Assembly (NCBI GenBank): GCA_937905825.1
Contig: CALCXM010000082.1
Coordinates: forward strand, 62,001-126,000
DNA: 64,000 bases
From: an uncultured bacterium
Lineage (GTDB): Bacteria; Planctomycetota; UBA1135; GCA-002686595
Reading direction: 5' to 3'
Shown piece by piece: positions 1 through 64,000 of the stretch. Numbering within the stretch: the stretch's first letter is position 1; each line of letters begins with the position of its first letter. A model generated the notes under the pieces. That model saw nothing but the letters and a program-made list of their open reading frames with translations. It made no database searches and was not told the origin of the DNA. The position numbers and the translations under genes were made by a program.

Positions 1-387
1 GGGCTCGACCTGACCTTCCATTTGTTCGAGCGTCTGCGCGTGTGCGCGGAGGTCGCCCGTCGCAAGAACCATCAGGTCTTCTTCGACGGCGGATTCCAGC
101 GCGGGGAAGTCAGCTTGGAAGGCTACGTGCTCGAAGTGGACTGCTTGCTGTTGAAGGACGCCGGGCTTTCGTTCATCGCGCGCCAGGACAGCTTGCGCTA
201 CGACGGCGACGTCGCGCCCTTTGGCAGCGTGCTGGGCAACGAATTCAAAACCCATCGCTTCACCTGGGGCTTCGAGCAGGTGCTTCCCGGCGGCAGCAGC
301 CTGATGGTCAACCACGAACACTGGTCCACAGCGGGGGACACGGACAGCGTCGACATCGTCGGCCTGCGCTGGGTCACTTCCTTTTGA
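1..387 (+). CDS. C-terminal part of an outer-membrane beta-barrel protein (5' end outside window)
   Basis: The reading frame is open from base 1 and ends at TGA 385-387, so the start lies upstream of the window. The visible 128 residues show alternating polar/hydrophobic stretches typical of amphipathic beta strands, and the protein ends in Trp-Val-Thr-Ser-Phe. A terminal Phe preceded by alternating hydrophobic residues is the usual C-terminal signature for insertion by the BAM machinery. It is therefore probably the last few strands of a porin or similar barrel. No family can be named from this fragment. The next gene starts 47 bases downstream on the same strand. Confidence 0.6.
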   Translation, partial: GLDLTFHLFERLRVCAEVARRKNHQVFFDGGFQRGEVSLEGYVLEVDCLLLKDAGLSFIARQDSLRYDGDVAPFGSVLGNEFKTHRFTWGFEQVLPGGSSLMVNHEHWSTAGDTDSVDIVGLRWVTSF

Positions 388-434
388 GACCACACCTTCT
401 TCCCACTCTCTTTTCTTTTTCCTGTACCTGATCC

Positions 435-1274
435 ATGAAGCTCCTCCAATCTTTCCAGCGCATTGCGCTTGCCTCCCTCACGGCCGCGGCCTTCTTCAGT
501 GGCGCCGCAAATGCGGACACCATCGTTGTCACCCAGATTAACCTGAGTTTCCAACCCGCGGACATCACCATCAACCTGGGTGACACCGTGCGTTGGATTC
601 GTACCGGCGGAGACCACACGGTGACCGAAGGCCAAGACGGTTTCGTGAACGGCAATGAAGCCTTCCATAGCCCCTTGAATGCGGGCACACCGGTTTTCGA
701 GCACACCTTCGATGGGGCCTTCGTGGCGGCCAATCCTCGTCCAGGTGGCATCTACCTCTACGAGTGCGTGCCACACTTCGCCTTCAACATGCTGGGCACG
801 GTGACGGTCAACTCGAGCAGTGAGCCGGGCGCTTCCTTCTGCGATTGCGCGGGCAACAACTCACCCTGCAACAACCCGGCGGGCGCCGGGGAAGGTTGCG
901 CCAACTCCACCGGTTCGGGGGCCAAGCTCAGTGCGACGGGCAGCGCCAACGCCTTGACCGATGACATCACCTTCCTGGGAAGCGGCCTGGCGCCGAGCAA
1001 GCCTACCTTGCTCTTCTACGGCACGAGCCAGCAGAACGGCGGTCTCGGTAGCCCCTTCGGAGACGGTCTGCGTTGCGCCGGTGGTGCCATCCAACGCTTG
1101 AACGTGGTCTTCTCGAGCCCGACCGGCGAGTCCACTTGGGGCCCCGGTCTGAACGCTGGGCTGTGGAGCGCGGGGGACACCCGTCAATTCCAGATTTGGT
1201 ACCGCGATCCCCAGGGCGGACCCTGCAACTCCGGCTTCAACGTGAGCCAGGGCTACGGCGTCACGTTCAATTAG
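435..1274 (+). CDS. Secreted plastocyanin-like copper protein with planctomycete-type C-terminal domain
   Basis: The 279-residue product has a Sec signal peptide (about residues 1-27, ending AANA). Residues about 29-125 form a cupredoxin domain with a complete type-1 copper ligand set: His61 in the GGDH turn, then Cys111, His114 and Met119 in a C-x2-H-x4-M loop. Such proteins carry electrons or bind copper outside the cytoplasm. After a Cys-rich linker (CDC...PCNN...GC, about 136-155), the second half matches a module common at the C-termini of secreted planctomycete proteins, with GDGLRC, a WYRDP strand and a terminal VTFN. The same module ends the protein at 25032-26111. The redox partner cannot be told from context. 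ATG 435 is the only sensible start before the signal peptide. Confidence 0.85.
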   Translation: MKLLQSFQRIALASLTAAAFFSGAANADTIVVTQINLSFQPADITINLGDTVRWIRTGGDHTVTEGQDGFVNGNEAFHSPLNAGTPVFEHTFDGAFVAANPRPGGIYLYECVPHFAFNMLGTVTVNSSSEPGASFCDCAGNNSPCNNPAGAGEGCANSTGSGAKLSATGSANALTDDITFLGSGLAPSKPTLLFYGTSQQNGGLGSPFGDGLRCAGGAIQRLNVVFSSPTGESTWGPGLNAGLWSAGDTRQFQIWYRDPQGGPCNSGFNVSQGYGVTFN

Positions 1275-1291
1275 GGAGTGCGTCGACACTT

Positions 1292-1339
1292 TGCGGGCGA
1301 GCACTGCACAGGCCCTAGCCTGTGCAGTGCTCGCCCGCA
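1292..1339. terminator. Perfect 22-bp inverted repeat at a convergent gene junction
   Basis: Bases 1292-1313 are exactly complementary to 1318-1339, leaving a 4-base loop (1314-1317, CCTA). It lies 18 bases after the stop of the cupredoxin gene and 170 bases before the end of the opposing gene at 1510-2583. No run of T follows on either strand, so it is not a textbook intrinsic terminator. A bidirectional transcription stop or mRNA-end stabiliser is the likeliest role. Confidence 0.6.
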
Positions 1340-1509
1340 TGGTCGGTGCAGCGCGGCGTCGCCTGAGTCCTGAGCCAAGGCTTTCCATTCAGCGCTTCAA
1401 CCCGGCCTGTGGTCAGGCCACGACCCCAGGCCGCGAGAATGGGCAATCGATAGGCCTCGAGCGGCACCCAGGGGAGCCGTCGAAGCCTATGGATGCGTCC
1501 CCGAAGCCG

Positions 1510-2583
1510 CTACTTGTCCTCTTTCTCGACTTCCGTTCGCTCGATGTCCACCGTGTGCTCCAAGGTCCCGGCTCGTTCTGAGCGCGTGATCATGGAGGAC
1601 TCGCCCCGTTGACGTTCGCGGGTGCTGGAAGTGGTCAGGTTGGCTTCAACTTCGAAGCGCGACGGATGGCGTCCCGCGACGCTCAGGAAGAGCTTGGCTT
1701 CCATGTCGATGGAGAAGGAGTTCTCGATGGCCGGGCTGCTGGCGCCGCTCGGCGTCCACAGTCTCTGCTCGCGATCGCGGCCGCGCCCTTCACGTTCGGG
1801 AAGTTCTCCGCTGCCCTCGCCTTTGATGAGCACGACGTAGTACTGCGCACCGTCCCGTTCCTCGGTGCCCTCTTCGAGCACACCTTCCAGTTCCCAAGTC
1901 GCCGCGGCGAAGTAGCGCGCGGCGCTCTCGGCACCTCGCATTCCCCGTCCGCCTCGGCCACCTCGGCCACCGCGGCCGCCTTCCCGTTCACCGCCTTCCT
2001 CCTGGGCGGGCGCTGGAAAGAGTGTTGCTTCCTGGTTGAAGCCCATGGCTCGCAACAGGTTTTCGCCGCTGATCTCCCAGGCTTCGCCTGCGCTGACTTC
2101 CTCAGCGGGGTAGAGCGCGTCCAGGGCCAAGCTCAATTCATGGCCCACAAGCAAGGCATCGTCGTCCGGGGCGGATCCTTCGACCACCTCGGTTTGCACT
2201 TCGCCGTCCGCCTTCGTGAGTTCGAGGGTCACGCCCTGCAAGGGGCAGTCGAGATCGCTGTCTCGCTCGTTTTCTCCGAAGGTCATCAAGGAGCGACCTT
2301 TCAAGGTGGCGAACTCACGCCGGATGTGCGTGGGCTTGCCGTTTTCTACGGCGAGGATGTGGTCCTTGATCACCACTTCCCTGGAGAGTTCCGAGCTGAG
2401 GTCTCCGCCGAAGTTGGCTTCCACCGGTTCGCCGTCGCGTTCCGCGGAAGAACTCGTGGTCTCCATGGCGAATTCGCTTTCTACGGTGACGGTGTAAGTC
2501 GTTCCTGTCTTGTACTCCGTCGCGAGCGGTGTATCGGTAGGAAGGGCAAGGGCCAGCAAGGCGGGAATGAGTAGGCGGGACAT
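1510..2583 (-). CDS. Secreted protein of unknown function with Gly/Arg-rich segment
   Basis: A 357-residue product with an N-terminal signal peptide (MSRLLIPALLALALP...). The ATG at 2583 is chosen because a GGAGG ribosome-binding site lies five bases before it on the minus strand; the open frame extends further upstream but without a signal sequence. The body is rich in acidic residues and predicted beta structure. Around residues 205-225 there is a run of GGR repeats (GGRGGRGGRGGRG). I do not recognise a family. The protein ends in a highly charged stretch (EVEKEDK). It is convergent with the cupredoxin gene and downstream of rpoN on the same strand, separated by 228 bases, so it is probably transcribed alone. 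Confidence 0.7.
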   Translation of the reverse strand: MSRLLIPALLALALPTDTPLATEYKTGTTYTVTVESEFAMETTSSSAERDGEPVEANFGGDLSSELSREVVIKDHILAVENGKPTHIRREFATLKGRSLMTFGENERDSDLDCPLQGVTLELTKADGEVQTEVVEGSAPDDDALLVGHELSLALDALYPAEEVSAGEAWEISGENLLRAMGFNQEATLFPAPAQEEGGEREGGRGGRGGRGGRGMRGAESAARYFAAATWELEGVLEEGTEERDGAQYYVVLIKGEGSGELPEREGRGRDREQRLWTPSGASSPAIENSFSIDMEAKLFLSVAGRHPSRFEVEANLTTSSTRERQRGESSMITRSERAGTLEHTVDIERTEVEKEDK

Positions 2584-2811
2584 GGGGACCTCCGAGTGGA
2601 TCAATGCCACAGTTTCAAAACTGAGGGGCCCGGTCTTCGAGAATCGAAGCGGGGACTCGGATTCATTTGAGTTCAGTTCCCGACCGGATGCAACCACCTC
2701 CCCAGCCAGGGCGCGGCCGGTGCCTTGGCCGTTGGGAATGGGGGCAAAACGCGGGCCCACAGCCCAGCGCGGGAGGCGCGTCCCGGCACAGTGGGGCAGG
2801 CGAACCTGAGG

Positions 2812-4299
2812 CTAGGTGAACGAGCGCCGTTGGCTCGAGCTCGCAATGCCCAGCATCTTGCGGTACTTGCTGACCGTGCGCCGTGCGATCTGGATGTTGG
2901 CGCTCTCCTTCAAAGCCACCGCGATCTCCTCGTCGGAGAGGGGCTTTTGTTTGTCCTCGTTCGCCACGAGTTCCTTCATGTGCTGCTGGATCGACACTTG
3001 GCTAGCGACCTCGCCGCTGTCGGCCGTCGTTCCGCCGCTGAAGAAGAACTTGAGCGGGAAGATGCCCCGGGGGGTTTGCGCGTACTTGCCCGAGACCGCG
3101 CGGCTGACCGTGGAGATGTGCACCTTGACCACGTCGGCGACCTCTTGCATGCGCAGGGTTTGCAGGGACCCGGGGCCCTTCTCGAGGAAGGGCCGTTGGC
3201 GTTCAAAGATGACGTTCGCGATGCGCTCCAGGGTGCTCTGCCGTTGGGTGATGGCGTCGATGAACCAACGGGCGGACTCCAAGCGTTTCTTCAACCAAGC
3301 GCGCGTTCCGTCCCCGCGTTTGGATTGCTCCAACATCTTGCGATAGGTCGGGGAGAGCTGCAGGCGCGGGATGCGAGCCCGTTCCAAGCGCACGATGAAT
3401 TCCCCTTCGTCCTCTTCCACCAACACGTCGGGAACGATGGTGGTGGCGACGGACTCGCCGTACTCGGCCGCGGGCGTCGGATCCAGACGGCGCAGGTGCT
3501 CGAGCACTTCCAGGATCGTTTCGATCGGTTGTCCGACAGCCTTCGCGATGCGCGGCAGGCGGTTGTTCTGCACGTCTTCCAGATGACCTTCGACGATGCT
3601 GCGCAGGATGGAGTGGTCCCCGTCCAACAAGTCGATTTGCAGCAGCAGGGCTTCGCGCAAGCCTTGAGCACCGAGCGCCGGATGGATCAGGCCGCGCAGT
3701 CGTTCGAGCACCCAGGTCAGTTCGTCGACGGTGACGCTTTCATGGGGAGATTCTTCCGACTCGCCGGTTTCGACTATCGGGCATTCCTCTGCGAGGCTTT
3801 CGAGGCCTTCCACCAGATAGCCCCGTTCGTCCAAGGAGAAGATCAGGAACTCAGCGATGGCCCGTTTGCGCGGGGAGAGTTCGATGAAGGCCAGTTCCTC
3901 GGAAAGGGCCTCGGCCATGGTCTTGGGAACCGAGGGGGCGTTGGCCAGGGCTTGCAGCTTGCGGTCCCCATCGGCGCCGTCCGAAGAGCTCGTGCGGCCC
4001 CCGTCCCCGAAGTCCCGTTGCAGGCTTTCGAGGTCATCGAGCATGCGCGCCACCCCATCCAACTCGCGGTCGGCGGGGTCGTTCGATTCGCGCTCGAGGG
4101 TGTCGCGGTCGCCGTCCTCAGCGGGGGAATCAGAACTCTCCTGGATCTCTTCCAGCATCGGATTCTCGACCAACTCCTGGTCGATGCGTTCCTGGAGATC
4201 GAGGGTACCCAGCTGCAGGATCTTCATCGCCTGGATCATCTGGGGCGACTGCATGAGTCGCTGCTCCAGACGGGCGGATTGGTGGAGGCCGAGCTTCAA
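2812..4299 (-). CDS. rpoN: RNA polymerase sigma-54 factor
   Basis: This 495-residue protein is the alternative sigma factor that recognises -24/-12 promoters and needs an AAA+ activator to open them. The N-terminal activator-interacting region is rich in Gln and Leu (about residues 1-50). An acidic linker follows (about 52-100), then core-binding and HTH regions. The RpoN box, ARRTVSKYR, is at residues 472-480 and binds the -24 element. Length is usual for the family. The start is a TTG at 4299, chosen because the product then begins MKLGLHQ as in other RpoN proteins; no strong ribosome-binding site is visible. An NtrC-type activator is encoded 3.3 kb away at 7635-8999. Confidence 0.97.
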   Translation of the reverse strand: MKLGLHQSARLEQRLMQSPQMIQAMKILQLGTLDLQERIDQELVENPMLEEIQESSDSPAEDGDRDTLERESNDPADRELDGVARMLDDLESLQRDFGDGGRTSSSDGADGDRKLQALANAPSVPKTMAEALSEELAFIELSPRKRAIAEFLIFSLDERGYLVEGLESLAEECPIVETGESEESPHESVTVDELTWVLERLRGLIHPALGAQGLREALLLQIDLLDGDHSILRSIVEGHLEDVQNNRLPRIAKAVGQPIETILEVLEHLRRLDPTPAAEYGESVATTIVPDVLVEEDEGEFIVRLERARIPRLQLSPTYRKMLEQSKRGDGTRAWLKKRLESARWFIDAITQRQSTLERIANVIFERQRPFLEKGPGSLQTLRMQEVADVVKVHISTVSRAVSGKYAQTPRGIFPLKFFFSGGTTADSGEVASQVSIQQHMKELVANEDKQKPLSDEEIAVALKESANIQIARRTVSKYRKMLGIASSSQRRSFT

Positions 4300-4456
4300 A
4301 TTAGTGGCGAATTTGGAGGGGCGAAGATGTCGATGGGGGCATAAAAGTCCTGTGCAAGCGTCGCTAACGTGGACCCTCGGCCCCCCAGAGAGCTGGGGTC
4401 GACAAAGTATAGCCCCTCCACACCGGGAGGATTCGGTTTGCCTGGGAGCTTTCTCC

Positions 4457-6094
4457 CTATTTGCGGGCGACGACCGGGGTCGAGACCTCCAACAGGAGGG
4501 CCGGGCTCTGGGGCTGCGCAGGCAGCAGGGTGGCCTGCCGGTTGGAAGGGTCCTGTGGATTCGAAAGGACCTGGGACTCGCGGGCGCTGCGAATGCGCCG
4601 CTTGGGCAGTTGCACGGCGCCCAGTTGGGCGCGCCGCTGGTTGATGATCTGAATCGATTCCGTCTCAGCGACCCAGGCCTGGCTGCTGAAGCGTCGGCTC
4701 AGCAAGGTGCCTTGCCAAGCCAATCCATCGCGCAGGTGCTCGACAATTGGCAGGGGCATCCAGGTGCTCGGAGCGATCTCGGAACGATAGCCGGTCACCA
4801 AGACTTGCTCCGTTCCCGCCCACAAACGTGCCAGCTCGCCCTTGGCTGAAGGGAACTGCACTTTGAGCGCACCGTGGCTCAAGCGAACCTGGGAACTCTC
4901 CAGCCGCGAGGCTTCGGCGGATTCCAAGAAGTCCGCGATCTGGCTGGCGAGGCCCCCGTCCCCAGAGCTGGCGGCGACCAAGATCAAGCCCTTGCTGATC
5001 TGGTGGGGGGCGCTAGCGGCCCCCGTTGAGGAGCGCCGTGAGCGTCCTGAGCTTTGCAACATGCCCAACACGCCGGAAGCTGAGATGGTCGCGGCCGAGG
5101 GGCTGACCGGCTCCAAGTTGTGGGTGTCTTCGAGCAGGCTCCCGGGGCTCAAACTCTTGAGGGAGCGCGCCCGACCTTCGAGGAAAGACAGGTCGTAGGC
5201 TCGCCACTCTTGACCGAAGGATTCTTCCGCGCTCAAGGGCCCGCGGGGTTCCGGCTGTCCGTCCACTTCAATCCAAAGCACCCAATCCTTCTGGGCTAGC
5301 GGCGCTCCTTCGATAACGACTTTTTGCGGTTCACCAAACTCGCCGACAGCAGAAAACGACAGGGACAAGGCGTGCACGGTGGGCTGCATGAATTGGCCGA
5401 GATCCGGTGTGCCGGGATCGAAGCTCGTGAAGCCGCCTAATTCCGCCAGGTCCAAGTGTCCGCGCAAGTGATAGCGCCTGCCTCCGTCGACCCGCGAGAC
5501 CTGCAAGTGCAAGGTCTTGCCGGTGGTCACCTGGCCGATGGTGGGGGCCGCCACGCCCGCTTGGGCCGAGACTTCCACGTCGAAGCTGCTGACGAAACTC
5601 TCTTGGTGACGCTCTCCCAGGAAGATCTCCTCCCCCGATAGCAGTTCCGCCCGCCAGGCCTTGGTGCCCGCTTGGGGTTGATCTGCGGGGGCCGGGTCCG
5701 AGGCCTTGCCGCCGGGGATCAGCTGGGCGCGGACCTGCAAGTATTGGCGATCGCAGGCGGCCGAGATGCCGTCCGCCGCCACCTGAGCCCAGTCCAGGTC
5801 TTCCGCCGATCCTTGAACGTAAAGGGGTGGCGAGTAGGGGGAGACTTGCACGCTTTTTTGCGCCGCAGCGGCCGTCATCTGCAGCAGGTTTCCCAAATCC
5901 TGGGGAGCCAGAAGCACTTCTGAGGCCCCCGGAGCGGACGCAAAGCCCTCGCCCAGGTCCACGTGTCCCGCGCTGTCGATGCGCTCAGGTTGCCCGCCAA
6001 AGTGACGCTCTTCGCAAATCCTGGGGAGCGGCAGGGCTCTCCAAGGGTCTTGGGGGGCGAGGCTGGCCAGAAGAGCGGTGGTGAGCAAAATCAT
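4457..6094 (-). CDS. Secreted protein of unknown function
   Basis: A 545-residue product starting with a short signal-like sequence (MILLTTALLASLAPQ). An early segment (about residues 60-125) resembles in style the small alpha/beta N-domains of secretins, and a beta-rich middle follows, but no secretin core motif could be identified, so I do not assign a function. A Ser-rich low-complexity stretch lies near residue 350. The ATG at 6094 is the natural start. It is upstream of rpoN on the same strand with a 157-base gap, and divergent from the FHA-like gene at 6335, with which it shares a 240-base promoter region. Confidence 0.6.
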   Translation of the reverse strand: MILLTTALLASLAPQDPWRALPLPRICEERHFGGQPERIDSAGHVDLGEGFASAPGASEVLLAPQDLGNLLQMTAAAAQKSVQVSPYSPPLYVQGSAEDLDWAQVAADGISAACDRQYLQVRAQLIPGGKASDPAPADQPQAGTKAWRAELLSGEEIFLGERHQESFVSSFDVEVSAQAGVAAPTIGQVTTGKTLHLQVSRVDGGRRYHLRGHLDLAELGGFTSFDPGTPDLGQFMQPTVHALSLSFSAVGEFGEPQKVVIEGAPLAQKDWVLWIEVDGQPEPRGPLSAEESFGQEWRAYDLSFLEGRARSLKSLSPGSLLEDTHNLEPVSPSAATISASGVLGMLQSSGRSRRSSTGAASAPHQISKGLILVAASSGDGGLASQIADFLESAEASRLESSQVRLSHGALKVQFPSAKGELARLWAGTEQVLVTGYRSEIAPSTWMPLPIVEHLRDGLAWQGTLLSRRFSSQAWVAETESIQIINQRRAQLGAVQLPKRRIRSARESQVLSNPQDPSNRQATLLPAQPQSPALLLEVSTPVVARK

Positions 6095-6334
6095 GGGATC
6101 GGCGGGAGGGAGGGTGGAGCCGGGGGCCCCAACGAAGGCCGAGGCGCCAGGTCAGGCCCGGGTGCCAAGGATTCGGGGGTGCCAAGAAGGGCAAGCGTGT
6201 CAACGAAGGATAGTCCCGGGACTACTGCTGGACTACGCCCGCGCGGGTCACCGGCCCCGAAATCCAAGGCGTCCATCCATCCTGAAGCGATCCCGTACGT
6301 GCATCTTGGCTCCGAATCGACTATTCCTTGCGTC

Positions 6335-7105
6335 GTGAATTCATGGTTAGAAATTGAGGTGGGCGGGATCAAGTCCCGAGCGGACCTGCGGACTGGGATG
6401 ACCCGCTTGGGTGGACCCGGCTGCGATGTGGTCATTCCCGGGGCGCCGGAAGGGGAGCTGCACATGTGGAGCGACCCGGCCAAGATCATCCGAATCTCGG
6501 GCAAGGCCGCCCTAGAAGTGGATGGCAAGGCGGAGGACGAAGCGCTCTTGAGTCCGGGCCAAACCCTGCGCTGGGGCGGCACGGTGATGACCTACCGCAA
6601 TTCGGTGCCGGTGCTCCAGGAGATCGCCGCGCCCGCGCCCAACAACCGGATCGCCGCGGGCATCTCAAGCCTGAACGCCAACGATCCCAATCAGAAGGCC
6701 TGGATTCGAACCCAAGCTGGCCTCGCCATCGACCTGGGGCTTGTGCCGCGCAAGATTGTCTCCCGTTGGCAGGAAGCGGTCCTGCAACAAGAATTCGATC
6801 CGGACGCCTGCGCCCTCGAAGCCCTGGCTGCGGCCGAAAAATTCACCCTGGATGACCCGCGCGTGATCGAACGCTCCGGACGTCTGCTGCGGGACTTCCT
6901 GATGGCCTCCTTGCAGCGCGGACTGGCCGGCGCGGGACGGCGCATTCGAACACAAGCCAAGAGCGGTTCGGCCTTCTTGATGGCCAACGTGATCGGGATC
7001 TTGATCTACTCGAGCATGATCCTGGTCGGCATGTTGCTGGCGCGATTTAAGTGGGGCGTAAGCTTCGACCTTTTGTTCGACACGGTATTAGGAGTGGCTG
7101 ACTGA
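6335..7105 (+). CDS. FHA-like domain protein with C-terminal membrane anchor
   Basis: A 256-residue product. Residues about 1-85 look like a forkhead-associated (FHA) fold: a short Arg-containing strand, a TRLGG turn, a segment ending in DP, and a late LSPGQTLRWGG strand. FHA domains bind phosphothreonine peptides, although the canonical Ser and His positions are not clear here. The middle (about 90-205) is helical and charged, and a single hydrophobic segment (about 213-238) should anchor the protein, leaving most of it cytoplasmic. The start is uncertain: GTG 6335 gives a compact domain, while GTG 6299 in the same frame would add 12 residues. Its stop shares one base with the start of the GGDEF-like gene, indicating translational coupling. 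Confidence 0.65.
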   Translation: MNSWLEIEVGGIKSRADLRTGMTRLGGPGCDVVIPGAPEGELHMWSDPAKIIRISGKAALEVDGKAEDEALLSPGQTLRWGGTVMTYRNSVPVLQEIAAPAPNNRIAAGISSLNANDPNQKAWIRTQAGLAIDLGLVPRKIVSRWQEAVLQQEFDPDACALEALAAAEKFTLDDPRVIERSGRLLRDFLMASLQRGLAGAGRRIRTQAKSGSAFLMANVIGILIYSSMILVGMLLARFKWGVSFDLLFDTVLGVAD

Positions 7106-7626
7106 TGGGACGTATGCAAAGGGGCGATGATCACCTGGCTGAGATTCTGTCTCTGGCTCAAATTCAACACTTGATGCGCGTGGAGTTCAGCCGCGCCCAG
7201 CGTTACGGCTATCCGATTGTCTGCTTGGTGTTGGGCTTGGATCAGCTCGGCCAAGTGCGCGACCAATTCGGCTACGACGTCAAAGAAGAAGTCTTGGACG
7301 AGTTCATGGTGTTGATTCACAAGCAGACTCGGGGGAGCGATTTCCTGGGGCGCCTGCCCGATGATCGCTTCATGGTGGTCGTGCCCCATTCGCCGCCGGA
7401 TCAAGTGGAGGTCATGGCCAATCGCGTCTTGGTGGGCACGCGCGAGATGGAACTCAAGAGTTTGCAGGAGCAGAAGTTGACCCTGTCGATTGGCGGCTCT
7501 TGGATGATGTCCGGCGAGACGCTCTTCTTTGACGATCTGATGACCACCGCCCAGCGCGCCATGTCCGAGGCCAGCCAGGCCGGCGGGGATCGCATCGTGA
7601 TGCGCGCTCCTGAAGGAAACCTCTAG
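7105..7626 (+). CDS. Degenerate GGDEF domain protein, probable c-di-GMP receptor
   Basis: A 173-residue protein that is almost entirely one GGDEF-type domain. The fold is recognisable: an N-terminal helix, a core strand (IVCLVLGLDQL), the LSIGG strand (127-131) and the final helix ending in AGGDRIV. The catalytic GGDEF loop is replaced by PDDRF (residues 85-89), so diguanylate cyclase activity is not expected. The allosteric I-site RxxD is intact as Arg76-Gly-Ser-Asp79, exactly five residues before the loop, the spacing used for c-di-GMP binding. The protein lacks membrane segments. It overlaps the upstream FHA-like gene by one base and is eight bases from the response-regulator gene, so the three form an operon. 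Confidence 0.8.
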   Translation: MGRMQRGDDHLAEILSLAQIQHLMRVEFSRAQRYGYPIVCLVLGLDQLGQVRDQFGYDVKEEVLDEFMVLIHKQTRGSDFLGRLPDDRFMVVVPHSPPDQVEVMANRVLVGTREMELKSLQEQKLTLSIGGSWMMSGETLFFDDLMTTAQRAMSEASQAGGDRIVMRAPEGNL

Positions 7627-7634
7627 GCACGGTC

Positions 7635-8999
7635 ATGCGGGTCCTCTTAGCCGACGACGAAATCACGATCTCGGTGACCCTCGGGGATGCCCTCGAAGAA
7701 GCGGGCTACGAAGTGATCAGCGTGGCGGACACGGACTCGGCCTTGCAGGCCTTGGAGTCGGAATCCATCGACATCGTCGTCACCGACATTCGCATGCCAG
7801 GAGCGGGTGGCATGAAGGTCTTGGAGCGCTCCGCTGAGTTGGACCCCGAGCGGCCGGTTCTGATCATGACGGGCTTCGCAGCCATGGAGGACGCCGCCAA
7901 AGCGCTTTCCATCGGCGCCAAGTTCTACATTCAAAAGCCCTTCCGCAATGACTCGATGGTGGCCCTGGTCGGCACCTACGCCCGGGTTCGGAGCTTGGAA
8001 GAGGAGAACCTTTCCCTGCGCAAGAAGCTCGGGGATGGGGACGAGTTCACGGGCATCATCGGCACCTCCAAGGCCATGATCGCGGTCTTCGATCGGGTGC
8101 GCACGGTGGCGCCCACGGACGCGACGGTCCTGCTCGAAGGGGAAAGCGGAACCGGCAAGGAACGTTTCGCACTGGCCATCCATCGCCTGAGTTCGCGAGC
8201 CACGGGGCCCTTCGTGGCGATCTCCTGCGCCGCTTTGCCGGAGAGCTTGCTCGAGGCGGAGCTCTTCGGATTCGAGAAGGGCGCCTTCACCGATGCACGC
8301 AAGGACCGCAAGGGTCGCTTCGAGTTGGCGGATGGCGGGACCTTCTTCCTGGATGACATCGACGACATGCCCCTGGCCACCCAGGTCAAGCTCTTGCGCG
8401 TTTTGCAGGAACGCACGGTGGAGCGCTTGGGGGCCGAGCGCGCTCGGCCCATCGACATCCGCATCGTGGCCGCCACCAAAGTTTCCCTGCGCGACCTGGT
8501 GCGTGATGGCAAGTTCCGAGAAGACCTTTACTACCGCATCAACGTGGTCCCCGTGAACTTGCCACCCCTGCGCGATCGCCACGGGGACGTGCCGGCCCTG
8601 GTGCATTTTTTGGTGGAACGCCACGGAGCTGGCAAGTCATTCCAAGTGGCGCCCTCCACCCTAAAGGCCCTCGAACGCTACCCCTGGCCGGGCAACGTGC
8701 GCGAATTGGAAAACGCCGTGCAGCGCGCCATCGCCCTCTGCGGCTCGGGCACGGAACTCGCGGCGGACGAAATGTTGCCCCGGGACGATCGTTGGCGCGG
8801 GGCCACCGAAGTCCATGATCGGGTCCTGCCCTTGCGCGAGTTTCTACGGGAACACGAAGTGCAACACATTCGCACGGCCCTCGAAAAAACCGGCGGGCAC
8901 CGCTCCCAAACCGCTGACTTGCTCGGCATCTCGCGCAAGGTTTTGTGGGAGAAGATGCGCGACTTCGACATCAGCGCCCCGGGTGACGAAAAGGAATGA
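7635..8999 (+). CDS. NtrC-family response regulator with variant AAA+ motifs
   Basis: A 454-residue protein with three parts. The receiver domain (about 1-118) has acidic residues at 7-8, phospho-acceptor Asp51, Thr79 and Lys101. The AAA+ domain (about 138-365) has a Walker A GESGTGKE (169-176), a Walker B FFLDD (237-241) and a sigma-54-contact loop reading GAFTDA (216-221) instead of the usual GAFTGA. The Fis-type HTH lies at about 405-447. The family activates sigma-54 promoters after phosphorylation. Both the loop change and Asp in place of the usual Walker B Glu may weaken ATP-driven remodelling. No histidine kinase is adjacent. The last four bases overlap the lpxH-like gene start. Confidence 0.92.
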   Translation: MRVLLADDEITISVTLGDALEEAGYEVISVADTDSALQALESESIDIVVTDIRMPGAGGMKVLERSAELDPERPVLIMTGFAAMEDAAKALSIGAKFYIQKPFRNDSMVALVGTYARVRSLEEENLSLRKKLGDGDEFTGIIGTSKAMIAVFDRVRTVAPTDATVLLEGESGTGKERFALAIHRLSSRATGPFVAISCAALPESLLEAELFGFEKGAFTDARKDRKGRFELADGGTFFLDDIDDMPLATQVKLLRVLQERTVERLGAERARPIDIRIVAATKVSLRDLVRDGKFREDLYYRINVVPVNLPPLRDRHGDVPALVHFLVERHGAGKSFQVAPSTLKALERYPWPGNVRELENAVQRAIALCGSGTELAADEMLPRDDRWRGATEVHDRVLPLREFLREHEVQHIRTALEKTGGHRSQTADLLGISRKVLWEKMRDFDISAPGDEKE

Positions 9000-9769
9000 C
9001 CGACCTGCCCATCATCGGGCTGCGTGCGGAAACCGCGGTCATCGGGGACTTGCACCTGGATCCCTTCGATAGCCAAACCTGCGGCTCATTCAGAGAATGG
9101 ACCCAGTCCTTGCAGGTTTCACGCTTGATCGTGATGGGGGACCTGTTCGACGCCTGGGTGGGCCCAGCGCACCAAGCAGCGCCCGGGTCGCAACTCGTTT
9201 TGCAAGCCTTCCGCGAGTTGGCGCAGCGCGACGTGGCGGTCAATGTCTTGCAGGGCAACCGGGACTTTCTGCTCGGTGAGAGCTTCGAACGGGCGGGATC
9301 CTGCCGCGTTTTTCCAGAGGGTCTGATCGGCGTGCAGCGGGATGGCCGGCGCATCCTGTTCTTGCACGGAGACGAGCTGTGCACGAAAGATTTGCCCTAC
9401 CAACGTCTGCGGCGCCTGACCCACTCGCGCCTGGTGCAGCGTTGGGGCCCGCGCCTGCCGCTCTTTCTTTCCGGCCGTATCGCCAAACGCATGCGGCGCA
9501 TTTCGACCAAAGCCGTGGCCATGAAGCTCTCCGCGGAAAAGGAGATCCAAGAGTCAGCCGGAGCCGAGCGCCTGCGCCAGGCTCGGGCCCACGTTTTGGT
9601 CTGCGGTCACGTTCATCGCAGCCGCGATTGCGAGCTCGGGGAAGCGGGCCGCTGGCTGATTCTCGACGCTTGGCGCGCAGGCCCCCTGGATGCTGTCCGG
9701 ATTTCCGCCCAGGAGAAACCGCAGCTGGTTTCGAGCGACGGGTTTTCCGGGGCCCCTCAGATCCAGTAG
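8996..9769 (+). CDS. lpxH: UDP-2,3-diacylglucosamine hydrolase-like metallophosphoesterase
   Basis: A 257-residue cytosolic or membrane-associated phosphoesterase. The metal-binding motifs of the calcineurin-like fold are in order: GDLH (17-20), GDLFD (48-52), GNRD (87-90), HGDE (124-127) and GHVH (204-207). The pattern and the basic helical insert around 137-180 fit LpxH, which cleaves UDP-diacylglucosamine to lipid X and UMP in lipid A synthesis. It overlaps the upstream activator gene by four bases (ATGA) and is followed nine bases later by cmk. The family assignment is good; the exact substrate is inferred, and no other lipid A gene is in the window. Confidence 0.85.
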   Translation: MTDLPIIGLRAETAVIGDLHLDPFDSQTCGSFREWTQSLQVSRLIVMGDLFDAWVGPAHQAAPGSQLVLQAFRELAQRDVAVNVLQGNRDFLLGESFERAGSCRVFPEGLIGVQRDGRRILFLHGDELCTKDLPYQRLRRLTHSRLVQRWGPRLPLFLSGRIAKRMRRISTKAVAMKLSAEKEIQESAGAERLRQARAHVLVCGHVHRSRDCELGEAGRWLILDAWRAGPLDAVRISAQEKPQLVSSDGFSGAPQIQ

Positions 9770-9778
9770 GATCCCGCC

Positions 9779-10426
9779 ATGATCATCGCCATCGATGGAC
9801 CCTCGGGCGCGGGCAAAAGCACCATCGCTCGACGAGTCGGCGAGGAATTGGGGCTCTTCGTGCTCGACACGGGCGCCATGTACCGCTCCGTGGCCCTCGA
9901 AGTGCTGCGCCAGCAAGTGGATCCAAACGATTCCGAAGCCGTAGCGCAGGTGGCCCGCCGGATCGAGCTGCACTTTGATGGGGATGGCCGCATTACGGTG
10001 AATGGCAAGTGCGTGGCCCAGGAGATTCGCTCGGAGCAGGTGGAATCGATCGTCTCCGTGGTGGCCGCCAATCCCTTGGTGCGGCGGGCCATGGTTCCCA
10101 AACAAAAGCTGGTGGCGGAGGAACAGGGCGGCGTTGTGGCCGAAGGGCGCGACATGACCACCGTCGTCTTCGCTGACTCGCGCTTTCGTTTCTACCTGGA
10201 CGCCAGCGCAGAGGTCCGTGCCCAGCGCCGGGCGCAGCAGCGCGGCACCCCCGAGAAGGCCCCGGAGATTCAATTGGCCCTCGAGGCCCGCGATCGCATC
10301 GATTCCGGCCGGGAAGATTCGCCCCTGCACCTGGCGCAAGGGGTGCGCCACATCGACACGGACAATCAATCGGCCGAAGACGTGGTGTCGGAGATCCTGG
10401 GGCACGTACGCAGCGGGGTGGGCTGA
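9779..10426 (+). CDS. cmk: Cytidylate kinase
   Basis: A 215-residue enzyme that phosphorylates CMP and dCMP with ATP. The P-loop GPSGAGKST is at residues 7-15, followed by the substrate-binding segment LDTGAMYRSVAL (about 29-40). The central part carries AEGRDMTTVVF (about 120-130), and the C-terminal RDRIDSGR...PL segment matches the family's lid and CMP contacts. Length is normal for the short bacterial form. It overlaps plsC by one base (TGATG). The order cmk, plsC, rpsA is recurrent in bacteria, which supports all three calls. Confidence 0.97.
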   Translation: MIIAIDGPSGAGKSTIARRVGEELGLFVLDTGAMYRSVALEVLRQQVDPNDSEAVAQVARRIELHFDGDGRITVNGKCVAQEIRSEQVESIVSVVAANPLVRRAMVPKQKLVAEEQGGVVAEGRDMTTVVFADSRFRFYLDASAEVRAQRRAQQRGTPEKAPEIQLALEARDRIDSGREDSPLHLAQGVRHIDTDNQSAEDVVSEILGHVRSGVG

Positions 10427-11067
10427 TGGCTGCCTACGAAATTCCTGAAGGGGTCGCGCTGCACACAGAGAAGACGGCCACCTACCATCTCTGCCGAGGC
10501 CTCTCGCGCCTGATTCTCGGCCTGCGTTACCGCATGGCCGTGAAAGGCATCGAGAACCTACCCGAGGAAGGGCCGGCTCTGATCGTGGCCAACCATCAAT
10601 CCTTCTTCGACATTCCGCTGCTGGCGGCCTCCACGAAGCGACATGTGTGCTTTGTGGCGCGCTCGACCCTGGCCCATTCGACGATTCTGGAGTTCATCAT
10701 GCGCGAGTGTGGGGCGGTCTTGATCGAGCGCGGCAAGGGCGACCGAGCCGCCATGCGCACGATGGTGGAGCACCTGAACCGCGGGGACGTGGTCGCCATC
10801 TTCCCCGAGGGCACGCGCTCCGAAGACGGGCGCGTGGGGCATTTCAAAGGCGGCGCGCTGCTCGCCGCGCGCAAGGCCGGGGCTCCGATCGTGCCCGTGG
10901 CGATCCGCGGCTCCCACAGCATCTGGCCCCGTTCGCGCAAGTACCCGGGCTCCGGACGCATCGAGCTGCGCTTCTTGCCCGCTCGCACGGCCGAGGGCAA
11001 GAGTGCCCTGGAGGAGGTCCATCGGGAGATCTCTGAGGCCGTGGGCGACGGAATGCTGCCGCGCTAA
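10426..11067 (+). CDS. plsC: 1-acyl-sn-glycerol-3-phosphate acyltransferase
   Basis: A 213-residue acyltransferase that makes phosphatidic acid at the inner face of the cytoplasmic membrane. It has the catalytic NHQSFFD motif (the NHxxxxD box, about residues 46-52), the substrate-binding FPEGTRS motif (about 126-132) and a following VPVAIRGS stretch, all in the family order. The protein begins with a short basic and hydrophobic region but no clear multispan anchor. The ATG overlaps the cmk stop. A 424-base gap then separates it from rpsA, so rpsA probably has its own promoter as well. Confidence 0.95.
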   Translation: MAAYEIPEGVALHTEKTATYHLCRGLSRLILGLRYRMAVKGIENLPEEGPALIVANHQSFFDIPLLAASTKRHVCFVARSTLAHSTILEFIMRECGAVLIERGKGDRAAMRTMVEHLNRGDVVAIFPEGTRSEDGRVGHFKGGALLAARKAGAPIVPVAIRGSHSIWPRSRKYPGSGRIELRFLPARTAEGKSALEEVHREISEAVGDGMLPR

Positions 11068-11491
11068 GCAGGACGGAAGGCTGCCGCGCCAACAGGACGG
11101 AGAGGCTCCTCTTACCGCAGCGGGGAGTTCCTCGCTCGACCCGGGCGCGGGCCGACTGAGCCTGCAGCGCCCGCTCGCTCAGACCCCTCGCTCCTCGGGC
11201 TCCCGGGCCGGATTCCGAGGGGATCGAGCTCGCGAGGGGAGAAATCCCCTGGATGGGCCCTGAGCGCGCTCCAAGTGCAAATCTTCCAGGCGAAACCTCG
11301 CTAGAACCGCCAGGAAGCTCGATACACTCCCGCGTTCGTCCCTCACCTTTGGGGGGCGACAGAACCCGTCCGGACCACCCGCCGACTCGACCTTCACCTT
11401 GGGGAAGGGATTCGCCGTGGTCTGAATGCGTGCTGACTAGAAACCGACAGAGACGGTTCGGCGACGAACCCACCCCATTCTTACAACCTCA
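11068..11491. other. 424-base leader region before rpsA
   Basis: No protein gene is supported here. The last 20 bases before the rpsA ATG are pyrimidine-rich and contain no Shine-Dalgarno-like purine run. Two similar C-rich/G-rich elements are visible around 11340-11362 and 11389-11410 (CTCACCTTTGGGG-like and TTCACCTTGGGG-like), each able to fold locally. The region could hold the rpsA promoter and a translational control leader, as expected for a gene whose product often represses its own translation. No clear -35/-10 pair was found. Confidence 0.4.
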
Positions 11492-13483
11492 ATGGCCATT
11501 GCCTCCCAGCGCCTAAAGCGCTTCGACCTCTCTACGGAAGAGCTCGACTCGAAGCTCGAGTTCGCCCTCGGCGACTTCACCGAAACCGCCTTCGACGAAG
11601 TCATCGCGACCTCCGTCAAGGACATCAAGCCCGGCACGATCGTCATCGCCGTCGTCGACTCAGTCGATGACAAGACCAAGATGGTCGTGATGGACATCGG
11701 CGGAAAGTCCGAAGGACAGATTCCGATTGCCGAGTTCGGCGACGACCTTCCTCAGAAGGGTCAAGAGTTCGAAGTCTTCTACGAGGGCGAAGATCCCTAC
11801 GAGAACACCGCCAACCTTTCCAAGCGCCGCGCCGATCGTCTGCGCGCCTGGGAACGCATCTCGGTCAAGTACCAAGAAGGCGACGAAGTTCAAGGTATCT
11901 GCCTGCGCAAGATCAAAGGTGGTCTGCTCGTGGACGTGGAAGGTGTCAACGTCTTCCTGCCCGCCAGCCAAGTCGACCTGCGTCGTACCCACGACATTTC
12001 GGCCTTCATCGAAGAGCCGATCCGCGCCCGCATCATCAAGATCGACCCGGAGCGCATGAACATCGTCGTGTCGCGCCGCAAGCTGCTTGAAGAAGAGCGC
12101 CAACGCCTCAAAGAGACGTTGCTGTCCGACATCGAAGAAGGTCAGGTCCGCATGGGCGTCGTCAAGAACATCGCCGACTTCGGTGTGTTCGTCGACCTCG
12201 GCGGTATCGACGGTTTGCTGCACATCACCGACATGTCTTGGGGCCGCATCAGCCACCCCTCGAAGATGGTCGAGATCGATCAAGAGATCGAAGTCATGGT
12301 CTTGCGCATCGATCGCGATCGCGAGCGCATCGCCCTGGGGCTCAAGCAGAAGCAAGCATCCCCGTGGGAAGGCATTGGCGCGCGCTACCCGATGGGCAGC
12401 AAGCACAAGGGCAACGTGGTCAACATCATGTCCTACGGTGCTTTCGTCAAACTGGAAGACGGCATCGAAGGCCTGGTGCACATCTCCGAGATGTCCTGGA
12501 CCCGTCGCATCAACCACCCCTCCGAGCTCGTCACGAGCGGTCAAGAGGTCGAAGTTGTCGTGCTCGAGATCGACGACCAGAAGCAAGAGATTTCGCTCGG
12601 CATGAAGCAAGCGGAAGCCAACCCCTGGGACATGGTCGACGACCACTACCCGGTCGGTACGGTGATCGAGGGCAACGTCCGCAACCTCACCTCTTACGGT
12701 GCGTTTGTTGAGATCGAAGAAGGCATCGACGGCCTGCTGCACATCACGGACATGAGCTGGACCAAGAAGGTCACGCACCCCTCCGAAGTGGTCAAGAAAG
12801 GCGACCGCGTGCAATGCGTGGTCCTCTCGGTCGACAAGGAAAAGAAGCGGATTGCCCTGGGCATGAAGCAACTGACCCCCGACCCCTGGATGGACGAGAT
12901 CGCGAACAAGTACCACATCGGCGACTTGCTCTCGGGATACGTCACCAAGACCACCAGCTTCGGTGTCTTCGTCAAGCTCGAGGACGAGCTGGAAGGCCTC
13001 TTGCACATCTCCGAGTTGTCGGACACCAAGATCTCTTCCCCGGAAGAAGTCCTGCGTCCCGCGATGAAAGTCGAAGTGCGGGTCATCCGCGTCGACATCG
13101 AAGAGCGCAAGATCGGTCTCTCCTTCGTCCACGCGGACTTCGAAGAGAACGACGCCCTCGCCACGCAGATCGCCGAGGACAACGCCTCGGGTCGCACTGC
13201 TGAAGTGGCCGCCGAGCGGGCCGCGGCCGAAAGCCGTGCCGCCGGTGGTGATGCCCCCGACGCTCCGGCTCCGGAGAAGAAAGAGAAGAAGGAGAAGAAG
13301 GCACCCGCTGCTGAAGCTCCCGCCGAGGAGGCTCCCGCTCTGGAAGCACCCGTGGCCGAAGCTCCCGCTGAGGAAGCTCCCGCTGCCGAGGCTCCCGCTG
13401 CCGAGGCTCCCGCTGAGGAAGCTCCCGCTGCAGAAGCTCCCACCGCCGAGGCGGACGCTGGCGAGGCCCCCAAGGAAGGCTGA
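11492..13483 (+). CDS. rpsA: 30S ribosomal protein S1
   Basis: A 663-residue RNA-binding protein of the small ribosomal subunit that delivers structured mRNAs. After a short N-terminal segment there are six S1 (OB-fold) domains between about residues 45 and 545. The four central/C-terminal repeats are clearest, each with an SYGAFV- or DFGVFV-like strand, a GLLHI- or GLVHISEMSW-like segment and a closing IALGMKQ-like strand. Beyond about residue 565 the protein ends in a low-complexity tail of Lys/Glu followed by repeated APAEEAPAAEAP units, about 90 residues with no match in the E. coli protein. There is no visible Shine-Dalgarno sequence before ATG 11492. A strong terminator follows 23 bases after the stop. 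Confidence 0.97.
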   Translation: MAIASQRLKRFDLSTEELDSKLEFALGDFTETAFDEVIATSVKDIKPGTIVIAVVDSVDDKTKMVVMDIGGKSEGQIPIAEFGDDLPQKGQEFEVFYEGEDPYENTANLSKRRADRLRAWERISVKYQEGDEVQGICLRKIKGGLLVDVEGVNVFLPASQVDLRRTHDISAFIEEPIRARIIKIDPERMNIVVSRRKLLEEERQRLKETLLSDIEEGQVRMGVVKNIADFGVFVDLGGIDGLLHITDMSWGRISHPSKMVEIDQEIEVMVLRIDRDRERIALGLKQKQASPWEGIGARYPMGSKHKGNVVNIMSYGAFVKLEDGIEGLVHISEMSWTRRINHPSELVTSGQEVEVVVLEIDDQKQEISLGMKQAEANPWDMVDDHYPVGTVIEGNVRNLTSYGAFVEIEEGIDGLLHITDMSWTKKVTHPSEVVKKGDRVQCVVLSVDKEKKRIALGMKQLTPDPWMDEIANKYHIGDLLSGYVTKTTSFGVFVKLEDELEGLLHISELSDTKISSPEEVLRPAMKVEVRVIRVDIEERKIGLSFVHADFEENDALATQIAEDNASGRTAEVAAERAAAESRAAGGDAPDAPAPEKKEKKEKKAPAAEAPAEEAPALEAPVAEAPAEEAPAAEAPAAEAPAEEAPAAEAPTAEADAGEAPKEG

Positions 13484-13505
13484 TCCTCTCCTAACGGTTG
13501 GATGC

Positions 13506-13550
13506 AAGCGGGCCCCGCTCCCTTCTAGGGACGGGGCCCGCTTCTCGTTG
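13506..13550 (+). terminator. Intrinsic terminator after rpsA
   Basis: A perfect 12-bp stem pairs 13506-13517 with 13532-13543, and the enclosed bases can extend it with a TCCC/GGGA pair. The stem's right arm ends in TT and is followed by a short T-rich stretch (TTCTCGTT). It is 23 bases past the rpsA stop codon, in the right place to end the cmk-plsC-rpsA transcript. Confidence 0.85.
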
Positions 13551-13673
13551 CGCCCGCGAGATCCGTCGGCGATCGCGCTGCTTGCGACCGGGCTAGGGAC
13601 CTCGACCTGGATTCGCCCGGGGAAAGCAAGCCCGGTCCGTAGCCGAGTGGGCCTCCCGCGGTAGACTTTTCCC

Positions 13674-14717
13674 ATGGCTTCTCGATTCCCGACCCTTCTC
13701 TGGCTGCTGGGACTGGCATGCCTTTGCGCCTGCGCCCGCTACCCGCTTCAGCAGGCACCGGAATCGCCGGACCCTCTATCTGCCTCCGGTTCCGATTTGG
13801 AGTCCCTGGGGCCCATGCGTCGCGGGGTCCCCGAGGCCTTCTTGCCCGCGGTGGAAGCGATCATCACGGCCATCAAGGAGGACGACAACGTGACGGCGCG
13901 CAGCGCTCTGAACGCGCTCCTACGCCGCAACCCGGACTCGCACACCATGGAATTGGCCCGGGGCTTTGAGCGGCTCTTGGACGGCCGCTTGCGGGTGAGC
14001 TGGATGGAGTTGCGCTTGGAAGCCATCGAGGACCCAGAGTCCCCGGGCAACTACCAGCTGGATCTTGTACTGAGTCATCACGGGAACGAAGACTTGGTCT
14101 ACCGTGCGGGCGGTGCGCGGCTCTTCGTGGGGCAGGTGGCTGTGGGACCGGACGGCTCGGGGCAACGGGGAACGCGCCGGGACGCGACGCCCTTTCCCGA
14201 GGAGGTCACCTTGCTGCCGGACGAAGAGCAACGCTTCGAGGTCGCGCGGCTCTCCTTGGATCCGCCTCGGGGCGTGCTGGCCTTCTCCTCCAAGTTGCGC
14301 CTGGACCTCTTGCCGGGTCAATTCAAGATGCGAGACGGGCGCTACCTTCCCGCGCAAAACGTCCCCAGTCCGAAGTTGGAGCTCGTGCGCCTCGCGGGCG
14401 ACTTGCCCAACGGCCTGGTCGAGCCCCAAGAACTCCTGAACTACGCCATGCAGCCGCGGCCCTTCGTTCCGGCCCTGATGGAGCGAGCCGTGCGCATCGC
14501 TCCGGAGCGTCGCGATGAGGCCCTGGATCTCTTGACCGAATGGGTGGCCACGACGGACACGGTGAGCCTCGAAACCATCGTTCCGGCCTTGCGTTGGTTG
14601 GCGCGCACGGATTCACCCGGTGGCTCCGCGGCGGCCTGGCGAGTCTACATGGCGAATCGCGCCCGGCACGCTTCCGGCGCCGCCAGCAAGGGCGGATTGA
14701 TCCTGCCCGGTTCCTGA
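13674..14717 (+). CDS. Lipoprotein of unknown function
   Basis: A 347-residue protein with a lipoprotein signal peptide: hydrophobic residues 7-15 followed by ACLCACA, with Cys16 or Cys20 as the likely lipid-modified residue. The mature part begins with a disordered Pro/Ser stretch, then an alpha-helical segment (about 50-105), a beta-rich middle domain (about 106-245) that includes a DLVYRAGGARLFVG strand pair, and a helical C-terminus. I recognise no family. ATG 13674 is directly before the signal peptide. It lies between the rpsA terminator and tyrS on the same strand. Confidence 0.7.
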   Translation: MASRFPTLLWLLGLACLCACARYPLQQAPESPDPLSASGSDLESLGPMRRGVPEAFLPAVEAIITAIKEDDNVTARSALNALLRRNPDSHTMELARGFERLLDGRLRVSWMELRLEAIEDPESPGNYQLDLVLSHHGNEDLVYRAGGARLFVGQVAVGPDGSGQRGTRRDATPFPEEVTLLPDEEQRFEVARLSLDPPRGVLAFSSKLRLDLLPGQFKMRDGRYLPAQNVPSPKLELVRLAGDLPNGLVEPQELLNYAMQPRPFVPALMERAVRIAPERRDEALDLLTEWVATTDTVSLETIVPALRWLARTDSPGGSAAAWRVYMANRARHASGAASKGGLILPGS

Positions 14718-14820
14718 TCGATCGGGCGCATTGGGTGCCGGTCCGCCCTTCACCAGAACCCGCCCCAGGAGCCCCAAGCAGGGGGCGCGAAAGCCCGCTG
14801 GAATCGCTATCCTCGCGCCC

Positions 14821-16020
14821 ATGAACGGAACAGTGGAAGAGCATCTGGCGGCCTTCAAGCGCGTCGCCGTGGACCTCATCGATGAAAAGCAACTGACGGG
14901 AATGCTCCAAAAGAGCCTGTCGGAGGGCAAGCCCCTGCGCGTCAAGTTCGGCATGGACCCCTCGAGCCCCGACTTGCACGTGGGCCACGGCATTCCCCTG
15001 ATGGTCCTGCGCGACTTGCAGGACCTGGGGCACACAATCGTGCTGATTGTGGGGGACTCGACGGCCATGGTGGGCGACCCCAGCGGCCGCAACAAACTGC
15101 GCCCGGTCTTGAGTCGCGCGGACGTGGCGGCGAACCTAGCCACCTACGCAGAGCAGGCGGGCAAGGTGCTCGACCTCAGCAAAACCGAAGTCCGTCAGAA
15201 CTCCGAGTGGTTCGACAAGATGGACTTCTACGACGTGCTCAAGCTCACCGGTCGCATGACCGTGGCGCGCATGCTGGAACGGGACACGTTTCAAAAGCGC
15301 ATGCAAGACCAAGAGCCCGTGGGCATCCACGAGTTCCTGTACCCCTTGATGCAAGGCTGGGACTCCGTCGAAATCCAATGCGATGCGGAACTGGGTGGCA
15401 CGGACCAGCTCTTCAACCTGTTGGTCGGTCGGCACCTGCAAGAGCAGTGCGACCAGCGTCCGCAGATCTGCTTCACCACGCCCCTGATCAACGGGGCCGA
15501 CGGCCGCAAGATGAGCAAGTCCTACGGCAACGCGATCGGCATGACCGACGAGCCGAACGACATGTTCGGCAAGGTCATGGCGATCGAGGACGACTTGATG
15601 GCGGAGTGGTTTCGCTTGATGACGCGCTTGCCGGATCAGGAAGTGAGCGACTTGCTCGCTGGGCATCCGCGCAAGGCCAAGGCGCGCTTGGCCTTCGAGA
15701 TCACGGCCTACTACCACAACGCCGAGTTGGCCCAAACGGCGAGTGACGCCTTCGACAGCCAGTTCCGCGACAAGCAGTTGCCCACCGACATCCCTTGCCA
15801 CGGATGGCCATCGGAGGATTCCGAGTTGCGCCTTCCCAACCTGCTCAAGGACCTCGGACTGGCGCAAACCACCTCCGAAGCCCGGCGCTTGATCGAAGGT
15901 GGAGGCGTCAAGATTGACGGGGAACCCCACCTGGACCCCAAGTTGCCCGTGCAGAGGCCAGCGCAAGAATTCTTGATTCAAGTGGGCAAGCGGCGCTTCG
16001 CCAAGGTCAGCCGCAGCTAA
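14821..16020 (+). CDS. tyrS: Tyrosine--tRNA ligase
   Basis: A 399-residue class I aminoacyl-tRNA synthetase that charges tRNA-Tyr. The HIGH motif reads HVGH (about residues 43-46) within DPSSPDLHVGHG, and the KMSKS loop is intact (about 231-235). A C-terminal S4-like RNA-binding domain (about 335-395) includes TSEARRLIEGGGVKIDG. Length and the S4 tail fit the TyrRS form with a DLHVGH signature. The frame is open 90 bases further upstream, but ATG 14821 gives the normal N-terminus. It is 104 bases after the lipoprotein gene. Confidence 0.97.
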   Translation: MNGTVEEHLAAFKRVAVDLIDEKQLTGMLQKSLSEGKPLRVKFGMDPSSPDLHVGHGIPLMVLRDLQDLGHTIVLIVGDSTAMVGDPSGRNKLRPVLSRADVAANLATYAEQAGKVLDLSKTEVRQNSEWFDKMDFYDVLKLTGRMTVARMLERDTFQKRMQDQEPVGIHEFLYPLMQGWDSVEIQCDAELGGTDQLFNLLVGRHLQEQCDQRPQICFTTPLINGADGRKMSKSYGNAIGMTDEPNDMFGKVMAIEDDLMAEWFRLMTRLPDQEVSDLLAGHPRKAKARLAFEITAYYHNAELAQTASDAFDSQFRDKQLPTDIPCHGWPSEDSELRLPNLLKDLGLAQTTSEARRLIEGGGVKIDGEPHLDPKLPVQRPAQEFLIQVGKRRFAKVSRS

Positions 16021-16048
16021 GCCCAGCTTCTAGGATGCGGGGGTGCTC

Positions 16049-16066
16049 GCATGCGGTCGCGCATGC
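16049..16066 (+). terminator. Small hairpin after tyrS
   Basis: A perfect 7-bp stem (16049-16055 with 16060-16066) encloses a GTCG loop, 29 bases after the tyrS stop. No T-run follows directly, so this is only a possible terminator in the 194-base gap before pepF. Confidence 0.3.
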
Positions 16067-16214
16067 TGACCAGAACTGTTCTCGCCGATCCTTCAGGCCG
16101 CTGAATTGTGTTTCAGCAAGTTGCCTGCGCTGCGCAAGGTTACTTCGTCAAGCCGCCCACGCTGCTCAGGTTCTCTTCAGCATGCCGCTCACCCTTTTCA
16201 ACTCTCAACTTGCT

Positions 16215-18032
16215 ATGACTCAAACCACCCGCACCGGAGCCGAAGCTGTTCGTTGGGATCTCACGGACATCTACGCGAACGCCGCAGACCCGCGCATTGA
16301 CGAGGACCTGAAGACGCTCGTTCAAATGGCCAAGCAGTTCGAGGCACGCCACCGGGGCAGCCTGGCAACGACCCTCGGGGATGCCCTGGTGCTCGACGCC
16401 GAGATCGATTGCCTCTCGAGCCGCCTGTTGGTGTTCCTGTTCCTGACCAGCAGCCTGGACGCCGGCGACCAGCTCGTGCAAAAGCGTTTGGGCCAAGTGC
16501 AAGAGACCTGGAGCCGCGCCAGTGCGGACCACATGAACTTCTTCGACCACGAGTTGGTGGCGATTCCCGAGGACGTCTACGCGGGCCTCGTGGCGGGCGA
16601 TGAACGGGTCGCGCACCACAAGCCGACCCTCGATCACATGCGCGCCAACCGCGCGTTCCTGCTCGCGGAAGAAGTCGAGCGCGCCCTGACCCTGCGCGCA
16701 CCCTTCGGGCCCAGCGAATGGTCCAACTACATGGACGAGGCCGCTTCGGAGCTGCGTTTCGATTTCGAGAACAAGCCTCAAACCTTGACGGAGATCCTGC
16801 ACTGCATCAGCTCAGGCAAAGACGGTGAGCGTCGAGCGGCAGCCCTTGAGTGTCTCTCCAGGACCCTCAGCAGCAGTCAGTACGACAAGCTGATGGCACG
16901 CATCCTGAACGTGATCCTAGGGGCCAAGGGCACCGAGGACGGCGAGCGCGGATACCCCTCGCCCATGAGCGCGCGCAACATCTCGAACCAGGTGGACGAT
17001 GCCACCGTGGAAGCCTTGCACGCCGCGGTTGCGACCGAAGGCGCCGCCGCCGCCAAGCGCTACTACCGCTTGCTCTCGGCGCACCTAGGCAAGTCTCCCT
17101 TGCGCTGGTCCGATCGTCTAGCGGATCTGCCCTTTGCGGACGATCGAGTGGTGACCTGGGACGAGTGCGTGGAAACCGTGCTGAACGCTTATGGCTCTTT
17201 CTCGCCGACCCTGCGCGCTTTGGTGGAGGGCATGCTGGAGAAGAACTGGATCGACGCGCCCCCCGCAGCCAAGAAGCGCGGCGGTGCCTTCAATTACTCG
17301 ATCGTGATGCCCGGCGGCGAGTCACGCTCCTACAACCTCTTGAACTTTCAGGGCACGGTCAAAGACGTCATGACCATGGCCCACGAGGCCGGTCACGGAG
17401 TCCACGGCATGCTGGCCGGCGAGGCCCAAGGGGTCCTCCAGTTCCGCGCGCCCACGGCCTATGCGGAGACCGCGTCCATCTTTGGCGAGATGACCACCTT
17501 TCAGTACCTGCTCGCCAAGACAGAAACCGACGAGCAGCGCCTTGCTCTGCTCATGAACAAGTGCGCCGATCACTTGGGTTCGGTGGTGCGCCAGATCTCC
17601 ATGTCGAACTTCGAACGCAGCATTCACGGCCAGCGCGCCCAGGGCAAGTTGACCGTGGAGGACTACAACGCCGCTTGGATGAAGGCCACCGCAGACTTCT
17701 TCGGCAAAGAGGGCGAGCTGTTCACCTACGAGAACGCAGACAACATGTGGTCCTACGTCTCGCACTTCACTCGGCCTTTCTACGTCTACTCTTACGCCTT
17801 CGGTGAGCTCTTCACCCAAGGCCTGTTCGCCGTGAAGGACAGCTTCGGCGACAAGTTCGAGGGCATGTACCTCGACCTCCTACGCGCCGGCGGCAGCAAG
17901 AGCGCCGTAGAACTCATGCAACCCTTCGGCCTCGACCCCCGCGACCCCGACTTCTGGACCCGTGGCATCCGAGGCAGCATCCACACCTGGCTCGACGAAG
18001 CCGAAACCATCTCCAAACGCATGGGCGTTTGA
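16215..18032 (+). CDS. pepF: Oligoendopeptidase F family zinc metallopeptidase (M3B)
   Basis: A 605-residue cytosolic peptidase that degrades short peptides. The zinc site is HEAGH (residues 390-394), with Glu418 in AETASIFGEM as the third ligand. The N-terminal helical lid and the C-terminal stretch with the VSHFTRPFYVYSYAFGEL segment match the PepF family. Several upstream in-frame starts exist; ATG 16215 (MTQTTRTGAE) is preferred because the conserved RWDLTDIY segment follows at once and the preceding 60 codons look non-coding. ATG 16182 would add 11 residues. It is convergent with the tethered sigma factor gene. Confidence 0.93.
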   Translation: MTQTTRTGAEAVRWDLTDIYANAADPRIDEDLKTLVQMAKQFEARHRGSLATTLGDALVLDAEIDCLSSRLLVFLFLTSSLDAGDQLVQKRLGQVQETWSRASADHMNFFDHELVAIPEDVYAGLVAGDERVAHHKPTLDHMRANRAFLLAEEVERALTLRAPFGPSEWSNYMDEAASELRFDFENKPQTLTEILHCISSGKDGERRAAALECLSRTLSSSQYDKLMARILNVILGAKGTEDGERGYPSPMSARNISNQVDDATVEALHAAVATEGAAAAKRYYRLLSAHLGKSPLRWSDRLADLPFADDRVVTWDECVETVLNAYGSFSPTLRALVEGMLEKNWIDAPPAAKKRGGAFNYSIVMPGGESRSYNLLNFQGTVKDVMTMAHEAGHGVHGMLAGEAQGVLQFRAPTAYAETASIFGEMTTFQYLLAKTETDEQRLALLMNKCADHLGSVVRQISMSNFERSIHGQRAQGKLTVEDYNAAWMKATADFFGKEGELFTYENADNMWSYVSHFTRPFYVYSYAFGELFTQGLFAVKDSFGDKFEGMYLDLLRAGGSKSAVELMQPFGLDPRDPDFWTRGIRGSIHTWLDEAETISKRMGV

Positions 18033-18129
18033 GGGGAGCGCCGACGCAGAGGCGCCCTGCGAACCAGTGGCGTTCTGTGTTCCCGCGGCGGAGGGGCGTG
18101 GCTCTCTACTCGATCCGTTTCTGCGCGCG

Positions 18130-20676
18130 CTACTTCGCTGTGAGTTGAAGGCTCACTTCGGGTGTCTCACCACGCACGGCTAGGAATTCGACGTCCGCCG
18201 TTGGTTCATAGCCATCCATGCTGAAGCCCTCAAGCACGTAGCGCCCGGGTTGGGTCAGGCTTAGGATCCCCGCACCTTCCTCAGTGGCGTATCTCCTTAG
18301 GTGTCCGTGCTTCGAATGAATCGAGTGCCTTACGGTGGGCATCCACCCCTCCCGGATGGCGACCCGCGAATCACCAGCGTGAAGCGTGATGCGAACGGAG
18401 TGCACGCGTTCGAGCGTGTAGGAAAAAGTATTGAGCCCGTCTTCGAGCGTGACTGCCTCAATGATAGGACTGAATTCAGGCTCATTAAAGAAGAGCATCA
18501 CGTTCCCCTTTGGGGCTCGAAATTCAAAGCGGCCAGCCTGCTCGTTGCGCGCGGCGAACTGAATCAAACCGCCATCCCTTGGAGGACCCTTCTTCCAAGC
18601 GAGTCGTCCTTCGATCAGCCGCCCCTTGGCTCGATCAAGCACCACGACCTGAACCAGGACAGGCACCCCGACCGTCAACCGCAAATCGCGCTCACCTTCA
18701 GGCCTGACTTCCACCAGGATCGACGTGTCAATCAGATTCTTGAGCTGTTCGTCGTCCACACCGACGGTGTACGCGCCGGTTTGCACAGGGCCGAAGTCGA
18801 ACCTGTAGCTCCCCGCAAGTCCCTCGATGGGGGTGAGCTGGTCCTGGGACAAGACAAGGTGAGAGCGACTCTCCATCAATCCGGCATCGTTCAGTCGAGC
18901 GAAGACAAAAATCTCCCGGCACTCCCACGCGGGAGGGACGCTCACAACGCCACTCAACTGCGCGAGGATGGCCTCTGGCAAGTGCTCTGGCTCGAGGGTT
19001 ACACTCCTGTCGTCCCCTGGGCGAATCTCCATCACGCTCTCGCTGAGCACCCTCTTCTCTGAGTGCGGGGCGCCAATCTCTACGCGGATGCTGTACGACC
19101 CCGAGGGCAAGTCCTGAAACTGGAAGAGCATCTTGTCGCGGACGAGGCTCTCCACGACAAGACGTGAAGCGTGTCCGCTCCGTTCATCCTGAACGTAGAG
19201 GCGCACGCTCGCCGCCTCCCCCTTTGGCGATCCACCCAGGACCTCAACGTGCAACCGAGCAGCGCGCTCCAAGCGAACTTCATGTCTGCCGGATTTCCGC
19301 ATGTCGATATCCACCGGCGTCCACGCGTATCCGGGGCTGTGCACTAGATAGCGCCATGCCCCGTTCGTGGATTGCTGGGGAGTTGCACGAAAGGTCAAGG
19401 GAGAACTATCCCGCTCCAGCACTCGGCGGTCCCACTGCTCGTCTGGTATCAACACTTGGTTGGTAGGCGAGGTCCAGCGGTCCCGCAATTCAACTCGAGC
19501 GAGATGGCTCCCCGACTCCGCGTCCACAACAGAGAGCTCGATGACGGGCATCGGGACGACGCGCAAAACCAGGGGCGTCCCGTCCAACGGGATCCGGTCC
19601 CCGGTGGTTTCTGGCCGCAGCGGCAGGCCATCGAGGGTCATGCCCAACAACTCAAACTCAGCGGGCTTCGACAACTCAAGTTGGAAGTGACCACTCTGTA
19701 CCCCAAAGGACTGCCATCGAGGCTCACCATTCTCCCAAATGCGACTGAACCCCCGGCCGGAGTAGCCCGAGTGCACACTGCCATCCTCGTCGACGCGAAT
19801 CACCTCGCCCCGTACAACACTCCCAATGGCCGCAGGTGCGGGACTCTGTGCGGGTTCCGTTTGCAGCTCCTCACTTTCCAACGCGAGCACAACTTCACGC
19901 CGCTCATGGGACTGTTCCTGCTCAGCGCTCGCGACAACACTGGGCGCCTCGAGCGCGGATCGGCCTTCGCGCATCGCGAGCTCCGGGACCTGCGGCGCGT
20001 CCCGCGCCCCCTCCTTCTGTGACCACAATACGAGAGACCCGACCACCAGCACGGACGCCAGCGCAACACCCAATCCCTTCATCACCAAACCTCCAATCAA
20101 AGGGACCGCCGGCGCCGAGCCAACTACCCCAGGTACTGGCCGTGCATGTGCCAAAGGCACGAGCGCCAAGTTCCAGAATTGCCTGTCCCCAAACTCGCGA
20201 TCGAGCTGCCCGCGCAAAATACCCAAGGCTCGTGCTGTCCTTGAGTGCACCGTTGCCACGGGAACCCCCAGGGTCTGTGCAATCTCCCGTGGCGCCATTC
20301 CTTCGAAGAAGCGCAACAAGACCACGTTCCGTTGCTCCTCGGCGAGCCCATGAACCCGCTCAATCAGCCCGCGCTCGAGCTCGGCGCGACTGGCCACCTC
20401 CTCCACGGAGGGCAATGCCTCCACCCGTGAGGCTTGGTTTTCACGGGACACCCGGTTCCTTGCACCGCGCTGAGACGTCCCCACCAAATTGCGCACCACC
20501 CGCGCTAACCAGGCCCTAGGTGCGCGCGGGACGCTCCGTTCAGTCAAAGCCGCCGCCCAAACTTCTTGGACGATGTCGTCCGTGGTTGCATCATCCAGCA
20601 CCAATCGGCGCGCAAGTCCCCGCACCCATTCCGAATGGGCCAACAACTCTTCCAAGCTTCCTGTATGTGCGTCCAT
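18130..20676 (-). CDS. ECF-type sigma factor fused to a membrane anchor and large extracytoplasmic domain
   Basis: An 848-residue protein. The N-terminus (about 1-165) is a complete ECF sigma factor: region 2 with DDIVQEVWAAAL (about 33-44) and region 4 with LAEEQRNVVLLRFFEGMAPREIAQTLG split over about 111-138, followed by the recognition helix. A Pro/Ala linker leads to a single hydrophobic segment (about 199-220, LASVLVVGSLVLW). The remaining 620 residues are beta-rich and look like a string of carboxypeptidase-regulatory or Ig-like domains outside the membrane. No anti-sigma factor is adjacent. ATG 20676 is chosen over 20691 because GAGGAG lies four bases before it. It is divergent from the kinase gene at 21136. 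Confidence 0.88.
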   Translation of the reverse strand: MDAHTGSLEELLAHSEWVRGLARRLVLDDATTDDIVQEVWAAALTERSVPRAPRAWLARVVRNLVGTSQRGARNRVSRENQASRVEALPSVEEVASRAELERGLIERVHGLAEEQRNVVLLRFFEGMAPREIAQTLGVPVATVHSRTARALGILRGQLDREFGDRQFWNLALVPLAHARPVPGVVGSAPAVPLIGGLVMKGLGVALASVLVVGSLVLWSQKEGARDAPQVPELAMREGRSALEAPSVVASAEQEQSHERREVVLALESEELQTEPAQSPAPAAIGSVVRGEVIRVDEDGSVHSGYSGRGFSRIWENGEPRWQSFGVQSGHFQLELSKPAEFELLGMTLDGLPLRPETTGDRIPLDGTPLVLRVVPMPVIELSVVDAESGSHLARVELRDRWTSPTNQVLIPDEQWDRRVLERDSSPLTFRATPQQSTNGAWRYLVHSPGYAWTPVDIDMRKSGRHEVRLERAARLHVEVLGGSPKGEAASVRLYVQDERSGHASRLVVESLVRDKMLFQFQDLPSGSYSIRVEIGAPHSEKRVLSESVMEIRPGDDRSVTLEPEHLPEAILAQLSGVVSVPPAWECREIFVFARLNDAGLMESRSHLVLSQDQLTPIEGLAGSYRFDFGPVQTGAYTVGVDDEQLKNLIDTSILVEVRPEGERDLRLTVGVPVLVQVVVLDRAKGRLIEGRLAWKKGPPRDGGLIQFAARNEQAGRFEFRAPKGNVMLFFNEPEFSPIIEAVTLEDGLNTFSYTLERVHSVRITLHAGDSRVAIREGWMPTVRHSIHSKHGHLRRYATEEGAGILSLTQPGRYVLEGFSMDGYEPTADVEFLAVRGETPEVSLQLTAK

Positions 20677-21135
20677 CGTGCTCCTCACCATAGCAGTCGC
20701 AGCGCCTGCTGAAACTCACTCAGGCAATCTGGAAATCATTGCAGATGGGGATCGTTTGCTCAGCCGCCCGAAGTCGGTTGGTTGCTGGCCGGACCTGGGG
20801 ATCGCTGAAGAACCAAAACGACCCGAACGACTCCCTGTTCTTGAAGGTGGTGGGGCTTGTGGAATCTTGAAGGGTTCCAAATGCCGCTTGGGAACGGCGC
20901 CGGGACCCGTAGCTTGGTTTTGGCTCGCCATGCGGGACGCGGGGACCTTCAGCAATGGTGGGCGGGTGAGGTCCGCCCCTGGGGCATCTGGTCCCATGCC
21001 CTGCCCGTGGTTCGTCAGGATTGTGGATCCAAAGCATCCGGTGTAGCATGAATCGCAGCGCATCACCGTCGCCGTCCATTGCCAACTCCCGGTTGATCCG
21101 GGCATGAATCGACCATTCGAGAGGAAGGGGGCGAG
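20677..21135. promoter_or_regulatory. 459-base divergent intergenic region between tethered sigma factor and kinase genes
   Basis: No credible gene is found here, although short open frames cross it. It must contain the promoters of both divergent genes. A purine-rich ribosome-binding stretch (GAGGAAGGGGGCGAG) directly precedes the kinase ATG on the plus strand, and GAGGAG precedes the sigma factor ATG on the minus strand. I could not identify convincing -35/-10 or ECF-type promoter pairs by eye. Confidence 0.5.
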
Positions 21136-24100
21136 ATGAAAGGGGATCGAGGGAAACCAACGCTCAGCGAGTTACTCGACGACGCCATTGCAGATGTGGG
21201 GCCTCCCGGGGGAGAGTCGTTTTTTCGATCGCGGGACAATGAGCCCAGTCGTCACCGTTCGGGCTTTGCGTCGGGGACGATCATCGGGGACTTCAAGCTG
21301 CTCTCCATGATCGGACAGGGCGGGATGGGACAGGTCTGGGAAGCCGAGCAGCTGTCCTTGGGCGGACGACGGGTGGCGGTCAAGTTCATCCGGCCTGGTT
21401 TGATCACGAAGCGCAACGGGGAGTACTTCGCCCGGGAAGCGCGGGCCGTGGCGCGCGTCTCGCACCCTGGAATCGTCACGGTCTACGGGGCCGGTGAAAC
21501 GGAAGGAGTCGCTTGGATCGCCATCGAGTTGGTCGAAGGTGGCTGGACCTTGCGCGACATGTTGGATGCTTTCGCTTCTGGCGAGAGTCGTCCGGCCAAC
21601 TACCCCAAGCAAGTTGCGAGGTTTGTTCACGAGCTGGCCGTCGCCGCCCAGGCCGCCCACGACGAAGGCGTGATTCACCGGGACCTGAAACCCCAGAACG
21701 TGCTGGTCACGACGGACAACCGGCCCAAGCTGACGGACTTTGGCCTCGCGCAAATTGTCGGGGAGTCGGCACTCTCCGAGACCGGCGACTTTGCTGGCAC
21801 GTATCTCTACATCAGCCCAGAGCAGATTGCCGCCAAGCGCATGGGGATCGACCACCGCTCGGACATCTTTAGCTTGGGCGTCATCCTCTACGAAATGCTG
21901 GCTTTGGAGCGGCCCTTCCAGGGGAGTTCGACCCACGAGATCGCCCAGCAAGTCTTGACCAAGACGGCCCCCAGCCTGCGCAAGCTGAAGCCCCCGGTCC
22001 CTGACGACCTGGTCGTGATCGCGGAGAAGGCGATGGAGAAGGATCGAGACATGCGCTACGGGAGCATGGCGGCGATGGCGGAGGACTTGAGTCGCTACCT
22101 CTCCAACACGCCGATTCTCGCCAAGCCGCCGAGCCCCCTGCGGCGCTTCTGCATGTGGAGCCGTCGCAATCCGACGCGGACTCTGCTCGGAGCCGCCAGC
22201 CTCTTGGCCGTGGCGACTCTCGCTGCGCTTTCGGTTTTTGGCTACCGGGCCTATCGAGAGCGAGATCTGCTCGCCACGGAACGCACGGAGTTGGTGAGCT
22301 CTGCCAAGCGAGTGTCGGATCTGTCGCTTTCGGTCGAACTGATCGCACTGACCGAGGATGCGAAGCGTCTGGGCAATAGCGCTCCAACCCAAGCGGAGCC
22401 CTTCGAGCACTGGCTTCAGCGGGCGAATGGGCTGATCGCGCGGCGCCCCGATTTTGTTCTGAAGCGCGAAGAGTTGCGCCTCGGAGCCACGGCTCAAGCC
22501 ATCGATGCGATCCCCAAGCAACTCAGCCAGCCAGTGGACCTGGAAATCTCTCGACTGAACGAGGAGCTAGACCGGACCAAACGGGCACTTGCCGTGCGGC
22601 GTGGCGAACGTGCACCTGATCCCATGCCGGACCCGAGCGATCCCGAAGGAGGGGTGGAGGATCCGTCCGGCGCTTCCCAATCGAAGAACTCAAAGCTTTT
22701 GGAGGCCTCCTTGTCCGAGGGGGAAGCCTCCGAACAGCGGGGTGCTCGGCTGATGGAGTTGGCGCGAACTCGATTTGCAGAGGGAGATGACGAGGGCGCA
22801 GCCACCCTGAGCTACGCGGCGCTCGACGCCGTTGGCTTCGAGTCGAGCTTGGTCGAAGGTCAGTACGTAGCCCTCGAAGAGTCCATCGAAGAAGCCACGA
22901 GCCAACGGGGATTGGAACGGGCAGCCGACCGCATCCGCTCCCTCGAGGTCGAGCTAGCCCGTGCGGAATGGAACAGAGAAGAACTCCGCGAGTGGACCTT
23001 TCCGGGCACCAAACAGGGCGTCGATGCGCGTTGGATGCACGACGAACTGACCGAATTGATGGGCCGCATCGATGCCCTCGTGGATCCAAAGACAGGGCTC
23101 GCTGCGCGCGGCGCGAGGAGTCCCGAGTGGGGCTGGAGCATTCCGGACCGCTTGGCCTTTGCCGATCGCCTGCAGGCGGGCTTCGAAAAAGGAGGAGAGT
23201 TCGACCGCCGTTGGCAGCACGCGATGCAGTCGATCCGCGCAACTTACCCGTTCCTCGAGCTCCCCGTTCAGGTTGGATTGGTCCCGCTTCAGAAGAACGG
23301 AAAGAGCGGCTATTGGGAGTTCTGGCACGTCCAGTCCGGCGACGAACCCTTGCGCGATGAAGCGGGGCAACTGGAACTGGACGGGGGCTCTGGACTGGTT
23401 TTCGTGCTGCTCCCCGGGGGCACCTTCTGGATGGGGACCCAAGGGATCAAGGGCCAGCGCAATTTCTCGCCTGCCCACCAGCCGCACGAATCGCCGGTGC
23501 ACCAGGTGCAGCTCTCTGCGTTCTTTCTCTCCAAGTACGAGATGACCCAGGGCCAGTGGATGCGTCTCTCCGGCGAGAACCCAAGTCGCTACAACGCGCA
23601 AGACTACCCAGTTCCCCCGACTCAATTTGGCCAACGGGTCGTGCCGGAGTTTCGTTTGACCAATCCGGTCGAGGAGTTGAGTTGGGTCGATTGCGCGAGG
23701 CTGATCCCGCAGTTTGGGATTCAACTTCCGAGTGAAGCACAGTGGGAATACGGAGCGCGCGGCGGCAGCACAACCGCATGGTGGACGGGGGATGAGCGCA
23801 ACTCACTCATGCTGCGCCGAGCTGCAAACCTAGCCGATCAGTCCGCCAAGGCCCAGGGCATGACGTGGGATGCCATCGCTGACTGGCCGGAGCAAGACGA
23901 CGGGTTTCCCTGGCATGCCTACGTCGATGCCTTCGAGCCCAATGACTTCGGGTTGTACGGCGTCCACGGCAATGTTCGTGAATGGTGCGCGGACGTCTTC
24001 GCTTTGGACTACTACGAGCGGAGTCCAGGCAAAGATCCTCTCAATCTGCTCGGTGCAAGCGATGCGCGGGTTCTGCGCGGGGGTGACTTCACGGCCAGCG

Positions 24101-24198
24101 CCGGTGTCTCCGGCAGCGGATCCCGGGCCGAGTTCAATAAGGATGGATTCATCAACTTCGTTGGGCTGCGCCCAGGGCGATCGGTCGAATTTGAATAG
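21136..24198 (+). CDS. Transmembrane Ser/Thr protein kinase with C-terminal FGE-sulfatase-like domain
   Basis: A 1020-residue receptor-like kinase. The Hanks-type kinase domain (about 52-325) has the glycine loop IGQGGMGQVWEA (59-70), Lys83, HRDLKPQN (181-188), DFG (201-203) and the SPEQ element (about 227-230). A single membrane segment follows at about 348-370, then a long charged helical, partly coiled-coil region (about 371-740). The C-terminus (about 752-1018) is an FGE/SUMF1 fold with PGGTFWMG, EMTQGQW, LPSEAQWEYGARGG, GNVREWCAD and RGGDF. The C-terminal cysteine pair that formylglycine-generating enzymes use is absent, so this domain probably binds a ligand. It precedes the ECF gene at 24300, as in known planctomycete sigma/kinase pairs. 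Confidence 0.94.
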   Translation: MKGDRGKPTLSELLDDAIADVGPPGGESFFRSRDNEPSRHRSGFASGTIIGDFKLLSMIGQGGMGQVWEAEQLSLGGRRVAVKFIRPGLITKRNGEYFAREARAVARVSHPGIVTVYGAGETEGVAWIAIELVEGGWTLRDMLDAFASGESRPANYPKQVARFVHELAVAAQAAHDEGVIHRDLKPQNVLVTTDNRPKLTDFGLAQIVGESALSETGDFAGTYLYISPEQIAAKRMGIDHRSDIFSLGVILYEMLALERPFQGSSTHEIAQQVLTKTAPSLRKLKPPVPDDLVVIAEKAMEKDRDMRYGSMAAMAEDLSRYLSNTPILAKPPSPLRRFCMWSRRNPTRTLLGAASLLAVATLAALSVFGYRAYRERDLLATERTELVSSAKRVSDLSLSVELIALTEDAKRLGNSAPTQAEPFEHWLQRANGLIARRPDFVLKREELRLGATAQAIDAIPKQLSQPVDLEISRLNEELDRTKRALAVRRGERAPDPMPDPSDPEGGVEDPSGASQSKNSKLLEASLSEGEASEQRGARLMELARTRFAEGDDEGAATLSYAALDAVGFESSLVEGQYVALEESIEEATSQRGLERAADRIRSLEVELARAEWNREELREWTFPGTKQGVDARWMHDELTELMGRIDALVDPKTGLAARGARSPEWGWSIPDRLAFADRLQAGFEKGGEFDRRWQHAMQSIRATYPFLELPVQVGLVPLQKNGKSGYWEFWHVQSGDEPLRDEAGQLELDGGSGLVFVLLPGGTFWMGTQGIKGQRNFSPAHQPHESPVHQVQLSAFFLSKYEMTQGQWMRLSGENPSRYNAQDYPVPPTQFGQRVVPEFRLTNPVEELSWVDCARLIPQFGIQLPSEAQWEYGARGGSTTAWWTGDERNSLMLRRAANLADQSAKAQGMTWDAIADWPEQDDGFPWHAYVDAFEPNDFGLYGVHGNVREWCADVFALDYYERSPGKDPLNLLGASDARVLRGGDFTASAGVSGSGSRAEFNKDGFINFVGLRPGRSVEFE

Positions 24199-24299
24199 CC
24201 GGAACCACTGGACGACGAGTCCTGCACTTGTCGAGCGAGGGGCCTCGCTGCTCCTCTCGTTGCGATGCGCGAGCCAGTCGTCGCCTTGAGCAGTCACCA

Positions 24300-24956
24300 A
24301 TGAGCCAAATCCCCGAAGAAACGTTCCTCCTGCTGGAAAAGCACAAGGCCGGTGACCCCGCCGCGATGGACTCCATCCTTGCGCGCTACTATCCGCGTGT
24401 CACACGCATCGTTGGTATCCGCTTGCGAGCTAGAGCGACCCGGCGCGCGGACCTTGCGGACCTCGTCCAACAGACCATGATTCGCGCCATCGGCAGTCTC
24501 GACAATTTCGAGTGGCGCGAAGATGCGCGCCTGATCGATTGGTTTGCGCGCATCGCAGAGCGAGTGGTGCTCTCTGATTTTCGAGATCAGCGAGCTGCCT
24601 GCCGCGACATTGACCGGGAGTCCGATGGTTTCGTCTCGGATGACTCCGCGATCAGTTGCGCCTACTTCGATCCCGTTGCGCAGCAGGACTCTCCATCCAC
24701 CGTGGCCGCGCGCCGCGAGGACCACGATGTGCTCGACGCGTGCCTCGGCGCCCTGACCCACGAGCAGCGTGAGGCGATCCTCTTGCGAGACTTCGCTGGG
24801 GCGAGTTGGGAGACGGTGGCCGCTGAGCTTGAACGGCCGAGCGCCGACGCTGCACGTAAGTTCTACGAACGGGCTCGGCAAGCCCTGAAGGAGCAACTGC
24901 AACTTGTGCGTGGCGAGGACATGGACGAACCACGCACCCCCCAGCCGGATCGCTGA
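24300..24956 (+). CDS. ECF-family RNA polymerase sigma factor
   Basis: A 218-residue soluble sigma factor. Region 2 covers about residues 15-95, including the core-binding LADLVQQTMIRAIGSLDNF stretch. Region 4 (about 148-205) includes LTHEQREAILLRDFAGASWETVAAEL and a HTH ending SADAARKFYERARQAL. The start ATG 24300 is preferred over the longer frame from 24228 because the upstream codons look non-coding. It follows the kinase gene by 101 bases on the same strand. ECF factors next to Ser/Thr kinases are a described arrangement in planctomycetes, where phosphorylation is thought to replace an anti-sigma factor; that regulatory link is inferred here. Confidence 0.92.
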   Translation: MSQIPEETFLLLEKHKAGDPAAMDSILARYYPRVTRIVGIRLRARATRRADLADLVQQTMIRAIGSLDNFEWREDARLIDWFARIAERVVLSDFRDQRAACRDIDRESDGFVSDDSAISCAYFDPVAQQDSPSTVAARREDHDVLDACLGALTHEQREAILLRDFAGASWETVAAELERPSADAARKFYERARQALKEQLQLVRGEDMDEPRTPQPDR

Positions 24957-25031
24957 GGGTCGTGGGGTCCGGCCCAAATCAACCGGGAGGTCGATCTCTC
25001 ACGGCTGGTTTCCAGGAAGGTTGCTGCGCGC

Positions 25032-26111
25032 TTAGTTCCAGGTAACTCGAATCGCCCCGGAGAAGTTGAACTGGCCTCCACAGGGAACTCCCGGGCTGGG
25101 GAACGGATCCCGGAACCAATACTGGTAGTTGATCGATTGGCCGACGGATGCGTTCACACCGAAGCCTGTCTGCGTGACGGAGCCAATGGCGTCAGTGGCG
25201 TTAACCGCGTAGCGCAAGCTGGCATTGCTGCAAAGGAACCCGTCTCCCGCTGGAGCCAAGATCTGGTTGGGTCCTTGAAAGAAGAGCCCGACCCTGTTCG
25301 GGGGGGCTCCCGTGACGTCCAGCACCATGGTGTCGAAAGAGACACTCGGTATGCCCGAGCCAGCGAGTGTCGCTCCAGTCCCGCTGGAGTTGGGGCAACC
25401 TTCGCCGAGACCACTCAGCACTCCGCAAGGGCAAACCCCCGAGGAACCGTCCCCAAAGCAATAGCTGATGCCGGGGAAACTAACCGCGTTGCCATTCAGG
25501 GTCCAACCGCTGAAGCTCCCCGTGTCTCCACCGCCCCAATCATAGATCTTCAAGGTCCACAGGCCGGCCGGACCGCTGATCGCTCCCAAGGGCGTGTTGA
25601 AGATACCGTTGGTTCCACTGACCCAGGTCGTGCCGCCGGAAGCGAAGGACTGGTTGTAGGTCCCCGCGGGGAGCGGCAGCGTTCCACTGGTGCTGGGCAA
25701 GTTGGAACCGGAGCCATCATCGACGAACGTGTAGCTGCCCCCAGTGAAGTCGCCGGAGTAGCCAAAGTTGCTCGGGTTCAAGTACCCGGGCCGCAGCCAG
25801 ACGAGGTGCTCGACCCCGCCCGGATCTTCCAAGGTGGCTTGCGTGTCTCCGATCCAGGTGTGGCTCAGGCCTTGGATCTCGATGGACTGGATACTGATGA
25901 CGGGAACGGGAACGACGACGGTCGCCGTCCCGGGAAACCCAGCTTGCACGGTGTCGTACAGGGCGCCGGTATCCCCGGCGACAAGATTGTCGCCGCCAGT
26001 TCCACTGGTGGGGATCAGGGAGCCGCCTCCCGAGACAGAGAATTGCCCACTGGCTGCAGGAGCGAGTGCGGCGCCAAGGCTCACAAGAAGGATCGTGCTG
26101 ATTCTATTCAC
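25032..26111 (-). CDS. Secreted protein with proprotein-convertase P-like domain and planctomycete C-terminal domain
   Basis: A 359-residue exported protein with a Sec signal peptide (cleavage near residues 20-23, AASGQ). Residues about 30-210 resemble the P/Homo B domain found at the ends of subtilisin-type proteases, notably the LSHTWIGDTQATLEDPGG strand pair and WTLKIYDWGGGDTGSFSGWTL. The last 145 residues carry a Cys-rich CFGDG...CPCG...GCPNSSGTGA segment, a GDGFLC strand and YWFRDP, and end in VTWN. This is the same C-terminal module as in the cupredoxin at 435-1274. Its function is probably adhesion or surface attachment, not catalysis. It is convergent with the ECF gene, with a 75-base gap. 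Confidence 0.82.
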   Translation of the reverse strand: MNRISTILLVSLGAALAPAASGQFSVSGGGSLIPTSGTGGDNLVAGDTGALYDTVQAGFPGTATVVVPVPVISIQSIEIQGLSHTWIGDTQATLEDPGGVEHLVWLRPGYLNPSNFGYSGDFTGGSYTFVDDGSGSNLPSTSGTLPLPAGTYNQSFASGGTTWVSGTNGIFNTPLGAISGPAGLWTLKIYDWGGGDTGSFSGWTLNGNAVSFPGISYCFGDGSSGVCPCGVLSGLGEGCPNSSGTGATLAGSGIPSVSFDTMVLDVTGAPPNRVGLFFQGPNQILAPAGDGFLCSNASLRYAVNATDAIGSVTQTGFGVNASVGQSINYQYWFRDPFPSPGVPCGGQFNFSGAIRVTWN

Positions 26112-26482
26112 GGGGGGTCACCAAAGTTCCGCGCTCGGGAGCGCATGAGAGAAGTCCGGGTTGGGCTCTCTCGAACGTGCAGGATGATTGAAATCCAGGG
26201 GCTTTCCAGTTGGCAGCTGCGGTTCGAGGACGGGCCTCGGAAGACCTGAAGCCCACGAATACTCTAGAGCTTGCCGGCCGCTTCGGCGAAAAAATGGGAC
26301 GGAAAGGCGGAAACCGGGGGACCTCCAAGCGCACGTGCGTTCAGCTTCCGAGAGCGCTCTTTTTCACCAACCCCAAGCCCGCAACTCGCGACCAGTCGGC
26401 TGCACAAGTACCTGTCCCTCCGAGCGAATCTAGGGGCCCCTGAAACGCTCGGCCCCAAACCCTCCTCACGAACCCTCCGACG
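26112..26482. other. 371-base intergenic region
   Basis: The region lies between the P-domain protein gene and the DUF1573 lipoprotein gene, both on the minus strand. No convincing gene is present; several short frames overlap each other without coding character. It should hold the promoter of the P-domain gene. I see no repeat, RNA gene or clear terminator in it. Confidence 0.4.
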
Positions 26483-27661
26483 TCAATTCGAATCGGATCG
26501 ATAGGCGAAGGGGGCCGACAAGACGTCCAGGTTTGGGTCTTGCATGGTCAGTTGAACTCGGCCTGCAAAGGAAGGCGGCTTGCTCTCCGCGGGCCAGCTC
26601 AAAACGAGTTTCCAGCGCCCACTCTTGCCATCTGCGTCCGGTGCTTTTGGTTCGATCGCGAGCGTCAAATCCTCGGGGTAGTCTCCCTGCAAGAGGGAGT
26701 CCACGATGCGCACGCGATGTCCCGGCGCCAAGGCAGTCAGGGTGCATTCGGCGACGAAGGGGGCGTCCTTGGAGGCTTGGTTGAAGACGAACGAAGGGGG
26801 GAAAATCACCACGTCGGGGACCACGTCGGCGCGAACGTCGATGAGGAAGGGTTCCGCTTCCTCTTTGCCACCGATGCCGCTGCACTTCATGCTGACTTTG
26901 CCCGTGAAGACTCCGAGTTCCAGGGGAGGGTGCAGTTCCACGTGCACGCGCCAGACCATGCCGGCTTGCATGTAGACCTCTTCGAGGCGCGCGGTCATGC
27001 CTTCCGTGACGGACTCGACGGCCAGGATCTTGTTCGTCTCACCGATGATTGCCGGGACGATGTCCGTGTGAGCCCGCGCTCCCGTGGAGACCGGGGTGTT
27101 GGGCATGGAGATGGCTTGGGGCGTGGCCTGGAATGCGCGCTCGACGACCAGGTGCAACTCGAAGGCCATGAAGGGACGATTCTCTGAGTCGCAACGCAGG
27201 TGAACCGAGGCCAGCTTGTCGAGGTTCTTGATGTGCACGTGATTGGAGTTGATCGAAATCTCCAAATTCGCAACGGCCCCCGGGGGAATGCTGATCACCG
27301 GGCGCTCGCGCATTTTGCCCTTGACGAGGGTGCCGCTGGCATCCTTGTAGGTCAGTCGCGGGTTGGTGCAGGAGCAACTGGGGATGACGTCTTGAACCGT
27401 GATCGGAACCGGGTCCGTGTTCTTCAGCTCGAAGACGTGAGTCACCGTCTCCCCATCCGCGACCGTTTCAAAGTCGAAGAAGTAGGGACGATCTCCGGAA
27501 GGGTTTTGGATCACGAAGCCCTTGCCCGCGGAGTCCGTGGCATTCGGCGCTCCGGATTCGGATCCCGCCCCGCAGCTCGCAACAATTTGGGCCACGAGGA
27601 AGACGAGAAGGGCGGCGGGGCCCGCGAAGAATCGCGGTGCGCAGGGGGGTTCCGTGCTCAT
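26483..27661 (-). CDS. DUF1573-containing lipoprotein
   Basis: A 392-residue lipoprotein. The signal sequence ends in IVASC, with the Cys as the probable lipid-anchor residue. Residues about 45-150 match the DUF1573 pattern: a YFDFETVADGETVTHVFELKN strand series followed by a short cysteine motif (SCSCTNP), which in this family sits where a Ig-like strand meets a loop. Two further beta-sandwich regions follow. DUF1573 proteins are common in planctomycetes and Bacteroidetes and have no settled function. ATG 27661 starts the signal peptide; the frame is open 192 bases further upstream without signal character. Confidence 0.8.
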   Translation of the reverse strand: MSTEPPCAPRFFAGPAALLVFLVAQIVASCGAGSESGAPNATDSAGKGFVIQNPSGDRPYFFDFETVADGETVTHVFELKNTDPVPITVQDVIPSCSCTNPRLTYKDASGTLVKGKMRERPVISIPPGAVANLEISINSNHVHIKNLDKLASVHLRCDSENRPFMAFELHLVVERAFQATPQAISMPNTPVSTGARAHTDIVPAIIGETNKILAVESVTEGMTARLEEVYMQAGMVWRVHVELHPPLELGVFTGKVSMKCSGIGGKEEAEPFLIDVRADVVPDVVIFPPSFVFNQASKDAPFVAECTLTALAPGHRVRIVDSLLQGDYPEDLTLAIEPKAPDADGKSGRWKLVLSWPAESKPPSFAGRVQLTMQDPNLDVLSAPFAYRSDSN

Positions 27662-28027
27662 TGGGTTGGGTTTGAGGTCGCAGGGAGGGCAACAGTCTAG
27701 CGTTCTGTAGGCCTGAGTCGATGGGGCGCGGCCCCCAGCCTGATTCGCGGGCCAGCTGCCTGCAGAGCCGTGAAACGGGCCCGCTGGCAACCCGCCTGCA
27801 AGATCCTTGCCGAGTCGGCAGATTCCAAGGGAGCTACGACCTGCGGGCGACAATTGTGGGGGAGCCTTGGGTTTTCTAGCCTAGGGCCTGCCAAGCGCCG
27901 GTTGTTCTAGGGGAGTTCGTCGCCCTGTTTATCCTCGACGCGCTCCGCAGGCCCCGTTGTCGTGCGGAAGCGTACCTCGCACGCGGACGAAAACCGCTCA
28001 CCTCCCCAGTTCCCTCTGTCCGATTCG
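27662..28027. promoter_or_regulatory. 366-base divergent intergenic region
   Basis: It separates the minus-strand DUF1573 gene from the plus-strand P-loop kinase gene and must carry promoters for both. Open frames across it are short and do not look coding. I see no strong hairpin, repeat or recognisable operator. Confidence 0.4.
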
Positions 28028-28639
28028 ATGGCCCTCTCCAACTCCGAAGTCCCCCAAAGCTCAGCGCCCGACGCGGCTCCCAGAGCCCGACGGGTGTGGG
28101 TGGTGGGGAGTTGCGGCACCGGGAAGACCACGGTGGCGCGCCGCGTAGCCCAGGCCTTGGGCACCCAATCGGCCCATGTGGACGACTACATCTGGCTGCC
28201 CGGTTGGAAACTGCGGGAGCGCGCTGAGATGCTCAAGCTGGTCGAGCGCCGATTAGCGGGGGATGCGTGGGTGATGGAGGGCAATCTGCGGGCCAAAGCC
28301 AAGCGTTTGTGGGCCATCGCGGACCGCGCCGACCTGATCGTTTGGTTGGACTTGCCCTTCCGCGTCACATTTTGGCGGCTGGTGCGTCGGAGCTTCCGTC
28401 GGGCGCTTTTTCGGCAACCCTGCTGCAACGGCAACTACGAGACTTTCCGCCACGCTTTTTGGAGCTCAAACTCCATCCTGCTTTACGCCTTCCAAACTAG
28501 GCGGCTGAGAAGCACCATGTACCCCGACCTTCTGAGCCAGCGATCCCACATTCGTCTGCGCAGTGTTGCGCAGGTTGAGGGATGGTTAGCGGCCCTCGAG
28601 ATTGAACGAAGCCAATCCTCCTTCAACGGATCGACCTGA
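28028..28639 (+). CDS. P-loop kinase of the DNA topology modulation (FlaR)/adenylate-kinase-like family
   Basis: A 203-residue cytosolic protein. A Walker A motif GSCGTGKTT lies at about residues 28-36, followed by a VDDYIWLPGWKLR segment (about 55-67) and VMEGNLR (about 85-91). The D-x-I-x-W-x-P-G-W signature and the DLIVWLDLPF strand (about 104-113) are typical of the FlaR-like subgroup, whose substrate is unknown despite the name. ATG 28028 is chosen because the P-loop then falls near the N-terminus; an upstream in-frame ATG at 27962 would add 22 residues. It is 17 bases before the glutamate-cysteine ligase gene, probably in the same transcript. Confidence 0.82.
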   Translation: MALSNSEVPQSSAPDAAPRARRVWVVGSCGTGKTTVARRVAQALGTQSAHVDDYIWLPGWKLRERAEMLKLVERRLAGDAWVMEGNLRAKAKRLWAIADRADLIVWLDLPFRVTFWRLVRRSFRRALFRQPCCNGNYETFRHAFWSSNSILLYAFQTRRLRSTMYPDLLSQRSHIRLRSVAQVEGWLAALEIERSQSSFNGST

Positions 28640-28656
28640 TCGTCCCCACAACACCC

Positions 28657-30018
28657 ATGTCCACGACGGAGAACCCACGCACCTTGAACCTCGACGAGGC
28701 CAGAGCCCACATTGCCCGGAAAGTGTTTTCGGATCACCTGGGCGGGCCCGAGATCGGGGCCGTTGGTTTGGAGCCGGAGTACCTGGTGTTCCGCCTGGAT
28801 GAGGCGGGCAATCCAGTCGGGCGCTTGCCGCTCGAGGGGGACTCTTCCGTCTTGAGCGCTTTGCAAAGCCTGCTGGGAGAAGCCGGTGAACTCAAGCAGG
28901 ATTCGCTGGGGCCGCCCCCGGTCTATAGCTTGCCGGACAGCGGACGCATCACCTTCGAGCCCGGGGGGCAAGTGGAGCACTCCACCGCTGTGCACGCCAC
29001 GGCGGCCGTGGCGATGGACGACGTGGATCGCGTGGCGCAGCTCCTGAACGGTGCTTTCAAAGGAGAGCGCGCAAGCTTGGGCTCCGCCGGCTTGGATGTT
29101 TGGACCGACCGCAGCCAGGTCAAGCAGCAACTGCGCGCGGATCGCTACAACTGCATGGCCGCCTACTTCGCTTCGCGCGCGGAGAACGGTGAGCTGATGA
29201 TGCGGCACACGGGAAGCTTCCAAGTGAATCTGGATCTCGGGGAACGCTCCGTGGCGGAAGAGCGCTGGCGCTTGGCGAATCTCTTGACCCCAGTGGCCCT
29301 CGCGTCTTTCGCGTGCAGTCCTTTGGAGGGCTGGCAATCACGCCGCGCGTGGGCTTGGCAAGGGCTCGACCCGACCCGCACGGGTTTCCCTGGCTGCATG
29401 TTGGCTGGTGAGCACAGTGACCCTGGATTCTGTTACGCGGAGTTGGCCCTGAATGCCGATGTGCTTTTGTTCCGCGCGCAGGACGGCGGCACGGCTGCCC
29501 AAGGCAGCGCGGGCTTCCGCTTCCGGGACTGGATTGAGTCCGGTCATCCGCAGCATGGCTTTCCGAGTTTGGATGACTTGGACTATCACCTGTCGACGCT
29601 CTTCCCGGAGGTGCGCTTGCGTGGCTTCCTCGAAATTCGCTCTGCCGACGCGGTGCCGATTCACCTGCGAGCGGCCCAGGTTGTCTTCTGGATTGGGTTG
29701 CTCTACGAACCCATTGCGCGCCAGGCCTGCCTCGAACTTTTGGAACCGCGCGTCACCGAGTTGCACGGGGAATGGTTGACCTCGGCCAAGGCGGGACTCG
29801 AGGATCCCGGCCTGCGCGAGCGAGCCATCGCGGTTTGGGAGCTTGCTCTAGAGGGCGCCGAACGTTTGCCGAAAGGGTACTTCCGTCCCAAGGACATGGC
29901 CTGTGCCAAGCACTACCTGGAGACCTATGTTCGGGGTGGGATGACGCTCTCCAACATCCTCGCCGAGAAGATCGCTTCCGATCCCGGCGCGGCCCTGCGC
30001 TGGACCCTGGAGGCGTAG
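28657..30018 (+). CDS. Glutamate--cysteine ligase (GCS2/EgtA-like)
   Basis: A 453-residue enzyme expected to join glutamate and cysteine with ATP, the first step to glutathione or, in the EgtA branch, to a thiol used for ergothioneine. Diagnostic segments are GLEPEYLVF (about 37-45), ITFEPGGQVEHSTA (about 97-110) and GFLEIRSADAVPIH (about 324-337), in the order seen in the GCS2 superfamily. Length fits. Neither a glutathione synthetase nor other ergothioneine genes are nearby, so the downstream thiol is open. A short hairpin (30044-30048 with 30054-30058) lies after the stop. Confidence 0.9.
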   Translation: MSTTENPRTLNLDEARAHIARKVFSDHLGGPEIGAVGLEPEYLVFRLDEAGNPVGRLPLEGDSSVLSALQSLLGEAGELKQDSLGPPPVYSLPDSGRITFEPGGQVEHSTAVHATAAVAMDDVDRVAQLLNGAFKGERASLGSAGLDVWTDRSQVKQQLRADRYNCMAAYFASRAENGELMMRHTGSFQVNLDLGERSVAEERWRLANLLTPVALASFACSPLEGWQSRRAWAWQGLDPTRTGFPGCMLAGEHSDPGFCYAELALNADVLLFRAQDGGTAAQGSAGFRFRDWIESGHPQHGFPSLDDLDYHLSTLFPEVRLRGFLEIRSADAVPIHLRAAQVVFWIGLLYEPIARQACLELLEPRVTELHGEWLTSAKAGLEDPGLRERAIAVWELALEGAERLPKGYFRPKDMACAKHYLETYVRGGMTLSNILAEKIASDPGAALRWTLEA

Positions 30019-30223
30019 TAGCTTTGGCGGACCTACCGCACCTCCCGCAAAGGGCGGGTCGGCGGGGGAGCTGCGCTTTCTGAACGTGGAGGAATCCACC
30101 TTCTTTTGAAGACTCTGTGAAGTCGGCGTTCCGTCGCTTGCGCGAGTGCATTGCTTTGGGCAAGTTGCTTCGAGGCGGCCAACGAGGGCCAGCCTCCTAC
30201 CTGGTACCCCACACCCTAAATCA

Positions 30224-31477
30224 ATGAAACATCTTCGAAAGACATCGAGCGCCTTGATGCTCGCTGCCTTGGCCATGCCTGCCACGGCGAGCAATCTGCC
30301 CAGCGGTTCGGAGGGCACCAACGAATCGGAAAAGGGCTCCGTCGAACTCGACCGCTTGCTGAGCACCATGATTGCTGAGGGCGACATCGAGGTCAGCCTC
30401 GGCGGCCGCATTCAGTTCGACATCGGCGGGACCTCTTCGGATCAGACGCTCAAGGACATGGGGCACCTGTCCACGGACGGGGCGGAGTTCCGCCGGGTGC
30501 GTTTGTTCGCCAAGGGCTCGATCTACAAGGCGGTCGAGTTCAAGGCGCAGTTCGAGTTCAGCTCGGGCAGCGTCGCTCTGAAGGATGTCTACGGCCGCGT
30601 CAAAACGCCCGTGGGCAAGCTAACCGTGGGCCATTTCAAGGAGCCCTTCGGTCTCGATGAACTGATCAGTTCCAAGCATCAACCGATCATCGAACCCTCC
30701 ACCACCATCGCCTTTGCGGGCAGCCGCAACGCGGGGGTCATGCTGAGCGATAGCGTCAAGGACGCCAACGTGACCTGGGCCCTGGGCGTCTTCGCCGACA
30801 CGGACAACCAGGGACGCACGAACAACGGAACCGTCGACGATGGGGACGGCCGCGAGAACGGTTCCTACAACGTCACGGGTCGTTTGACCTACGCCCCGCT
30901 GCACGACGAGGAAGCAGGCAAGCTGGCGCACTTCGGTGTGGCGCTTTCGAAGCGCGGAGACGTTCAGGGCGAGACCGAGTTCTCGAGTCGCGGCGGCAGC
31001 CACTTCACGGACAAATTGGCCAAGGCCACCGTGGCCGATTCGACGGGCGCGATCATCCTGGGAGTGGAAAGCGCTTGGACCCAAGGACCCGCTTCTCTGC
31101 AAGCCGAGTACGTAATGACCGAGGTGGATTCCGAAGCCACGGACTACAACTTCGGTGGCTACTACCTCACCGCGAGTTACTTTCTGACGGGGGAGCACCG
31201 GCCCTACAAGGATGGTGTCTTCGGTCGCCTCAAGCCCTTCAAGAACTACGGGGACGGCGGCAACGGTGCCTTTGAAGTGGCCGCGCGCTACGACGTGCTC
31301 GATCTTTCCGACAGCGGTCTCTACGGGGGCGAACTCACCTCGGTCGCTGGAGGAGTGAACTGGTACCTGAATCCCAACGCTCGCGTGCAGCTCTTCTACA
31401 CCACCACCGACGTGGACGACGGCTCGACGACTGGCACCTCGAACGCGGTGACCATGCGCTTCGCTTTGGACTGGTAG
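30224..31477 (+). CDS. OprO/OprP-type porin
   Basis: A 417-residue outer-membrane protein with a signal peptide ending near ATAS (about residue 23). An N-terminal acidic helical stretch (about 27-50) is followed by repeated beta strands: GRIQFDIGG, FRRVRLFAKGSIYKAVEFKAQFEF, KLTVGHFKEPFGLDEL and others up to a C-terminal Trp. The VGHFKEPFGLDEL segment is typical of phosphate-selective porin family proteins. Actual substrate is not known; planctomycetes often have several such porins. ATG 30224 (MKHLRKT) directly precedes the signal peptide. A good terminator follows at 31539. Confidence 0.88.
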   Translation: MKHLRKTSSALMLAALAMPATASNLPSGSEGTNESEKGSVELDRLLSTMIAEGDIEVSLGGRIQFDIGGTSSDQTLKDMGHLSTDGAEFRRVRLFAKGSIYKAVEFKAQFEFSSGSVALKDVYGRVKTPVGKLTVGHFKEPFGLDELISSKHQPIIEPSTTIAFAGSRNAGVMLSDSVKDANVTWALGVFADTDNQGRTNNGTVDDGDGRENGSYNVTGRLTYAPLHDEEAGKLAHFGVALSKRGDVQGETEFSSRGGSHFTDKLAKATVADSTGAIILGVESAWTQGPASLQAEYVMTEVDSEATDYNFGGYYLTASYFLTGEHRPYKDGVFGRLKPFKNYGDGGNGAFEVAARYDVLDLSDSGLYGGELTSVAGGVNWYLNPNARVQLFYTTTDVDDGSTTGTSNAVTMRFALDW

Positions 31478-31538
31478 AGGTTCTCCCTTAGGGAGCTCGA
31501 AGCAGTCCGAGAACAAGACAGCTTCCAACAAGAGCAGG

Positions 31539-31572
31539 AGCAGTCGACGCCGCGCGCGCCGGCTGCTTTTTT
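31539..31572 (+). terminator. Intrinsic terminator after the porin gene
   Basis: AGCAG at 31539-31543 pairs with CTGCT at 31563-31567, and further GC pairs inside the CG-rich middle extend the stem. The hairpin runs straight into six T residues (31567-31572). It is 62 bases past the porin stop codon. This is one of the two clearest intrinsic terminators in the window. Confidence 0.88.
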
Positions 31573-31735
31573 CTATTGCGAACTCGGCGTGCAAGGCGCC
31601 GGCCTGCCGGCCTTTGCAGGGCAGCGCGCAATGGGCTAGGGCAAGGCCTGGATGCTGTTCCCGCGGACTCCCAGGCGCACCAGCAGAATTCGATTCCGGG
31701 GGGCAGCACGGACGCGGAAAACGTAGAGTGCCTGC

Positions 31736-32458
31736 ATGCCGAAAGACTCACTTTGCCTGGGGCTCTTGATCTCGCTCTGCTGCTTGGCAGCCTGCGCCAG
31801 CCCGCAGATCTCCAAGCCGGGGTCGCTCTCCAAGGATTCCCTGGCCGCGGCTTCCTCGGATACGGGTTTAGCGGTCCTTGCTCAGCTTGACCAACTGCTG
31901 CAGGAACAGTTCGAGAGTTCCCTGCCCGGGCCGCAGTTGGAAGCCTTGCAGCCCTTGCAGGGCGATTGGCAAGTGACGATGAGTTTGCTCGCCTGGCCCA
32001 CGGGGGAGGTGTCCTTGCCCGCGGTTGTTGCCACTGGCAAAACGTACATTCGCTCGACCCTCGGCGAGCGCTTCCTGCAGTGGGAAACCTTGCTCGATTG
32101 GTCCGGAACGCAAATCGCCTCGAGCGCCCTGCTCGGCTTCGACAAGCAGAGTGAGCGCTATCAATTGTGGCGCGCCTCCGAACTGGGCAGTGGCCAAGCG
32201 ATCTTCGCAGGCTCCGGCGATCCAGCGCGCGGTGGCCTGTACTTGGAACGCACCCAGAGCGCAGACGGCCAAGTCAGTCGTCTGCGTTGCGTGCTGCGTC
32301 TGGACGGAGCGGATCAGTTCGAGCTGGAAGAGTTCGGCTACGATGCCGAACGCTCCGAATGGGTCGCCGTGCGCATGACTCGCTACCTGCGATTAGGAGT
32401 CTGCGCCACAGATAGCGGTCCGCGAGATACCGAGCATCGGGCCCAGGTCAAGGAGTGA
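31736..32458 (+). CDS. DUF1579-like lipoprotein
   Basis: A 240-residue lipoprotein; the signal peptide ends in LAAC (about residues 17-20). From about residue 72 the pattern of a DUF1579 beta-barrel-like domain is seen: GDWQVTMSLLAWPTGE, then TYIRSTLGERFLQWE, ASSALLGFDKQSERYQLW and a closing set of strands. The family has no established biochemical role. Its last 20 residues (after RYLRLG) are unusual: they are encoded by the left arm of a 53-bp inverted repeat (32393-32445), so the C-terminus is probably a secondary addition. The gene is convergent with the permease at 32558. Confidence 0.75.
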   Translation: MPKDSLCLGLLISLCCLAACASPQISKPGSLSKDSLAAASSDTGLAVLAQLDQLLQEQFESSLPGPQLEALQPLQGDWQVTMSLLAWPTGEVSLPAVVATGKTYIRSTLGERFLQWETLLDWSGTQIASSALLGFDKQSERYQLWRASELGSGQAIFAGSGDPARGGLYLERTQSADGQVSRLRCVLRLDGADQFELEEFGYDAERSEWVAVRMTRYLRLGVCATDSGPRDTEHRAQVKE

Positions 32459-32561
32459 CAAGTTCCCAATGGTTGGATGCCATCGGGGACCTTGGCAGGA
32501 CGCAGAGATGGGTTCGAGGATCGGTGTCTCGCGGATCGCTATCTGTGGCGCAGGCTCCTAA
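32393..32561. repeat. 53-bp near-perfect inverted repeat (long hairpin) joining two convergent genes
   Basis: The arm 32393-32445 pairs with 32509-32561 around a 63-base loop. In the outer 41 bp every mismatch (32400/32554, 32418/32536, 32428/32526) is a G-U wobble, so as RNA this part has no unpaired base. The inner 12 bp continue after two purine mismatches (32434/32520 and 32436/32518). The left arm encodes the end of the DUF1579-like protein, and the right arm covers the 3' end of the permease gene. No T-run follows, so it may be a bidirectional terminator or a processed double-stranded RNA element. Confidence 0.85.
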
Positions 32562-33514
32562 CGGCGGATGGAACGCCGGGCGAGCACCGAAACAAGGTCG
32601 GCGACGAGCACGACACCCACGCTAAAAAGCACGAGTAGGAAGACCTCGTCGTAGTACTGCTTGGCCCGGGCGTCCTGAATCCAGTAGCCCAGGGAAAGCA
32701 CCCCGAGCATGCCGAGCACCGTGGCCTCGCGCACGCAGGTCTCGAAGCGATAGAAAAAGTAAAGCAGGTTCCGCCCGAGGGCCAGGGGCAAGACTCCGAA
32801 GACCACCAAACTGCGGCGCGGAGCACCTACGGCTGCCATGGCGCGCAGGGGAGCGGGCTCTAAGTTTTCCACCACCTCGCTGCCCAAGCGCGCGAGGATG
32901 CCGCAGTTGTGCATGGCCAGGGCCAGGATTGCGGGCCACGCGTTGCGCGGACCGAGCACTGCCAAGAGCAAGAAGGCCAGGATGAACTCGGGAACAGCAC
33001 GCAGCAAGATGGCGAGGGCCCGCGCCGAGCTGGAGATGGCTGTCCAGAACAAGCGCCGCCAAGTCGCCTCCCTGCCGCTCGGATTTTCAAATGGCGTGCT
33101 GGCCGCCAAGTTGCGGGCCGCGAACATGGAGAGCGGCAGGGCAGCAGCTCCAGCGATGACGATCGCGATGATCGAAATCTGAAGGGTGGCCAGGGTGCTC
33201 TGCATGCCAATCCGATTCCAGATGTCGGCGACCCAAGTGCTCAAGGCAGCGAGGCTCAGCGGCTCCCCGCGCAAGGGGAAGGGCACCAGCTCTGTCTCGA
33301 CGAAGCGCCCTAGATTGGAGAAGCGCCGTCCATCGAGGAAATCCATCAATCCGATCTCGGGACTGAACCAAGCGTAGAGTGTCCAGAGCCCGAGACTCCA
33401 GCAAGTTGCGCGCAGTAGTTTGCTGCGCGGGCGCGCGCGCCACAGGTCTTGCACCCGGGCGGCGCTGGTTGAGTTAGCACTCACGGAAGCGCCATTCACT
33501 CCACGGGCACTCAT
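32558..33514 (-). CDS. phnE: PhnE-type ABC transporter permease (second permease)
   Basis: A 318-residue inner-membrane protein. About six hydrophobic segments are visible, with a central binding-protein-dependent-transport motif region (RAVPEFILAFLLLAVLGPRNAWPAILALAMHNCGILARL; the EAA-like loop is around residues 225-260). It pairs with the upstream permease to form the channel for a phosphonate-type importer. ATG 33514 is chosen: it overlaps the upstream gene's stop by four bases (ATGA), showing translational coupling. The open frame upstream to 33697 is just overlap with the neighbour. The stop codon lies in the right arm of the 32393-32561 hairpin. Confidence 0.88.
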   Translation of the reverse strand: MSARGVNGASVSANSTSAARVQDLWRARPRSKLLRATCWSLGLWTLYAWFSPEIGLMDFLDGRRFSNLGRFVETELVPFPLRGEPLSLAALSTWVADIWNRIGMQSTLATLQISIIAIVIAGAAALPLSMFAARNLAASTPFENPSGREATWRRLFWTAISSSARALAILLRAVPEFILAFLLLAVLGPRNAWPAILALAMHNCGILARLGSEVVENLEPAPLRAMAAVGAPRRSLVVFGVLPLALGRNLLYFFYRFETCVREATVLGMLGVLSLGYWIQDARAKQYYDEVFLLVLFSVGVVLVADLVSVLARRSIRR

Positions 33515-34410
33515 CGGACAACCACCCGCCGTCGCAGGGCGCCACTGATGGCTTCCAAAACGAACACGAGAACGATCAGCGACCACAGGTACGACCAGAC
33601 CTCGTGGTAGCGCTTGTTGTCGAAGGCCAACTTGATGAAGTAGCCGAGGGTTGGATAGCCAAAGAAACCGAGCACCGCCGAGGAACGCACCGCGCACTCA
33701 AAACGGTAGAAGGCGTAGGCGGCCATGTCGGGCAAGGCCCGCGGCAAGAGTCCGAACAAGAAGGCTTGTGCTTCGGTCGCTCCCGATGCGCGCAACACAT
33801 CGGCGCTATCCCGGGGCGCTTCGTCCAGAATGTCCGAGAAGACCTTGGCGAAGGTTCCCGCGAAGGGCAGGGCGATGGCGCACACAGCGCTGAAGGAGTT
33901 CAAGCCCAGGGCCGCCAGCAAGAGCACGGCCCACAGGACTTCGTGAATGGAGCGCAAGAGGGCAATGCCCGTTCGAATGCCCACGAAGAGCGTCGGGTTG
34001 AGCCAGCGCTTCAACAGGTGAAAGCGTTCCCCGCGTGCGCCCTTGTGATTCTTCCACCAGGCCGTCGACGCCACGATTCCCAAGGGGAAGCCGAGCAACA
34101 AGGCCAAGCTCAAACCACTGGCGGCAAAGATCAGCGTGCGCCGCAGGGCATCGAGGACTTTCCAAGGAAGCGCGACGGTGCCCTCGGGCACGACGACCTC
34201 GTAGTCCCAAGCGGGACTCAAAGAGGCGCCCAGGAACTCCCCGAGAATGTTGAGGCCCGAACCGGAGGGCACCAAACCGGAAAGGGTCACCCCCAATCCG
34301 TGGGCCGCCCAGAGGGCCGCCAAGGCGATGGCCAGCAGCCATGTGCGGCGTGCTCCGAAGGGGCCGGGGCGTGCGGGAAGGGGGCCCGGGTTGTGCGAGT
34401 GGCTCGCCAC
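33511..34410 (-). CDS. phnE: PhnE-type ABC transporter permease (first permease)
   Basis: A 299-residue inner-membrane permease with a long hydrophobic N-terminal segment (about 23-45) and at least five more. The conserved permease loop reads IHEVLWAVLLLAALGLNSFSAVCAIALP (about 163-190), followed by an ASGATEAQAFLFG coupling helix that contacts the ATPase. It begins with GTG at 34410, directly against the stop of phnC (no gap). A two-permease arrangement after PhnD and PhnC is common for phosphonate, phosphite and related oxyanion importers. No C-P lyase gene is in the window. Confidence 0.88.
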   Translation of the reverse strand: MASHSHNPGPLPARPGPFGARRTWLLAIALAALWAAHGLGVTLSGLVPSGSGLNILGEFLGASLSPAWDYEVVVPEGTVALPWKVLDALRRTLIFAASGLSLALLLGFPLGIVASTAWWKNHKGARGERFHLLKRWLNPTLFVGIRTGIALLRSIHEVLWAVLLLAALGLNSFSAVCAIALPFAGTFAKVFSDILDEAPRDSADVLRASGATEAQAFLFGLLPRALPDMAAYAFYRFECAVRSSAVLGFFGYPTLGYFIKLAFDNKRYHEVWSYLWSLIVLVFVLEAISGALRRRVVVR

Positions 34411-35181
34411 CTAGAATCCCGCAGATTCGAGTTCGTAGAGGGCACGAATCGCTTCGTCGCTGATTTCGCCCGTTGGACTGTCGAACTGTTTCTCGCCATC
34501 GCGCAAGCCAACCAAGCGCGGCAGCAGCTCGCGGGCCAACCGGATGTCGTGCAAGGAGAGCACCAAGGTCAGTCCGCGCTCTTGCGCCAAGCCGCTCAGC
34601 AGCTCGAGGGTTTCCCGTGCGCGGCTGGGATCCAGGGCGGAGAGCGGTTCGTCGGCTAGCAGGGCGCTCGGCTCTTGGTAGAGGGCGCGTGCGATGGCCA
34701 CCCGCTGTTGCTCGCCGCCGGACAAGGAGTCGACCCGTTGGAAGAGTTTCTCTTCGATGCCGAGGCGCAGGAGCAAGCTGTGAATCTCTTCCAACTCGTC
34801 CTTCTTGGGCCGCAGGGTGGCGCGCATGGATTGCCAAAACCCCATGCCACCGAGCCGTCCAGCGAGCACGTTTTGAGCCACGCGCATGTTGGGCACGAGG
34901 CCAAAGCCCTGGGGCACGTACCCGATCGTTTGACGCAGGGCCCGGCGCTCTTTGGGAGCCAAGTGCGCGAGCTCCTGCCCGTCCACCAGGACCTGACCGC
35001 TGGTGGCCGATTGCATGCCGTTCAAGAGCCGCAGGGCGCTGGTCTTGCCAGCGCCACTGGGCCCCACAAAGGCCACGGTCTCCCCCGGATGAATCTCCAG
35101 GGAGAGTCCTCCTAGCCCCCGCTGGCCGTCAAATACGATCTCGGCTGCACGCAGCTCAAAGGACAGGGCTCGGGGGCTCAA
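34411..35181 (-). CDS. phnC: PhnC-type ABC transporter ATP-binding protein
   Basis: A 256-residue ATPase that drives the importer. Walker A GPSGAGKTS (about residues 39-47), the Q-loop in GYVPQGFG (about 90-97), the signature LSGGEQQR (about 154-161), Walker B ALLADEP (about 174-180) and the switch His in LSLHD (about 209-213) are all present. The start is TTG at 35181, with AAGG four bases before it and only six bases after the phnD stop. Length matches the family. Substrate depends on the binding protein. Confidence 0.92.
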   Translation of the reverse strand: MSPRALSFELRAAEIVFDGQRGLGGLSLEIHPGETVAFVGPSGAGKTSALRLLNGMQSATSGQVLVDGQELAHLAPKERRALRQTIGYVPQGFGLVPNMRVAQNVLAGRLGGMGFWQSMRATLRPKKDELEEIHSLLLRLGIEEKLFQRVDSLSGGEQQRVAIARALYQEPSALLADEPLSALDPSRARETLELLSGLAQERGLTLVLSLHDIRLARELLPRLVGLRDGEKQFDSPTGEISDEAIRALYELESAGF

Positions 35182-35187
35182 AACGCC

Positions 35188-36093
35188 TTATCGGATCAGT
35201 TCCAACTCGCGCGCGACGGACTCCAAGGGGGCGAAGTCCGCGTCCTTGGCTTTGATCAAACCGTCCTCACGCATCATGGCGCCCAAGAGGGCCTTGTCCT
35301 TGATGCCGATCAATGCCGCTTGAACCTTGTCGGTGAAGCCCGCACCAAACTTCGTATCGAGGTTCGGGTGCGAGTGCCAGGAGTAGTCGGGGTAGTCCGG
35401 GGTGGTCCACAGGATGAAGCACTTCTCCGGATCGATCTTGCCTTCCTTGAGGCGCGTCTCGTAGGTCATGTAGCTGAGCACACCGGCGTCGAAGGTTCCG
35501 TCTTGGACCAACTGCCAGGTGCGGTCGTGGCTCTTGGAGAACTGCATCGGGCCGCCCAGGAACTCGGCGGGGGACTGCCCAGTCTCCGCACGGATGAAGC
35601 TCTCGGGCATCAAGCGTCCGGAAGTGGAGGATTCGTCTCCGAAGGTGAAGGTCTTTCCTGCCAACTCCTTCGGGAACGCTTTGCCGGGCTTCAAGCCGCT
35701 GGCCGGGTTGGCGATGAAGTAGGACTTGTACTGAGGATCTACGACCCCCTGGGCAATGGCGTGGGCACCTTCCACGGCTCGGCGTGCCCGCACGCCCGTG
35801 AGACCACCGAACCAGGCGAGGGAGATGTCGCCATTCTTGAAGGCCTCAACGGAAGCGCCGTAATCGGAGACGTGCACGTACTCCACGGGAACGCCCAGCT
35901 CTTGCGCGAGGTGCTTGGCGACAGCGCCGAACTTCTCGATCATCTCGCCGGTGTTTTCACCGGGGATGGCGGAGAAGCGCAGGGTGCCGCCGGTGCCTTG
36001 GACTTCGGAGGAGCAGGCTGCGAGGGAGAGGGCCAATCCGCCGAGCATGAGAGTGCGTCGGGTCAACGTTTGGAAGATTCGCATGGGGGCCAT
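35188..36093 (-). CDS. phnD: PhnD-type oxyanion-binding lipoprotein of an ABC importer
   Basis: A 301-residue periplasmic binding protein. The N-terminus has a twin-arginine-like TRRTLML segment followed by a lipobox LAAC, so it is a membrane-anchored lipoprotein, possibly Tat-exported. Mature-part hallmarks are LRFSAIPGEN (about 37-46), DISLAWFGGLTGVRAR, KSYFIANPASG and FTFGDESSTSGRLMPESF, all typical of the phosphate/phosphite/phosphonate binding family. Similar sequences are also labelled as putative selenate binders, so the ligand is unresolved. ATG 36093 gives MAPMRIF; ATG 36084 is an alternative three codons on. It is first in the phnDCEE operon and divergent from the molybdenum hydroxylase genes. 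Confidence 0.88.
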   Translation of the reverse strand: MAPMRIFQTLTRRTLMLGGLALSLAACSSEVQGTGGTLRFSAIPGENTGEMIEKFGAVAKHLAQELGVPVEYVHVSDYGASVEAFKNGDISLAWFGGLTGVRARRAVEGAHAIAQGVVDPQYKSYFIANPASGLKPGKAFPKELAGKTFTFGDESSTSGRLMPESFIRAETGQSPAEFLGGPMQFSKSHDRTWQLVQDGTFDAGVLSYMTYETRLKEGKIDPEKCFILWTTPDYPDYSWHSHPNLDTKFGAGFTDKVQAALIGIKDKALLGAMMREDGLIKAKDADFAPLESVARELELIR

Positions 36094-36434
36094 TTTCGGG
36101 TTCAGCGTCGTTTGGGGAGGGCGGAGCAGGATGATAGTCAAAGGGACCGCCGGAAGGCGAAGGCTGTTCAGGGGGCCCCTTTGCAAATCCTGGGATTGAA
36201 GTTGCTCCGGCTCTAGTCAGATCCTGGTTCAGGGGATTCTCTGCCCGTACTCTGGAGTGCGGTCGCTGGATGAAGCGTGCCGGAACTCCGTGCAACGGGC
36301 GGAACTACGGCGCACTCCCCAGATTGTGACAACGAGAAGCGCCTGCCCGATTCGAGACCTGCCCGATTCGAAACAAGCTCAGTGCCGGACATCGCTGTCC
36401 GCATACGCCATGGTCCCCTGATGATGGACACTCT
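36094..36434. promoter_or_regulatory. 341-base divergent region between the importer and molybdenum hydroxylase operons
   Basis: Both operons start outward from here, so promoters for each must lie in it. The half near the hydroxylase operon contains a tandem 14-base repeat (36342-36355 and 36358-36371) that could be an operator. No gene is supported. I could not place -35/-10 boxes with confidence. Confidence 0.5.
36342..36371 (+). repeat. Tandem 14-base direct repeat upstream of the hydroxylase operon
   Basis: CCTGCCCGATTCGA occurs twice, at 36342-36355 and 36358-36371, with two bases between, giving a 16-base period. It lies 63 bases before the ATG of the 2Fe-2S subunit gene, in the spot where a transcription factor could bind on successive turns of the helix. 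Confidence 0.55.
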
Positions 36435-37085
36435 ATGAAACCAGTACAAGATCCCGAAGCTGCCAATCAGCGCCTGAGTCGCCGCTCCTTTTTGAAAGGA
36501 GCCGGAGGGGCCGCCGCCGGAAGCGTGCTCGCCACCGAGATGGCGCAAGCCGCCAGCGAAGCGCACACCGCAGAGCCCGAAGTGTTGAAGGGCGTCGTCC
36601 AAGTGAGCTTTCACTTGAACGGTCAGCCAACTTCCGTGCAGGTTGAACCGCGCACCACTTTGCTGAGTGCCCTGCGCAACCATCACAACCCACCGCACAC
36701 GGCGGCCAAGTCCGTCTGCGAGCAAGGCAACTGCGGTGCGTGCACGGTGCTGATCGATGACCAACCCGTAGTCTCTTGCTTGACCCTGGCCGTCCGCGTG
36801 GAAGGCCGCCATGTGCGCACCGCAGCCGGTCTCGCCCAAGGGGATCAACTGAGTCCGGTGCAAGAAGCCATGTGCGCAGACGACGCTTTGATGTGCGGCT
36901 TCTGCACGCCGGGCTTCGCCATGTCGGTCACCGCGTGCTTGGAAAAGAATCCCGCTGCTAGCGAAGAGGAAGTGCGCAGGGCTTGTTCGGGCAACTTGTG
37001 TCGCTGCGGAACCTACCCGCACATCTTCAGCGCGGCCCTCAAGGCTGGCCGCGCCATGCTTCAAGCTCAGAAGGGAGGCAAGTAG
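36435..37085 (+). CDS. Tat-exported 2Fe-2S subunit of a molybdenum hydroxylase (PaoA-like)
   Basis: A 216-residue electron-transfer subunit. A twin-arginine signal, SRRSFLKG, is at residues 14-21, so the enzyme is exported folded. The plant-type 2Fe-2S cluster ligands are Cys95, Cys100, Cys103 and Cys115; the second 2Fe-2S cluster uses Cys154, Cys157, Cys189 and Cys191 (CGFC...CRC). This arrangement is that of the xanthine oxidase family small subunit, and the Tat signal recalls E. coli PaoA, the periplasmic aldehyde oxidoreductase. The Moco subunit gene starts two bases after the stop. Confidence 0.94.
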   Translation: MKPVQDPEAANQRLSRRSFLKGAGGAAAGSVLATEMAQAASEAHTAEPEVLKGVVQVSFHLNGQPTSVQVEPRTTLLSALRNHHNPPHTAAKSVCEQGNCGACTVLIDDQPVVSCLTLAVRVEGRHVRTAAGLAQGDQLSPVQEAMCADDALMCGFCTPGFAMSVTACLEKNPAASEEEVRRACSGNLCRCGTYPHIFSAALKAGRAMLQAQKGGK

Positions 37086-37087
37086 TC

Positions 37088-39241
37088 ATGACTTCCCAAG
37101 ACAATGGAACCCCCAGCTGGGGAGCGCGCGCGGACCACAGGGTCTTGAACAAGGACACCCGCCGCCTGAGCGGACCCGAGAAGGTCAAAGGCGAAGCGAT
37201 CTACAGCATCGATCGCCACGTGCCGGACATGCTTTACGGCAAGCTCGTGTGCATCCCCGTGGCCAAGGCCGAGTTCACGGTGGACGTGGATCCCGCTATG
37301 GAGATCGAAGGAGTGGTCATCGCGATTCCCTTGCGCGAGGGCAGCACCCTCTACAACGGCCAAGCGGTGGCCGCCGTGGCTGCGGAAACTCCGGAGCTGG
37401 CGGAGGACGGTGCGCGAGCGGTGGTCGTCAACTACACGCCCCAGGGCTTTGTGGTGACCGCTGAAAGTGCGAAGGCCCCAGGCGCCCCGCAAGTCAGCTC
37501 GCGCTCCCCCAATCACGCTCCCCGGGGCGGTTCCAATGACAAGGGGCGTGGGGACATGGACGCCACCATGGAAGCCCTCGACGCTTCCGACTTCGTTGTG
37601 GAAGCGGAGTTCGACGTGGCCATCCAACACCACGCTTGCCTGGAAACCCACGGCTTGCTGGCGGACTTCAAGGGCGGCGACGAGGCGACGATTTACGCCT
37701 CGACCCAAGTGGCCTTCGGCATTCCCGGATCGGCGGCGGGGCCCCTGGGGTTGGATCGCCAAAACGTTCGGTGTGTCGTGGAGCACATGGGCGGCGGCTT
37801 TGGAGCCAAGTTCTCCATGGACGTGGCCGGTCGCGCCGCTTGCTTGATGGCAGCAGAGGTCGGGCGTCCGGTTTCCATGTTCAACGACCGGCGCCAAGAG
37901 TTTGAAACCTCCGGCAACCGCTCGGGTTCGATCCAACGCATCAAGGCCGGGGTGGCCAAGGATGGGGAGATCCTCGCCATGCACTCCGACATGGACAAAC
38001 TCGGAGGCGTGGGTCGCGGACCAGGAGCGGTGCAGCCCTACATCTACAACGTCCTGGAGAGCTTCACTCTGGACTACGCCTTGCACACGAACACGGACTC
38101 CAGTCGCGCCATGCGCGCCCCGGGGCATCCACAGGTTTCCTTCGCCATGGAATCCGTGGTGGACATGCTGGCTTACGGCATCGGCGCGGATTTGGTGGAG
38201 ATTCGCAAGCGCAATCTGAGTGATCCTGCTTATCACCGGCAACTGGATCGCGTGGCCCAGGAGATTGGCTGGAACGAGCACCAACATCGCACCGCCCCCG
38301 GCAAGGGAGACGGCTGGATCGCCGAAGGCATCGGCTTCGGCGTCAGCACTTGGGGCGGCGGCGGCGGCCCCGGCGCAGCCGCGGAAGTGCGCATCGAACG
38401 GGATGGTGGCGTGACCTCTTCCATCGGCGTTCAAGACTTGGGCACCGGGGTGCGCACCCTGGTGGCCATGATTCCTGCCGAGGAGTTTGGCCTGCAAGCT
38501 TCCGATGTGCTTCCGCGCATTGGCGACACGCAGCTGCCCAACGGCGTCGGCTCTGGCGGTTCGGTGACCACGGCGAGCGTAGCTCCATGCCTCAAGGACG
38601 CTTCCCACAAAACCCGCCTGGCCTTCGCCGAGCACCTGGCGAGCGTCCTGAAGTGCGAAGCCAAGGACGTGACCTTTGCAGACGGCAAGGTCTTCGCCAA
38701 GTCCGCCCCTGATCGCGGTTTGACTTGGAAGGACGCTTGCGCGACCTTGCCCGCCGAAGGACTCGCACGCACGGGCAAGTGGATCGGAGACCTACAAACG
38801 AGTGGCGCCCACGGCGCCCAAGCCGCCCGCGTGCAAGTGGACTTGATGACGGGCGCCGTCAAGGTGCTCAAGATGGTCGCCGTGCAGGACAGTGGCCTGG
38901 TCTTGAACCCACTGACCTGGCGCAGTCAAGTCAACGGCGCCATGATCCAATCGATCGGCTTGGCGCTCTACGAAGGCCGCGTGATGGAGCCGGATCTCGG
39001 CATCCAAATCAACGCCAACCTCGGGGACTACAAACTGCCCGGCTGCATGGAGATTCCGGAACTTGTCGCCATCGTGGACGATGAGGACACCCGTCAAGCG
39101 GTCATCGGTGTGGGCGAACCGCCCGCCATTCCTGGTGCTGGCGCCATCGCCAATGCGATTCACAACGCTTGTGGAGCGCGCATCACTTCTTTGCCCATCA
39201 CCCCCGACAAGGTCCTCGAGGCCCTCGCCAAGCTCAGTTAA
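37088..39241 (+). CDS. Molybdopterin-binding catalytic subunit of a xanthine oxidase-family hydroxylase
   Basis: A 717-residue subunit that should oxidise an aldehyde or N-heterocycle at a Mo-pterin centre. Family features include the GGGFGAK motif (about 235-241), the MRAPG segment (about 340-344), the GVGSGGS loop (about 480) and the catalytic Glu677 in GVGEPP near the C-terminus. It has no signal peptide, which fits transport with the Tat-tagged 2Fe-2S partner. The actual substrate cannot be read from sequence. ATG 37088 is two bases after the upstream stop. Gene order is 2Fe-2S, Moco, FAD, unlike the paoABC order. Confidence 0.93.
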   Translation: MTSQDNGTPSWGARADHRVLNKDTRRLSGPEKVKGEAIYSIDRHVPDMLYGKLVCIPVAKAEFTVDVDPAMEIEGVVIAIPLREGSTLYNGQAVAAVAAETPELAEDGARAVVVNYTPQGFVVTAESAKAPGAPQVSSRSPNHAPRGGSNDKGRGDMDATMEALDASDFVVEAEFDVAIQHHACLETHGLLADFKGGDEATIYASTQVAFGIPGSAAGPLGLDRQNVRCVVEHMGGGFGAKFSMDVAGRAACLMAAEVGRPVSMFNDRRQEFETSGNRSGSIQRIKAGVAKDGEILAMHSDMDKLGGVGRGPGAVQPYIYNVLESFTLDYALHTNTDSSRAMRAPGHPQVSFAMESVVDMLAYGIGADLVEIRKRNLSDPAYHRQLDRVAQEIGWNEHQHRTAPGKGDGWIAEGIGFGVSTWGGGGGPGAAAEVRIERDGGVTSSIGVQDLGTGVRTLVAMIPAEEFGLQASDVLPRIGDTQLPNGVGSGGSVTTASVAPCLKDASHKTRLAFAEHLASVLKCEAKDVTFADGKVFAKSAPDRGLTWKDACATLPAEGLARTGKWIGDLQTSGAHGAQAARVQVDLMTGAVKVLKMVAVQDSGLVLNPLTWRSQVNGAMIQSIGLALYEGRVMEPDLGIQINANLGDYKLPGCMEIPELVAIVDDEDTRQAVIGVGEPPAIPGAGAIANAIHNACGARITSLPITPDKVLEALAKLS

Positions 39242-39243
39242 TC

Positions 39244-40248
39244 ATGAAGAGTTTTGAACTTGCTCGACCCACGAGCCTCGACGAAGCGATTGACCTGCTG
39301 CCCAAGGGCAGGGGTCCCGCGGAGATCGACGATGCCCGTCCCTTGGCAGGCGGTCAGGACATTCTGACGGAGATGAAGGATTACCTCATCACGCCCAAGC
39401 GCCTGGTGGATCTAGCCGGAGTCGCGGGTTTGGACGCGTATCAAAGCGCTCCAGACCTGGTCCTCGGAAGCTTGACCCGCCTGGCGCGCATCGCTGCCGA
39501 TCCGCAGATTGCTTTGCATCATCGAGCCTTGTCGATCGCCGCAGAATCGGTGGCCTCCGTGCAGATTCGCAACCAAGCGACCCTCGGTGGAAACCTCTGC
39601 CAACGGCCGCGCTGTTGGTACTACCGCAACGAGTCGGTGCCTTGCATCAAGAAGGGTGGGGCGGAGTGTTTCGCGGAGAGTGGCTTGAACAAGTACAACG
39701 CCATCTTCGGCGGGGGTCCCTCCTACATCGTGCACCCTTCCGATTGTGCGACCGCATTGGTGCTCTTGGACGCCACGGTCACCAAGCGTGGTCCGCGCGG
39801 GGAGAGCCGAATGCCCCTGGAGCAGTTCTTCACCTTGCCTTCGGAAGGCAGCGTCGTGCGCGAGAACGTACTCAAGGCCAACGAGATTCTGGTGCAGGTG
39901 GAGGTGCCTGCGCCCAAGCCCGGCTGGACGAGCACCTACCTGAAGTTCAAGGAACGCGAGTCCTTCGACTTTGCCATGTCGGCGGTGGCGCTCTCCGCTC
40001 GAATCGAAGGGGACACCATCGCCGAAGCCCGCATGGTGCTCGGCGCCGTCGCGCCGATTCCCTGGCGCGCGGGCGAAGCGGAGTCTTTCTTGGCGGGCAA
40101 GCCCAACACCCACGCCACTTGGAAAGAAGCCGCCGAGATCGCCCTGGCGCAAGCGGAACCCTTGGAGCACAACGGCTACAAAGTGCCCTTGACCAAGGGC
40201 CTGATCCAAAAGGCCCTGCGTGAACTGAGCGGAGGAGAATCCAAATGA
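39244..40248 (+). CDS. FAD- and 4Fe-4S-binding subunit of the molybdenum hydroxylase (PaoB-like)
   Basis: A 334-residue subunit. The FAD site is marked by PLAGGQDI (about 33-40) and TLGGNLCQ (about 113-120). Between them and after lies a cysteine series, Cys119, Cys124, Cys134 and Cys142 (CQRPRCWYYRNESVPC... ), which matches the loop that carries an extra 4Fe-4S cluster in PaoB and hydroxybenzoyl-CoA reductase-type proteins. The cluster extends the electron path away from the Mo site. ATG 39244 follows the Moco subunit stop by two bases, and the stop overlaps the next small gene by four bases. Confidence 0.92.
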   Translation: MKSFELARPTSLDEAIDLLPKGRGPAEIDDARPLAGGQDILTEMKDYLITPKRLVDLAGVAGLDAYQSAPDLVLGSLTRLARIAADPQIALHHRALSIAAESVASVQIRNQATLGGNLCQRPRCWYYRNESVPCIKKGGAECFAESGLNKYNAIFGGGPSYIVHPSDCATALVLLDATVTKRGPRGESRMPLEQFFTLPSEGSVVRENVLKANEILVQVEVPAPKPGWTSTYLKFKERESFDFAMSAVALSARIEGDTIAEARMVLGAVAPIPWRAGEAESFLAGKPNTHATWKEAAEIALAQAEPLEHNGYKVPLTKGLIQKALRELSGGESK

Positions 40249-40478
40249 GCCCATTTGAACGCATTCAGATCAGCCCCTTCTGCCGCGAGCTGCGCAGCAA
40301 GAAGATGGTCTTTCAAACCCACCCGCCCCAAACTTCGGCGGACATCCTGGATGGCAGTGGCCACACATGGTGTGAAGCGAGCCAGGAGACGATCGCCTTG
40401 GACGGGGAAGTCTGCTGTCCGGAGGCCTGCCAAAGCGGACGCGCTTGCTTCAAGCCCTACGGGGGCCCAGAGGTCTAG
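40245..40478 (+). CDS. Small cysteine-rich protein coupled to the hydroxylase operon
   Basis: A 77-residue protein with six cysteines (13, 43, 57, 58, 62, 68), the last four in a tight WC...CCPEACQSGRACF-type cluster. The start ATG overlaps the FAD subunit stop by four bases (ATGA), strong evidence that it is translated and belongs to the operon. There is no signal peptide or membrane segment. Function unknown: it could be a metal-binding or Fe-S electron carrier, or an assembly factor for the exported enzyme. No family name can be given. Confidence 0.8.
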   Translation: MSPFERIQISPFCRELRSKKMVFQTHPPQTSADILDGSGHTWCEASQETIALDGEVCCPEACQSGRACFKPYGGPEV

Positions 40479-40691
40479 GGATTCCCGGTTCTCCCGGGTG
40501 CGCCCAGGGCGTCCGGCTGGGGGGTAGGGAGCGCTCGGGTGCGAACTCGTTTTGCGGAACGGCTTCGCACCTGAGTTTCGTTTGCGCAGGGCAGCAAGCC
40601 GTGATCGAAAGCGCAAAGTCGACAGCGTGCGGGTTGGATCCGGGCCCGCGCACAGCCATACTGGGCTCGCATCAGCACGAAAGGGACTCCC

Positions 40692-43367
40692 TTGAAAGAC
40701 AAGAAAAAGACCACAAAGAAGAAAGCGCGCTCCTCGCGATCCTCCGCTCCTCGGGCGACCTCCAAGTCCAAGCCCAAATCCAAGCCCAGAGGGAAGGGCA
40801 AGCGGAAGGCCGCAACTGCGGATGGCCCCAAGGAGAAGGATGGCCTGCCCGAGAACCACTGCTATGTGGTTCCCGTGCGCAACATGGTGCTCTTCCCGGG
40901 AGTCGTGCTGCCCCTGATGATCGGTCGGCCGCGCTCTGTGGAGGCGATTCAGAAGGCCGTGGCGGACAGCAACCAGGTGGTGCTCTTGCTTCAGAAAGAG
41001 GAAGCGATCGAGAACCCCCAGGAAGAGGATCTCTACCGGGTTGGAACCCTCTCGGAGGTCATTCGCTACATCCACGCGGACGACGGTCGGCACCACGCCA
41101 TCTGTCAGGGGGAGAAGCGTTGTCGCATCGTTGAGTTCGTGCAGTTCGAGCCAATTCCGATCGCGCGCATCGAGGTCATCGAAGACGCGGAACTCGATCC
41201 CGATGACACGGACATCGAAGCGCGCTTCCACGCCTTGAAGGCCCAGGCCCATGAAGTCTTGGAGCTGGCCCCCGGAACCCCGGAAGACCTCTCCAACGCC
41301 GTGGACAACATCGGCTCCGCATCCATGTTGGCAGACATGGTCTCGACCTTCATGGACGTGCCCGTCGAAGAACGCCAGGAAGTGCTCGAGACCTTCGACC
41401 TGCGCGCGCGCTTGGAATTGGTCGCGAACAAGCTGGGCCACGTGGCCGAGGTCTTGCGGCTTTCCAAGAAGATTCGCGAGGAGACCCAAGGGACCTTGGA
41501 AGAGGCTCAACGGGAGTACTACCTGCGGGAGCAGCTGCGCGCCATCAATCGTGAGTTGGGCGACGTGGAGGACAAGTCCTCCGAGGTCTCGGAGCTCAAG
41601 AAGGCCATCGATGAGGCCAACATGCCCGAGGAAGCGCTCAAGGAATCCAAGAAGGAGCTGAAGCGTTTGCAGCGCATGCCCGACGGCGCCGCCGAAGCCT
41701 CCATTGTGCGCACCTTCCTCGAGGTGATGATCGAGTTGCCCTGGGACAAGACGAGCGAGGACCGCTTGGACATTCGCAAGGCCCGGCGCATCCTCGACGA
41801 GGATCACTACGGTCTCGAGAAGGTCAAGGAACGCATCATTGAGTTTCTCGCCGTACGCAAGCTCAAGCCTTCGGGCAAGAACACGAGCCTTTGCTTGGTG
41901 GGCCCCCCCGGCGTGGGCAAGACGTCCCTGGGCAAGAGCATCGCTCGCGCCATGGGTCGCAAGTTCGTGCGCGCCAGCTTGGGCGGGGTGCACGATGAAG
42001 CGGAAGTGCGCGGGCATCGCCGCACCTACGTGGGGGCCTTGCCGGGAGCGATTGTTCAGGGCATTCGCCGCGGGGGTACGCGCAACCCGGTGTTCATGTT
42101 GGACGAGATGGACAAGCTCGGCCGGGGCGTGCATGGGGATCCCTCCTCAGCCCTGCTGGAAGTTCTCGATCCAGAGCAGAACAACACCTTCCGGGACAAC
42201 TACCTGGCTGTCCCCTTTGATCTCTCGCAAGTGCTGTTCATCAGCACGGCCAACGTCCTGGCTGCGATTCCGCCGCCCCTGCGCGATCGCTTTGAGGTGA
42301 TTCACCTGCCCGGCTACACGCGGGAAGAAAAGCATCAAATTGCTGCACGCTACTTGGTCGATCGGCGCCTAGAGAACACCGGCCTGAGCACGACGCAGTG
42401 CAGCTTCACGCCCGAAGCGATTGACTTCATCATCGAGAGCTACACCCGCGAAGCCGGGGTGCGTGATTTGGAACGGCGCATCGGAGCGATCTGCCGGCAC
42501 GTGGCCACGCGCATCGTGGAGAAGAGCCGACGAGCCATGAAGATTCGCCCGGCCCAAGTGCGCGAGATCCTCGGCACACCGCGCTTCGAAGGGGAGCTCG
42601 CCATGCGCGGAGGGACCCCCGGTGTGTCCACGGGACTTGCCTGGACTCCGGTGGGGGGCGAAATCCTGTTCATCGAAACCATGTCGATGGCCGGCAAGGG
42701 CCGCATGCTTTCCACCGGACAATTGGGCGATGTCATGAAAGAAAGTGCCACCGCCGCCATGAGTTTGGTCAAGAACCACGCGGTCAAGCTGGGCATCGAT
42801 CAAGAGCTGTTTGATAAGCGCGACGTGCACGTGCACATTCCCGCCGGAGCCATCCCGAAGGACGGTCCCAGCGCTGGCGTCGCCCTGTACACGGCCCTGG
42901 TCTCGCTCTACACGCGCAAGATCGTCAACCCCAAGTTGGCGATGACCGGAGAAATCAGTCTGCGCGGGTTGGTCTTGCCGGTGGGCGGCGTGAAGGAGAA
43001 AGTCCTGGGTGCCTTGGCTGCCGGGATCGAGATCATTCTGTTGCCCGCCAAGAACCGGGCGGACCTGGATGACATTCCCAAGAGCGCTCGTGATCAGTTG
43101 GAGTTTCACTTCATCGAGCACGTGGACCAGGCCCTTGAGGTGGCCTTCGCCAAGCCGAAGCCGCGCCCGGCGCGCAAGGCTCGAGCCGCGAAGACTCGCA
43201 CGGCCAAGCAGCGCACCAGCAAGAAGAAGGTCGCGGCGCGCGCCGCGATCAAGCGGGCCCCGGCAAAGGCCAAAACAAAGCCCAGGCCTAAGCCGCGATT
43301 GCAGGCGCCCAAGATCACGGCAAAGAAGGCCAGCAAGAAGCAGGCCCGTCGGGCGAAACGCGGCTGA
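40692..43367 (+). CDS. lon: ATP-dependent protease Lon with basic N- and C-terminal extensions
   Basis: An 891-residue AAA+ protease that degrades damaged and regulatory proteins. The substrate-binding LAN domain begins near residue 57 (CYVVPVRNMVLFPG). The ATPase P-loop GPPGVGKTS is at about 404-412, and the catalytic dyad is Ser727 (DGPSAG) with Lys770 (GGVKEK). Unusual are a Lys/Arg/Ser-rich N-terminal tail (about 1-48) and a C-terminal tail of about 90 residues rich in Lys, Ala, Arg and Pro, similar in composition to histone H1-like tails. The start is TTG 40692, preceded by AAGGGA. It is convergent with tamA, only 18 bases away. Confidence 0.95.
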   Translation: MKDKKKTTKKKARSSRSSAPRATSKSKPKSKPRGKGKRKAATADGPKEKDGLPENHCYVVPVRNMVLFPGVVLPLMIGRPRSVEAIQKAVADSNQVVLLLQKEEAIENPQEEDLYRVGTLSEVIRYIHADDGRHHAICQGEKRCRIVEFVQFEPIPIARIEVIEDAELDPDDTDIEARFHALKAQAHEVLELAPGTPEDLSNAVDNIGSASMLADMVSTFMDVPVEERQEVLETFDLRARLELVANKLGHVAEVLRLSKKIREETQGTLEEAQREYYLREQLRAINRELGDVEDKSSEVSELKKAIDEANMPEEALKESKKELKRLQRMPDGAAEASIVRTFLEVMIELPWDKTSEDRLDIRKARRILDEDHYGLEKVKERIIEFLAVRKLKPSGKNTSLCLVGPPGVGKTSLGKSIARAMGRKFVRASLGGVHDEAEVRGHRRTYVGALPGAIVQGIRRGGTRNPVFMLDEMDKLGRGVHGDPSSALLEVLDPEQNNTFRDNYLAVPFDLSQVLFISTANVLAAIPPPLRDRFEVIHLPGYTREEKHQIAARYLVDRRLENTGLSTTQCSFTPEAIDFIIESYTREAGVRDLERRIGAICRHVATRIVEKSRRAMKIRPAQVREILGTPRFEGELAMRGGTPGVSTGLAWTPVGGEILFIETMSMAGKGRMLSTGQLGDVMKESATAAMSLVKNHAVKLGIDQELFDKRDVHVHIPAGAIPKDGPSAGVALYTALVSLYTRKIVNPKLAMTGEISLRGLVLPVGGVKEKVLGALAAGIEIILLPAKNRADLDDIPKSARDQLEFHFIEHVDQALEVAFAKPKPRPARKARAAKTRTAKQRTSKKKVAARAAIKRAPAKAKTKPRPKPRLQAPKITAKKASKKQARRAKRG

Positions 43368-43385
43368 CCCGTCGCGCTGCGAATC

Positions 43386-45458
43386 TTAGAACGCGACGCC
43401 TAAGCTGAACTGCAGGACCCAGTCCTGTTCGCCCTCGTGCCGGTCCGGGTTGATTCCCCAGTCCAAGCGCAGGGGGCCGATCGGCAGGAGCCAGCGCAAA
43501 CCCGGGCCGACTCCGTAGCGCATGCCCTTGAAGTCCAGAGCGTCCCCGTGATCGAGGCTGACGTTGCCCGCGTCCGCGAAGAGCGCTGCGCTGAAGCTGC
43601 CGAAGAGCTCGCGACGGTACTCCAAGGACAGCACGCTGAAGGCCTCGCCGCCCACCTGCTTTCCGTTCACGTCTACGGGACCCAACTCATCCTCGCGGAA
43701 GGAACGCACCGAGTTCTGCCCGCCGTTGAAGAAGCGTTCCTGCAGAGGGATCGCCTCGGTGCCTTGCATGGGGAAGATCACACCCCCGCGAGCGCCGAAG
43801 GCCACTTGACTGGACTCGTCTAGGGGGAAGTAGTGTGCTGCGCGCCCTTCGAAGCGTAGGAAGGACAATTCGGAGGCCAAGATGTCCGACGCGTACTCCG
43901 TGCGCAAACGCAACCAGCTGCCCTGCTTGGGCAGAAAGAAGCTGTCGCGTGTGTCGAAGATGTTCGTCAGGTACAGGGCGGAGATTTCGGCATTCTCGAA
44001 GACGTCCTTGTTGAATCCAGGGACGAAGACCTCCACGTTGTTGGCCTCAGAGACACGGATCTCGTGGCCGTAGACTTGCCGGTAGTTCCGCGTGATCTGG
44101 TGGGTCAGGCTTGCACCCGTGCCGTACTCAACGCTTTCGAACGAAACGTTCTTGCGCTGCTCCACGAACATCGTCAGACCCAGCACGTGGTTGCGGTCGA
44201 TGGTGTAGGGGTCCGTGAAGAAGATCTTGGCTCCACGCGCCTTCTCTGCCAGTTTCCCCTGCAAGGAAAGGCTGCGCCCCGTTCCCGCCAGGTTTGCTTG
44301 CGTCACGCCGAGCAACAGTCGCGCTCGTTCAAAGGACCCATAACCCAGTTCGACGGACGTGCTGAGGCTCGAGGCTTCTTCCACGTTCACCTCGATGTTG
44401 CGTTCATCGCCGGTTCCAACCAGGTCGATCTTGACTGTGTTGAAGAGGCCCGTGGCGTACAGGTTGCGAAAGGAGCGCTGTTCCGCTTCCCGCGAGTAGG
44501 TGGTCCCAGGGAGCAGTTCCAACTGAGAGTAGATGAATGCTGTGCGCGTGGCTTGGTTGCCTTTCACCTGCACGAGTCCAATGGTAACCAGGGGGCCAGG
44601 AACCGGCCGCAGCACAATTTCCACCTGACCGGTCTCGCTGTGGATGGATTCGCTGGCTTGACACTGAGCGTCCGCGTATCCCATGTCCGCAAGTTGGCTA
44701 GCGCAGGCCGCGCGAATCTGGTGGGTGATGCGCGGGAAGTAACGCTTTCCAATGTAGCGATCGAGCACCTTTTGCATGGACACTCCAGCGATGGCAGCGT
44801 CCCCACCGATTTGAATGCTACTCACCACATGCGGCAGTCCTTCGTCGATGGTGTAGGTCAGTTGCGCGTCCCGATTCTCATTGGAAAATTGAACCGTGGG
44901 ACCCTCGATGCGCACATCGATGTAGCCTTCCTGGTAGTACAGGCTCTCGATCGAACCCGTTGCGGATTCCGTTGCACCTTTGACGTAGTAGAGCTTTCCC
45001 AAACCGAAGGCCAGGGTGCTGGGTCCGGAGAGGTGCTTGGCTAGTTCCTCTTGGCTGAAGCGCTCGGCCCCTTGAAAGGAAACCTTGGTGATGGTCGTGC
45101 GCGTTCCTTCCGTTACTTCGAAGCGAATTTTCGGTCGTCCTTGCTTGCCCTGCTCGACGCGGTAGTTGACCGTTGCCCGCGGAAAGCCCATGCGATGGTA
45201 GTGGACTTCCAGGCTGTAGGCTGCGTCGTCGGCGGAAGTGGTTCGGAAGCCACGGGCTTCATACTCTTTGAGATCCTGGGCAATTGCTTTTTGCAGAATC
45301 CCTGCTGGAAAGCTGCGGTTGCCCGTGAAGGAGACCTGGTACGCGCTGGAGCTCTCGAGCAGTTGCGTCTTGAGCCCAATCGCATGATCGCGGGCTTGGC
45401 AACTACCCAGCAGGCCTAGGCACAGGGCCCCGAGCATAAGGAGGATTTTGGAATTCAT
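43386..45458 (-). CDS. tamA: TamA-type Omp85 outer-membrane assembly protein
   Basis: A 690-residue outer-membrane protein that helps insert proteins or move lipids with TamB. The signal peptide ends in LGSC, so it may also be lipid-modified. The N-terminal half contains about four to five POTRA repeats (for example AYQVSFTGNRSFPAGIL and TITKVSFQGAERFSQEEL). The C-terminal half is a 16-strand barrel with the family's late FNGGQNSVRSF and PLRLDWGINP segments, ending in LGVAF. It is called tamA and not bamA because it overlaps a TamB-type gene by four bases (ATGA). Confidence 0.9.
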   Translation of the reverse strand: MNSKILLMLGALCLGLLGSCQARDHAIGLKTQLLESSSAYQVSFTGNRSFPAGILQKAIAQDLKEYEARGFRTTSADDAAYSLEVHYHRMGFPRATVNYRVEQGKQGRPKIRFEVTEGTRTTITKVSFQGAERFSQEELAKHLSGPSTLAFGLGKLYYVKGATESATGSIESLYYQEGYIDVRIEGPTVQFSNENRDAQLTYTIDEGLPHVVSSIQIGGDAAIAGVSMQKVLDRYIGKRYFPRITHQIRAACASQLADMGYADAQCQASESIHSETGQVEIVLRPVPGPLVTIGLVQVKGNQATRTAFIYSQLELLPGTTYSREAEQRSFRNLYATGLFNTVKIDLVGTGDERNIEVNVEEASSLSTSVELGYGSFERARLLLGVTQANLAGTGRSLSLQGKLAEKARGAKIFFTDPYTIDRNHVLGLTMFVEQRKNVSFESVEYGTGASLTHQITRNYRQVYGHEIRVSEANNVEVFVPGFNKDVFENAEISALYLTNIFDTRDSFFLPKQGSWLRLRTEYASDILASELSFLRFEGRAAHYFPLDESSQVAFGARGGVIFPMQGTEAIPLQERFFNGGQNSVRSFREDELGPVDVNGKQVGGEAFSVLSLEYRRELFGSFSAALFADAGNVSLDHGDALDFKGMRYGVGPGLRWLLPIGPLRLDWGINPDRHEGEQDWVLQFSLGVAF

Positions 45459-48400
45459 CGGCGAAAGCGGAAGACCCAGCGCAGGCCGTAGTTGTAGTCC
45501 TCGTACTTGTCTCGCTCGGCCACCAGGTAGGTGTGACGAGCATTGCGCGTGGCCGCCGGCTTGCCCATGCGGTCCGTGATGCGCACGGAGACTTCAAAGC
45601 TCTCACTGCCGTTCTTGCTGACATCTTGGCCGATGGCAAAATCGAGGCGCTCCGCCACGGAGTCTTCGTTCAAAGGTCCGTCCTCGGAGAACCAACGGGC
45701 CAGCGCATCGCGGGCCAAGTAGAGCGCGACCGTGTTGGCGGTGGAGAGCAAGTTCGCGCGGTTGGGGTCCTCAGGCAGGCGCCCGGTGACCAGCAGCAGG
45801 AAGAGGTCCTCCTGGCTGAGCGGTGGGGTGGAACTGAGCAAGAGTTCCGGATCATCGTAGGCGCCAGAGATGTCTGCGCGAATGTCATACCCCAGTTGGC
45901 GCGTCTTGCCCTGAATGTCGAGCTGTGGCACGAAGGGGTTGTCTTCGAGGAAGCGCAAGGTGCCGCCCGTGATGTCCATTTGTGCTACGGGCAAGTTGAG
46001 GCGCGTGGGCTCCATGAAGACCGTGCCTTTCAAGATGGGGAGCAAGCCCGTGCCACCTAGATGCAGGGCCGGACGAATGCTGCCATTCAAAATCGAGTTG
46101 TGGATGCCGAAGGAATCGAGAGCCGTTAGCTCGATGTCAAACGCCATGTCACGCAGTGGCGGTTCACGGAAGGTGAACAGCTGGAAGCCCTGAGCGCTAC
46201 TGCTCTGAGGCCCAGAGCGCATGTTTAAGAAGTCGAGTTGCGGGGAGTAGTTGCCCGTGGTGAGTTCCAGCTTGCCCTGAATCTTCAGTTCGCGAACATC
46301 TCCATGGACCCGCAGCGCCGTGTTGGCACGCACCCTCGCGTCCGGGTTGCGCAGTAGCAGCAGGTCTTCCCCTTCGAGCTTGAGGTTGACCGTGGGGGAG
46401 TCTTCGGAAAACAAGACCTCGCCGACGATGGTGAAGGGCGCAGCGCCCAAGGTGCCACGCACCTCGCGCACGACGATGCGTTCGCGCTCGAGTTGGAGCT
46501 CGGCCCCCAAGGCTTCGATCGGGGGCAATCCTCCGCCTGGCCGAACGCGACCATCCGCCAGGTTCAAGCGGCCGTTCATCTGCGGGGAGCTCAATGGGCC
46601 ACTTAGGTGCAAGTCGCCCGTTAGCTTGCCCTCGCGCAAGATCTCGAAGGATTCGGAGAGTCCGTTCAACAGCGGGCGCAACTTCTCCACGTCCAGGCTG
46701 GCGACTTCCAGATGGGACTGCACCTCGCTCGCGGCCAGGGCCTCGTCAAAGGAGTCGATCCAGTGCGGGATGTTCTGGGGCAGGTTGGAGGTGAGTTGAA
46801 TGCTCGCGTCGATCCACTTGCCGAACTGCAGGGAAGCGTTCTCCAAGGTGAGGCCGTCCGCCAAGCGCAGTTGGCCCTGGATTTGCCCGCTGGACAAAAC
46901 CTCCGGATGCCAACCTGGGGCGAGTCGTAGATCCTTGCCGAGCACGTCGATGCTGCCGGTCAGTGCTCGCCAAGTTCCCGCGAAATTGCCTCCCAAGTTG
47001 AGCACCCCGCTGGCGCCCTCTTGCAACAACCCCAGGGGCAAGTGGGCTTCGAGATTGATGGCCAAGGGCTGCTCCCCGAAGACCACGGGCTGTGAGAACT
47101 CGATCGGACAGGCCCCGTTGAGCCCGAGCAGTACTTGTTCCCCTTGCAGCGCCTCGAAGGAACGGATGCGCAGGTGTCCTTCCTTGTGGACGAGGCTCCA
47201 ACGCATGTCGATGGGCTTGGGCCACTGGCTCGGGACCCAACCCGAAACCTGGCCCTCCGAGCGGAACTCCAAGAGCCCCGCGCGACGCAACACGTTCAAT
47301 CGCATGTCGGCCCCGGCCATGGCGAGGGGTGTTCCTTCCTGCAGGGTGTTCAGCAGATTCGGGTTGAGCCGGGTAGCGTCCAAGCTCACTTCAAAGTCGT
47401 CCCCAGCCCAGTTGCCCTGGCACTCCAAACGTCCGCCGTTGCCTTCGAGAACCAAGGGCTCCAAGGAACCCTGCTCTGTACTGATGCGAAGCACCGTGGG
47501 GCTCTGCATGGCCAACTGTTCGTTTTGGCGTTCGAGCACGAGTTCAAGGACTTGAACCAGCGTGTCCTCCCCGGGCGTGATGCGCAGTCGGCCGTCCACT
47601 TGACCTTGGGGGGAAATCAGACGCAAGCGCGAGACCTCGATGTCCGCGCCCGGATGTGCTGTCTTGATCTCGAGCTCGAGCTCGCCCAAGAATATGCCTT
47701 CCAACTGAACCTTCGTTCCGGCCAGGTCGAGCGCGCCTCCCAACTCCGGATAGGTGCCTTCCAAACGCAGGTTCCCCTCGAGGGAACCGGACCAGTCGCT
47801 CCGTCCGAAGAGCTCTCCAATCGAGGCCAAGTCTTGCATGCGGCCTAGGCCAGCCGCTTGAATCTGAATCTGATTCTGGGGGCCCAATTCAATGCGACCG
47901 TTGCTAAGACGGACGTTGCCTGCGGCGCTCTCGAGACCGAGTTCTTGCACGCTCAAGATTCGGCCTTCCAAAACAGCGTCGATGGCGATGCGGTGCTCGA
48001 CGAGTTGTCGGGACTTGGCTTCTGGAGACCCGAAGGCTTGCAACAAGGGTGTCGAGTCTGCCACCACGATGGCCAACTTGGCGCGAGCCGTGTCGAGCCA
48101 GTGCTCTGGATCGAAGTTGTCGATGGGGAAGGCGGCCTCTTCGATCAGCGCATGGTTGCCATGGGTCCCGCGAATGTCGAGTCGAGGGACCTGTGCGCGA
48201 CCTCCCTTGACGAGCAAGGAACCGTCGGCGCTCGGGATTTCCAAGCCCTGAATGCTCAAATTCTCAGCGTGGAATTGAACCTTCCCGTCGAGCAGCTCGG
48301 GACGCTTCCAGTCCAGTTGTCCGAGGCTCTCCAGGCTCAAGCTCCCGCGCAACTCCACGCCGAGGTCCATGGGCAGGCGAGCCTGCAAGGCAGCCAGATC

Positions 48401-49213
48401 CAATTCGGTCCATTTGGCCTGCCAGCGAATGCCCTGCTCGTTCAGTTGAGCTTCCACGACTTGGGCCTGCGCACCGATGGGCAGGGCCGCCTGCAAGGCG
48501 ATGTTCCCCAGGTAGGCCTTGGAGAGGTCGATCTTCGTGTCTTGCAGCAGCAGGTCTCCATCGACCTCGACGCGCAGGTTTGTGAGGCTGGCTGATTGCC
48601 ATTGGGCCGTGGCTGCGATGTTGCGTTCTGCGGATCGCGCTCGCAAATCGATGGCGCCCTCCTCAACGGCAAGTCGCGTGAGTTCATGTTGGGCGGTCTC
48701 GATCTCCCCTTTGACTTGGACCACGACGTCGCTTACCTCGACTTGAGGCAAGCTGTCGAAGCCGGCCATCCAATTGGTCGGAGCGCTGGCTTTGGCGGTT
48801 TGTGGTTCGGGCTCGAGTCCCGTATCCAGTTCGAGGCGGATCCCTGCGGCCTGGATCGAACGGAGGTCTTGCAGCTGGCCGAGCAAGGCGCGCCAGCCGA
48901 AGGTGGCCGAGAAATGCTGCACATCCAAGCGCCGCAGGGCACCCCGCGACAACTTGCTTTCTAAGTGCAAGCCGTGGATCTCGATGCCGCCCAAGTCACA
49001 GCGAGCGACCTGCTGCACCTGCACCCGATAGCCGAAGTAGGGGGCCACAGGAGAGAGCAGGGACTCCACAAGCCGGGGCAACCAATAGCTGTACGTGGAG
49101 ACGCCAGCTACACAGGCGAGCAGCAGGATCCAAAGAAACCTGCGGCGCCTGTCGCTGCGTCCGGGACTGCCCTGGGGGTCCGGGGCAGAGGGCGGGGGAT
49201 TGGTGCTGGTCAC
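45455..49213 (-). CDS. tamB: TamB-type translocation and assembly protein (DUF490)
   Basis: A long AsmA/TamB-like protein of about 1252 residues that bridges the inner and outer membranes. After an N-terminal basic and Pro-rich segment there is one membrane anchor (FLWILLLACVAGVSTYSYWLP). The remainder is repetitive beta-helix-like sequence, and the final 350 residues have the DUF490 C-terminal pattern with QLDIQGKTRQLGYDIRADISG and PELLLSSTPPLSQEDLFLLL. The start is uncertain: GTG 49213 lies close to the anchor but has no clear ribosome-binding site, and in-frame starts up to 49324 are possible. Translationally coupled to tamA. Confidence 0.88.
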   Translation of the reverse strand: MTSTNPPPSAPDPQGSPGRSDRRRRFLWILLLACVAGVSTYSYWLPRLVESLLSPVAPYFGYRVQVQQVARCDLGGIEIHGLHLESKLSRGALRRLDVQHFSATFGWRALLGQLQDLRSIQAAGIRLELDTGLEPEPQTAKASAPTNWMAGFDSLPQVEVSDVVVQVKGEIETAQHELTRLAVEEGAIDLRARSAERNIAATAQWQSASLTNLRVEVDGDLLLQDTKIDLSKAYLGNIALQAALPIGAQAQVVEAQLNEQGIRWQAKWTELDLAALQARLPMDLGVELRGSLSLESLGQLDWKRPELLDGKVQFHAENLSIQGLEIPSADGSLLVKGGRAQVPRLDIRGTHGNHALIEEAAFPIDNFDPEHWLDTARAKLAIVVADSTPLLQAFGSPEAKSRQLVEHRIAIDAVLEGRILSVQELGLESAAGNVRLSNGRIELGPQNQIQIQAAGLGRMQDLASIGELFGRSDWSGSLEGNLRLEGTYPELGGALDLAGTKVQLEGIFLGELELEIKTAHPGADIEVSRLRLISPQGQVDGRLRITPGEDTLVQVLELVLERQNEQLAMQSPTVLRISTEQGSLEPLVLEGNGGRLECQGNWAGDDFEVSLDATRLNPNLLNTLQEGTPLAMAGADMRLNVLRRAGLLEFRSEGQVSGWVPSQWPKPIDMRWSLVHKEGHLRIRSFEALQGEQVLLGLNGACPIEFSQPVVFGEQPLAINLEAHLPLGLLQEGASGVLNLGGNFAGTWRALTGSIDVLGKDLRLAPGWHPEVLSSGQIQGQLRLADGLTLENASLQFGKWIDASIQLTSNLPQNIPHWIDSFDEALAASEVQSHLEVASLDVEKLRPLLNGLSESFEILREGKLTGDLHLSGPLSSPQMNGRLNLADGRVRPGGGLPPIEALGAELQLERERIVVREVRGTLGAAPFTIVGEVLFSEDSPTVNLKLEGEDLLLLRNPDARVRANTALRVHGDVRELKIQGKLELTTGNYSPQLDFLNMRSGPQSSSAQGFQLFTFREPPLRDMAFDIELTALDSFGIHNSILNGSIRPALHLGGTGLLPILKGTVFMEPTRLNLPVAQMDITGGTLRFLEDNPFVPQLDIQGKTRQLGYDIRADISGAYDDPELLLSSTPPLSQEDLFLLLVTGRLPEDPNRANLLSTANTVALYLARDALARWFSEDGPLNEDSVAERLDFAIGQDVSKNGSESFEVSVRITDRMGKPAATRNARHTYLVAERDKYEDYNYGLRWVFRFRR

Positions 49214-49528
49214 GGGGAGGGGCGAGCAGTGTAACGGGCCCACGCCCGCAGACTTGCCACTGGAATTGTGAACAGTGCGCAGCAGTAGGAAATCACTTGG
49301 AGCGTCTGCGGCTTCTTCGCCCACGCTTTTCTGTTCTGCAAGCCTGGGCCTTCCGTCTCTCTTGCTGCTGGAAGCCTCAAGCGAGACGATGCATGCAGTC
49401 GCGCTCGAAACACAGGGACTCCTTCAAAGTTCCGCCAGGGGACGGGAACAGGCCAAGAGCGGCCTTTGGCGAAGTCTGTTGTGTGTCAGGGGGAATCGTC
49501 GAGCTCAGGGCCCCTGCAGAGAAATGCA
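49214..49528. other. 315-base region upstream of tamB
   Basis: No gene is supported between the GH20-like gene (ending at 49529, minus strand) and tamB. The tamB promoter and possibly part of its N-terminus would lie here. A 10-bp inverted repeat with one mismatch (49355-49364 with 49378-49387) is the only structural feature seen; it might end transcription of the upstream gene. Confidence 0.35.
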
Positions 49529-51454
49529 TCACTGCTCTTCCAGGGAATTCAACCACTGCAGGGAGGCTTCCAAACCACCCTGGCGGTAGCGTTCCGGCCA
49601 AAGGGCAGCGTGAGTTTCACGTAAGCGCGCTTGGGCCGCTCGATGGGCGTCGCGTTGCGCTTCGGGAAGCTTGCGCCAATCCCCATCGGGGCTGGCTTGC
49701 AAGCGATCCCGGAGAAAGCGCGTGGCGAGCAACAGAGCGTCCCGGGCAAAGATCAGTTCGCTGCGCACCAAGTCGTCGGGGGCGTCGTCCGTGTCCCTCT
49801 CTTGTTCGGAGCTGAGTATCTGATTCAACGACTGCTCGACCTTGTCCAAGACCTCGACCGGGAAGCGCGCCACCCGCGGATTCGGGAGCGCTTCCTCCGG
49901 GAACGCGAGCGCAAAGAAAAGTCCCGTACCGTTCTCGCAGGGATCTTCCATCCAATCGGCGACGGCCCCGAGCTGCAAGAGCACCGACCCGACCGCAACA
50001 GGCGACTCCCGGAAGGCCCATTGATTGAGCCAATCGCCCACGTCCTTGGGATTCCGCCCCTCAGCGGCCTGCGGATTCCAAGCGCAGGCGGCTCCGTAGA
50101 CCCAACCGAAGAAGCTGATGGGCCAGGGCTGCAAATGACCGCGGTCGCCCCAGTCGCAAATCAACAAACCCTCAGCACCTTGGGCTAGGGCACAGCGCGC
50201 GGCTTCCCGCAGGTTGCCGAAGGCGTTGGTGGTGCGGCCGCCAAAGTTGTTCCACGAACTCGTCCCCGGGCAGACTTGAAAGGGCAGGCCGCTGGCACTG
50301 AGCTTTGCCAGTTGCTCTTGAAATGGGTGAGTGGCTTCATAGCCCCAAATCATGGCGGTGGCGTCTTTGGGTAGCTCCTCCAGAATTTCAGGGTGCTCGA
50401 GCACGATGTCGCCCCAATACATCATGCGCTTGCCGCGCTCGGCGAGCAGCCCGTGCACATCATTCAAGAACTTCAAGTAGACCTTGGACTTGCCTTCCTG
50501 TTCGCAGCGTTCGCGGGACGCTCCCAAACCCAAGTCAAAGGTCTCGTCCAATCCGACGTTGACTTGATCGGCATGGAAGCTCGGCAACAGCCCGTCGTAG
50601 AGGCCCCCCAAAAAATCGAGGGAGCGTGGATCCCCGGGGTTCAAACTGAAGGGTTCCTTGTTCTTGCTGAAGGGATGCTGCACGCCTTCCGGCACCTCCG
50701 CCAGTTGATTCCAAGGGCTGTGGCGTAGCCACGGGTGCATGTGCCCAAAGCTCTGCTGGTTCGGCACCAGGGTCACGTGGAACTTCTCCGCGTGCTGGCT
50801 CAAGGCGCGCATCTCTCGGGGCGTGTAGGGACTGCGCCCGTCCAAAACCACTTTCGCATCGGCGAAGGCGAAGTCCGCTTCCATGTAGAGTTGCAGGCGG
50901 TTGAACTTCCAGCGGGCGAGTTGTTCGACGAAGGCCTTCAGCACCTTGAGCTTCGGGCGCTTGTCCCTGGCCACGTCGAGCATCGCTCCCCGTTCAGGAA
51001 AGTTCGGATGGTCTTCGATCAGGACACCCGGGACACTGGCACCGGGGCGGCGCTCCGGGGTCAATTCCAACCATTGAGCTAGGCTCGCCAAGCCGTGTTG
51101 CATACCGGCCGTGTCCTTCGCGCCCAAGACGACTCCGTTGACCGCGATGCGCAAGCGATAGCCTTCGGGGGGCAGGCCCTGCTCTTCACGGATGATGAGG
51201 CCAGCTTGGATTCCGCTGCGAAAGCTCAGGCGAGCGCCGAAAGGCTTCAGAGCCTCGTCGACCCACACGAGCCCCGGAGTCTCCGGGGAAAGCTTGCGGG
51301 CAAGAATCCCTGAAGCGCGAATCCCAATAGTTGCGGTAGTTCGCCATGGGTGCTCCAGAACCTCGAGGCTCTGGGGTGGCGGCAGAAGCAGGGACGACTT
51401 GGGATCAGAGGACGGCAAGCGGAGATGGGATGCGAGAATTAGCGGAGAGAGCAC
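49529..51454 (-). CDS. Glycoside hydrolase family 20-like beta-N-acetylhexosaminidase
   Basis: A 641-residue glycosidase. A beta/alpha N-domain (about 30-145) is followed by a TIM barrel starting at ERGAMLDVARDKRP (about 154-167). The adjacent acid pair Asp303-Glu304 in NVGLDETFDLG matches the substrate-assisted catalytic pair of GH20 enzymes that release N-acetylhexosamines. WGDIVLEHPEILEELPKDATAMIWGYE (about 345-370) fits the later barrel strands. No secretion signal is evident, so it may act in the cytoplasm on imported sugars. The start codon is GTG at 51454. It stands alone, divergent from the DUF2868 gene. Confidence 0.8.
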   Translation of the reverse strand: MLSPLILASHLRLPSSDPKSSLLLPPPQSLEVLEHPWRTTATIGIRASGILARKLSPETPGLVWVDEALKPFGARLSFRSGIQAGLIIREEQGLPPEGYRLRIAVNGVVLGAKDTAGMQHGLASLAQWLELTPERRPGASVPGVLIEDHPNFPERGAMLDVARDKRPKLKVLKAFVEQLARWKFNRLQLYMEADFAFADAKVVLDGRSPYTPREMRALSQHAEKFHVTLVPNQQSFGHMHPWLRHSPWNQLAEVPEGVQHPFSKNKEPFSLNPGDPRSLDFLGGLYDGLLPSFHADQVNVGLDETFDLGLGASRERCEQEGKSKVYLKFLNDVHGLLAERGKRMMYWGDIVLEHPEILEELPKDATAMIWGYEATHPFQEQLAKLSASGLPFQVCPGTSSWNNFGGRTTNAFGNLREAARCALAQGAEGLLICDWGDRGHLQPWPISFFGWVYGAACAWNPQAAEGRNPKDVGDWLNQWAFRESPVAVGSVLLQLGAVADWMEDPCENGTGLFFALAFPEEALPNPRVARFPVEVLDKVEQSLNQILSSEQERDTDDAPDDLVRSELIFARDALLLATRFLRDRLQASPDGDWRKLPEAQRDAHRAAQARLRETHAALWPERYRQGGLEASLQWLNSLEEQ

Positions 51455-51664
51455 ATGATGTTGAGCAACCGGGCGCCGGAAGTCGATCCTGTTCCGGAAT
51501 CAGAACGGCGCCTCGAGCCCATTTGGACCCTTTCCAGCATTCCGGTGCCTCTAGATTCCTGATTCCGGTCACCGTCTCCCGAGAAAGACTGCATCCCAGC
51601 AGAAATTCGGGGCGCTGAGGTCGGCGAGCCGACCCTTGGACCCCATAATTCGCCGCTCTACTCC

Positions 51665-53230
51665 ATGGCCCGCTTCAAAGAACAAGATCTAAAGGACGTG
51701 CTCTTCGCTCGGGCCTTTGAGCCTGATCGGGACGCGCGCATTGGCTTGAGTGTGGCCGACGCGGAGCGCGCCAACCAGGAGGCTCGGGCGGAGCTGGCCC
51801 GTGAAGGCGGGGAAGCGGACGAGCTCGGATTCTTGATTCGCCGCTCGCGAATCCTGCGCCGTCGTTTTGAAGAGAGTCAAGAGCGGCTCGCCGCTTGGCG
51901 CGCAGCGGCCACTTGGAAGGGCCCGCCCACTTGGGTGGTGCTCGTGATCTCCTTCGTGATCGGACTGGGTGTGGATCGCCTGGGGCCTTCCGGGAACATC
52001 AACCTGCTCTCCTTTCCGATTCTTGGTCTGCTGCTTTGGAACGTGGGCATTTACCTGTTCATGGTTCTCGCACCGTTGCTTGCGCGGGGCACCGCGCAGG
52101 GAGCGGAAGGTCAAAAGAGTCGCCGGGGAACCTCGGGACCCGTCGCGTCCGCCTTGCTCTGGCTCGCTTCTCCCCTCCGTTTCTGGCGCGCTGCTGCATC
52201 CCGTGCGGATCACGGAGATTTGGCGGTCAACGCCCAACGCTATCTGCGTGACTGGTTGCGAGTGGGCGCGCCCTTGCATCTCTTGCGAGCCAAGGTCTCC
52301 ATGCACTTGGCGGCCTTCGGCGTGATGGCAGGGGCCGTGGGGGGCATGTACTTGCGCGGGCTCGTGCTGCAATACGAAGCCACCTGGGGCAGCACGTTTC
52401 TCTCCGCGGAAGCGGTGCATGGACTACTGCACTTTCTGTTCGCCCCGGTGGAAGGATTCCTAGGGGAGGACTTGCCCGACGTGGCGACCATCGATTCCCT
52501 GCGCGAGCCGCATGGTAGCGGTCCCGCCGCCCTGTGGATTCACGCTTGGGCTTTGACCGCACTGTGGCTCGTGATGATTCCTCGCTTGGCCTTGGGCTTC
52601 ATCACTCAGGTGCGCGCCGCAAGCCTGGCCCGGGGCGTGGAGCTCGATCTGGACAGCGACGCCTACTTCCTGCGCCTGCTCGCCGCGGATCGTGGTCAAG
52701 GAACCAAAGCCAATGTGCAGGCCTACAGCTACCAGCCGAACGCTAGGGCTTCCGAAGGCTTGACCACGCTCTTGCTGGACCTTTTCGGCGGGCGCACGCG
52801 GGTCGAGCGCTTGCAGCCAAAAGAATACGGGGACCTTCCGATCGTGCCCGCCGCCGCTGGACAGGACCTATGTCAAGTGGTGCTCTTCAGCTTGTCCCAG
52901 TCGGCGGAGATCGAAGTGCACGGCAAGTTCTTGCGTGAGACTCTGCGGCTCCTGCGCGAGTGCGGGGGGCGGGCGTCGCTCTTGGTGGTGCTTGACGAAG
53001 GTCCTTTCATGGATCGTCTCGGGAACGATGAGGAGGGACGCGCGCGGCTCTCGGAACGGCAACGCAGCTGGAAACGAGTGCTCAGTGATTCTGGCGTTCA
53101 AGCTCTCTCCTGCCGCTTGGATGGTTGGTCGGAGCCAGAGATTTTGGAGCGCGCCCAGAACGCGCTTCTGCCCGTGAACGGCCTTGGCAAGCCAAGTGAC
53201 TTAGACAACCGAGTGGCTGACGAGCGATGA
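51665..53230 (+). CDS. DUF2868 membrane protein
   Basis: A 521-residue inner-membrane protein with a cytoplasmic helical N-terminus (about 1-85). Hydrophobic segments lie at about 90-105, 113-138, 220-240 and 295-315, and a C-terminal soluble region (about 340-521) has an alternating strand/helix pattern (VVLFSLSQSAEIEVHGKF, RASLLVVLDEGPF). The pattern matches the DUF2868 family, usually found next to DUF3482 GTPases. The next gene overlaps it by four bases (ATGA), which is exactly this pairing. Function is unknown; the arrangement suggests a GTPase-controlled membrane process. Confidence 0.85.
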   Translation: MARFKEQDLKDVLFARAFEPDRDARIGLSVADAERANQEARAELAREGGEADELGFLIRRSRILRRRFEESQERLAAWRAAATWKGPPTWVVLVISFVIGLGVDRLGPSGNINLLSFPILGLLLWNVGIYLFMVLAPLLARGTAQGAEGQKSRRGTSGPVASALLWLASPLRFWRAAASRADHGDLAVNAQRYLRDWLRVGAPLHLLRAKVSMHLAAFGVMAGAVGGMYLRGLVLQYEATWGSTFLSAEAVHGLLHFLFAPVEGFLGEDLPDVATIDSLREPHGSGPAALWIHAWALTALWLVMIPRLALGFITQVRAASLARGVELDLDSDAYFLRLLAADRGQGTKANVQAYSYQPNARASEGLTTLLLDLFGGRTRVERLQPKEYGDLPIVPAAAGQDLCQVVLFSLSQSAEIEVHGKFLRETLRLLRECGGRASLLVVLDEGPFMDRLGNDEEGRARLSERQRSWKRVLSDSGVQALSCRLDGWSEPEILERAQNALLPVNGLGKPSDLDNRVADER

Positions 53231-54645
53231 CCGAATCTCCCCGCAAACTTTCCCTGGCCCTGCTCTCCCACACCAACGTGGGCAAAACGACCCTGGCGCG
53301 CACGCTCTTGCGCCGGGACATCGGTGAGGTCTTGGATCAAACCCACGTGACCTACGAGTCCACAGCCCACACGCTCTTGGAAACGCGCACGGGGGACACG
53401 ATGGTCCTTTGGGACACCCCAGGTTTCGGCGATTCCATTTCGCTGCAACGGGAAATGCAAGCGGCCGAGGAACCGCTCAAGTGGGTGCAGGAAGGACAGC
53501 TAAGCCCGGACCACGATCGGGCCCGCTACGCTTCCTACCAGGCCGTTAAGACACTGGCGGAAGACTGTGATGTGGTGCTGTACTTGGTCAACGCCGCCGA
53601 AGCTCCGGCAGACGCCGGCTACGTGACACCGGAGATGGAGATCCTCTCTTGGACGGACAAGCCCGTGCTCGTCTTGCTCAATCAAATTGGACCGCAACAG
53701 GAACACGCGAGCCACCTCGACGTGGATCGTTGGCGGGCTCATCTGTCCCGCTGGCCCATCGTGCGCAACGTGATCGGCCTAGACGCCTTTACCCGCTGCT
53801 GGGTGGAGGAGGGTCACCTATTCGAAGTGATCCGGGATCTGTTTGAGGGGGAGCAGAAAGCGCTGGCCCAGGAGTTCGTGAAGACCTGGCGTCAAGAACG
53901 CCAAGAAACCCTGCGGGCCTCCATGGACACGATCGCTGGCGAGTTGCTGCGCGCGGCGCGTGATGGGGAGCAGTTGGTGGAAGGCGCCTGGGGCAACGAC
54001 AAGAATCAGGCCATGAAGGCCCTGGCCACGCGCATGGAAGAGGGCACGCGCACGGTCTCCGACCGCTTGATTTCCTTGCACGGCTTGGACGGACGCGCCT
54101 CGATCGAGTTGCGCACGGCCTTGGCTGACTTTGACACCAAGGCCGAGAAGCTAGCCCCCAAACGCTGGGGTGTGATGGGGGGCGTGGCATCGGGCTTGGC
54201 GGGTGGTCTGGGTGCGGACATCGCCTCCGGTGGAATGAGTTTCGGTGCGGGCATGGTGCTGGGTGCCATCGCTGGTGGCATGGGAGCCATGGGGGTGGCG
54301 CGCGCTTACAACACCGTCCGCGGTGGAGAAGGCGCCCAAATTTCCTGGTCCCCGGAAGTCCTGCAGCGCAGCGCGGAGCACTTGATGTTGCGCTATCTCG
54401 CGGTCGCTCACTTCGGACGCGGTCGCGGCCAGTGGCGTGAGCGCGAGGCCCCCAACTTTTGGAAGCGCAGCGTGCAGGAGACACTGAACTCGCGAAGAGT
54501 TTACTTCAACGGCATCTGGAAAGAGGCCCGCAAGCCCCAGGGGGACCCGCGGGCCGGAAGAGCGGACCTCTTGGCCATGCTTTGCGGTTGTGCGCGCGAT
54601 GTGCTGGTGGAGTTCTATCCGGACTCTGGACACTTGATCGGCTAG
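53227..54645 (+). CDS. DUF3482 family GTPase
   Basis: A 472-residue GTP-binding protein of the Era/YcjX-like type. G1 reads SHTNVGKTT (residues 14-22), with Ser in place of the usual first Gly; the switch II motif is DTPG (about 63-66), and G4 is LLNQIG (about 155-160), weaker than the NKxD consensus. After the G domain there is a helical region and then a very Gly-rich hydrophobic stretch (about 318-355, including GGVASGLAGGLGAD), which may associate with the membrane. The C-terminus (about 360-472) is typical of DUF3482. Overlaps the DUF2868 gene by four bases. Confidence 0.9.
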   Translation: MTESPRKLSLALLSHTNVGKTTLARTLLRRDIGEVLDQTHVTYESTAHTLLETRTGDTMVLWDTPGFGDSISLQREMQAAEEPLKWVQEGQLSPDHDRARYASYQAVKTLAEDCDVVLYLVNAAEAPADAGYVTPEMEILSWTDKPVLVLLNQIGPQQEHASHLDVDRWRAHLSRWPIVRNVIGLDAFTRCWVEEGHLFEVIRDLFEGEQKALAQEFVKTWRQERQETLRASMDTIAGELLRAARDGEQLVEGAWGNDKNQAMKALATRMEEGTRTVSDRLISLHGLDGRASIELRTALADFDTKAEKLAPKRWGVMGGVASGLAGGLGADIASGGMSFGAGMVLGAIAGGMGAMGVARAYNTVRGGEGAQISWSPEVLQRSAEHLMLRYLAVAHFGRGRGQWREREAPNFWKRSVQETLNSRRVYFNGIWKEARKPQGDPRAGRADLLAMLCGCARDVLVEFYPDSGHLIG

Positions 54646-54683
54646 GCGCAGGCCTGCTCCCTCAGCAAGCCGCCAACCAGGTC

Positions 54684-54697
54684 CCTAGCCGGCTAGG
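54684..54697. repeat. 14-base perfect palindrome at a convergent junction
   Basis: CCTAGCCGGCTAGG at 54684-54697 is fully self-complementary. It overlaps the stop codon of the minus-strand permease and lies 39 bases past the GTPase stop. It has no loop and no T-run, so a terminator role is doubtful; it could simply be a restriction-like palindrome or a protein-binding site. Confidence 0.35.
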
Positions 54698-55481
54698 AGG
54701 ATGCGGAGCTGTAAGAGCGCACCGCCAGTTTCCAGAAGAGTAGCAGCACTAGGAAGAACAGCGCCGTGACGCTGGTGATGTGCACCAGGGTCCAAAAGTC
54801 CGGACCCTCGAACAAAATCTGAGCGGGTCGCGAGGCGATCAAGCACAGGGGCAAGAGGCTCACAAGTACACGCCGCACGTACCCTTGGTAGATGCGTTCC
54901 GGTCGTTCTGCGTACTTGGTGAAGGACGCGAAGACATCGGAGAGCCCCCGAGCCGAGTGCAACCAGAACACCGGGATCAGGAAGAGCATCTGCAGGATGT
55001 AGTACAGAAACGCGCCGTTCGCAATGAGCGCTAGGTACAGCAAGACCTGACTGGCAGGCGTCGCGCCCGGATAGCTCCAGAGCGCGTAGGCGCTGATGCC
55101 CATGGCGATCAACAGGTTCAGGAAACTGTTGGCGGCGAACTCACGCAGGGAGACGAAGAACAAGCTCGAGACCGGGCGCAAGAGGTAGTAGTCCAGGTCC
55201 CCCTTGTTGACGAGGAAGGGGAACATCCAAAGGTTGTTGGCGAACAGGGTCATGTGCAGGGCGTCCACCAGAAAGAAGCCGCTGATGAAGACCAAGGTCT
55301 GGTCGAAGTCCCAACCGCCGAGCTCCCGCGTGTGGCCGTAGATCACGGCGAAGAACCCGATCTGCGTGATGTAGAACATGAGGTCCATCACCACCCGGAA
55401 GAAGAAGTCCACGCGGAACTCCATGGCGCGGCTGAAGGAGAAACGCAGGAAGGAGCGGTACAGCCGTAGGTAGCGCAACAT
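54693..55481 (-). CDS. ABC-2 type permease (second membrane subunit)
   Basis: A 262-residue inner-membrane protein with about six hydrophobic segments, among them FYITQIGFFAVIYGHT and LIANGAFLYYILQMLFLIPVFW. The pattern matches the uncharacterised ABC-2 permease family usually found third in this operon. The ATG at 55481 shares one base with the upstream permease stop (TGATG). The frame is open far upstream, but that part is antisense-like overlap with the neighbour. With the ATPase and first permease it should form an exporter of unknown substrate. Confidence 0.86.
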   Translation of the reverse strand: MLRYLRLYRSFLRFSFSRAMEFRVDFFFRVVMDLMFYITQIGFFAVIYGHTRELGGWDFDQTLVFISGFFLVDALHMTLFANNLWMFPFLVNKGDLDYYLLRPVSSLFFVSLREFAANSFLNLLIAMGISAYALWSYPGATPASQVLLYLALIANGAFLYYILQMLFLIPVFWLHSARGLSDVFASFTKYAERPERIYQGYVRRVLVSLLPLCLIASRPAQILFEGPDFWTLVHITSVTALFFLVLLLFWKLAVRSYSSASS

Positions 55482-56290
55482 CAGATTCCCACTCCCGAGT
55501 AGCGCAGCATCCCACGACTCCAAACGGCCCGGCCGAGCACGCACATCAAACCGAACCAGGCCAAGCTGACCCCCATGCCAAAGAACCACTCGTGGGTTGG
55601 CACGCGACCCATCAAGGTGTCGATCGGAAAGCCGAAGCAGTAGCGAAAGGGCAAGGCCGCCAGCAGCGGTTGCCATGCGTCGGGAAAGGTCGCGAGGGGC
55701 ACCATGGCGCCGCCTAGGAGCCGACTGACGAAAACCATCATGATCACCAGGCTCCATACATTGTCCGCCCAGAAGGCAGCTAGCTGAAGCACCACTGTGA
55801 TCGAATAGTAGAGCGCGTTGGCCATGCAGAGAGCCACCACGCCCTGCAAGACAGCAAGTGCCTTGAACTCAACTTCCGCGGGTCTCGGCAAGAAGATCCA
55901 GTAGGCTCCCAGCAGCATGGCGAGCTGAATGAGACTCGGCAGCATCATGCCCAGGCGTTGGGCGTACTTGATGGATAGGTAGGGCGCAGGAAAGAGCAAG
56001 TAACGGCTGAGGCTGCCCTCGTAGATCTCTTGCCCCACGTCCAAAGGCTTGCCCGAGCCAGTTACCAAGCGGCCGAGCAGGATCGCAAGGACGTAGTACA
56101 GGACCATGCCATCGAAGCTGTAGCCCGCCACGATCTGACCGGGCTCCAGGTAAATGGCCGACCACAGGATGTACACCAAGACGAAGTTCGCGAGGCTGCC
56201 CACCAGTGTGTTGATCCAAAAGTCCGCCCGATAGCTCATCAGCTTGCGAGCTTCGATGGTGAAGACGTTGAGGAACAGGCGCGCCCTCAC
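55481..56290 (-). CDS. ABC-2 type permease (first membrane subunit)
   Basis: A 269-residue inner-membrane protein with about six membrane segments; YRADFWINTLVGSLANFVLVYILWSAIYL near the N-terminus and the LLGGAMVPLATFPDAWQPLLAALPFRY loop near the C-terminus (about 190-216) fit the family. It begins with GTG at 56290, overlapping the ATPase gene stop by four bases, and ends one base into the next permease. The three genes are thus tightly translated together. Substrate unknown. Confidence 0.87.
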   Translation of the reverse strand: MRARLFLNVFTIEARKLMSYRADFWINTLVGSLANFVLVYILWSAIYLEPGQIVAGYSFDGMVLYYVLAILLGRLVTGSGKPLDVGQEIYEGSLSRYLLFPAPYLSIKYAQRLGMMLPSLIQLAMLLGAYWIFLPRPAEVEFKALAVLQGVVALCMANALYYSITVVLQLAAFWADNVWSLVIMMVFVSRLLGGAMVPLATFPDAWQPLLAALPFRYCFGFPIDTLMGRVPTHEWFFGMGVSLAWFGLMCVLGRAVWSRGMLRYSGVGI

Positions 56291-57285
56291 GGTTGGCTGC
56301 CCGGCAGACTTCCTTCCCGGAAGATCTCTTCGATCACATCGCCAATCTCAGACTCCTCGATGGAGATGTCCGCGACGGCGTAGCGCGTGAGCAGCTCCTT
56401 GGTGCACTTGCTGATTTCATCCCGGGGCACCCGCAAGCGCACGTGTTTCTGATCGATCTCGATCACCTCTCCGGGGAAGATCGCCTGCTTTCGTTCGGCG
56501 GCTGTCCACGGGTTCTGGAAGTAAGCGGTCAGGACCTTGTGCGGCGAGTAGCGATGCATCACATCCACCAGGGGACCATCGAAGACCAAGCTTCCTTCTT
56601 GAATCAACAGGATGCGCTCACACAGGGTTTCGATGTCCTCCATGTAGTGGCTGGTCAGGATCATCGCGGGCTTATGCTCTTCCCGGTACTGCAGCAAGAA
56701 CTCGCGAATGGAGCGTTGGGCGGCCAGGTCCAAACCAATCGTCGGTTCATCGAGAAACACCACGCGCGGAGCGTGCAGCAGGGTGGCGATTAGCTCCATC
56801 TTCATGCGCTCGCCCAGGGAGAGCCGACGCAGCTGCGTGGTGAGTTGCTCCGCCACCTGCAGGGTCTCGGTCAGGAATCTGAGGCGCCGGTCGAAGGTCG
56901 CCGTGGGGATCGAGTAGATCTCCTTCAGCAAGAGGAAACAGTCCGCCGCGGGCAGGTCCCACCAGAGCGACGCCTTCTGGCCCATGATCAAGGCGATTTG
57001 CTGGCGCAGGGCGTTGGAGCGTTTCCAGGGTTCAAAGCCCAGGACCCGCGCCTCGCCGGAGCTGGGGTGCACGATGCCCGAGAGCATCTTGACCAAGGTG
57101 GTCTTGCCCGCCCCATTGGCGCCCACCAAGCCGACAATTTCCCCGGGGCCCACGTCAAAGCTCACGTTGCGGACCGCGTGCTTTTCGACCTTCTCGCGAC
57201 GGAAGAGGGAACGCAGGGAGGCGCGCAGCCCGGCTTCCTTCTTGTGCACGTAGAAGGTCTTGCTGAGGTTGGAGACGTGAATCAT
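56287..57285 (-). CDS. ABC-2 exporter ATP-binding protein
   Basis: A 332-residue ATPase. An N-terminal basic segment (KKEAGLRASLRSLFRREK, about 16-33) precedes the ATPase core, as usual for this uncharacterised exporter family. Walker A GANGAGKTT is at about residues 55-63, the signature is LSLGERMKME (about 154-163; Leu for the usual Gly-rich form), Walker B VVFLDEPTIGLD (about 173-184) and the switch His is in LTSHYMED (about 212-219). A C-terminal regulatory domain of about 90 residues follows. ATG 57285 is chosen over longer frames. Confidence 0.92.
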   Translation of the reverse strand: MIHVSNLSKTFYVHKKEAGLRASLRSLFRREKVEKHAVRNVSFDVGPGEIVGLVGANGAGKTTLVKMLSGIVHPSSGEARVLGFEPWKRSNALRQQIALIMGQKASLWWDLPAADCFLLLKEIYSIPTATFDRRLRFLTETLQVAEQLTTQLRRLSLGERMKMELIATLLHAPRVVFLDEPTIGLDLAAQRSIREFLLQYREEHKPAMILTSHYMEDIETLCERILLIQEGSLVFDGPLVDVMHRYSPHKVLTAYFQNPWTAAERKQAIFPGEVIEIDQKHVRLRVPRDEISKCTKELLTRYAVADISIEESEIGDVIEEIFREGSLPGSQP

Positions 57286-57322
57286 GGGATCAGCATAGCT
57301 TTCCGAGGGCTGCGCTTCGCGT

Positions 57323-58552
57323 CTACAGGTAACTCCAGAGCCAGGAAGTTCCCGCGCGCTTGCGTTCACCATACCAGCGACACACCGGGTACAGCCCCAC
57401 AACGATGATCAGCCAGGCGCCGTAGACGGTCAGGAGATCATTGTCGTTGCCAAAGCTCGCGGGCAGGGGTTGGCCGCCCGCAAGGAAGCTGCCAAAGAGG
57501 CGCTCGAAGGTGGTGAAGTAGTGTCCGTCCCGGACCCAAGCCAAGAGCCCGGAGCTGATCTGGATCACGAACAGATGCAGGATGTAGTAGAAGAGCGGTA
57601 CCCTGCCAAAGACCACCAGCTTGTTCGCGAGCCAACCGGTCGGTCGCGACGGTTCGCGATCGAAGCAGGCGAGGAACACGAGGGCCGGGCCCAAGGTCAT
57701 CAAGCTGAACAAGAGCGATGGGGGGTACTTCGTGACGTTCACGAAGTCGATGCAAGTGGCCAGGACGCTCTGCTGGGTTTCCCAGGAATCGGGGTCCCCG
57801 TAGATGCCGCTATAGCGCAGAAAAACGAAGAGCGTGATGACGCCGGTCCCCAGCAAGAACAGTTGCTTGCGGCGGGACTCCCGGGGTCCCTGCAGGATGG
57901 GACCACAGGCGTAGCCGAGCCCCATGATTCCCACCCAAGGAAGAACGGCGTACTGGATCCAAAGCTGGTGCCCGAACAGGACAAGCGGTGCACGACTGCT
58001 GCCTTCGTGCACTAGGGTCCACAACCAGCTCGCCGATCCCAAGTCCCCGGAAATGACGTCGTCCATCAGGTTGTGTCCAGCGACCAAGATCAAGCTGATG
58101 GCTAGGATCGCTTTTCTTGGAAGCCAGATCAGTCCACCCAAGGCGACCATGGCGATGCCGATGGCGCCGATCACTTGCAGAATCGTGAAGTTGAAGGCGA
58201 GCGCGCCCAGCCAACCGGCGCTGACAACGGAGACTTCGAGCAAGAGCAGCCAAAGTCCGCGAACCACGAGAAAGCGCGTCTGCCTGGCTCGATCCATGTA
58301 CTCCCGCGTTCCGTGCAAGAAGGCCGAGACGCCCGCGAGGAACACAAAGCTCGGTGCACAGATGTGCGTCACCCAACGGGTCAAGAAGAGCAGCGGCTGT
58401 TGCATGCCCACAGCCTCGGGGCTGACGCGCGGGTCCCCGAAGAAATCGCGGGTATGGTCCAAGGCCATCAGCACCATCACGAGCCCGCGCAGCAAGTCGA
58501 GGGAAGCGACCCGTTCACTGCGCAGGGGCGCTGCTGTGGGGACCTGGGTCAC
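57323..58552 (-). CDS. DUF1624/HGSNAT-like membrane acyltransferase
   Basis: A 409-residue inner-membrane protein with about ten hydrophobic segments. The N-terminal SLDLLRGLVMVLMALDHTRDFFG segment (about 17-39) with a conserved DH pair and the FLTRWVTHICAPSFVFLAGVSAFL segment (about 55-78) identify the DUF1624 group related to heparan-alpha-glucosaminide N-acetyltransferase. Such proteins are thought to transfer acetyl groups across the membrane to a sugar. It starts with GTG at 58552, immediately after the stop of the upstream M28 gene, so the two are co-transcribed. Substrate unknown. Confidence 0.85.
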   Translation of the reverse strand: MTQVPTAAPLRSERVASLDLLRGLVMVLMALDHTRDFFGDPRVSPEAVGMQQPLLFLTRWVTHICAPSFVFLAGVSAFLHGTREYMDRARQTRFLVVRGLWLLLLEVSVVSAGWLGALAFNFTILQVIGAIGIAMVALGGLIWLPRKAILAISLILVAGHNLMDDVISGDLGSASWLWTLVHEGSSRAPLVLFGHQLWIQYAVLPWVGIMGLGYACGPILQGPRESRRKQLFLLGTGVITLFVFLRYSGIYGDPDSWETQQSVLATCIDFVNVTKYPPSLLFSLMTLGPALVFLACFDREPSRPTGWLANKLVVFGRVPLFYYILHLFVIQISSGLLAWVRDGHYFTTFERLFGSFLAGGQPLPASFGNDNDLLTVYGAWLIIVVGLYPVCRWYGERKRAGTSWLWSYL

Positions 58553-59524
58553 CTACTTCACGTACTGCTTGAGCACCCGTGGAAGTGCAGCCAGAACCAA
58601 CTTGCCCACGCGATCCAAGCTCTCCTGGGAGCAGTGCTCCACGGTGTCTTGGGCGGTGTGCCAATACTCATTGGCGAGGGGCCCGTAGTGCAAGTCGATC
58701 AAGTCCACCGCGGGGATGCCCTGTTGGATGAAGGGCTCGTGATCGTCCTCTACCGGATAGAGTTGCTTGGAGAAGAGTTTCTCGTCGCCGATGCTCTTGG
58801 CCGTGGAGAGGAAGATCCGCATGAGCTGCTGAGTCGAACTCGCGTCGTTCTCTAGGGCCAGGTCCTTGTCACCGACCATGTCCAAGTTGATCATGGCCTT
58901 GATTCGTTGGATGGCCCCGCGAGTCTGCTTGAGCTGTTCGACGTGATGCTTGGAACCATAGCGGTTGTCGGGATCGACCCAATCCAAGCGCACAGCCTCT
59001 TCTCCGTCGAAGAACAGAAAGCGATAGGTCACCGCAGGCTCGGGTGCGAGGCAAAGGACTCGGGCCAACTCGATCAGGACCGCAGTGCTCGAGGCTGCGT
59101 CGTTGGCGCCTACGAAGCGGAAGGGCAAGTTCTTCGTGTCGAAGTGCGAGCCGAGCACAATCATGGGCCCGGGGGTGCCGCCGGGTCCCGCTGGCCCTTT
59201 TAGGTCTGCGTAAAGGTTCTCCATGGTGATGGGCCCGCCCGGAGTCTGCGCAACGAAGGCCTCGCGCTTGACCTCCAAACCATAGGATGTGAGCTCTTGG
59301 ACGATCCAGTCCCGGGTGCGATCCAAGGGCTCCGAACCCGAAGGGCGCGGGCCAAACTCCACCTGCTTGAGCAAGTGATTCCAGGCCCTGGACGAGTCAA
59401 AAGGGACTGCTGGAGCCTTCGCTGAGGGGTTCAGGGAGGATTCCCCCTGGCAGCCAAAGAAGAGGACGAGCACCGGGAGGAACAGGGCAAAACAGACCCC
59501 ATCCATGCGCAGGAAAGATTTCAT
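58553..59524 (-). CDS. Glutaminyl-peptide cyclotransferase-like M28 family lipoprotein
   Basis: A 323-residue exported protein; the signal peptide ends in FGC, so the mature form is likely a lipoprotein. The metal-site segments of M28 enzymes are present: SHFDTK (about 136-141) and GANDAASSTAVLIELAR (about 149-165), then FFDGEEAV (about 180-187), and DHEPFIQQGIPAVDLID (about 268-284) with YWHTAQDT near the end. This set is that of glutaminyl cyclases, which convert N-terminal Gln to pyroglutamate, though an aminopeptidase role is not excluded. Directly adjacent to the DUF1624 gene. ATG 59524. Confidence 0.85.
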   Translation of the reverse strand: MKSFLRMDGVCFALFLPVLVLFFGCQGESSLNPSAKAPAVPFDSSRAWNHLLKQVEFGPRPSGSEPLDRTRDWIVQELTSYGLEVKREAFVAQTPGGPITMENLYADLKGPAGPGGTPGPMIVLGSHFDTKNLPFRFVGANDAASSTAVLIELARVLCLAPEPAVTYRFLFFDGEEAVRLDWVDPDNRYGSKHHVEQLKQTRGAIQRIKAMINLDMVGDKDLALENDASSTQQLMRIFLSTAKSIGDEKLFSKQLYPVEDDHEPFIQQGIPAVDLIDLHYGPLANEYWHTAQDTVEHCSQESLDRVGKLVLAALPRVLKQYVK

Positions 59525-59692
59525 GGGCTGAGTTTAGCGCCAACTCAGGGACGAAACAGGATCATCTGCGGGTCATCGCTCGGTCCGGGCTCAGGCTGCG
59601 GGTGGGTCGTACCGACAAAAAGGATGCTTCGCCTTTTCTCCCATGTGGCCTATGGATCCTTGGGGAGGGCCAATTGTTAGGAGTCCTTTTTC

Positions 59693-61735
59693 ATGCCCGA
59701 TACTGACCGCACGCTCATGGACCTCGTCCAAACCAGCACGGAAGCCGACCGCTTCGCCGCGCTGAACTGGGACGGATCCTTCGAAGACTATCTCAACCTG
59801 GTGGACAAGAACCCGCTGGCGGTTCGCAACGCCTGGCAACGGCTCTACGACATGATTCGTTCCCACGGTCATGAGGATCCGGTGTTTCCCGGGGCTCCGC
59901 GGCGCTGGGGACTCTTTCAGGATCCACTCGGAAACGGCCGGGATGCGATCTTTGGTCTGGATGAACCGCTCGATCGCTTGGTGCAGACCCTGCGCGCCGG
60001 GGCCTGCGGCTTTGGTCCGGAGAAACGAGTGATCCTCCTGCACGGCCCGGTGGGAAGCGCGAAGAGCACGGTGGCGCGCTTGCTGAAGCAGGCCCTCGAA
60101 GCCTACTCGAAGACCGATGAAGGGGCGCTCTACACCTTCAGCTGGCATGTGGACGACGAAGTGGTGGACTCGCCCATGCACCAGGAGCCCCTGCTCTTGA
60201 TCCCAATGGAGTCCCGCGCTCCCGTGCTTGAACGCCTGAACCGCAACGTTCGGGTGGAGTACAGCCTGGGTTTGGAAGGTGAGCTCGATCCCGTCAGCCG
60301 TTTCTACTACCAGCTGCTGATGGAGCGCTACAACGGCGACTGGAACAAGGTGATCTCACACGTGCGCGTCAAGCGCATGGTGCTCTCCGAAAAGGATCGC
60401 CGTGGCATCGGAACCTTCCAACCGAAGGACGAGAAGAACCAGGACTCCACCGAACTGACCGGGGACCTCAACTACCGCAAGATCGCGGAGTACGGATCCG
60501 ATTCCGACCCCCGGGCCTTCAATTTTGACGGTGAGTTCAACATCGCCAATCGCGGTCTCCTGGAGTTTGTCGAGGTTCTGAAGCTCGACGTGGCCTTCCT
60601 CTACGACCTGCTCGGAGCCACCCAAGAACACGCCATCAAGCCGCGCAAGTTCGCTCAAACCTCCATTGACGAAGTCATCATCGGGCACACCAACGAGCCC
60701 GAGTACAAGAAGCTGCAGTCCAATGACTTGATGGAGGCCTTCCGCGACCGGACCATCAAGATCGACATTCCCTACAACTTGTCCGTCAAGGATGAGGTGC
60801 GCATCTACAACCGCCAGTTCCTGGAGTCAGGCAAACTTTCGCGCCCTGCCGCGCCCCATGCACTGGAGATCGCGTCCCTCTGGGCCGTGCTCACGCGCAT
60901 CGAAGACCCGGCCCACCCCAGCTTGACCTTGCAACAGAAGGCCAAGCTCTACGCTGGCGAAATGGTCTCTGGCTTCACCAAGGAGAACGTCAAAGAGATG
61001 AAGGCCTCCGCCACCCGCGAAGGCATGGTGGGCGTCAGCCCGCGCTACATCCAAGACTCGATCGCGACCTGCCTGGTTTCTGACCGGCCCGTGATCAGCG
61101 GTTTGGACATCCTGGACGCCTTGGAAAGTGGCTTGCGCCACCACAGCTTGATCTCCAATGAGGAAACCCGCGGTCGCTACTGCCAACTGATTCAAGTGGC
61201 CCGCGAAGCCTACGAAGAGATCATCAAGCGCGAGGTGCAGTTGGCCATCGCGTCAGATCAAGAAGCCATTGATCGCCTGTGCTCCAAGTACCTGGACAAC
61301 GTCAAAGCCTACGTGACCTCCGAGAAGATCATGGACACCGCCGGGCGCCAGAAGGAACCCGACGAGCGTTTGATGCGTTCCATCGAGGAGAAGATCGAGA
61401 TTCCCGAAGGACGCAAGGACGACTTCCGGCACGAGTTGATGAACTACATCGCCGCCGTGCATTTGGAGGGCACCATCTTCAACTACCGCGAGAACGAACG
61501 GCTCTGTCGGGCCTTGGAGCTCAAAATGTTTGAAGACCGTCGCGACACGATTCAGCTGACCAGCCTGGTGTCGACGGTGGTGGACCCGGACACCCAAGAG
61601 AAGATCTCGGTGATCCGCGACCGTCTGTGTCGGGAGTTCGGCTACGACGAGCTCTCCGCGGACGAAGTGTTGCAATACGTCGCAGGGCTCTTCGCCCGGG
61701 GCGAAGCCAAAGACGACAACGCAGAGGCCGCCTAA
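59693..61735 (+). CDS. prkA: PrkA family serine protein kinase
   Basis: A 680-residue protein related to E. coli YeaG. The N-terminal AAA-type ATPase carries Walker A HGPVGSAKST (about residues 119-128), and the C-terminal kinase-like domain fills about 420-680. YeaG is induced on starvation and stress and is reported to act with YeaH. ATG 59693 has an AGGAG ribosome-binding site eight bases before it. It is 14 bases ahead of the yeaH-like gene and begins a three-gene operon that continues out of the window. Confidence 0.96.
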   Translation: MPDTDRTLMDLVQTSTEADRFAALNWDGSFEDYLNLVDKNPLAVRNAWQRLYDMIRSHGHEDPVFPGAPRRWGLFQDPLGNGRDAIFGLDEPLDRLVQTLRAGACGFGPEKRVILLHGPVGSAKSTVARLLKQALEAYSKTDEGALYTFSWHVDDEVVDSPMHQEPLLLIPMESRAPVLERLNRNVRVEYSLGLEGELDPVSRFYYQLLMERYNGDWNKVISHVRVKRMVLSEKDRRGIGTFQPKDEKNQDSTELTGDLNYRKIAEYGSDSDPRAFNFDGEFNIANRGLLEFVEVLKLDVAFLYDLLGATQEHAIKPRKFAQTSIDEVIIGHTNEPEYKKLQSNDLMEAFRDRTIKIDIPYNLSVKDEVRIYNRQFLESGKLSRPAAPHALEIASLWAVLTRIEDPAHPSLTLQQKAKLYAGEMVSGFTKENVKEMKASATREGMVGVSPRYIQDSIATCLVSDRPVISGLDILDALESGLRHHSLISNEETRGRYCQLIQVAREAYEEIIKREVQLAIASDQEAIDRLCSKYLDNVKAYVTSEKIMDTAGRQKEPDERLMRSIEEKIEIPEGRKDDFRHELMNYIAAVHLEGTIFNYRENERLCRALELKMFEDRRDTIQLTSLVSTVVDPDTQEKISVIRDRLCREFGYDELSADEVLQYVAGLFARGEAKDDNAEAA

Positions 61736-61749
61736 GGTGGCTGTCCCGC

Positions 61750-62856
61750 ATGTATAGAATCGAGCAGGACCGCTCACGCTTCCGTGAGATCGTGAAGGGC
61801 CGCTTGCGCAAGGACCTGCGCAAGTACCTTTCCAGCTCGGAACTCCTCGGCCGCCGAGGGGACAAGTCGGTCTCCATCCCGATCCCGCAGATTGAACTGC
61901 CGCGCTTCCGCTTTGGCGACAACTCCAATCAAGGGGTTGGTCAGGGTCCCGGGAAAGAGGGCGAAGCGATCGACGGGGACGGCCAGCAAGGGGACGGCGC
62001 TGGTGTGGCGGGGGATCAGGAGGGCCAACACATCCTCGAGGTCGACGTGGACCTGCAAGAGTTGGCTGAGATGCTCGGGGAAGAGCTCTCCCTGCCGAAT
62101 ATTGAGCCCCGGGGCGACCGCCAAATGGACAGCGAGGGCGGCAAGTACAGCGGCATTCGCCAAACCGGCCCCAAGTCCCTGCGGCATTTCCGCAGGACCT
62201 ACGACCGCGCCTTGCGCCGGGTGATTGCTTCAGGTGAGTGGGATCCCTTGCAGCCCAAGGTCATTCCAATTCACGACGACGAACGCATCCGCAGTTGCAA
62301 GCCAGTTCCCAAGCCGGATTCCTCCGCCGTGATCATTCACATGATGGACGTGTCCGGGTCCATGGGGCGCGAACAGAAGGAAGTGGTGCGCATCAAAGCC
62401 TTCTGGATCGATACTTGGTTGCGCAGTCAGTACAACAACATCGAAGTGGTCTACATCGTTCACGATGCGACCGCTCGCATCGTGGACAAGGAGACCTTCT
62501 TCCACATCCGCGAATCCGGGGGAACCAAGATCTCCTCAGCCTACGATGTGCTGCTCGAACAGATCCGTGAGGTCTACCGGCCCGAGGACTGGAACATCTA
62601 CCCTTTTCACTACTCGGACGGTGACAACTGGTCCGCCCGCGATACGGAGAAGTGCATCACCCTCTTGCGCGATGAGATCTTGCCGCGCGTCAACCAGTTC
62701 TGCTATGGACAGGTCAAGAGTGCCTACGGGTCCGGCCAATTCCTGAAGGACCTGGATGGAGCCTTGGCTCACGATCCACGCATCATCACTTCCAGCGTCG
62801 AGGACCGCGAAGGCATTCCCGGGGCGATCAAGGACTTCCTAGGGGCTGGATCCTGA
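61750..62856 (+). CDS. yeaH: YeaH/DUF444 family protein with von Willebrand A-like domain
   Basis: A 368-residue cytosolic protein. After a basic N-terminus (about 1-45) and a Gly/Gln-rich linker (about 62-98), the second half (about 195-368) resembles a von Willebrand factor A domain: HMMDVSGSMG (about 198-207) supplies the DxSxS metal site. It belongs to the family that pairs with PrkA in E. coli yeaGH. ATG 61750 follows prkA by 14 bases, and the stop overlaps the spoVR start by one base (TGATG). The tripartite unit is a widely conserved stress module. Confidence 0.95.
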   Translation: MYRIEQDRSRFREIVKGRLRKDLRKYLSSSELLGRRGDKSVSIPIPQIELPRFRFGDNSNQGVGQGPGKEGEAIDGDGQQGDGAGVAGDQEGQHILEVDVDLQELAEMLGEELSLPNIEPRGDRQMDSEGGKYSGIRQTGPKSLRHFRRTYDRALRRVIASGEWDPLQPKVIPIHDDERIRSCKPVPKPDSSAVIIHMMDVSGSMGREQKEVVRIKAFWIDTWLRSQYNNIEVVYIVHDATARIVDKETFFHIRESGGTKISSAYDVLLEQIREVYRPEDWNIYPFHYSDGDNWSARDTEKCITLLRDEILPRVNQFCYGQVKSAYGSGQFLKDLDGALAHDPRIITSSVEDREGIPGAIKDFLGAGS

Positions 62857-64000
62857 TGGTACGCAGCGGCCCCTTGCCCGCCGAGTTGCGGGAGCTCAAC
62901 GTTCAGATCGAAGGCATCGCCCGCGCCTCCGGATTGGACTTCTTTCCGGTCATCTTCAAGTTGCTCGACGCCCGCGACGTGAACGGTCTGGCCGCCTATG
63001 GGGGATTCCCCGTGCGCTATCCGTCCTGGCGTTTCGGCATGGAATTCGAACGCCTGGAGAAGGGCTACTCCTGGGGTCTTTCCAAGATCTACGAGTTGGT
63101 GATCAACAACAATCCAACCTACGCCTACCTGGTGAACTCCAACTCTTTGATGGAGCAGAAGCTGGTGATGGCCCACGTCTTCGGCCACGCGGACTTCTTC
63201 AAGCACAACATCTGGTTCAAGCCCACTGAGCGTCAAATGGTGGACGTGATGGCGGCCCATGGCATTCGGGTGCGGCGCTACATCGACCAGTACGGGACCG
63301 ATCAGGTGGAGGCCTTCCTCGACCAAGCCCTGGCCTTGGATACCTTGATCGATCCCTACTTGCCACTGCGTGAGGCCCGCCAAGCGGGTGGCCCTGTGGC
63401 TACACCTCTCTCGCCTCTCGAGCGCGCCAAGCGTTCCTTCGATGCGGCGAGCGGTTCGCGGGCCAAGGAGCAAGGGAGCGTGCCAGCACCGGCACGCTCT
63501 CACTCGCCTTTGGATGTGCTGGGCTTCCTGGCTGAACAGGCGGACCTCTGTGAGTGGCAGCGCGACATCTTGCGCATCGTGCGTGAGGAAGCCTACTACT
63601 TCGTGCCGCAACGCATGACCAAGGTCATGAACGAAGGCTGGGCCTCTTTCTGGCACAGCCGCATCATGACGCGCTCCCTACTCGGTCCCGCGGACATCAT
63701 CGACTTCGCCGACTGCCACAGTGGCGCGACCGCGAGCCAACCGGGACAATTGAACCCCTACAAGCTCGGGATCGACTTGTTCCGTCATGCGGCCGAGCGT
63801 GGCGAGGACTTGTTTCAACTGCGCGCGGTGCACAACGATGTGTCCTTCATCGACGCCCTGGTCGACGAGGAGTTTGCGCGCAAATCAGAGCTCTTTCTCT
63901 ACAATCGCAACGCTCGCACCGGGGCCATGGAGGTTTCCGACCGGGATTGGCGGGCGATCAAGGCTCAACTCTTGGCTTCGATGGCTGGCGGAGGCGTGCC
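62856..64000 (+). CDS. spoVR: SpoVR family protein (3' end outside window)
   Basis: The reading frame starts at ATG 62856 and is still open at the last base, giving 381 codons; it is not complete. Segments that identify SpoVR are MEFERLEKGYSWGLSKIYELV near residue 67, MAHVFGHADFFKHN (about 109-122) and MNEGWASFWHSRIM (about 259-272). In sporulating bacteria SpoVR acts in spore cortex formation; in others it is part of the prkA-yeaH-spoVR stress operon, its likely role here. It is coupled to yeaH by a one-base overlap. Confidence 0.96.
   Translation, partial: MVRSGPLPAELRELNVQIEGIARASGLDFFPVIFKLLDARDVNGLAAYGGFPVRYPSWRFGMEFERLEKGYSWGLSKIYELVINNNPTYAYLVNSNSLMEQKLVMAHVFGHADFFKHNIWFKPTERQMVDVMAAHGIRVRRYIDQYGTDQVEAFLDQALALDTLIDPYLPLREARQAGGPVATPLSPLERAKRSFDAASGSRAKEQGSVPAPARSHSPLDVLGFLAEQADLCEWQRDILRIVREEAYYFVPQRMTKVMNEGWASFWHSRIMTRSLLGPADIIDFADCHSGATASQPGQLNPYKLGIDLFRHAAERGEDLFQLRAVHNDVSFIDALVDEEFARKSELFLYNRNARTGAMEVSDRDWRAIKAQLLASMAGGGV

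Follow-up and report, generated by a model that had tools for sequence, protein, structure and literature searches.

The long hairpin found between two convergent genes in a 64,000-nucleotide stretch of planctomycete DNA (hereafter the window) is most probably, with a probability that we would place at about 0.85, a MITE with terminal repeats of the IS1182 family, which would have been moved in trans into a YTAR site and whose folded core is under selection. Membership of the MITEs is ordinary in itself, and what is unusual is a conserved core with exchangeable ends; searches of the literature found no description of a MITE-like core of this kind, and a search with the letters of its internal motif gave nothing relevant. 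The usual picture of a MITE is that of an IS remnant in which the ends are important and the middle is not. Our elements offer the reverse of that panorama: the ends are swapped wholesale, while the middle, the length and one motif persist in distant Planctomycetota. If this is true, some MITE interiors would be selected structures with exchangeable ends, and such elements could outlive each transposase that moves them. Moreover, the window provides a concrete case, with the unoccupied site in a relative, where the target choice of a mobile element creates protein C-termini and stop codons.

Structure of the hairpin

The top inverted repeat of the 64-kb window is formed by two arms of 53 nt with 87% complementarity and 63 nt between them (Table 1). 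Inspected by eye, the arms differ from perfect pairing at seven positions, five of them G-U pairs on the + strand and two true mismatches, as the original prediction had described. The + strand of the hairpin folds with −133.5 kcal/mol compared to −72.3 ± 4.3 kcal/mol for dinucleotide shuffles (z = −14.1, 0 of 200), and the − strand gives a weaker fold (−108.7 kcal/mol, z = −10.3). The spacing of 63 bases is as first proposed, but these bases do not form an unpaired loop, because in both the single-sequence and the consensus folds they continue the stem and finish in a small apical hairpin.

Table 1. Positions in the window of the hairpin, its parts and the two genes that it joins
Feature	Position	Strand	Basis
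Left arm	32393..32445	+	inverted-repeat search
Right arm, complement of left arm	32509..32561	+	inverted-repeat search
Apical hairpin, approximate extent	32463..32492	+	consensus fold
Whole mobile hairpin, A subfamily, 169 bp including the flanking T and A of YTAR	32393..32561	+	copy alignment
Left terminal inverted repeat, TAGGAGTCTGCGCCACAGATAGCG, like IS1182-family ends in G021 and G042	32394..32417	+	end searches
Right terminal inverted repeat	32537..32560	-	end searches
Putative TA target duplication, left copy (inside TTAG)	32394..32395	.	end comparison of copies
Putative TA target duplication, right copy (inside CTAA)	32559..32560	.	end comparison of copies
Internal motif, left half CAAGG, nt 57 of the element	32449..32453	+	position common to nearly all families
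Internal motif, right half GACGC, 63 nt from the right end	32499..32503	+	position common to nearly all families
DUF1579-family lipoprotein gene	31736..32458	+	ORF, Pfam; codons from 32393 element-derived
ABC-transporter permease gene, start codon uncertain	32558..33517	-	ORF, Pfam, relative's homologue

A family of repeats in the same genome

The question of further copies, raised together with the original prediction, finds a clear answer in the window's own assembly (G000; 6.37 Mb in 192 contigs, 88.6% complete), where six more full-length copies show 94–99% identity to the window copy, loop included (98–99% at five places and 94% at the sixth). Besides these seven full copies of 169 bp, the boundaries of which were set by aligning them, the genome contains about 30 partial or diverged pieces, solo arms among them, and copies decay. 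A search for the 24-nt end, allowing three mismatches at most, gave 30 occurrences against none for a reversed control, and both ends of the window copy match the degenerate 24-bp pattern with 0 mismatches. The element carries no transposase ORF and lies well within the length used here for short MITEs (under about 300 bp). Neither a search of plasmid records with three of the elements nor a search of Rfam with the element, even at E values up to 5, returned any match.

Around eleven of the solo arms, of some 30 nt (CTAGGAGCCTGTGCCACAGATAGCGGCCCG) and lacking a partner arm, were located at L024, L026, L027, L028, L029, L031, L058, L059, L060, L061 and L062, often right at a stop codon. Several of them share a GCGRCCCG end unlike that of the full elements, and may represent a distinct short mobile form. 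Contigs of G042, G002 and G000 often end within hairpins, and the copy numbers in draft assemblies are probably underestimates.

Insertion between two stop codons

The proteins encoded at both sides of the hairpin contain the Pfam domains DUF1579 (lipoprotein) and BPD_transp_1 (permease). The element encodes the 21 lipoprotein residues 220–240 (LGVCATDSGPRDTEHRAQVKE), followed by the stop codon at 32456–32458. The left arm thus codes for the end of this protein as originally proposed, except that the last few residues come from the so-called loop. The permease stop does fall within the right arm, as a TAG at 32560–32558 of the − strand.

In this regard, DUF1579 homologues of relatives terminate at the point where the element starts, or a few residues from it. 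A relative of the same genus (G001) shares the gene order (porin, lipoprotein, then a permease with 63% identity) but lacks the hairpin; no copy of the element was detected anywhere in its genome. The lipoprotein (...TSYTRASS-TAA) and the permease (...RRSVRRG-TAG) of this relative overlap in a CTAA, with zero bases between the genes. This is the empty site, although the relative is too diverged for a base-exact join. Since these stops overlap in CTAA without the element, the window copy entered a tail-to-tail stop-codon site, which extended the C-terminus of the lipoprotein by 21 residues and provided the TAG at which the permease stops. In the window's genome, the reconstructed TTAA has its TAA out of frame with the lipoprotein, which blurs the ancestral end of this gene. 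A solo arm inside a response-regulator gene (L028:2000-2030; contig C74:83130 of the same assembly) is translated as LGACATDS, the frame also used by the lipoprotein of the window.

Target sites and stop codons

Most copies in the window's genome show CTAG at both ends, whereas the window copy has TTAG at the left and CTAA at the right. Ends of the form (C/T)TAG...CTA(G/A) are consistent with a duplication of TA at YTAR targets (CTAG or TTAA), which would explain both combinations and which we infer from the end sequences of the copies. Copies also sit in or beside each other at such sites, and A elements are joined to B elements through a common CTAG. With regard to genes, 11 of 30 arms provide with their TAG the stop of an ORF of at least 120 aa, compared to 57 of 344 other CTAG sites of the same DNA (Fisher p = 0.012), an excess that is only moderate because CTAG itself is tied to gene ends.

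At L161, L178 and L181 the copies occupy a CTAG in the midst of short palindromes (e.g., cctcgttccagt|CTAG|actggaacgagg). Such positions at palindrome centres fit with the behaviour of IS1272, a member of the IS1182 family that targets hairpins and terminators (PMC5678879, PMC4923244). The window itself contains, at 1292–1339 and just past a gene end, a perfect 22-bp hairpin with a CTAG across loop and stem, which resembles a vacant target of the same type as the palindromes that hold copies elsewhere.

Transposases with the same ends

In G021, arms of the A type bound a 1.56-kb element with a 454-aa transposase, which is an IS1182 equivalog above the NCBIfam cut-off. At several contig ends of Baikal-deep-G170 (G042), an A-type end adjoins fragments of IS1182. 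The window's assembly (88.6% complete, 192 contigs) yielded no A-type transposase; its contig C38 carries an IS1182 element with a 595-aa transposase, the ends of which (CTAGAAACCCGGCCGAAAAAG at the left and CTAGAGGCCCGGCCGACAAGGGG at the right) are the arms of sister B-type hairpins. This IS1182 element is complete (C38:37128-38963; L009:168-2003) and lies at the TAG with which the preceding gene stops. The reading frame of its transposase extends into the CTAG that closes the element, a site that holds an inserted A hairpin.

IS1182 is not the only family involved. In G317, a complete genome, the hairpin arms CTAGAAGCTGTTTCAAAACTG are also the ends of a 0.9-kb element that encodes an IS5-family transposase in two frames, so the same core is found with ends of either IS family.

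Other candidate partners were discarded. Transposases of the IS630 type (PF13358) and the IS5 type (PF13586) were looked for in the window's genome and none was found. An IS1182-like gene of G002 has no C arms in the flanks read. Poly30 (G041), a cultured strain that yielded 16 full-length copies, contains about 67 arms, of which, among the pairs listed, none lies at IS distance with near-perfect ends, and the ends of its DUF772 gene differ by eye. Some other palindromes were also observed. One of about 184 bp with CTAG ends (L097:2435-2618; arms CTAGCCCGACCTATTCATGAG) does not match the core model and is joined through a common CTAG to an A-type element of Baikal-deep-G170, and in G317 the loci L248, L249 and L250 are full palindromes of 28 bp (CTAGAAGCTGTTTCAAAACCGCTTCTAG type), that is, two arms joined with no core.

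A conserved core with a strand bias

G002 contains around 19 copies or pieces with an interior mostly 85–88% identical to the window copy, yet their outer ~28 bp differ from it while remaining complementary to each other. Full elements of 165–170 bp from seven families (A, B, C, Poly30, G019, G021 and G002) were aligned in 23 rows, four of which had been turned round beforehand, in an orientation supported by where the internal motif lies and not by energy alone. In this representative alignment, the consensus has 65 pairs, 53 of them with double compensatory changes, and 94.4% of the cells are paired; none of 500 shuffles was as good, and the slid control came nowhere near. The alignment folds with −119 kcal/mol on the + strand and −78 kcal/mol on the − strand, and one strand shows 168 G.U against 18 A.C cells across the 23 sequences. 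Counted per pair column, in any family, the figures are 35 and 18 (p = 0.03), and the asymmetry becomes weaker in distant families.

The arms of a palindrome can copy or correct each other, imitating covariation without any RNA, and the strand bias alone escapes that caveat. Such an asymmetry is what selection on the fold of one strand would give, and it is the only argument that we see for a role in single-stranded form. The selection on RNA pairing advanced in the original prediction is therefore recovered, through one-strand G.U pairs and compensatory changes across families, for the mobile family but not for the locus: selection acts on the family and not on the window site. A role of the hairpin for these two particular genes finds no support, given the same-genus relative without it and the six near-identical copies at other places. 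Relatives devoid of the right arm, already named in advance as an argument against such a role, together with the repeats elsewhere make a locus-specific RNA function unlikely.

Distribution among Planctomycetota

Of 392 Planctomycetota genomes sampled with a covariance model of the core, 20 contain matches, mostly full-length ones, in more than ten families; none was detected in the other 372, and copy numbers and sites vary between genomes. The matched elements have unrelated arm sequences, from GC-rich to AT-rich, most of them with CTAG-type ends, and their length is mostly 162–173 nt (~167). Most keep a [CG]AAGG-type motif at nt 56–59 and [AG]ACGC at 61–63 nt from the right end, a persistence that is partly circular since the model itself favours pairing and motifs. 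A palindrome with different arms found before the model existed (L113) shows the same motif, however, and matches the model with 86.9 bits; the long palindromes of L097 and L086 were not recognised by it. The second of these adjoins one of the 53 matches to Y1-type transposase genes in G025, a genome of the same order.

A model for the mobile hairpin

Altogether, the sequences suggest a scenario in which a transposase of the IS1182 family moves the short palindrome in trans into YTAR sites, mostly CTAG, with duplication of TA. The element starts with TA-GG, and its insertion into a stop codon would tend to rebuild a TAG; as CTAG and YTAA often hold stop codons, insertions at gene ends would be tolerated. 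In the window, the entry would have taken place where two convergent genes met, so that the permease stop was kept and the last 21 codons and the stop of the lipoprotein were supplied. The middle of the element would not be an IS leftover but a conserved hairpin core with pairing maintained on one strand. The molecule that folds, helping the element to persist, would be either an RNA transcript or the same strand in the form of single-stranded DNA, and the fold may serve, for example, to close off transcripts running into it.

A broader proposal, which we advance tentatively and consider somewhat less likely to be right than wrong, is that of a phylum-wide mobile hairpin which exchanges its ends and parasitises the transposases of different IS families, with a core of ~110 nt selected as RNA or single-stranded DNA. 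The near-fixed length, the CAAGG/GACGC motif, the one-strand pairing and the occurrence of IS1182 ends in several genera and IS5 ends in G317 all point in this direction.

Alternative explanations

The position between convergent genes and the very stable fold of both strands would suit a bidirectional terminator, or a stabiliser of mRNA 3′ ends, evolved at this gene pair. The near-identical copies elsewhere and the empty site in the same-genus relative rule out a terminator or a locus-specific RNA as the origin of the hairpin; the terminator scan found no intrinsic terminator at 32393–32561, and the hairpin is not followed by a U-tract. We consider this reading improbable, though a terminating effect may have been acquired after the insertion. 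Slightly less probable still is a family of structured non-coding RNA genes with a host function, for which transposition would be secondary. It would account for the near-constant length, the internal motif and the covarying fold across many planctomycete families, but agrees poorly with the variable copy numbers and sites, the 372 of 392 genomes where none was detected, the decay of copies and the lack of an Rfam family.

Palindromes of the REP/REPIN type moved by a Y1 (RAYT) transposase were also considered, given that solo arms and inverted pairs are both present, that the window's genome has three Y1 genes and that REPs too are known for supplying TAG stops (PMC3733652). Their hairpins, however, are of 20–40 nt with a GTAG tag at one end, whereas the present ones are 169 nt long with CTAG at both sides. 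In the window's genome, the flanks retrieved for the Y1 genes contain no arm except a solo one ~4 kb off (C97), and several Y1 genes of G002 also lack arms directly alongside. DDE-type elements with the same ends, namely the IS1182 element bounded by A arms and the IS1182 and IS5 elements bounded by sister arms, mostly refute this reading, the least probable of the three.

Comparison with known systems

The MITE moved by IS1182-type enzymes that we favour recalls several described elements. Within its own transposase family, IS1272 shares the targeting of palindromes and terminators (PMC5678879, PMC4923244), and it has been reported without an internal stop codon, just as the transposase frame of the C38 element reaches the last bases of the element. 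IS1272, however, replaces a stem-loop with no target duplication, whereas the present elements lie in CTAG or TTAA, some of them at palindrome centres, with an apparent duplication of TA. GTAG REP elements (PMC3733652) similarly have hairpin termini that give TAG stops to the flanking ORFs; ours is four to eight times longer, has CTAG at both ends and is associated with a DDE-type instead of a Y1 transposase. Rickettsia palindromic elements (PMC10969869), likened here by description alone, are palindromes of ~150 bp that add coding sequence, as happens with the 21 residues of the lipoprotein and the LGACATDS of the response regulator. In contrast to them, the planctomycete elements are often found at stop codons and not inside genes, and their IS ends have been identified. 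Finally, bacterial MITEs such as Correia/NEMIS, ERIC, Nezha and RUP, reviewed in a work that does not mention an IS1182-linked MITE (PMC10969869), are also short, non-coding and multi-copy, with IS-type terminal repeats, RNA folding and occasional in-frame fusion to genes; what sets the hairpin described here apart is an interior conserved, at near-fixed length, among families with unrelated terminal repeats.
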